Part shown: in pieces, positions 1 through 32,365 of the stretch
Position numbering within the stretch: position 1 is the first letter of the stretch
Layout: every line of letters starts with the position of its first letter
Origin: an uncultured Leucothrix sp.
GTDB lineage: Bacteria > Pseudomonadota > Gammaproteobacteria > Thiotrichales > Thiotrichaceae
Length of the DNA stretch: 32,365 nucleotides
Direction: 5' to 3'
Assembly: GCA_937923375.1 (NCBI GenBank)
Contig: CALAJG010000278.1
Span: 1 to 32,365 of the forward strand
Made by a program: the position numbers and the translations under genes
Notes under the pieces: generated by a model
Told to the model about the DNA's origin: nothing
The model's database searches: none
What the model saw: the letters and a program-made list of their open reading frames with translations, nothing else

Positions 1-606
1 GGTACTCCCCCAAATGCGGACAAAAACTGGATTGAGTCAAAATCGCCTGAGCAGCCAAGTACGACCCATTTCAGCATAGTTGACAAAGAGGGCAATGGCT
101 TTTCAATGACGTCCAGTATTGAAATGGCGTTTGGCTCAACGGTAATGGTGCGCGGTTTTCTCCTTAATAATCAATTAACCGATTTCTCATTCAGCGAAGA
201 GAGAGATGGCGAACTCATTGCGAACCGCGTACAGCCAGGAAAACGCCCGCGCAGCTCAATGTCACCCTTCATGGTGTTTGATAAGGATGACAATTTGACC
301 ATGGTGATCGGCTCCCCGGGCGGTAGCCGGATTATCAACTATGTAGCCAAAACTATGCTCGGTGTGATGGAGTGGGATATGGATATCCAACAAGCCATTA
401 GTATGCCGCACTTCGTGAATCGTAATGGCGCAACTGATCTTGAAAAAGGCACAGAAATAGCCGGAATCAAGGGAGATCTTGAAGCATTGGGCCATAAGGT
501 AAATGTGCGGGACCTTAACTCTGGTCTTCATGGCATCACGATCAGTGCCGATGGTTTAGAGGGCGGCGCTGACCCACGAAGAGTTGGACGTGCCTTAGGA
601 AAGTAA
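1..606 (+). CDS. gamma-glutamyltransferase, C-terminal part (5' truncated by window edge)
   Basis: Frame 1 is open from base 1 (GTPPNADKNWIESKSPEQPSTTHFSIVDKEGNGFSMTSSIE...), upstream of the listed ORF start; GGT-type STTHFSIVDKEGN..SMTSSIE, GSPGGSRI and C-terminal GGADPRR motifs. Confidence 0.9.
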   Translation, partial: GTPPNADKNWIESKSPEQPSTTHFSIVDKEGNGFSMTSSIEMAFGSTVMVRGFLLNNQLTDFSFSEERDGELIANRVQPGKRPRSSMSPFMVFDKDDNLTMVIGSPGGSRIINYVAKTMLGVMEWDMDIQQAISMPHFVNRNGATDLEKGTEIAGIKGDLEALGHKVNVRDLNSGLHGITISADGLEGGADPRRVGRALGK

Positions 607-620
607 CGCTAAGTAAAACT

Positions 621-658
621 CCGGCAACCATGCTTTAAGCTAGGGGCATGGTTGCCGG
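621..658. repeat. inverted repeat, 13-bp perfect stem CCGGCAACCATGC / GCATGGTTGCCGG, 12-nt loop
   Basis: Read directly; no T-tract follows on either strand, located 15 nt after the GGT stop. Confidence 0.85.
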
Positions 659-664
659 ACAAGG

Positions 665-691
665 GTTGATTTAACTAGGACTTAAATCAAC
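665..691. repeat. inverted repeat, 10-bp perfect stem GTTGATTTAA / TTAAATCAAC, 7-nt loop
   Basis: Read directly; immediately follows the 621-658 hairpin. Confidence 0.8.
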
Positions 692-834
692 TAAGGGGAG
701 TAATCAGAGTTTCCCACTGATTATCAGGTAAACGAACTTATTTGAAATTGGTTGACAAGAACAATCATTTTTTTAGGTAAAAGTTGATCTAATTCTTGAA
801 CCTGATGTACATCTTCATGAGGAAATATCATCCG

Positions 835-1575
835 CTAAACGTTGCGGAAAAAACTTTCACAATCCTTAACTAGAGCAAGACTTGCAGCCCGCAGAATCAA
901 TTGACCATGCTCAGGTTTGGCTAGTGCCGAATGCGACCCTACTCTGCCGTCCGGAAACTGCGCTCGATGCTTGTCTGGTGGGCCATGTTTATCTCCCGAA
1001 TGATTGCGAATATACTGAGCTGTTAACTTTTCCGGAGGCTTAATTGCGGAACCTGCCTCAATGATACGATGTGTCGCTTGAGTAATCGCAACTTCTGACG
1101 GGGTGGCGTGCATGCCCTCCCATTCTCCATAAAACTGCTGGCGTAAGCTATTCACTTCTTCAAAATCCCACCAGCTTTTGAGTCTGAACTGCGCGCTTGG
1201 AAAACGCTTAATGCACCGTTTCAGTGGATCGAGATTAGCCCCGTGACCATTCAGAAAATAGAGGTATTCAAAACCTTGCGCTGTTAGCTGCTGGATAATT
1301 TCATCCAGCATCTTTTCAAAGCATTCAACAGAGAGTGAAATGGTACCTGGAAAATGGGTGTTAAATGGTGCAGGTGTGTAAGCTAGGGTTGGAGCGACTA
1401 AAATTGAGCCTATCTCACCCGCCAAAGTGGCAATGGATTCTGCACATAAGGCGTCGGTTCCGATCAACCCCATGGGGCCATGCTGCTCTGTCGATCCGGT
1501 AGGAATAATGATGCAAGTAGATTCGTTAGTTAGATACTGCTCAACCTCCAACCATGTTGATTGATCGAGTCTCAT
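835..1575 (-). CDS. creatininase-family amidohydrolase
   Basis: MRLDQSTWLEVEQYL...IIPTGSTEQHGPMGLIGTDA (metal-site E/H/D pattern), FLNGHGANLDPLK and HATPSEVA motifs. Start trimmed to 1575, giving a 4-nt ATGA overlap with the upstream GST. Confidence 0.85.
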   Translation of the reverse strand: MRLDQSTWLEVEQYLTNESTCIIIPTGSTEQHGPMGLIGTDALCAESIATLAGEIGSILVAPTLAYTPAPFNTHFPGTISLSVECFEKMLDEIIQQLTAQGFEYLYFLNGHGANLDPLKRCIKRFPSAQFRLKSWWDFEEVNSLRQQFYGEWEGMHATPSEVAITQATHRIIEAGSAIKPPEKLTAQYIRNHSGDKHGPPDKHRAQFPDGRVGSHSALAKPEHGQLILRAASLALVKDCESFFRNV

Positions 1576-2237
1576 GAATCTGCCGACTGAATTGCCGAGG
1601 CTAGCCACGCATCCAGCTTTGGTTTGTAATCGGCTAACTCGCGATTTACTGCAGTAAAACCCTGAATATGCTTTTGATATTCCAAAACCCTCTGGGGCCA
1701 ATCCAAATCAAATGCCATTAATTGGCTCAGTCCTTTAATCCAGAGAAAACTAATCGCAAAACCACAGTCCCCCAAGGTCAATTGATCCTGGAATGGAGTA
1801 CCTTCTGTGCCTAGCAACAAGACAAGGTCTTTAAACCGCATAGCGAGTTTTTGCACCTGTCCAGAGACGATTTCATTATCTCGCTTATCAGGGGCAATAT
1901 GGGCAAATAAGGTTCTCAGTTCAGGCTCCAGACGAGTGTCATGAAACCGCGATAATTCTCTGGTTTTTGCTCTAGCCGCTAAACCATCTGGCAGTAATGG
2001 GCATTCCGGGTATTTTTCGTTTAAGTATTCAGCGATGGCTTCTGAGTCTGACAATAACAAGTCTTCATCAATAAGCGCTGGCAGATTACCGGATGGAACT
2101 ATAGTGGCGTATTCTTCGGATCCATAACCACCCGGCGGTGGAAACTCCTGCCAATCCAACTGTTTATGACGCAGCACAATACGAAGTTTAGCGCAGTAAA
2201 GACTAATAGGAATGGCATAGACGGTTAGTTTACTCAT
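1572..2237 (-). CDS. glutathione S-transferase family protein
   Basis: Thioredoxin-fold N-terminus (YAIPISLYCAKLRIVLRHKQLDWQEF...GNLPALIDEDLLLSDSEAIAEYLNEKYP), typical GST length. Confidence 0.85.
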   Translation of the reverse strand: MSKLTVYAIPISLYCAKLRIVLRHKQLDWQEFPPPGGYGSEEYATIVPSGNLPALIDEDLLLSDSEAIAEYLNEKYPECPLLPDGLAARAKTRELSRFHDTRLEPELRTLFAHIAPDKRDNEIVSGQVQKLAMRFKDLVLLLGTEGTPFQDQLTLGDCGFAISFLWIKGLSQLMAFDLDWPQRVLEYQKHIQGFTAVNRELADYKPKLDAWLASAIQSADS

Positions 2238-2286
2238 AGTAGTTATTTCTGAGTTGCTTCAGCATGGTGATACTGCAGATACAAAA

Positions 2287-2318
2287 AACCACTTCACAAT
2301 AAGTATCATGAAGTGGTT
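2287..2318 (-). terminator. Rho-independent terminator of the substrate-binding protein gene
   Basis: Stem AACCACTTCA/TGAAGTGGTT; on the minus strand it is followed by a T-run (GGTTTTTTG). Confidence 0.75.
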
Positions 2319-2342
2319 GTATCTAAAAAGATGTGGTGAATG

Positions 2343-3125
2343 TCAGTTCTGTAACTTCCACTTCTGACCAAGACCATCAAAGAAACCTTGCTCAGCCTTT
2401 AGTGAAATCCAGGTATTCACGTAGTTGATCCAAACCTGATCGGCTTGAGGCATTAACATCGCGATAGGGGTTGGCGACTTAGCTGCAGACACCGGAACTA
2501 CCATTAGCTGAGAGTACTTCTCTACTAATTTATAGGCTTCTACATTGGATGTGATATGAGCATCCGCGCGACCCGCCAACACTTCTTGGAAATCACGGGC
2601 TGGCGACTCAACAATCTGGTGTTTTGCATCAGGGAAATACTGTTTAACTTGCTTTTCCTGAGTGGTTCCCAGCGTCGCCGCCACAGTCACATCCGCTTTA
2701 TTCAGATCATCCCAATCTTTAAATTTATCGGCGTTTTTTGCCAGTGTTAATGGGACGGTGGCAAGAGAGAAATAGCTGTTGGAGTAACCCGCTGCTTTAG
2801 CCCGTGCCGGAGAAACTGAAGCAGAACCTGTAATATGATATTTTCCCGCCGTAACACCGCTTACCAATGTTTTCCAATCTGTCGGTACAAACTCAACTTC
2901 AACGCCTAAGTCTTTTGCCAGCTCAGTCATGACATCGATATCGTAGCCCGTGTAGCTATTGGTTGCGACGTCTTTCATGGTCATTGGATTCCAATCACCC
3001 GTGGTTCCAACTTTCAACTTGCCACCACTTAAAATTTCCTGCAATGCAGAAGCTGCATGTGCTTGTCCAAAAATAACAAAAGCCATTAAAGCCATGATTG
3101 ACAATAGTTTAATACGTCCTAACAT
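2343..3125 (-). CDS. amino-acid ABC transporter periplasmic substrate-binding protein
   Basis: Signal peptide (MLGRIKLLSIMALMAFVIFGQAHA) plus SBP family 3 features: GTTGDWNPMTM..., YTGYDIDVMTELAKDLGVEVEFV, ATLGTTQEK. Confidence 0.9.
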   Translation of the reverse strand: MLGRIKLLSIMALMAFVIFGQAHAASALQEILSGGKLKVGTTGDWNPMTMKDVATNSYTGYDIDVMTELAKDLGVEVEFVPTDWKTLVSGVTAGKYHITGSASVSPARAKAAGYSNSYFSLATVPLTLAKNADKFKDWDDLNKADVTVAATLGTTQEKQVKQYFPDAKHQIVESPARDFQEVLAGRADAHITSNVEAYKLVEKYSQLMVVPVSAAKSPTPIAMLMPQADQVWINYVNTWISLKAEQGFFDGLGQKWKLQN

Positions 3126-3251
3126 TAGATTTTTCCTCGGTTTGGGGTGTTCACTATGCGATAGAATTTAGCGTCTGGAATCATTGCATGAAACCTGCTA
3201 GATTGCAAAACGGGTGAGCCGTTCATCCTTTGTAAACCCTGAGGAGTTTCT

Positions 3252-4004
3252 ATGCCGGTTGACCCACAATCACCCCTGATCAGTATTAGGGATGTCTCGA
3301 AATTTTTCGATGATTTTCAGGCATTAAAAGATGTTGATCTTGAGGTAAAGCCTGGCGAAAAAGTGGTCGTTTGCGGGCCATCAGGTTCAGGGAAATCCAC
3401 CTTGATTCGCTGCATTAATCAGCTGGAAAAGCATGAAAAAGGCTCTATCATAGTTGATGGTATCGAGCTAACTAGCAGCAAGGCCAGTTTGAATGCGATA
3501 CGCTCTAAAGTGGGCATGGTGTTCCAGCAATTTAATTTATTCCCTCACCTCACTGTTATGGATAATTTGACGCTTGGTCCGATCCGTAGCAAAGGCTTAT
3601 CGAAGCAACAGGCGGATGACATGGCGATGAAGTATTTGGAGCGAGTGCGCATTCCAGAGCAGGCCAATAAGTATCCGCGACAGCTTTCAGGAGGACAGCA
3701 GCAGCGCGTCGCGATTGCCCGCTCGCTGTGTATGGAGCCCGAAATTATGCTGTTTGACGAGCCAACCTCTGCCCTCGACCCTGAAATGATAAATGAAGTA
3801 TTAGAGGTAATGACCGAGCTGGCTGAAAGCGGCATGACGATGATATGCGTTACCCATGAAATGGGGTTTGCGCGTAAGGTGGCCGATAAAATGGTGTTTA
3901 TGGATCATGGCGAAATTGTCGAGATGTCAGAGCCGGGAAAGTTCTTCACCGAACCCGACAGTCAGCGTTGTCAGGATTTCTTACAACAAATTCTGCACCA
4001 CTAA
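3252..4004 (+). CDS. polar amino-acid ABC transporter ATP-binding protein
   Basis: Walker A GPSGSGKST, Q-loop FQQFNLFPHLTVMDN, signature LSGGQQQRVAIARSL, Walker B IMLFDEPTSALDPE, H-loop VTHEM. Confidence 0.97.
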   Translation: MPVDPQSPLISIRDVSKFFDDFQALKDVDLEVKPGEKVVVCGPSGSGKSTLIRCINQLEKHEKGSIIVDGIELTSSKASLNAIRSKVGMVFQQFNLFPHLTVMDNLTLGPIRSKGLSKQQADDMAMKYLERVRIPEQANKYPRQLSGGQQQRVAIARSLCMEPEIMLFDEPTSALDPEMINEVLEVMTELAESGMTMICVTHEMGFARKVADKMVFMDHGEIVEMSEPGKFFTEPDSQRCQDFLQQILHH

Positions 4005-4014
4005 AGAGGTTACC

Positions 4015-4749
4015 ATGAAGCTATTTTTATTGATGATGACGGCTTTGCTGCTAGGCGGCTGCTCTGGGGACTGGGGCTGGTATGTTGTCAATCCGGCCAC
4101 CAAGTCAGGCATGAACAACCTGAGCTTTCTATTGTCGGGTTTGTACTACACTATCTTGTTATCGGTTACCGCCATTATCATATCAGTCGTTGTAGGACTG
4201 TTGGTTGCCTTACCCGGCTTATCCAAAAATCCGTTCCTTCGGGGCATCAATCGTGTTTATGTAGAAATCGTTCGCGCCGTGCCAATACTGGTTATGATTC
4301 TTTGGGTTTATTATGGTTTACCCCAGGTCGCCGACATCTCCATCACTGTTTTCTGGGCGGGTGTTATTGCCTTAGCCTTATCCGACAGTGCTTTTGAAGC
4401 AGAAATTTTTCGCGCCGGCATTCAATCGATCGACAAAGGCCAGTACGAAGCCTCGCATTCGATTTCGCTTTCTTACACCGACACCATGCGCTTTGTGATT
4501 TTGCCGCAGGCCATCAAACGAATTTTACCTGCACTAGGCAACCAGCTGGTTTACATGCTGAAAATGTCGTCACTGGTGTCGGTTATCGGCATGCAGGAGT
4601 TGACTCGTAAAGCCAATGAACTGGTCGTTACCGAATACCGACCGCTAGAGATTTACACCATTTTAGTGTTGGAATACCTAGTATTGATTCTGATCGTGTC
4701 TGCCGGTGTTCGCTGGCTCGAGCGCAGAATGAACGCAGACGAAAAATAA
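4015..4749 (+). CDS. polar amino-acid ABC transporter permease with lipobox-like N-terminus
   Basis: ATG at 4015 after AAAGAGGTTACC; MKLFLLMMTALLLGGC..., multiple TM helices, EAA-type region (ALSDSAFEAEIFRAGIQSIDKGQYEASHSISLS). Confidence 0.9.
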   Translation: MKLFLLMMTALLLGGCSGDWGWYVVNPATKSGMNNLSFLLSGLYYTILLSVTAIIISVVVGLLVALPGLSKNPFLRGINRVYVEIVRAVPILVMILWVYYGLPQVADISITVFWAGVIALALSDSAFEAEIFRAGIQSIDKGQYEASHSISLSYTDTMRFVILPQAIKRILPALGNQLVYMLKMSSLVSVIGMQELTRKANELVVTEYRPLEIYTILVLEYLVLILIVSAGVRWLERRMNADEK

Positions 4750-4763
4750 TTGAGGAGAACGCA

Positions 4764-5345
4764 ATGGCCGCTTGGATAAAAATGATTAGCGACGAGGATG
4801 CCAGTGAGGAACTGCTGGATGTTCTAAAACTGGCGCGTACGCCGCATGGTACGGTCGATAACGTGATGCGGGTGCATTCACTGCGACCAAACACCATGAA
4901 AGGTCATGTCGTTTTATACCGTGCAGCGTTGCATGATGATGCCAACACCATTCCAACCTGGTTTCAGGAAACCATTAGTTCGTATGTCTCGATCCTCAAT
5001 GAATGCCCTTACTCTCTAGCGAATCACTGGGCCAATGCGCGCCATCTGATTGGTGATGAGACTCGTGCAGATGCTATTGAAAAAGCGCTTCATGCCAAAA
5101 CACCCGCAGAGGTTTTTGAAGGCCCCGAACTCGCCCTACTTCAATACACTGAAAAATTAACACTGAGACCGGCTGAGATGAACAAGACTGATATCGATGC
5201 CTTAAAAGCTGAAGGCATTGATGATGGCGAAATCTTAGAAGCCAATCAGATCATTGGGTATTTCAATTATGTTAATCGCTGCCTCAATGGATTAGGCGTT
5301 ACTACCGACGGTGATATCGTTGGCTACTACGCTAAAACGGATTAA
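4764..5345 (+). CDS. AhpD-like / carboxymuconolactone decarboxylase-family (peroxidase-related) protein
   Basis: Family pattern ETISSYVSILNECPYSLANHW (E..C-x2-S-x3-H) and overall length; RBS gaggag upstream of ATG. Confidence 0.8.
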   Translation: MAAWIKMISDEDASEELLDVLKLARTPHGTVDNVMRVHSLRPNTMKGHVVLYRAALHDDANTIPTWFQETISSYVSILNECPYSLANHWANARHLIGDETRADAIEKALHAKTPAEVFEGPELALLQYTEKLTLRPAEMNKTDIDALKAEGIDDGEILEANQIIGYFNYVNRCLNGLGVTTDGDIVGYYAKTD

Positions 5346-5410
5346 ATAATGCCTTACGCAGAAGCCTGAATCATTTGATCCATCAGATATTCCAACTAAA
5401 AGGTATTCCC

Positions 5411-6760
5411 ATGACCTCTACTGCTAACATTCGTAAACTTGCCAACCAGCTCAATCAAAAAGAATTCAGCTGTGAACAGCTCATTACAGAACGGTTGGCA
5501 ATCGCTAAACAAAGTAGTGGGGTGTTTGTATCGATCGATGAACAAGGCGCATTGGCTAGCGCCAGAGCTATTGACCAACAGCGTGACCTAGGTAGCTTGC
5601 CGCCACTGGCTGGTGTGCCTATCACATTGAAAGATTTATATGACGTCCAAGGCCAACAAACCTTAGCTGCATCGAAGGTGCTAGTCGACAAAGCACCTAG
5701 AGCCAATGAAGATGCTGAGGTGGTTGCTCATTTACGGCAGGCAGGAATGCTGTTTATTGGACGCACCAATATGAGCGAATTTGCGTTTAGCGGCATGGGC
5801 TTAAACCCACACTACCCTGCTTTATATTCAGTTTGGGACCCTGCCAATAAACGTCTACCCGGAGGTTCTTCCTCAGGGAGTGCGGTAAGCGTCGCAATGG
5901 GTATGGTTCCCGGTACATTAGGTTCAGATACTACAGGATCCTGCCGTATACCTGCTGCTTTCAACGGCATTGTTGGCATGAAGCCCAGTCGAGGAAAGCT
6001 GCCTCTAAAGGGCGTTTATCCGTTATCTCATAGCTGCGATGCGCCCGGTCCCCTTGCCGTTGATGTCGATAGTTGCTTTCTCTTATATCAACTAATGCAA
6101 GGCAAGCAGTATGGGCAGCTTCCAGAACTGAGTTCAGCAAAACCGGAAAAACTGAGGTTGCTGATTCCTGAAGGAATTGTCATGCAAGACCTCGATCCTG
6201 AAGTTGAGAAAGCATTTAACCAAGCCGTTGAACAGTTAGAAGGTGCCGGCATTACGGTTCTGCGACAGCCAACTGATGCCATTGAAAAAAGTATTGATAT
6301 GTTTTTCAATCGTAATACGGTTATTTATGAGGCTTGGCAATTACACAAAGAGCTAATGGTAAGCCACGGTAATGAATATGATCCTTATGTATATCAACGC
6401 GTGTTGAGTGGTAAAGAGGTTACAAAAGCTGACCAAGAGGCACGATATACAGAGAAGGCAGCCATCATTGAGGAGTTTAATCAGGCGATAAAGTCGCTTG
6501 GCGTGGATGCTTTGATCTACCCAACTGTAGCCTGTATTCCACCTAAAGTTAGCGAAACGAGTGATCCTGATAATATCGGCAATGTCAATTTACGTTGTCT
6601 GCGCAATACCTCATCCGTTAACTATGTAGACGGCTGTGCGATCAGTCTCCCCTGCCATCAAACCAATGCAGCTCCAGTGGGATTGATGATAAGTAGTGTC
6701 AATGGTGATGATGAGCGCCTACTTGAGATTGCTGCTTGTATCGAAACAATCCTAACGTAG
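5411..6760 (+). CDS. amidase (amidase-signature family)
   Basis: Ser-cisSer-Lys triad motifs: TLKDLYDV, PGGSSSGSAVSVAMG, GSDTTGSCRIPAAFNGIVGMKPS. Start set to MTSTANIR at 5411 (RBS-like AAAGG upstream). Confidence 0.92.
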   Translation: MTSTANIRKLANQLNQKEFSCEQLITERLAIAKQSSGVFVSIDEQGALASARAIDQQRDLGSLPPLAGVPITLKDLYDVQGQQTLAASKVLVDKAPRANEDAEVVAHLRQAGMLFIGRTNMSEFAFSGMGLNPHYPALYSVWDPANKRLPGGSSSGSAVSVAMGMVPGTLGSDTTGSCRIPAAFNGIVGMKPSRGKLPLKGVYPLSHSCDAPGPLAVDVDSCFLLYQLMQGKQYGQLPELSSAKPEKLRLLIPEGIVMQDLDPEVEKAFNQAVEQLEGAGITVLRQPTDAIEKSIDMFFNRNTVIYEAWQLHKELMVSHGNEYDPYVYQRVLSGKEVTKADQEARYTEKAAIIEEFNQAIKSLGVDALIYPTVACIPPKVSETSDPDNIGNVNLRCLRNTSSVNYVDGCAISLPCHQTNAAPVGLMISSVNGDDERLLEIAACIETILT

Positions 6761-6871
6761 GCGTATGCCACGCAAGATTGAATTTTTTTCTGTATAGACA
6801 CCCACTAGCGCTGATTATTTTGACCAAAATTGCTACAATAGCTGTAGTTTTTTTAAGACAACAGGGAAGTA

Positions 6872-6907
6872 ATGATTCGTTCTAAGTTAATTCGTCACTA
6901 CGCTTGA
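6872..6907 (+). other. candidate 11-codon leader ORF MIRSKLIRHYA*
   Basis: ATG at 6872 preceded by AGGGA at 4-nt spacing; lies largely in the 5' arm of the hairpin 6878-6984. Confidence 0.35.
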
Positions 6908-6984
6908 GTCGCTCGAACTCAATAAAAATCATCATTTCAACCGAACGACTCTGAAGCATTCTAGTAGTTAACGCGTTTAGAACG
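6878..6984 (+). repeat. long imperfect hairpin upstream of the EF-hand gene
   Basis: Nested pairings: CGTTCTAA(6878-6885)/TTAGAACG(6977-6984), GTTAA(6886-6890)/TTAAC(6968-6972), ACTA(6897-6900)/TAGT(6962-6965), GCTT(6902-6905)/AAGC(6954-6957), GAGTCGCTCG(6906-6915)/CGAACGACTC(6942-6951, one mismatch). Confidence 0.65.
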
Positions 6985-7020
6985 TCCCCTCGTCATCAAT
7001 CTATACACAGGATTATATTA

Positions 7021-7437
7021 ATGAATTCAAAGCAGTTACTCATAATCAGCAGTTTCTTCATCCCTACAACACTTAGCCTATCACTCTTTGCGGCAACCTT
7101 TACCGGCCCGACACCTGTCGATACTGATGGTGATGGCATAATTAGCTCCGAAGAAGTTCAATCCGCTTTCACCGAGTACTATGCCTCGCTAGTCACGACT
7201 TATGATGTAGATGGCGATGGCCGGCTTTCAGATACTGAAAAAGCAACGCTAAGAGCAGACCGTCAAGCCGAAACGCTGGCGGTCTATGATGCTGATGGCA
7301 ATGGCGAGCTGTCAGCAGATGAGCAACAGGCAATGCGTGAGGCGCGCCAACAAGCTCTCAGGGTCGCTTTTGACACAGACAGCGATGGCGAGCTTTCGAA
7401 TGATGAAACTACCATCAAAGATGAAGCACTACAGTGA
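7021..7437 (+). CDS. secreted EF-hand calcium-binding protein
   Basis: Signal peptide followed by four EF-hand-like loops: DTDGDGIISSEE, DVDGDGRLSDTE, DADGNGELSADE, DTDSDGELSNDE. Confidence 0.85.
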   Translation: MNSKQLLIISSFFIPTTLSLSLFAATFTGPTPVDTDGDGIISSEEVQSAFTEYYASLVTTYDVDGDGRLSDTEKATLRADRQAETLAVYDADGNGELSADEQQAMREARQQALRVAFDTDSDGELSNDETTIKDEALQ

Positions 7438-7549
7438 TTCGTCGGCGTGTCAGAAAAACTCATCACCACCTGCTGTGAGTGATATTATTCGTTCCTGACT
7501 TTGCTAAGCTACCCAGCTCACCAGATAACCTTAGGAACACAAGATAAAT

Positions 7550-9217
7550 ATGTTAAGCCATATATTTTTGCGCGATTTTGCGATTATTGAATCTCTCGAT
7601 CTGGAACTAGAACCAGGCATGACAGCACTGACCGGTGAGACTGGGGCTGGAAAGTCAATTCTAATCGACGCCATTGGCTTAGTGTTAGGGGATCGCGCGG
7701 ACAGCGGCGTGGTACGTCACGGTGCAGAGAAAACAGAAATAACCCTAACCATCGATATTTCTGACACCCCGACTGCCTTGAACTGGCTTCAGGATAATGA
7801 TTTGGATGAAGATGATCAGTGCATTTTACGTCGCGTAATTACCAATAGTGGAAAATCGCGTGCCTGGATCAATGGCACGCCAGCAAATTTATCCATGCTT
7901 CGCCAACTCGGTGAACAGCTGGTGGATATTCACGGCCAACACGAGCATCAATCGTTGATGAAGAAGGAAATGCAGCGTCAGTTATTAGATGAATATGGCG
8001 ACAACAGCAACCTGCTCGCAACCTTAAACAAGCGTTTTCACGAATGGAAAGAGCTACAGGACAAACTTGATCAGTTGCAAAACCAAAGCAGTGACCATCA
8101 AGCACAAATTGATTTATTGAGTTTTCAAACTCAAGAGCTTGAGGCCTTATCATTAGTCGAAGGTGAGTATCCTCAGCTTGATGAAGAACACTCCCGTCTA
8201 TCAAATGCCGGTGAATTAATTGAGGCCGCATCTACAGGCGTGCAGCAATTATATGCTCAGAAGCAATCGGTCTACTCTGTACTCAGTGGGCTCATCACTC
8301 AAATGAGCCAGTTAACCGAAGTTGACAGTGCTTTTAAAGAGCCCGTTGCGATGCTTACTGAGGCGCAAATTCAGGTGGAAGAAGTGAGTGATATCCTGCG
8401 CCACTATCAGGACTCACTTGAACTTGATCCACAGCGGTTACAATTTGTTGAAAGCCGTATTGCGCAACTTCATCAGATGGCCAAGAAACACATGATTTCG
8501 CCAGAGGACCTGGCTGATAAATATAAAACTCTATGCGAAAAACTAGGTTCTTTAAGTGGCGATGATTACGATATCGACGCACTTAATGAACAGCTCAAAC
8601 AAGCAAAAGAAAGCTATCTTAATCAAGCAGAAAAGCTGCACAAGTCTCGTCAAAAATCTGCCAAACAACTTGGTTCTGGTGTGTCAGGCGCGATGCAGCA
8701 GTTAGGCATGGACGGCGGTGTATTCGAGATTCAGTGTGCGTTTGATAAAAACAGCAAATTCACCAGCCACGGCATGGACGACGTTGAGTTTCAAGTCAGT
8801 GCAAACCCAGGCCAGCCATTAAAATCATTGGTAAAAGTCGCTTCAGGCGGTGAATTATCACGAATCTCACTGGCAATACAAATGATTGCGGCACAAAAAG
8901 TAACTTTGCCCGCACTGATTTTTGATGAAGTGGATACAGGTATTGGCGGCGGAACCGCGGAAGTCGTTGGTCAGCAGCTACGCATGCTAGGTCACAATCG
9001 ACAGGTACTTTGTGTTACACATTTACCGCAGGTCGCTTCACAGGCTCACCAACACTATAAAGTAACCAAAATCAAAGGCAAAACAAGTACCAGCACGGGT
9101 ATGTTAACGCTCAGAAACGAAGAACGAGTTGAAGAAATTGCCCGAATGATGGGCGGTATTGAAATTACTGAATCAACTCGTGCGTTAGCCAGAGAAATGT
9201 TACAAAGTCCTGATTAG
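7550..9217 (+). CDS. recN: DNA repair protein RecN
   Basis: MLSHIFLRDFAIIESLDLELEPGMTALTGETGAGKSILIDAIGLVLGDRAD; VASGGELSRISLAIQMI; LIFDEVDTGIGGGTAEVVG; full length. Confidence 0.98.
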   Translation: MLSHIFLRDFAIIESLDLELEPGMTALTGETGAGKSILIDAIGLVLGDRADSGVVRHGAEKTEITLTIDISDTPTALNWLQDNDLDEDDQCILRRVITNSGKSRAWINGTPANLSMLRQLGEQLVDIHGQHEHQSLMKKEMQRQLLDEYGDNSNLLATLNKRFHEWKELQDKLDQLQNQSSDHQAQIDLLSFQTQELEALSLVEGEYPQLDEEHSRLSNAGELIEAASTGVQQLYAQKQSVYSVLSGLITQMSQLTEVDSAFKEPVAMLTEAQIQVEEVSDILRHYQDSLELDPQRLQFVESRIAQLHQMAKKHMISPEDLADKYKTLCEKLGSLSGDDYDIDALNEQLKQAKESYLNQAEKLHKSRQKSAKQLGSGVSGAMQQLGMDGGVFEIQCAFDKNSKFTSHGMDDVEFQVSANPGQPLKSLVKVASGGELSRISLAIQMIAAQKVTLPALIFDEVDTGIGGGTAEVVGQQLRMLGHNRQVLCVTHLPQVASQAHQHYKVTKIKGKTSTSTGMLTLRNEERVEEIARMMGGIEITESTRALAREMLQSPD

Positions 9218-9220
9218 TCA

Positions 9221-10582
9221 CTACTTCTTAATCGCGCCCAAACTCTGCTTAAAGGCATTTTTTGTTTCGGCTCTGGTTTTAGCTAAAGCATCTTCCTTAA
9301 CCTGCATCGTTGATTTATTTGATGAATCATATAAAACCACAACGTCCGAAGCATTACCTTTAGCCTGAGGAGAATCCTTATCAAGGTAATCCGGAATACC
9401 ATCCTTATCTGAGTCTTTAGTGCCACCTTCTGTACGCGTTAGTAGGTTATCCCCATCATCATTGGCATCTTGATAGTTAGGAACTCCGTCGTTATCCGTA
9501 TCATCATTCCTAGCCGTACCGTTTTTATCAATATCCTCTAACTTGGTTAATATACCATCGTTATCGTCATCTTTATCTAAGGCATCGATGATGCCATCCC
9601 GGTCACTATCTAATGGCCTCCTCAAATTAGGGCCAATTTCAACAGGGTCTGTAACTCCATCCCCATCGCTATCCTGATTCTTTGGGTTCAGCCCAAGCGA
9701 TAATTCCAGACTATTAGGCAATCCATCCTTATCGGTATCCTGGGTTACCTTTACATTACTGACTACTGGCTTTTTCGCTTGTATTTTTGCAAGTGTTTTG
9801 GGCTTACTCTGTGCGGTCGCGGTAGCTTGTTTCTTTACTACAGCCTTATTTACTACCGAAGTGGGGGTAGAAGATGTTGTTCGAGTCGATTTATGCGCGC
9901 CACTGATTTTTTGATTTAACCTTTTAGGCTGGGTGATTTTTGAACGAACAGAACCAGCTTTATTTTTTCTTATCTGCCCATTATCAGGCTGACTCTTGTG
10001 ATGAGCCTGGGAAACAAGCACTGGCTTTCGTTTAATATTGCTGCTGGCCACTCTGCTGTTTTTTTTCTGAAGTGATCTCTTTTTAGCATTGATTACGCGT
10101 TTAACCGATCTATCCAGAAACGAGACTACCTGATGATCCAGATAGAGGTTTTTTACATCTTCAGTGACATCTAGGCCGCTTAAGCTCAAACCAATTTCAT
10201 CACGATCCGAAATCCCGTCGTTGTCAGAATCCCAATCTAAGTAGTTTGCGACTCCATCGCCGTCAGTATCTTCACTGCCCTCAAGGAAATTTGGGATTCC
10301 GTCTCCATCGTCATCAGCATTTGGTAGAACAATTTTCTTGGACGGTGTCTGGAGTAGCCGTTTTAATTTCTTTTGCATCGCTGGTGTAGACCAGCTGTTG
10401 TCAGGGAGATGCAAGGAGCTTGGCAGCTTCAGATTAGTATCACCAAAAACCGGAATAACATAGAAACCAAACATGAATAACACGACACTTGCCACACCAA
10501 CACTGACTGCATGAGCAATGAAACTAACCAAGTTTTTAATCAATAAATAAAATCGCTGTGTACCAACAAAGGACTGCTTCAT
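9221..10582 (-). CDS. membrane-anchored thrombospondin type 3 repeat-containing protein
   Basis: Many DxDxDG repeats (DADDDGDGIPN, DTDGDGVANYLDWDSDNDGISDRDE, DSDGDGVTDP, DTDNDGVPNYQDANDDGD, DSDKDGIPDYLDKDS), N-terminal TM helix, Lys/Gln/Thr-rich linker. Start trimmed to MKQSFVGTQ (CAGGG RBS) at 10582. Confidence 0.8.
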   Translation of the reverse strand: MKQSFVGTQRFYLLIKNLVSFIAHAVSVGVASVVLFMFGFYVIPVFGDTNLKLPSSLHLPDNSWSTPAMQKKLKRLLQTPSKKIVLPNADDDGDGIPNFLEGSEDTDGDGVANYLDWDSDNDGISDRDEIGLSLSGLDVTEDVKNLYLDHQVVSFLDRSVKRVINAKKRSLQKKNSRVASSNIKRKPVLVSQAHHKSQPDNGQIRKNKAGSVRSKITQPKRLNQKISGAHKSTRTTSSTPTSVVNKAVVKKQATATAQSKPKTLAKIQAKKPVVSNVKVTQDTDKDGLPNSLELSLGLNPKNQDSDGDGVTDPVEIGPNLRRPLDSDRDGIIDALDKDDDNDGILTKLEDIDKNGTARNDDTDNDGVPNYQDANDDGDNLLTRTEGGTKDSDKDGIPDYLDKDSPQAKGNASDVVVLYDSSNKSTMQVKEDALAKTRAETKNAFKQSLGAIKK

Positions 10583-10714
10583 AGTTAACCCTGATTTGCA
10601 GTAAGCCTGGAGACTCTTCTGCTTGTTTTTATTATTGTGCAATAATATCACACTTTAGGATGGCCGAATCAAGCAAAATTAACATTTATCTATCAAAAGC
10701 CTGATTCAAGGGCT

Positions 10715-11863
10715 CTATAACAGCTGGTTACTCATATTAAATAGGCGATCATATTCTTTAATAGCGAACCGATCGGTCATTCCCGCTACATAATCGGCAA
10801 CTACTCTGGCGTAGTCCGCTTCTTCTTGACTCTTTCTTGCATCAGCAGCATACAGTTGATGTTCTGGAGGAAGCAATTTTGAATCCTGAATAAACGCTTC
10901 AAACAACGCTTCGATGATCTGATGTGCTTTGCGCGTCATTCGATAGACCTGATGATGAAAATATAGATTTTCACGCAGAAATTTTTTCATCAAGCGACTC
11001 TGAGCAAACATATCTTCACTAAAGCGCACCAGCGTATCTGAGTGTGCTCTGACATCATCAATGGTAACAACGCCAGAATCAGCAAAGTTCTGCTCACTTG
11101 TCTGAATTAAATCGGTCACCTGCCCCCCGATCATCTGGCGAATTGTTTCATGTACGCTTTTGTTCTCATCTAGCTCAGGATATTTCCACTTCACCTGATC
11201 ATAATAATCTGCGAACAATCCTACCTCACGAAGTTGCTCTATACTGATCAAACCCGAGCGGATACCATCATCAATATCGTGATTATTATAAGCGACCTGA
11301 TCGGCAATATTCGTAAGCTGAGCCTCCAAACTGGGTTGAGTTTTATCTATAAAACGCCGACCAACATCGCCTAGTGCTTTAGCGTTCTTCAGTGCACAGT
11401 GCTTCAACACACCCTCACGAGTTTCGAAGGTTAGGTTTAAACCCTGAAATTCTGCATATTTTGTTTCAAGGTGATCAACGACTCGCAATGATTGCAAATT
11501 ATGCTCAAATCCACCAAATGGCTTCATACAAGCATTCAACGCATCCTGCCCAGCATGCCCAAAAGGCGTGTGTCCTAAATCATGAGCCAGTGCGATCGCT
11601 TCGGTCAAATCTTCGTTGAGCCCTAAAGTACGAGCGATGGAACGTGCTATTTGCGCAACTTCAATAGAATGTGTTAGGCGCGTTCTGTATAAATCACCCT
11701 CGTGATTAACAAACACTTGTGTCTTATACTCAAGCCTTCGAAAACCTGTTGAATGTATAATCCTGTCCCGGTCACGCTGATATTCTGTGCGATACGCAGG
11801 AGCAGGCTCTGGATACTGACGTCCCCGACTGGTTTCAACAGTAGCAGCGTAACTCGCAGTCAC
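10715..11863 (-). CDS. dgt: deoxyguanosinetriphosphate triphosphohydrolase (-like)
   Basis: HD-domain: [21 protein letters not shown]..., [54 protein letters not shown]. Confidence 0.93.
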
Positions 11864-12933
11864 ATGCGCTCCAATACCGCTTTCAGGGCGTCTGTATCAT
11901 AGTCTTTTGTGAGCACAGCCTCACCCATACTTTTTAGCAACACTAAGTTCATTACACCATCCTGCACTTTCTTATCCCTTGACATATAGCCAAGATATTC
12001 TGCCGGGGAAAGACTCGTCGGTGGATCAATCGGCAAATTAGCTGCAGCCAACAATCGCTTGATCTCAGCAACCTCATCTAACTGGAGCCAACCCATTTTC
12101 TGTGAAAGCTCCGCTGCCATAACCGTGCCTGCAGCGACCGCTTCACCATGCAACCAGTTACCATAGCCCATACCGCTTTCAATCGCATGCCCGAAAGTAT
12201 GCCCAAGATTTAGCAAGGCACGCTGACCCTGCTCTCTTTCATCGTCTGCAACAACTTCGGCTTTGTGCTGACAGGATCGATAGATAGCGTAGGCCAATGC
12301 TTCGGGATCCCGCCTCATTAGCTGTGACATATTTTCCGTCAGCCAGCCCAAGAATTCTGTATCCCGAATTAAGCCATATTTAATTACTTCAGCAAGGCCG
12401 GCACTTAACTCACGATCATTTAACGTACTCAGCGTATCGGTATCGATAACCACACACTGTGGCTGATGAAACGCACCGATCATATTTTTTCCTAAAGGAT
12501 GATTAACCCCTGTCTTACCCCCGACCGATGAATCAACCATAGAGAGTAATGTTGTCGGCACCTGAATAAAGTTAATTCCTCGCTGGTAACTAGCCGCAGC
12601 AAACCCCCCCATGTCACCCACCACTCCACCGCCTAAAGCGATTAGGGTGGAACGGCGGTCGCTGCCATTTTCTAGCATCCCAGTGTATATCTGATTCAAA
12701 ACATCTAATGTTTTATGATGTTCACCATCAGGAAGCACTACCTGACAATTCTTAAGACCGGACAGATTCATCTGCAACTGCTGCATATATAGCGGTGCAA
12801 TCGTCTCATTGCTTACCGTAATCGTACTATTTCCAGCGATGTAGGGAGCTAACAATTCAGCTTGATCCAGTAGTCCCGACCCAATGTAAATTGGGTAGCT
12901 GCGTTCACCTAACTCAACGTTCAGCGTTTGCAT
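11860..12933 (-). CDS. aroB: 3-dehydroquinate synthase
   Basis: [79 protein letters not shown]. Confidence 0.98.
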
Positions 12934-13465
12934 TACGTCTTTCCTTTTTTAAAGCTTGTTCAATACGATGCAGTATCACTCCTACTTTCTGATTAGCAGT
13001 ACGAATAACAATGTCAGAAGACCCAAGATAAGTGGACTCGCGTGCGGCCAACAAATCTCGTAAAGTCTGCAAAGGATTGTCTGATTGCATGAGTGGACGC
13101 ACTTTATCGTGCTTAATTCTGCTGTAGAGCTTTTCAGCTGAAGCACGCAGGTAAACAACCTTGCCGCTGTTTTTAATAATTTCAACATTTTCAGGGCGCG
13201 TCAGGCTACCGCCACCGGTTGCTATGACACATCCACTATAGCCGCTAAGCTCTTCCAGTACCTGAGTTTCCCTATCACGAAAACCCTGCTCGCCTTCAAT
13301 CTCAAAAATTGTGGCGACCGGCACACCTGTGCGCTCAACAATCACACGATCAGAATCATAGAAGTCCAACTTCATGCGACGCGCCAGCTGTTTCCCTACG
13401 GTCGACTTACCCGCACCCATCAGGCCCACTAAAAATATATTTTGCTTCACGGACTGGTCCGCCAC
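12914..13465 (-). CDS. aroK: shikimate kinase
   Basis: [61 protein letters not shown]; adjacent to aroB and pilQ. Confidence 0.97.
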
Positions 13466-13534
13466 TTAAATTAATAATTATTGTTCCATTCTAAACGCTC
13501 TGTCAGTTGATTGCATGGCATTTTCTTTTGGCAA

Positions 13535-13560
13535 GAAAAAAGGAGCACCAGGCTCCTCTT
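13535..13560 (-). terminator. Rho-independent terminator downstream of pilQ-operon orientation region
   Basis: Stem AGGAGC/GCTCCT; on the minus strand followed by TTTTTT. Separates pilQ from aroK. Confidence 0.75.
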
Positions 13561-13588
13561 TGTCTCCAAATAGTCAAATCATTGCTAA

Positions 13589-15754
13589 TTAATTCATGAT
13601 TTTAGGCGTCACGAAGATTAACAACTCCCGCTTATTGGTACTTTTAACATTTTTCTGAAAAAGCTTCCCAAGATAAGGAAGATCACTAAGCACAGGCACC
13701 TTGGTCGTATCACTATTGTTAGTTTCCTCATGAACTCCACCAAGAACAACAGTCTGGCCATTGTCTACTAAAACCTGTGTATTTATCTCACGAGTATTGA
13801 TACTGGGTACGCCCGAGTAAACCGAGCCAACCGTATCCTGATTAACTTTCAGATCCATAATTACATGCTCATCCGGCGTTACTTGTGGCGTAACTTCCAG
13901 ACTAAGTACCGCCTTCTTAAAGGAAACACTGGTCGCACCGCTAGAACTTGCCTGCAAATATGGAACTTCGACACCTTGCTCAATTAATGCCTTCTTTTTG
14001 TCTGCCGTGACCACCCGAGGAGAAGAAACAATATCCCCTTTACTTTCTGCCTGTAAAGCAGACAATTCGAGATCTAATAAGTAGTCTTTAGCGAGCAAGG
14101 AGAAGCCGAGAGACCCCGCTGCACCAACGACAGGAAGGTTTACATTTAATCTGTCGCCTAAGCCAGGCACACCAACTTCAGATCCACTTGCCAATGAGCT
14201 CGCAATGCCGCCCGTGGCTCCTAACGAACCCGAAGTAATTCCACCACTGCTACCTATTTTTGTAACGCCGAAACGAGCACCTAGCTCTTTTCCAAAGGTG
14301 TCACTTGCAATAACAATTCTTGCTTCAACAGAAACCTGACGAACCGGCACATCGAGACTTTTAATCATGTTACGAACTTCATCTACCCTTGAAACCGTAT
14401 CATGGACCAACAATGTATTGGTTCGCTTATCGACTGAAACACTCCCACGATCAGACAGCATAGATCCACCACCATTACGCTGACCATTGCTTCCCTGCGA
14501 CTGAATCAATGACAGCATCTCCTCTGCTTTAGCAAAGTTCACAGCAATATATTCAGTAACTAATGGCTCCAGTGCTTTTTTACGTTGCAGTGCTTGTAGC
14601 TCCTGCTGCTCTTTAGCCTGTAACTCCAGAGCCGGTGCAACCCAGATAACGTTTCCATTACTTCGCATTGCTAATGCTTTGGACTCAAGCACGATATCCA
14701 GTGCCTGATCCCAAGGCACTGACTTTAGACGCAATGTAATATTTCCTTTCACGCTATCACTAACGACAATATTCTTATCGGTGAAGTCTGCCAACAGCTG
14801 AAGTACCGAACGCACCTCAATATCCTGGAAGTTTAGTGATAAAGGCTTGCCTTTGTAATGTTTCTGCTTAGGCTTTAGAGGGTCTGTCGGTTTAACCTTG
14901 CGTTTTACCCGCTTCACAGCGACTTTATATTGATTACCCTCACGACTAACTGAGTGCTCAAACGCAGTATTTGCAATAAGTTTAACCAGAACATCCGCTC
15001 CCTTTCTTTCAATGTCTACGTAAGACAAAGGCGTCGCAAAGTCGAGTACATTAAGGCGTTTCTTTGGTTCCTTTGAAGAAGCATCTTTAATGGTCAAGGT
15101 GACCATGTTTCCATGTTTGAACTCTGTTACTTTTGTTGCAGGATGCGGCAGACGAATGATCGCCAGGCCATTGCCATCACCATCTCTGCGAAAATCAATT
15201 GGTGCCAGTTCTCTTACACGATGAGGCTGGGCACGAGCAGGTTTTCTTGCTGCCTGAGCAGCCGGACGTTTAATATAGTTACCTGCCTGCGCTTGGTGCG
15301 ACACGGCTCGTTGATTAACCGCCGGCCCTGCATTGTTAAGTCTTGCCGCTTGATTGTGCCCCGCAGCTGCACTGCTAAATGTAACGTAAACCTGCGAACC
15401 GTTTACTCGGGTTTGATGCTGAGCCTGTTGATTCATTGCAACCATAACCCGCAGCTTTCCATTACCTCTGGCAGTGCGAACACTTTTCACATAGGGTGAC
15501 TTGATTAATTTTTTTCTAACACCCAAACCAGACTCCGCATCATTAAAGTCCAGAACCACGAGGTTAGGTGACGTCATAACAAAACTACTGGGCGTACTCA
15601 CAGCAGAATCAAAGAAGAATCGCAGCTGCGTGTTCGTGTTACCCTGATTGACAGCATCAACTTTTTGTAAACGTGCAGTAGCAAAACTTTCGGCAGAGAA
15701 AAGCAGTCCAAGCGGTAATGCTATTGCTGTCATTAAACGGATTATAGTTTTCAT
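13589..15754 (-). CDS. pilQ: type IV pilus secretin PilQ
   Basis: AMIN-type N-terminus, secretin/TonB short N-terminal domain (KPLSLNFQDIEVRSVLQLLADFTDKNIVVSDSVKGNITLRLKSVPWDQALDIVL), C-terminal secretin domain; pilMNOPQ order. Confidence 0.97.
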   Translation of the reverse strand: MKTIIRLMTAIALPLGLLFSAESFATARLQKVDAVNQGNTNTQLRFFFDSAVSTPSSFVMTSPNLVVLDFNDAESGLGVRKKLIKSPYVKSVRTARGNGKLRVMVAMNQQAQHQTRVNGSQVYVTFSSAAAGHNQAARLNNAGPAVNQRAVSHQAQAGNYIKRPAAQAARKPARAQPHRVRELAPIDFRRDGDGNGLAIIRLPHPATKVTEFKHGNMVTLTIKDASSKEPKKRLNVLDFATPLSYVDIERKGADVLVKLIANTAFEHSVSREGNQYKVAVKRVKRKVKPTDPLKPKQKHYKGKPLSLNFQDIEVRSVLQLLADFTDKNIVVSDSVKGNITLRLKSVPWDQALDIVLESKALAMRSNGNVIWVAPALELQAKEQQELQALQRKKALEPLVTEYIAVNFAKAEEMLSLIQSQGSNGQRNGGGSMLSDRGSVSVDKRTNTLLVHDTVSRVDEVRNMIKSLDVPVRQVSVEARIVIASDTFGKELGARFGVTKIGSSGGITSGSLGATGGIASSLASGSEVGVPGLGDRLNVNLPVVGAAGSLGFSLLAKDYLLDLELSALQAESKGDIVSSPRVVTADKKKALIEQGVEVPYLQASSSGATSVSFKKAVLSLEVTPQVTPDEHVIMDLKVNQDTVGSVYSGVPSINTREINTQVLVDNGQTVVLGGVHEETNNSDTTKVPVLSDLPYLGKLFQKNVKSTNKRELLIFVTPKIMN

Positions 15755-15820
15755 GTTCGGACCTATTATTTTTATTACTATTTAGTCACTTTAATATTGT
15801 GTTGCTCAGGCTAAACCACT

Positions 15821-16366
15821 TTACTGATCAAGAAGAAGTCGATTAGCTTGTTCTTTAAAACCACCCAGTCCATTCGAGACAGTTTCCATAAGACCTAACT
15901 CAGCCTCAGTAACAGAGACGATCTTGCCGTAGTTCTGCCCTAGATAGTTTCCTGCTTTTACACTCTGGATGCCACCATCTGGAATTTTGATCAGCGCCCA
16001 AAGGTTCTTGTCCTTACTAACCGTTCCAACCATTTTCAAGCTGTCGAGTGGAAACCCCTCGAGAAACTCTTTGACTCGTGTTGTATCGACTTGAATACCT
16101 GAATCCATGATCGGCACTTCGTTTGGAGCAAGCATCGACACATCAAATGGGTCTTTCTCATTGCCGGGGTACACGTACCTTAGATAAGGTTTTATTTCAG
16201 GTATCGGATCAATCGCCCTAGCTTGCTTCGCCCGATGCTCTTCAAAATACACATCCAAGTCCGACGTATCCTTAATGCAGCCTGTTAACCCGACAAGCAG
16301 TGCTGAGTACAGCGTGCTTCTGAATAAACGTGAAGCTAAACCAGTGGAAATATTAGTGTAATTCAT
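15821..16366 (-). CDS. pilP: type IV pilus lipoprotein PilP
   Basis: Lipobox (LLVGLTGC), DPFD and LKMVGT..ALIKIPDGGIQSVKAGNYLGQNYGKI motif; operon position. Confidence 0.95.
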   Translation of the reverse strand: MNYTNISTGLASRLFRSTLYSALLVGLTGCIKDTSDLDVYFEEHRAKQARAIDPIPEIKPYLRYVYPGNEKDPFDVSMLAPNEVPIMDSGIQVDTTRVKEFLEGFPLDSLKMVGTVSKDKNLWALIKIPDGGIQSVKAGNYLGQNYGKIVSVTEAELGLMETVSNGLGGFKEQANRLLLDQ

Positions 16367-16995
16367 TAGCTGCCACCTTCTTCATTTTCATCAAGATAAC
16401 GATAGGTTCTGATCATGGCTTCCATGGTAAGCCTAAACGGAACCTTGCCTTTTTTCTTTTTATCTTGGTCTACTTTCTCAGGAGCCAAACGGATATCAGA
16501 AATTGTTACAATTCTGGGTAAGCCAGAAATGTCACTTACAAATGCCGCCAGTTGATTATACGTTCCATTTGCTTTCAACATAATTGGCTTTTCAGCGTAG
16601 AACTCTTTTTGCTGCTCTGGCTTGGGTTGAAATAACTCGATTTCTAATCCGTTGGATAAGCCTTTTTCAGAAATATCCAATATCAATCCAGGAATCTCTG
16701 TACCACTGGGCAACTGCTTCATCAAAGAACCAAATGAAAGCTGCATTTCTTTTAGTTGAGCCCTATAAGCAGGTAGCTGATTTGCTCTGGCCTGCTTAGT
16801 TTCAAAAGTCTGACGTAATGTCGACTCCTTAGATACACGACCATCCAGTTCCGACATTTTATCGACAATTATTAGCTTGTATCCCATAAACAGAACTAAA
16901 CCACAGATTGCCAAGATGGCCAGCACTTTGACAGGCATCGAAACATTAGCCGGATCGTCAATTAGACTATTGAGTTCCTGTAAATCAATTGCCAT
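16366..16995 (-). CDS. pilO: type IV pilus inner-membrane protein PilO
   Basis: Single TM then coiled-coil, PSGTEIPGLILDISEKGLSNGLEIELFQP; start trimmed to MAIDLQELN with GAGGAGA RBS. Confidence 0.95.
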   Translation of the reverse strand: MAIDLQELNSLIDDPANVSMPVKVLAILAICGLVLFMGYKLIIVDKMSELDGRVSKESTLRQTFETKQARANQLPAYRAQLKEMQLSFGSLMKQLPSGTEIPGLILDISEKGLSNGLEIELFQPKPEQQKEFYAEKPIMLKANGTYNQLAAFVSDISGLPRIVTISDIRLAPEKVDQDKKKKGKVPFRLTMEAMIRTYRYLDENEEGGS

Positions 16996-17563
16996 TGTCA
17001 TTCTCCTCGTCACCACCTGACTTGAGTAATTGTGTAACACTCAAACTAAAGTTTCTCAGCCTATCCGTTTTTTTGCGTGTATCAATCGAGATGATATTTA
17101 GTGCAGAAGAACTGAGCCACGGAGACATATCCAGGCGATTCATGTAACTAGAAACCCGCGCATTCGACTCAGCTTTACCTTCAAGCTTAATCTTGCCTTC
17201 TTTTTGTTCAAGATTGGTGAGATACATCCCCTTAGGCATAGATTTAACCATTTCATCAAACAAATGCACGATTCCGGGACGCGTCGATTGTAATCCTTCA
17301 ATTATCGTAATCCGATCAAGTAGAGCTTTACGCGTTACATCAAGCTTTTTAATTTCAGCGATCGTCTTATCTAAATCTTTAATTTCAGACTCTAGATAAC
17401 TGTTGCGTGTATTCTGTCTATCAATCTGATTCTGATAAAAGCTGTAAGCACCAAAAACCCCAGTCGCCGCAACGGCAATGGAGCTGACCACCATAATTAC
17501 AAACTTTTTCTGGCTCTCTTTGCGCGCTTCATCACGCCAAGGCAGTAAATTTAATCCGGCCAT
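16985..17563 (-). CDS. pilN: type IV pilus inner-membrane protein PilN
   Basis: MAGLNLLPWRDEARKESQKKF... signature; operon position. Confidence 0.96.
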   Translation of the reverse strand: MAGLNLLPWRDEARKESQKKFVIMVVSSIAVAATGVFGAYSFYQNQIDRQNTRNSYLESEIKDLDKTIAEIKKLDVTRKALLDRITIIEGLQSTRPGIVHLFDEMVKSMPKGMYLTNLEQKEGKIKLEGKAESNARVSSYMNRLDMSPWLSSSALNIISIDTRKKTDRLRNFSLSVTQLLKSGGDEENDNGN

Positions 17564-18612
17564 TACAAAATCCCCCTAAGCGCCAAACCTGTTGATACCA
17601 GCATTGCAGGGATATCACTTGTAAAACGGGCGGGATTAACACGCGAATTTAGCACCACATTCGAAAATGGGTTGGCTAGCGTGGTCGCAACACCCGTTGC
17701 ATCCTGAATTTGCTCATCAATCCCGGGGATGCTGGCACAACCACCTGATAGGAGAATTTTATCGACATTACCTTGCTGAGTTGAGGCGTGGTAAAACTGG
17801 AGGAACCGCTGTACTTGCCTAACCATGTTTTCTCTAAAAGGATCGAGAACCTCAGGAATATACCCTTCAGGAAGATTACCATTCTTCTTGGCTAAACCTG
17901 CCTCTGAATAGGGCAAACCATAGCGCTGCATAATTTCTTCAGTCAGCTGCTTACCACCAAAAGCTTGTTCACGAGAGAAGACTACCCGCCCGTTTTCAAA
18001 AACGTTAACGCCTGTCATGGACGATCCAAAATCAACCAGGGCAACCGTATCATGCTTAACCACATCGTCTACTAAGGTAGTGAATAGCAATTCGATGGCA
18101 TGTGATTCCAGATCAACAACATCGACCGTCAAACCGGCCATTTCCGCAGCAGCTAATCTAATTTCGACATTTTCAGTCCGTGTAGCAGCAAGCAAAACAT
18201 CGACCATTTCAGGCGATTGCTCTGATGGGCCCAGAACTTCAAAGTCAAAGTTAACCTCTTCCATAGGGTAGGGAATATATTGCTCTGCCTCAAGGGTAAC
18301 CTGAGCTTCCATTTCGGATGCGGGTATAGAGGCTGGCATAGCTATCACTTTATTGATCGCCATTGATGATGGGATACCCAGTGCGCATCGACGGGTTTTA
18401 GTACGGCTTTGTTTAAGCACTCGCTTTATGGCTTCGCCAACAGGGTCTGCTTCGACAATATCCCGTTCGTAAGCCGCGCCCTCAGGCAGTGAAGCAACAC
18501 CATAGCTATCTACCCGGTATGAGCCACCTTTCTGGGAAAGCTCAATGAGCTTTACAGCCGAGGAACTGATATCAATCCCAAGAAGCCCACTTTTTTTATT
18601 AAAAGAAAACAC
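17563..18612 (-). CDS. pilM: type IV pilus assembly ATPase-like PilM
   Basis: Actin-like: LLGIDISSSAVKLIELS, ALVDFGSSMTGVNVFENGRVVFSREQAFGG, ILLSGGCASIPG. Confidence 0.97.
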   Translation of the reverse strand: MFSFNKKSGLLGIDISSSAVKLIELSQKGGSYRVDSYGVASLPEGAAYERDIVEADPVGEAIKRVLKQSRTKTRRCALGIPSSMAINKVIAMPASIPASEMEAQVTLEAEQYIPYPMEEVNFDFEVLGPSEQSPEMVDVLLAATRTENVEIRLAAAEMAGLTVDVVDLESHAIELLFTTLVDDVVKHDTVALVDFGSSMTGVNVFENGRVVFSREQAFGGKQLTEEIMQRYGLPYSEAGLAKKNGNLPEGYIPEVLDPFRENMVRQVQRFLQFYHASTQQGNVDKILLSGGCASIPGIDEQIQDATGVATTLANPFSNVVLNSRVNPARFTSDIPAMLVSTGLALRGIL

Positions 18613-18802
18613 TGATTAGGTACCGCCATCTTATTTTTATTATTTTTTAGGTTCTCAGCCTGCGCCAGAATCTATATTTATGTCACAATGGTAGCTACAA
18701 CCATAAAAATAGTCTACCCTGAACCCTCCGAGTGGACTATTCTCAGATAGACGGTTTAAAGATAAGCGACTAAATAAGTCCTAGCCACCTCAAGATTCAG
18801 AC

Positions 18803-21667
18803 ATGTTATATATTAAAAAAAAATCTAAAGCGCCGCTAATACAGACGCACAAAACTAAGAAAAAGAAAGGAATATTTTCAAGGTTTTTTTTGTTCTTTTT
18901 TAAGAGCATTTTTGCACCAGCAGTCATGTTATTTGCATTGGGTACTACCTTATTTACAGCATTATATTTCTATTATGAACCCAATTTACCAAGAGTTGCG
19001 CAACTCCGGGGAACGCAGCTCCAGCTACCTATCCAGGTTTATAGCAAGGAAAACCAACTGATCGCTGAATTTGGCCAATTCCGCAGACGACCAGTGACTT
19101 ATGACGAAGTACCGAAGGATATGATCCATGCATTTATCGCCATTGAAGATGCAAGGTATTGGGAACACTATGGTGTTGATTTTAAAGGCGTCATCCGTGC
19201 TGTCGTTTCTGCAGTAAAAAGTCGCTCTGTTTCACAGGGTGCAAGTACTATCACTATGCAACTGGCAAGAAACCTGTTCTTGACCTCTGAGCGAACAGCT
19301 GACCGTAAGCTTAGAGAGATGTTCTTAGCATTCAAAATTGAAAAAGAGTTCACAAAAGACGAAATCCTTGAGCTATATCTCAATAAAATTTTCCTCGGAA
19401 ACAGAGCTTATGGGGTTGGTTCGGCCGCTGAGATTTACTACGCAAAAAAACTAAAAGGCCTCACATTAGCCCAAATGGCAATGATAGCTGGCCTGCCTAA
19501 AGCACCATCTCGTTATAACCCAATCAGGCAACCTAAGCGCGCTAAAATTCGTCGCGATTACATTTTACAGCGAATGTATGAACTGGAGTACATTGATAAA
19601 GCGCAGTACGAGCAAGCTATTGCGGAGAATGTATCTGCAAAAGTGTATCAGGTGGAATCTCAAACCTACGCGCCATATATGGCAGAGATGGCCCGAGCCG
19701 ATGCATTAGAACGTTATGGCGTCGAAAATATGTATACGCTCGGCCTCAAGATATACACCACGTTGGATAGCCGCCAGCAAGAACTAGCACTGCAAACAGT
19801 CCGTAAACACCTGATTAGCTACAGCAAGCGCCATGGCTATCGTGGCCCGTTAGAGCAACTAAATCTTAACGAATTTGCCGATGAAGCTAGTCGGAGTAAA
19901 AAGCTTGAAACCTACAATAATTATCAAGCGCTGATGCCAGCCATTGTACTAGAAAGCGATAATGACACCGCTAAATTACAGCGACGTGGCAGTATGACTC
20001 CCATTACCTTAGGTTTAAAAGAAGTAAAATGGGCACGGCGCTATCGCGATGAAAACCGCCAAGGCCCCAAAATTAAACGGGTTAGAGACGTACTCTCACC
20101 GGGAGATGTCGTTTGGGTTAGCAGAAATGAGGAGCGTATTTGGGAGCTCAGCCAGCTACCAAAAGTGACCGGAGCGCTAACGGTTGTCAATCCTAAAGAC
20201 GGCGCGATAGAAGCTATGGTAGGAGGGTTTGATTTTACTTACAGTAAGTTTAACCGAGCACTGCAAGCAAAACGCCAACCAGGATCCAGTTTTAAGCCTT
20301 TCGTCTACAGCGCAGCGTTAGCGACCGGGGACTACTCACCCGGCAGTGTGCTCAAAGATGAGGAAATTGTCATCCCGGGCAGTACTTGGTCACCACAAAA
20401 CTTTGATGAAAAGTTTCATGGCCCTACTTTGCTCCGTCACGCACTAAAAAAATCACGCAATATTGTTTCTATAAAACTATTACAGGAAATTGGCATAGAG
20501 CATGCGACTAACTATGCACGCCGTTTTGGATTTACTGATGCGGCCATACCTCAGGATCTAACATTATCGCTGGGCACTGGTTCGGTCACACCACTTGAAA
20601 TCGCAACAGCCTACGCCAGTTTCGCTAATGGTGGATTCAAGGTTAACAATTATTTTATTCGCAAGATTGTCGACAAGGATAATCGTGTTTTATTTCGAAA
20701 TAAACCAGATACAGCGTGCTCACAGTGCCCAAAACCTAAGCTGACAGAACTTGAAGCACCAAATATGCCGAGCACCATTAATGGCAACCCGGTTGCCAAA
20801 CGCATTATTGAGCCTTACGTACATTACCAAATCACTAGTATGCTAAGAGATGTCGCCCGCTCTGGCACCGCAGCAAAGGCCAGCAGGGTACTAAAGCGCA
20901 ATGATCTGGCTGGTAAGACCGGAACGACAAATGACCAAAGAGACTCTTGGTTTGCTGGCTTCACACCACGGAAAGTTACCACAGTATGGATGGGATTTGA
21001 CGATCTGGCTCCATTGGGAAAAGGTGAAACATCAACCAAAGCGGCCCTCCCCCTTTGGATTGACTTTATGCAATCTGCTCTTAAAGGCAGCTCGGAGGCC
21101 AAATGGCAGAAGCCCCCAAGAGGAATGGTCGATATAACTATCGACGTAAGAAATGGCTTTCCTCCTAGTGAATTGACTGTAGCAACTGTGACTGAAAAGG
21201 TAATTGATACACAGATTCCAACAGAAGAGGAATTCCTTGCCTATAAGGAATTGCATCCGGATGAGTTTCTTTACACTGTTGAAGACAAGGCGCAGGAACG
21301 GCAAAATCTTCGCCTAAGGGCTGAATACCAGCAAAAGCTAAATAACTATAATCGTAGAGTAGCCGCGCGCCAAAAGGAGTTAGCACGTCTTAAATCTATC
21401 GGTAGCAGTTATGTGCCACCACAGCTTGCCCCTCCGCCGGAAGTACCGGTGGCACTGGCGAAGCTGATGGAGAGAGATAGGCTCAGAGCTATTCATCAAG
21501 CACGTCTAAATGGTGAAGAGGTTCCTGGGGCTGCTTCTGCTACTCAATCGCAGGGTGCAGTAGCTTCCCAGAGGCCGGCAGCTTCAAGTCAACAGCAAGA
21601 ACTTAGTGAAGATCAACAACTGCTTGAAATGATTCGTTTACTAAATCTGGAGACTAGTACTAATTAG
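18803..21667 (+). CDS. mrcA: penicillin-binding protein 1A (transglycosylase/transpeptidase)
   Basis: GT51 motif [15 protein letters not shown]; transpeptidase [16 protein letters not shown] and [16 protein letters not shown]; divergent from pilM as in many gammaproteobacteria. Confidence 0.96.
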
Positions 21668-22731
21668 GTTTTTCTACCGTACTCATGAACACTATCAACC
21701 AAGACCTTCAGATGGTCCGGGTTTACGTGCTGGTGAATTCCGTGACCTAAATTGAAGACATGGCCTGTAGGTTTCTCGCCGAAGTCTTCCAATACACGCT
21801 TAACCTCCTGACGAATCGTCTCACCATCAGCATAAAGTACTGAAGGATCCATGTTACCCTGCAAGGTGACCTTATCTCCAACTGCTGCAACGACTTCTTT
21901 CAGATCAGTTGTCCAGTCAACACCAATACCATCACAACCTGTTGCCGCTATTGAATCAGCCCAACGCGCGCCATTTTTAGTAAACAAAGTGACAGGTACC
22001 TGCCTACCCTCCGCTTCGCGCTGCAAACCGTCAACAATCTTGGCCATATAGTGCAGTGAAAACTCCTGATACACGTGTGGGCTAAGCACCCCGCCCCACG
22101 TATCAAATACCATGACTGATTGGGCTCCGGCAGCAATTTGCGCATTGAGGTACAAAACAACACTGTCGGCTAATTTATCGAGCAGCAAATGGAGAGTTTT
22201 AGGGTTGCTGTAGAGCATCCCTTTGACTTTAGAAAAATCCTTGCTAGTTCCGCCCTCAACCATATAAGTTGCAAGTGTCCAAGGGCTACCGGAGAAACCA
22301 ATAAGCGGGACACTCCCATCTAGCGCCTTGCGAATTGTCCTCACTGCATCAGTAACATAGGACAGTGACAGCTCAGGATCGGGGATACCTAGCTTGTCCA
22401 CATCAGCAAAGCTTCTTAGCGGCCTTTCAAACCTTGGACCTTCCCCTTCAGCAAAATATAAACCTAGCCCCATGGCATCTGGTATCGTCAGGATATCCGA
22501 AAACAGAATCGCCGCGTCTAAGTCGAAACGCCGCAAGGGCTGTAAAGTAACTTCACAAGCTAACTCAGGATTAGTACACAAGTCCATAAAGCTACCAGCC
22601 TGCTTACGCAACTCACGGTACTCAGGCAAATAGCGACCTGCCTGACGCATTATCCATACAGGCGTTGTATCAACAGGTTGCTTTAGTAGAGCACGGAGAT
22701 AACGGTCATTCTTTAAGGCATGGGAAGGCAT
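21664..22731 (-). CDS. hemE: uroporphyrinogen decarboxylase
   Basis: [63 protein letters not shown]. Confidence 0.98.
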
Positions 22732-22781
22732 ATAGATATTGTGCCCTTTGGTAGCAAGATGTGGGAAGGGAAGGAGAAGCC

Positions 22782-22795
22782 GATCAGTGCTGATC
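22782..22795. repeat. inverted repeat GATCAG-tg-CTGATC
   Basis: Read directly; between rpsU and hemE. Confidence 0.7.
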
Positions 22796-22796
22796 T

Positions 22797-22825
22797 GCTA
22801 TAACTGGTGACTGACCAGTCAACAA
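22797..22825 (-). promoter_or_regulatory. candidate hemE promoter with spacer-filling dyad
   Basis: Minus strand: TTGTTG (22825-22820), 17-bp spacer ACTGGT-CAGTC-ACCAGT (22819-22803), TATAGC (22802-22797). The -35 match is weak. Confidence 0.35.
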
Positions 22826-22843
22826 TTGGCGTGGAGTTTAACT

Positions 22844-22880
22844 GCTGAACTGTAATCGAGCAATCGCGTTACAGTTCAGC
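22844..22880. repeat. inverted repeat, 12-bp perfect stem GCTGAACTGTAA / TTACAGTTCAGC
   Basis: Read directly; downstream of rpsU (minus strand). Probable 3'-end structure, but no U-tract. Confidence 0.75.
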
Positions 22881-22889
22881 AAAAGCCAA

Positions 22890-23105
22890 TCAATAAAGGC
22901 GAGTTCGTCGATTTATCTCACGCTTCAAATTCTTGATATTACGTTTAACCGCAGCTGCTTTCTCGCGCTTGCGGATAGAAGTGGGTTTTTCATAAAACTC
23001 ACGACTTCTAACTTCAGCAACAACACCCGCTTTCTCGCAGGTACGCTTGAAACGACGCAGTGCAACTTCAAACGGCTCGTTTTCTCTGATCTTTACGTTT
23101 GGCAT
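22890..23105 (-). CDS. rpsU: 30S ribosomal protein S21
   Basis: [55 protein letters not shown]. Confidence 0.99.
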
Positions 23106-23243
23106 AAAATTCGATTTCTCAAAACAAAATATTCATTAAGTAGCCGAGCATTATAGCCCGAGTCGTAAGCATTTAAAAAGTTGAAAATTAATTTAATTTG
23201 CCAAATGGCTCAAAAAATACAAGTATAAGCGTAAATAATTGCC

Positions 23244-23271
23244 TTGCAGCCTGCCTCAGCTAAGCTAGAAT
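23244..23271 (+). promoter_or_regulatory. candidate sigma70 promoter for bamE
   Basis: TTGCAG, 16-nt spacer, TAGAAT, about 60 nt upstream of the bamE start. Confidence 0.4.
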
Positions 23272-23330
23272 ACTGGGTGTGTTAGTCTCCCCATGCAATT
23301 TCTGATTGAATTAGAGAAACAATATACCCT

Positions 23331-23621
23331 ATGAAACGATTACTTTTAATACCTGCTTTGACCTTCTTAATCGCTGCTTGTACTACCTACAGGCCGGTCA
23401 TACAACAGGGAAATGCATTAGAGCAAAGCTCGGTGTCCCGCATTAAAGTGGGTATGAGCAAGTCACAAGTCATTAGAACCCTGGGGTCGCCGCTAATGCA
23501 AGACGATTTTCGGGCAAATCGCTGGGATTATTTATACTACTCCAATGAGCGGGGTGTAAGATCAGAACAAAAAAACTTGATTCTTACCTTTGCGAATGGC
23601 GTTGTTAGTAAAATTAATTAG
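23331..23621 (+). CDS. bamE: outer membrane assembly lipoprotein BamE (SmpA/OmlA)
   Basis: Lipobox LIAAC; NALEQSSVSRIKVGMSKSQVIRTLGSPLMQDDFRANRWDYLYY. Confidence 0.95.
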   Translation: MKRLLLIPALTFLIAACTTYRPVIQQGNALEQSSVSRIKVGMSKSQVIRTLGSPLMQDDFRANRWDYLYYSNERGVRSEQKNLILTFANGVVSKIN

Positions 23622-23655
23622 CCTACAAGCCGATAAAACCAAAGGTATTTGAGAC

Positions 23656-24387
23656 GTGCGTAGAAATCCCCTACTCTATAGTAATCCAAGTGAAATTGAA
23701 GAGATCCCTAAGCCCACACCCATTCAGGCTCAGACTCAGGAATCTACCAACAAATCATCATTCTTTTTCTATTTCATCATTTTAGCGAACTCACTTCTGG
23801 TTTTTTTTGTACTGGGTTTTATCTGGTTCTTGTTCTTTAAATCCCCCGACATACAGCTTAAAGAAATTAGCAACCGACTATTTGGCACGGGCGCACCCAT
23901 TGAACAAACGCAACAAACCATTGTTGCGCCAGAAATAAAAGCTGAAATCATTATTACACCAACTCAACAAGAAAAAGATGAAACTCAACAAGCTAAACTT
24001 AAACAGATGCGTGAAAGAGAAGAGCTTGCAACTGAGAGAGTGCGCCTTGAAGAAATGAAAGCAGAGTTAGACAAGGAGAAGAAACGAGCCAATGAAGCTC
24101 AGCAAGCCATTAAGAGCATACAGCAACAAAACAAAACAACTGACACCTCAGGAGATTCCTCAGAGCAAGCCCTGGAAATTGAGCAAACGCAGGTTGATAG
24201 TTTGACAGAAGAGCCACGTCAGGCACCTACGTCCGGAAACACAGTGACGCCTAGCTTGCCTACGACAGGATCGGCTATGGTTTCCCCTACTTCAAATGAG
24301 CCGACGACCAACTCGACCCGGTCACAGGTAGATCTTATTATGGAAGCACTGAAAGACCAACAGTCAAAGTCTGGTGATAGTAACTGA
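23656..24387 (+). CDS. hypothetical membrane-anchored coiled-coil protein
   Basis: GTG start (23656) with AAAGG upstream; single strong TM (FFFYFIILANSLLVFFVLGFIWFLFF), then E/K/Q-rich heptad-like region and Ser/Thr/Pro-rich C-terminus. Confidence 0.75.
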   Translation: MRRNPLLYSNPSEIEEIPKPTPIQAQTQESTNKSSFFFYFIILANSLLVFFVLGFIWFLFFKSPDIQLKEISNRLFGTGAPIEQTQQTIVAPEIKAEIIITPTQQEKDETQQAKLKQMREREELATERVRLEEMKAELDKEKKRANEAQQAIKSIQQQNKTTDTSGDSSEQALEIEQTQVDSLTEEPRQAPTSGNTVTPSLPTTGSAMVSPTSNEPTTNSTRSQVDLIMEALKDQQSKSGDSN

Positions 24388-24464
24388 CAAGTGACAGCTT
24401 AAGACGGTATAATTTCTGCTAAGTAAACATTGAAAACCAATAATCATAATTTAGGGAATTCACG

Positions 24465-24935
24465 ATGGCCAAAGGCATCAACAAAGTCATTCTGGTTGGA
24501 AATCTGGGTAACGACCCAGAAGTAAAGTATATGCCTTCAGGTGGCGCAGTAACTAACATCAGTATAGCCACTACCGATAGCTGGAAGGACAAGACCAGCG
24601 GTGAAAGAGTCGACAAAACTGAATGGCACAGAGTGGTGTTTTTTAATCGCCTAGCTGAAATTGCCGGAGAATATCTAAAAAAAGGCTCACAGGTTTATGT
24701 TGAGGGCGCGCTGAGAACCCGGAAGTGGCAAGATCAAAGCGGTCAGGACAAATACACAACTGAAATCGTTTGCTCTGAAATGCAAATGTTGGGGAGCCGT
24801 AGTGGTGGAAGCGACTCATTTGACCAGTCCTCTGCTCCGCAGCAGTCGAACAGACCAGCAAAGCAGCAGAAACCTAATCAGGCCCCTCAAGCTGCGCAAA
24901 ACTTTGACGACTTCGATGATGACATCCCATTTTAG
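24465..24935 (+). CDS. ssb: single-stranded DNA-binding protein
   Basis: [41 protein letters not shown]...; acidic tip DFDDDIPF. Confidence 0.98.
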
Positions 24936-24970
24936 TCGCGTCGCAAAAACCTATCTTGATAGATACATTA

Positions 24971-24995
24971 AAGCCCCTACATAAGGGGCTTTTTG
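24971..24995 (+). terminator. Rho-independent terminator of ssb
   Basis: AAGCCCCT-ACATA-AGGGGCTT followed by TTT. Confidence 0.9.
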
Positions 24996-25047
24996 ATAAA
25001 AAATCGATCTTAAAATGAGTTAATGAACAAGTACTTTGGAGAAAGTC

Positions 25048-25299
25048 ATGCCGCACAGAACTAATCCTGTCATTGCTAAGAAAGGCCCTTTCGTGGTTGA
25101 ACTAGAAGAAGGGAAAAACTATTTCTGGTGCACCTGTGGCCGCTCAGAAAAGCAGCCTTTCTGCGATGGCTCACATAAAGATACAGAGTTTACGCCAATG
25201 AAATTTACTGCCGATGAGACCAAAAAGTACGGCCTGTGCGGCTGTAAACATACTAAGAATGCTCCCTTCTGTGACCGAGAGCACAACAATTTAGACTAA
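25048..25299 (+). CDS. CDGSH iron-sulfur domain-containing protein (two CDGSH-type motifs)
   Basis: CTCGRSEKQPFCDGSH and CGCKHTKNAPFCDREH; RBS TTGGAGAAAGTC before ATG at 25048. Confidence 0.9.
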   Translation: MPHRTNPVIAKKGPFVVELEEGKNYFWCTCGRSEKQPFCDGSHKDTEFTPMKFTADETKKYGLCGCKHTKNAPFCDREHNNLD

Positions 25300-25589
25300 C
25301 TACTCAGAACGGATGGTTTTTCGCTATTCCTTTTATACAGCAAAGCAATGTTACCGATTCGCTGGATAAGCGCAGCCTTATGATGTTGAACCAAGGAATC
25401 GATGAGCTCATTACGCTTATCGCGATCACCCAAACCCACTTTGATCTTTACCAACTGATGAAAATTCAACGCCAATTCTAACTCGGTATTTATACTCTCT
25501 TTCATTCCGTGCTGCCCGACTGTAACAATTGGGCTTAATTGGTGTCCAAGAGACTTCAGTTGCTTAATTTGTTTAGTATTTAATTCCAT
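25296..25589 (-). CDS. yhbY: ribosome assembly RNA-binding protein YhbY (CRM domain)
   Basis: [51 protein letters not shown]; divergent to rlmE as in Enterobacteria. Confidence 0.95.
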
Positions 25590-25608
25590 TCGCGGATTGT
25601 ATGACGTT

Positions 25609-26238
25609 ATGGCCCGAAGCAAAAGCAGTACTCGTTGGTTACAAGAACATTTTGATGATGAATATGTAAAACGCTCACAAAAAGAGGGCTACCGATCAAG
25701 GGCCATCTACAAACTCAAAGAAATTCAGGAAAAAGACCGCCTGATACAGCAAGGGATGACTGTAGTTGACCTTGGCGCGGCACCAGGAGGTTGGAGCCAG
25801 TATGCAGTCGAATTAGTGGGCAAGAATGGCCGCGTCATTGCTAGTGATATATTACCTATTGATCCGCTACCCTTTGTCGATTTTATTCAAGGGGACTTTA
25901 CCGAAGAGCGTATTCTTAATGAAATTTTAGATTTAATAGGAAATGATAAGGCTAATATTGTAATTTCAGATATGGCCCCCAACCTTAGTGGTAACGATGC
26001 AATTGATCAACCGAGCTCGATATATCTGTGTGAACTTGCATTAGATATTTCTCGACGAATACTCATAGAGAACGGAACGATGGTCGTCAAGTTGTTCCAG
26101 GGAGCCGGTTCGGATGAGTACCTTAAAGAAGTCAGACAAAACTTTCGACAGGTAAAAATACGCAAACCGAAAGCATCCAGAGCACGTAGTCGGGAAGTAT
26201 ACGTCGTAGCACGGCGATATTTTTCTACAACCAGTTAG
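25609..26238 (+). CDS. rlmE: 23S rRNA (uridine2552-2'-O)-methyltransferase RlmE/FtsJ
   Basis: [51 protein letters not shown]; next to ftsH. Confidence 0.97.
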
Positions 26239-26314
26239 CACAATGATGTTATTTAAAGCGTGTTAGAATAGCGTTAAAGTGGATACCTAAATAGCTTAAT
26301 AGAGGACTTTTTTC

Positions 26315-28246
26315 TTGAGCGAATTAAACAAAAATATTTTGATGTGGGTGGTGATCGCTCTGGTTTTGATTGGAGTTTTCAGTAAGTTTCAAGAACCTAC
26401 ATCCACATCCAATAATTTGGCTTATTCTCAATTTCTTGATCGCGTAAAGAACAAAGAGATTCGAAACGTCGAAATTAGGGGGCAGTCTATTGTTGGTTAT
26501 ACCAGCAACAACGAAACATTTACGACTTATGCACCTCTTAATGACCCTAAGATGTATGATGAATTACTGACTAATGATGTGCAGGTACAGGTCGATCCTC
26601 CTGAGGGTCGTAATATCCTAGTCGACATACTCATTAACACGATTCCATTCCTAATCATAGTGGGACTTTGGATATATATCATGCGTCAAATGCAAGGCGG
26701 CGGCGGTAAAGGCGGCCCGATGTCATTTGGTAAGAGCAAGGCTCGCATGATGACGGAAGATCAGGTGAAAGTGACTTTTGCGGATGTTGCAGGGTGTGAA
26801 GAAGCTAAAGATGAAGTCTTTGAACTCGTCGAATTCTTACGTGACCCCAGTAAATTCCAGAAGCTTGGCGGAAAAATTCCCCGAGGTGTATTACTAGCCG
26901 GGTCGCCCGGTACCGGTAAAACCCTGCTAGCTAAAGCGATCGCGGGTGAAGCCAAGGTCCCATTCTTCAGCATCTCCGGATCAGACTTTGTTGAAATGTT
27001 TGTGGGTGTAGGTGCTTCACGTGTTCGCGACATGTTTGAACAAGCCAAAAAACACGCGCCGTGCATCATCTTTATCGATGAGATTGATGCTGTTGGACGC
27101 AAGCGTGGCGCAGGCGTTGGTGGCGGTCATGATGAGCGTGAGCAAACGCTTAACCAGCTGCTGGTTGAAATGGACGGTTTTGAAGGGACTGAAGGCGTTA
27201 TTGTTATTGCTGCAACCAACCGCCCTGATGTACTGGACCCTGCACTGTTAAGACCGGGTCGTTTTGATCGTCAGGTAGTGGTTCCATTACCAGACGTACG
27301 TGGTCGTGAGCAAATCTTGAAAGTTCATATGCGCAAAGTACCTTTGGGCAACGACGTAAAACCGTCTTTATTAGCTCGCGGCACACCAGGGTTCTCAGGT
27401 GCTGATCTCGCCAATCTTGTTAACGAGGCAGCTCTATTCGCTGCTCGCAGCGAGAAGCGCACGGTTAATATGGAAGAGTTTGAAAAAGCTAAAGACAAGA
27501 TCATGATGGGCGCAGAACGCAAATCAATGGTGATGAATGAAAAGGAAAAGCGCAATACTGCTTATCATGAGGCTGGTCACGCTATTATCGGCCTTAAAGT
27601 TCCAGACCATGATCCTGTTTATAAAGTAACAATCATTCCGCGTGGTCGTGCTCTTGGAGTCACGATGTTCCTTCCTGAAGAAGAACGTTTTAGTCACAGT
27701 AAGCAATCGCTGGAAAGTCAAATATCTACACTGTTCGGCGGTCGTATTGCTGAGGAGATGATTTTTGGAAAAGACAGCGTCACTACCGGTGCCTCAAATG
27801 ATATCGAGCGAGCTACGGCTATCGCCCGAAATATGGTGACCAAGTGGGGACTTTCAGAGAAACTTGGACCACTGGCCTACAGTGAGGAAGAAGGTGAAAT
27901 CTTCCTTGGTGGCGCGACAACCTCTCACAAACAAATGTCTGATGAGACTGCTCAGTCGATTGATTCTGAAGTACGTTCGTTTATTGATCGAAACTATGAT
28001 CGTGCAGAAACTATTTTGAAAGAGAATATCGACACATTGCATTTAATGGCAGAAGCACTAATCAAATACGAAACAATCGACAGCGATCAGATCAAAGAGA
28101 TCATGAGTGGTAAACCACCTACCCCACCTGAAGACTGGAACGACGAAGATAATCCAGAAGATGGTGGAGATGGTGGAACTGTTATTGAAGAGAATGCAGA
28201 TGTTGTTGACGAAGTGGTCAATGCTGACCCTGCAAGCTCACATTGA
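26315..28246 (+). CDS. ftsH: ATP-dependent zinc metalloprotease FtsH (TTG start)
   Basis: [37 protein letters not shown] zinc motif; TTG start with AGAGGA upstream. Confidence 0.98.
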
Positions 28247-28255
28247 CAAAAATGT

Positions 28256-28287
28256 GCCCAGAGTTGTCTTCACTGATAACTCTGGGC
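28256..28287. repeat. 10-bp perfect inverted repeat GCCCAGAGTT / AACTCTGGGC between ftsH and glmM
   Basis: Read directly; begins 10 nt after the ftsH stop, not followed by a T-tract. Confidence 0.85.
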
Positions 28288-28372
28288 GGTTACCAACTCG
28301 AGGAGCTGAAAAGTTACTGATAACTGATTTCATCTATTAAATAATAAAAATTACAATCTTAGGAAACTAATT

Positions 28373-29719
28373 ATGGATAGAAGATACTTTGGTACCGATG
28401 GTATTCGAGGCGAAATTGGCACTTATCCAATGACACCAGACTTTGTTCTGAAACTTGGATGGGCTGCAGGAAAGGTTCTCGCTAATCAAAAAAATCCGTT
28501 AGTCGTTATCGGTAAAGATACAAGAATTTCAGGCTATATGCTGGAGTCAGCATTAGAGGCCGGATTAGTTGCTGCAGGCGTAAATATACGATTACTTGGT
28601 CCAATGCCAACCCCAGCGATAGCCTACCTCACAAAGACTTTCAGAGCATCGGCTGGCATCGTAGTTAGCGCATCACACAATCCTTACCAAGATAACGGTG
28701 TAAAGTTTTTTTCATCTAATGGAACAAAGCTGGCGGACGAGACCGAATTAGCAATCGAAAGCTATCTAGAGCAAGATATTGTGACGGTAAAATCTTCCAA
28801 GCTCGGCAAGGTTGTCCGGGTCGATGATGCTACGGGTAGATACATCGAATTTTGTAAGCGCGCACTACCGTCTGATATCAAACTAGAAGGTTTAAAAATC
28901 GTTGTGGACTGCGCCAATGGTGCCACTTACCACGTAACACCTCATATTTTGTCAGAGCTTGGGGCCGATCTCATTACTGTTGCCAACTCTCCAAACGGGC
29001 TGAACATCAACCATGAGTGCGGCGCTACTTCACTTGATATGCTATCGAAACAGGTCATCTTGCATGAAGCTGACCTTGGCATTGCGCTGGATGGCGATGG
29101 CGACCGCCTCATGATGATCGACCATACCGGTGCAGTCATTGACGGCGATGAAATACTAGCTATCATCACTAAACATCGTATGAATGACGAAACCTCTGGT
29201 CAGGATATAGTCGGCACATTGATGAGCAACCTTGGGCTTGAGCAGTCAATTGAAGGGATGGGACTGAATTTCCATCGCGCCAATGTCGGTGATCGCTATG
29301 TTATGGAAAAGTTAATAGAAAATAATGGCATTCTAGGCGGAGAATCATCTGGGCACATAATCATCCGCGATAGGATCGAGACAGGAGACGGAACCATTGC
29401 TGCACTACAGGTGCTGAGAGCAGTTATTGAGACAGGCCGCTCTTTACATGAACTCAAACATGTTATGACCAAATATCCTCAGACATTGATCAATGTAGAT
29501 CTTAGTGGTTCAGTTGATGTAGAGAGTAACAACCAGATACAGCAGGCGGTTAATGATGCAGAAACACAGCTAGGTAAGCGTGGTCGGGTATTGCTTCGTG
29601 CATCTGGAACTCAACCATTGATCAGGGTTATGGTTGAAGGCCAGGATGAAAATGAAACTGCAATGCTTGCCGCCGGTATCGCTGAAGTAGTTACTGCAGA
29701 AGCCACTGCTGCAAGTTAA
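28373..29719 (+). CDS. glmM: phosphoglucosamine mutase
   Basis: [62 protein letters not shown]. Confidence 0.98.
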
Positions 29720-29736
29720 ACAGAGGTCACACAATT

Positions 29737-29775
29737 AAAAAGCGGACTGAAAACTCACAAATCAGACGCTTTTTG
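29737..29775 (+). terminator. probable terminator of glmM
   Basis: AAAAAGCG ... CGCTTTTT imperfect hairpin ending in a T-tract, just after the glmM stop. Confidence 0.6.
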
Positions 29776-29819
29776 TCTTTCAAGGGCTAAGCAAGCCGGC
29801 AGTCATGATATTTATCTAC

Positions 29820-30857
29820 TTAAAAAAATGACTTCAGTTGTGCGAAATACTTTGAAAACAAATTTTCATCAGACCTGCTACCGGCGCTCTCACTATCCAT
29901 AATAGTCTGGTATAAGGCCTGAACAACACGCGACATCTTTTGATAGTCCAGAGAAATTGCCTTATTAGAGGCTTGATTTTCTGGCACTCGATATTCTAAG
30001 AGGTCACTCACCTGTAATGCGGTAAAGTCGTGCAACCAATAATTTTCATGATCGGAGCCACCAACCAACGGGAAATTTTCTGGCGCACTTAAGGACTCAA
30101 CTGCCAGATCCGGGATTCGACTAAAACTGTGCTTAACAGATCGAATTGCCCCAAAGTCATCTAATCGGCTCGACAAGCCAATAAAATCAGCGGTATCAGG
30201 ATATAGCATTTTCATGAAGGAAAATGGATAACGCTGAGAGTTTGTTGCCCTTCGATAGTATCCAACGCTGCGCAACGCCAACATCAGTTGAATATCAATT
30301 TTTTTATCTTTAAGTGCCTTAGCATGGTGAAAGCTCCCCATATCCAGCGTTCCATTTGCCACCATACCTGCAGTCGCATAAGCAACCAACTCTACTGCGA
30401 CTGGGAGCTTATCTTTATTTGCCCCTAGCACCCTGGCCGCTTCTAATAAAGCAGCCACCCCACTATAATTCCAGTGTTGCTGAGCAATCCCTTTTGGTGA
30501 AGAGTATTGAACGCCAATGACGATTCGCTGGTTTGTATTTGGCCCCATTAACAGACTGACATTATTATAGCGGCCACTCATACCCACAAAGCCTTGTTTA
30601 GTAGGTTTTCCAATGCGTTTTAGATAAGCGTAAATATAACTATCAGTGCTTAATGACTCTTTCATCAATTGCTGTGAAGTCGCAATTTTCTGAAGATTGA
30701 TGACATGGTTTTTTAAGTTTGCAGCATTGACCTCGGGAAGGTCATCGGAGGTAGGCATTGGCAGAATCGGCTGTGTGATAAAGAACCACAACAGCGCGCA
30801 TACTATAAATATAGCAATTAACCAATCAATAAGTCTTGCAACCAATCTGCTGAACAT
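29820..30857 (-). CDS. membrane-anchored M28-peptidase-like protein, probably catalytically inactive
   Basis: N-terminal TM; M28-like layout (RIVIGVQYSS...YSGVAALLEAARVL...VAYATAGMVANGT...LMLALRSVGYYR...SDHENYWLHDFTALQVSD), but most metal-ligand positions differ from the family consensus. Confidence 0.65.
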   Translation of the reverse strand: MFSRLVARLIDWLIAIFIVCALLWFFITQPILPMPTSDDLPEVNAANLKNHVINLQKIATSQQLMKESLSTDSYIYAYLKRIGKPTKQGFVGMSGRYNNVSLLMGPNTNQRIVIGVQYSSPKGIAQQHWNYSGVAALLEAARVLGANKDKLPVAVELVAYATAGMVANGTLDMGSFHHAKALKDKKIDIQLMLALRSVGYYRRATNSQRYPFSFMKMLYPDTADFIGLSSRLDDFGAIRSVKHSFSRIPDLAVESLSAPENFPLVGGSDHENYWLHDFTALQVSDLLEYRVPENQASNKAISLDYQKMSRVVQALYQTIMDSESAGSRSDENLFSKYFAQLKSFF

Positions 30858-30988
30858 TATTTGTAGTCCTAGTTTTTACAGATTACAGAGATACACCTCT
30901 CCTACATCCCCAAATGAACTATACAGCCTAATGGTCTGACGTTACATTTTAGTTTTTATTATTCTATGTAAATGCATACAAATATGCA

Positions 30989-31016
30989 CAAAAAAGCCGG
31001 CTTAAGCCGGCCTTTA
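30989..31016 (-). terminator. Rho-independent terminator of rpsT
   Basis: Minus strand: AAAGGCCGGCTTAAGCCGGCTTTTTT. Confidence 0.85.
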
Positions 31017-31033
31017 AATTCGCCGCTTAACGA

Positions 31034-31294
31034 TTAAAGCGCGCGAATACGAGAATTCAAGCGGCTCTTATGTCTAGCTGCCTTATTCTTGTGAATGAGT
31101 CCTTTTGACACACCTGAATCAATTGAAGGTACTGCAGCAGTATATGCTTCAGAGGCAGCCGCTTTGTCACCAGCTTCTATGGCCGTCACTACGCGCTTGA
31201 TCTGAGTACGCATGGTTGTTGTATAGTGCTTCTTGTGAACACGACGCTCTTCTGACAAGCGCACACGTTTTTTTGCTGATTTGATATTAGGCAA
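31034..31294 (-). CDS. rpsT: 30S ribosomal protein S20 (TTG start)
   Basis: (M)PNIKSAKKRVRLSEERRVHKKHYTTTMRTQIKRV...; GGGAGAG-TAAA-TTG; the listed ORF start at 31318 is upstream of the likely start. Confidence 0.95.
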   Translation of the reverse strand: MPNIKSAKKRVRLSEERRVHKKHYTTTMRTQIKRVVTAIEAGDKAAASEAYTAAVPSIDSGVSKGLIHKNKAARHKSRLNSRIRAL

Positions 31295-31471
31295 TTTACT
31301 CTCCCGTTCGGGCGTCAAAATTAAGACGCGTATTGTGCCGCATCTTACCCCCTCTGGGCAAGATCAATTTAAAACTTTTTCCAAAAAATCCAACCTAAAT
31401 TCAAATATCTTTTCAGCTTAAGTTGGTAGGTAATTTCTAACACACGATACTCGTTACTCAAACTGAAAATT

Positions 31472-31585
31472 CTATGATTCCCAGTGTTCTTCAGGCTTCT
31501 CTTCAAGAGCCAATACACGCATTCGTACATGCATCTGCATTTGATTACAAGTAGTTTTAATGAGCGACCAGTTATCTAAAGGCAC
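31472..31585 (-). CDS. candidate small protein MPLDNWSLIKTTCNQMQMHVRMRVLALEEKPEEHWES* (frame open upstream to a possible GTG at 31624)
   Basis: Hand translation of the intergenic region between tRNA-Ser and rpsT; below the length cut-off of the supplied track. No clear RBS. Confidence 0.35.
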   Translation of the reverse strand: MPLDNWSLIKTTCNQMQMHVRMRVLALEEKPEEHWES

Positions 31586-31607
31586 AAAAAAAACCAGTAA
31601 AACTGGG
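31586..31607 (-). terminator. terminator-like hairpin downstream of tRNA-Ser
   Basis: Minus strand: CCAGT-TTT-ACTGG followed by TTTTTTTT. Confidence 0.65.
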
Positions 31608-31655
31608 CTTCTTAGGGTGATCACAGGTTGTGGTCGATAACCTGTAATCTATACT

Positions 31656-31745
31656 TGGCGGAGAGACAGGGATTCGAACCCTGGGAGGGTTTAACCCCTC
31701 GCTGGTTTTCAAGACCAGTGCATTCGACCACTCTGCCATCTCTCC
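31656..31745 (-). tRNA. tRNA-Ser (anticodon UGA), CCA encoded
   Basis: Minus strand GGAGAGATGGCAGAGTGGTCGAATGCACTGGTCTTGAAAACCAGCGAGGGGTTAAACCCTCCCAGGGTTCGAATCCCTGTCTCTCCGCCA: anticodon loop CTTGAAA, long variable arm, T-loop GGTTCGAATCC. Confidence 0.97.
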
Positions 31746-31809
31746 AAAGAGCGCGTATCATAATAAAAAACGGTGATTCGCGCTAGTGCTTTTAAACGAT
31801 TTATTGAAA

Positions 31810-32145
31810 TTATTCGCTGCTACCTTTACCACCAGATGCCGTAGGAAATACAGTTACATTATCACCGCTGTCGTAGTCCGTAATCTTACACAAACCACGC
31901 TCTTTGACTTCATCAATACGGATAATGCTGTGAAGCGGCACAAAACTGCGCTTAACGCCACCAAACTCGGCCTTAAGCTTTTCCTCACTCGGGTCGATAA
32001 GAATCTCACTGGCATTGCCAAAGACGATCTCTTCAATGGCCAGAAACCCATACAAGTCAGATTCGTAAACCTGTTTGGCATAGATATCGTAAACTTTGTC
32101 TTTGTTGATAAAGCTGATTCTGTAAAGCCGTGTCTTCTCGCCCAC
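31810..32145 (-). CDS. DUF1820 family protein
   Basis: RLYRISFINKDKVYDIYAKQVYESDLYGFLAIEEIVFG...DPSEEKLKAEFGGVKRSFVPLHSIIRIDEV matches my recollection of this conserved gammaproteobacterial family. Confidence 0.75.
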   Translation of the reverse strand: MGEKTRLYRISFINKDKVYDIYAKQVYESDLYGFLAIEEIVFGNASEILIDPSEEKLKAEFGGVKRSFVPLHSIIRIDEVKERGLCKITDYDSGDNVTVFPTASGGKGSSE

Positions 32146-32218
32146 GCAGTTTATACCTCGATAAATTGAGCGGCCTTTCTAACAGAATTTTTCACTGCTG
32201 GCACGCATTTTTTCGCCT

Positions 32219-32365
32219 CTATTGAACAAGACTTTTAAATCGCAGCAATATTAACCTGGCAGCATCTTTTCTAAGCTCCTGACGAATCAGGCGCTCTTCA
32301 GCTTGTTCACCCAATACAAAGTCAGAATCATAATTCATCGCCGCATCGATATTTACAGGATAAGT
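32219..32365 (-). CDS. lptE: LPS-assembly lipoprotein LptE, C-terminal fragment (truncated by window edge)
   Basis: Minus-strand frame open from the window end: TYPVNIDAAMNYDSDFVLGEQAEERLIRQELRKDAARLILLRFKSLVQ*, resembling the LptE C-terminal (V)LGKQAEE..LR.EMR.D...ILRRL pattern. Confidence 0.65.
   Translation of the reverse strand, partial: TYPVNIDAAMNYDSDFVLGEQAEERLIRQELRKDAARLILLRFKSLVQ

Follow-up and report, generated by a model that had tools for sequence, protein, structure and literature searches.

The window, by which we mean the whole 32,365-nt stretch of DNA that was analyzed, encodes a membrane-anchored protein that is descended from the M28 zinc aminopeptidases, is without any of their metal-binding and catalytic residues and is maintained by purifying selection. 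We consider it probable, on balance, that this protein serves a non-catalytic role, most likely as a scaffold or binding subunit. The 345-aa open reading frame, its coordinates, its N-terminal membrane helix and the peptide segments quoted in a preliminary description of this DNA were all present in the sequence, and the features discussed below are listed in Table 1. Where labels are needed, g1 to g8 denote genera (g1 is the genus of the window), L-numbers denote loci and G-numbers denote genomes.

Table 1. Features of the pseudo-peptidase gene and its upstream neighborhood, in window coordinates
Feature	Position	Strand	Remarks
M28-type pseudo-peptidase gene, membrane-anchored, 345 aa	29820..30857	-	ATG start; stop included; every sampled genome of the genus has an open-frame orthologue
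N-terminal signal anchor / transmembrane helix, residues 1-29	30771..30857	-	Hydropathy, model helix; contains D11-W12
Ex-ligand segment Q117-Y-S119	30501..30509	-	Replaces H97-x-D99 of Aeromonas aminopeptidase
Ex-bridging-ligand segment W129-N-Y-S-G133	30459..30473	-	W129 replaces Asp117
A163-G164	30366..30371	-	Replace catalytic Glu151 and ligand Glu152
R196	30270..30272	-	Replaces ligand Asp179 (most intact relatives have Glu)
R231-L-D-D234 motif	30156..30167	-	Present in the two pseudo-M28 clades; lacking in intact paralogs of the family
SDHENYW segment, residues 268-274	30036..30056	-	Conserved; not a zinc-ligand segment
Segment 285-305, DLLEYRVPENQASNKAISLDY	29943..30005	-	Intact enzymes: DTxxxRNxxYHTxxDTxxxLDY; last zinc-ligand His absent
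rpsT (ribosomal protein S20)	31034..31318	-	Named from sequence; conserved upstream neighbor, same strand
rpsT intrinsic terminator, GCCGGCTTAAGCCGGC-TTTTTT	30990..31011	-	Palindrome located; minus-strand read; between rpsT and the pseudo-M28 gene

The hydropathy of the protein peaks at 2.69 over the 19 residues starting at residue 9. Two arginines (R4 and R8) precede this helix and an acidic stretch follows it, which would place the domain in the periplasm according to the positive-inside rule; the predicted topology is N-in, C-out. Residue counts indicate that D11-W12, within the anchor, is conserved across the clade of pseudo-peptidases described below. An AlphaFold model built from three sequences reached a mean pLDDT of 35.7, with helix 2-28 as its sole confident part. 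The gene occurs once in its own genome assembly, whose completeness is about 65%.

The relationship to M28 is weak when the window sequence is used alone: it matched the Pfam M28 family below the cut-off (E = 0.054), and among solved chains it gave only a weak M28 match (2ek8; E = 0.61). With profiles, homology to M28 becomes certain. A profile of six sequences of the genus retrieved solved M28 leucine aminopeptidases (5gne, E = 7e-5; 6esl, E = 1e-3), and a profile of the wider clade retrieved 2ek8 at 4.5e-14 and also matched nicalin. Profile-profile comparison against 16 intact M28 relatives that belong to other families in the class yielded a probability of 100 and an E-value of 2e-58 over 315 columns. 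By these alignments the domain is complete and M28-derived, in line with the M28 aminopeptidase layout proposed in the preliminary description.

We mapped the active site onto the numbering of the Aeromonas aminopeptidase (1amp) through the intact paralog L033 and the solved M28 chains, taking Glu151 of 1amp to be the catalytic base. The zinc ligands of this enzyme are His97, Asp117, Glu152, Asp179 and His256 (PMC7522609, Table 1). None of the five is kept in the window protein, in which the corresponding positions are Q117, W129, G164 and R196 and the last His is missing, and Glu151 is replaced by A163 (Ser, Gly or Ala across all members of the pseudo clade). The ligands of the single zinc of M28-like glutaminyl cyclases (Asp, Glu and His at sites 2, 3 and 5; PMC7522609) are not found either: W129 and G164 occupy two of these sites, and the third has no His. 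These replacements show, at the level of sequence, that the protein is unable to bind the catalytic zinc ions or to hydrolyse peptides by the M28 mechanism. The preliminary description had counted four of the five ligands as replaced and the His of SDHENYW as the one retained. The loss of the site holds, but this His is not a metal ligand, since in the alignment to solved M28 chains the SDH motif falls close to residue 230 of the Aeromonas protein and the published ligand is His256. The counterpart of His256 in the relatives lies in the YHTxxDT motif, where the window protein has no His, which brings the loss to five ligands out of five, in addition to the catalytic Glu.

The remainder of the domain has fared differently. 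Seven catalytic columns and 62 others are conserved in intact relatives; of these, the genus keeps none of the catalytic ones and 43 of the others (Fisher test, p = 6e-4). By this count the window's genus has retained the framework and erased the site, in agreement with what had been suggested from the single sequence.

The main alternative to a scaffold or binding subunit is that the protein is a receptor for a peptide or another small ligand, the old cleft binding its ligand (e.g., the N-terminus of a peptide) uncut in order to sense or deliver it. The cleft framework is indeed kept (N130, S132, G133, G174-S175, G199 and D269-H270), with metal ligands turned into Q, W and G. The comparison of orthologues, which had been proposed as a check of the substitutions, gave a divided answer: Q117, W129 and G164 are each present in five of the six genus sequences, but as a group the six ex-catalytic columns do not exceed the domain average in conservation (0.53 vs. 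0.59 across six genus members; 0.72 vs. 0.62 without L007). The old pocket itself may therefore not be the functional surface. The replacements at the site also vary between genera, and we regard the receptor as rather unlikely.

The gene was matched in 42 of the family's 63 genomes, among them all seven that belong to the window's genus. In a rooted tree, 29 rows from g1-g4 form one clade (support 100/100) whose nearest neighbors are intact paralogs from the same Thiotrichaceae-like family. Members of this clade have lost the site to different degrees. L019 (g3; L019:1501-2517) has all five ligands, with only the catalytic Glu replaced, by Ser, which makes it an apparent evolutionary intermediate and a candidate metal-binding but inactive protein. 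The other g3 members have also lost the bridging Asp, and L015 lacks the last His in addition. Members of g4 retain His97, Asp179 and usually Glu152. In g2, His97 and Asp179 remain, but the base, the bridging Asp and Glu152 are gone, as is the last His in most members. In g1, every ligand and the catalytic Glu are lost. Because the catalytic Glu is replaced in every member of the clade, its loss would be the earliest common step by parsimony.

All six catalytic positions are kept in the eight intact paralogs of the family and in 27 of the 28 class-wide relatives that were read (about 25 further class matches without a locus lie outside this count). The one exception, L063 (G131), which belongs to another family, carries Lys in place of the catalytic Glu and keeps all ligands, possibly an independent start of pseudo-enzyme evolution. 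L039 (G026:C153), which is linked to rpsT and sits on a long branch, lacks His97, the bridging Asp and both Glu residues, a loss that seems to have been independent of that in the window's genus. Its MAG contains another copy linked to rpsT, of which L039 is counted as the second, so contamination is possible. Viral contigs were also searched for relatives, and none were found.

An intact and a pseudo copy occur together in some genomes of other genera (e.g., G022, G025 and G009), as would be expected if the pseudo copy regulated an active M28 paralog as a dominant-negative or allosteric partner. In the near-complete genomes of the window's genus, however, a PF04389 search revealed no intact M28, and the pseudo copy is still kept. 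The hits of this search that we read look like M20-type peptidases or hydantoinases, and an active M28 paralog was rejected as a partner in the genus on these grounds. The absence of an intact M28 argues against a role in regulating an active paralog there, and we consider such a role improbable. We see a similarly slim chance that the protein is an enzyme with new chemistry, at the old site or at another. Pseudoenzymes occasionally gain new activities, and the ex-site residues have partly settled on new identities (Q117 and W129). Against this stands the lack of a new conserved acid/base or nucleophile cluster at the site, where Q, W, A, G and K/R make up most of the replacements.

The reading frames of the gene are open in all members of the genus. 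Most within-genus pairs are saturated in dS, so that dN/dS is not computable for them (window vs. L002: pN = 0.17 with pS saturated at 0.77), and the sole unsaturated pair, L002/L003, yields a dN/dS of 0.032 (dS = 0.077). In related genera, dN/dS ranges from 0.04 to 0.14 where dS can be estimated. These low ratios (0.03-0.14), together with the open frames, show retention by purifying selection and not decay. One copy in g2, L084 (G005:C24), lacks the domain core and then runs into an in-frame stop, which reflects either the loss of the gene in a single species or a fault in the assembly; a broken copy in G005 implies that the gene is dispensable in that lineage. A pseudogene in decay, caught before its disruption, would accord with this broken copy and is very improbable given the open frames throughout the genus and the low dN/dS across the clade. 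The main proposal of the preliminary description, an inactive membrane-anchored M28 protein kept by selection, is thus borne out by the profile homology, the full loss of the site, the open frames and the dN/dS values. The outcomes that it had named in advance as contrary to it (ligands at shifted positions, best hits to a non-M28 fold, relaxed selection or frameshifts) were not found in the genus, and the one broken copy belongs to another genus.

A homologous, very divergent form of about 310 aa was found in g6 and g7 (L041-L050; e.g., L049:3539-4468), and it aligned to intact M28 with a probability of 99.5 and an E-value of 4e-22. These proteins are missing the C-terminal ligand segment and the greater part of the site, and L049 had no match in Pfam or NCBIfam. 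In the copies whose surroundings were read, mraZ/rsmH-type genes lie nearby and, mostly, exosortase H does too. Exosortase H adjoins the divergent pseudo-M28 in g7; it was rejected as a functional partner, since it is missing from the window's genus, and in g8 it occurs with no pseudo-M28 present.

Four residues (D11, R231, D234 and F262) are common to both pseudo clades and absent or rare in intact enzymes, and a profile of the second clade scores many members of the first above intact paralogs. These shared residues and profile scores suggest that both pseudo clades are of one origin. The best tree also joins them, with a support of only 49/51 and with long branches involved, and three columns point against a single origin. 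We tentatively propose a broader reading, which is possible but which we would not call likely: a new bacterial family of anchored M28 pseudo-peptidases with a single origin in an ancestor common to several genera, a shared interface (D11 in the anchor; R231/D234 in the domain) and a role as a non-catalytic subunit of a membrane complex, like nicastrin and nicalin. If this reading is true, living intermediates record the order in which the active site was lost.

The neighborhood of the gene is conserved on one side only. Each of the seven genomes of the genus, and many of those of g2 and g4, have rpsT close by, upstream of the pseudo-M28 gene and on the same strand; intact M28 paralogs show no such adjacency. 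Since a terminator follows rpsT, the pseudo-M28 gene is probably under its own promoter, and the adjacency, with rpsT set apart in this way, speaks for orthology and not for shared function. On the other side, glmM is not a conserved neighbor, and a function tied to an rpsT-glmM operon was rejected because of this and of the terminator. We found neither a partner nor an operon nor a co-occurring gene for the pseudo-M28, which counts against the role that we favor. Elsewhere in the window, genes for a PilQ-type secretin and PilM, separated by small open reading frames and divergent from the gene for a bifunctional penicillin-binding protein (13589-18612 on the minus strand and 18803-21667 on the plus strand), form an ordinary type IV pilus assembly cluster. 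A protein of 476 aa (9221-10651, minus strand) matches the thrombospondin type 3 repeat and is possibly a surface protein.

The scaffold or binding role that we favor would take the following form. The protein would be a single-pass inner-membrane protein whose periplasmic domain descends from an M28 di-zinc aminopeptidase. It descends from a gene copy spread across the family in which, by parsimony, the catalytic Glu was lost first and the metal ligands later, until the loss became complete in the window's genus. The anchored M28-fold domain would most likely hold a partner, either a protein or a peptide, at the membrane's periplasmic face, and the anchor together with the derived residues R231/D234 would be the best candidates for the contact surface. 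The graded series from an intact paralog through L019 to the complete loss in the genus makes stepwise pseudoenzyme evolution directly testable. In addition, M28 annotations of these genes in the window's family would name an activity of which the proteins are incapable. In our searches of open-licence papers, we found no description of a bacterial, selected and fully metal-less M28 family.

The solved M28 metallo-aminopeptidases (5gne, 6esl, 2ek8 and the Aeromonas enzyme 1amp) share common ancestry and framework motifs with the window protein, for which the alpha/beta M28 fold is presumed. The solved enzymes are secreted, whereas the window protein has an N-terminal membrane anchor, no metal ligand and no catalytic Glu. 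Closer to it are the intact anchored M28 paralogs of the family and the class (L033, L038, L051 and others), many of which share a transmembrane helix ending in a WFxxTQP-like sequence, the domain and the C-terminal motifs. They differ in that all ligands and the EE pair are present and in their genomic position, and those of the family lack R231/D234. M28-type pseudoenzymes are best known in eukaryotes, as the membrane proteins nicastrin and nicalin. In these, a membrane-anchored M28-derived domain is part of a multi-protein membrane complex (PMC7505659). The window protein likewise combines an anchor with an M28-derived domain that has no zinc site and is extracytoplasmic in the predicted topology; the parallel is a proposed analogy of function. 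It is however bacterial, its anchor is N-terminal, and its evident kinship to nicastrin and nicalin is that of M28 homology. A bacterial parallel is offered by inactive LytM regulators such as DipM, which is described as a cell-envelope protein whose dead peptidase domain regulates other enzymes (PMC10336132). The resemblance there lies in a dead peptidase domain working in the bacterial envelope, although the peptidase fold is unrelated to M28.
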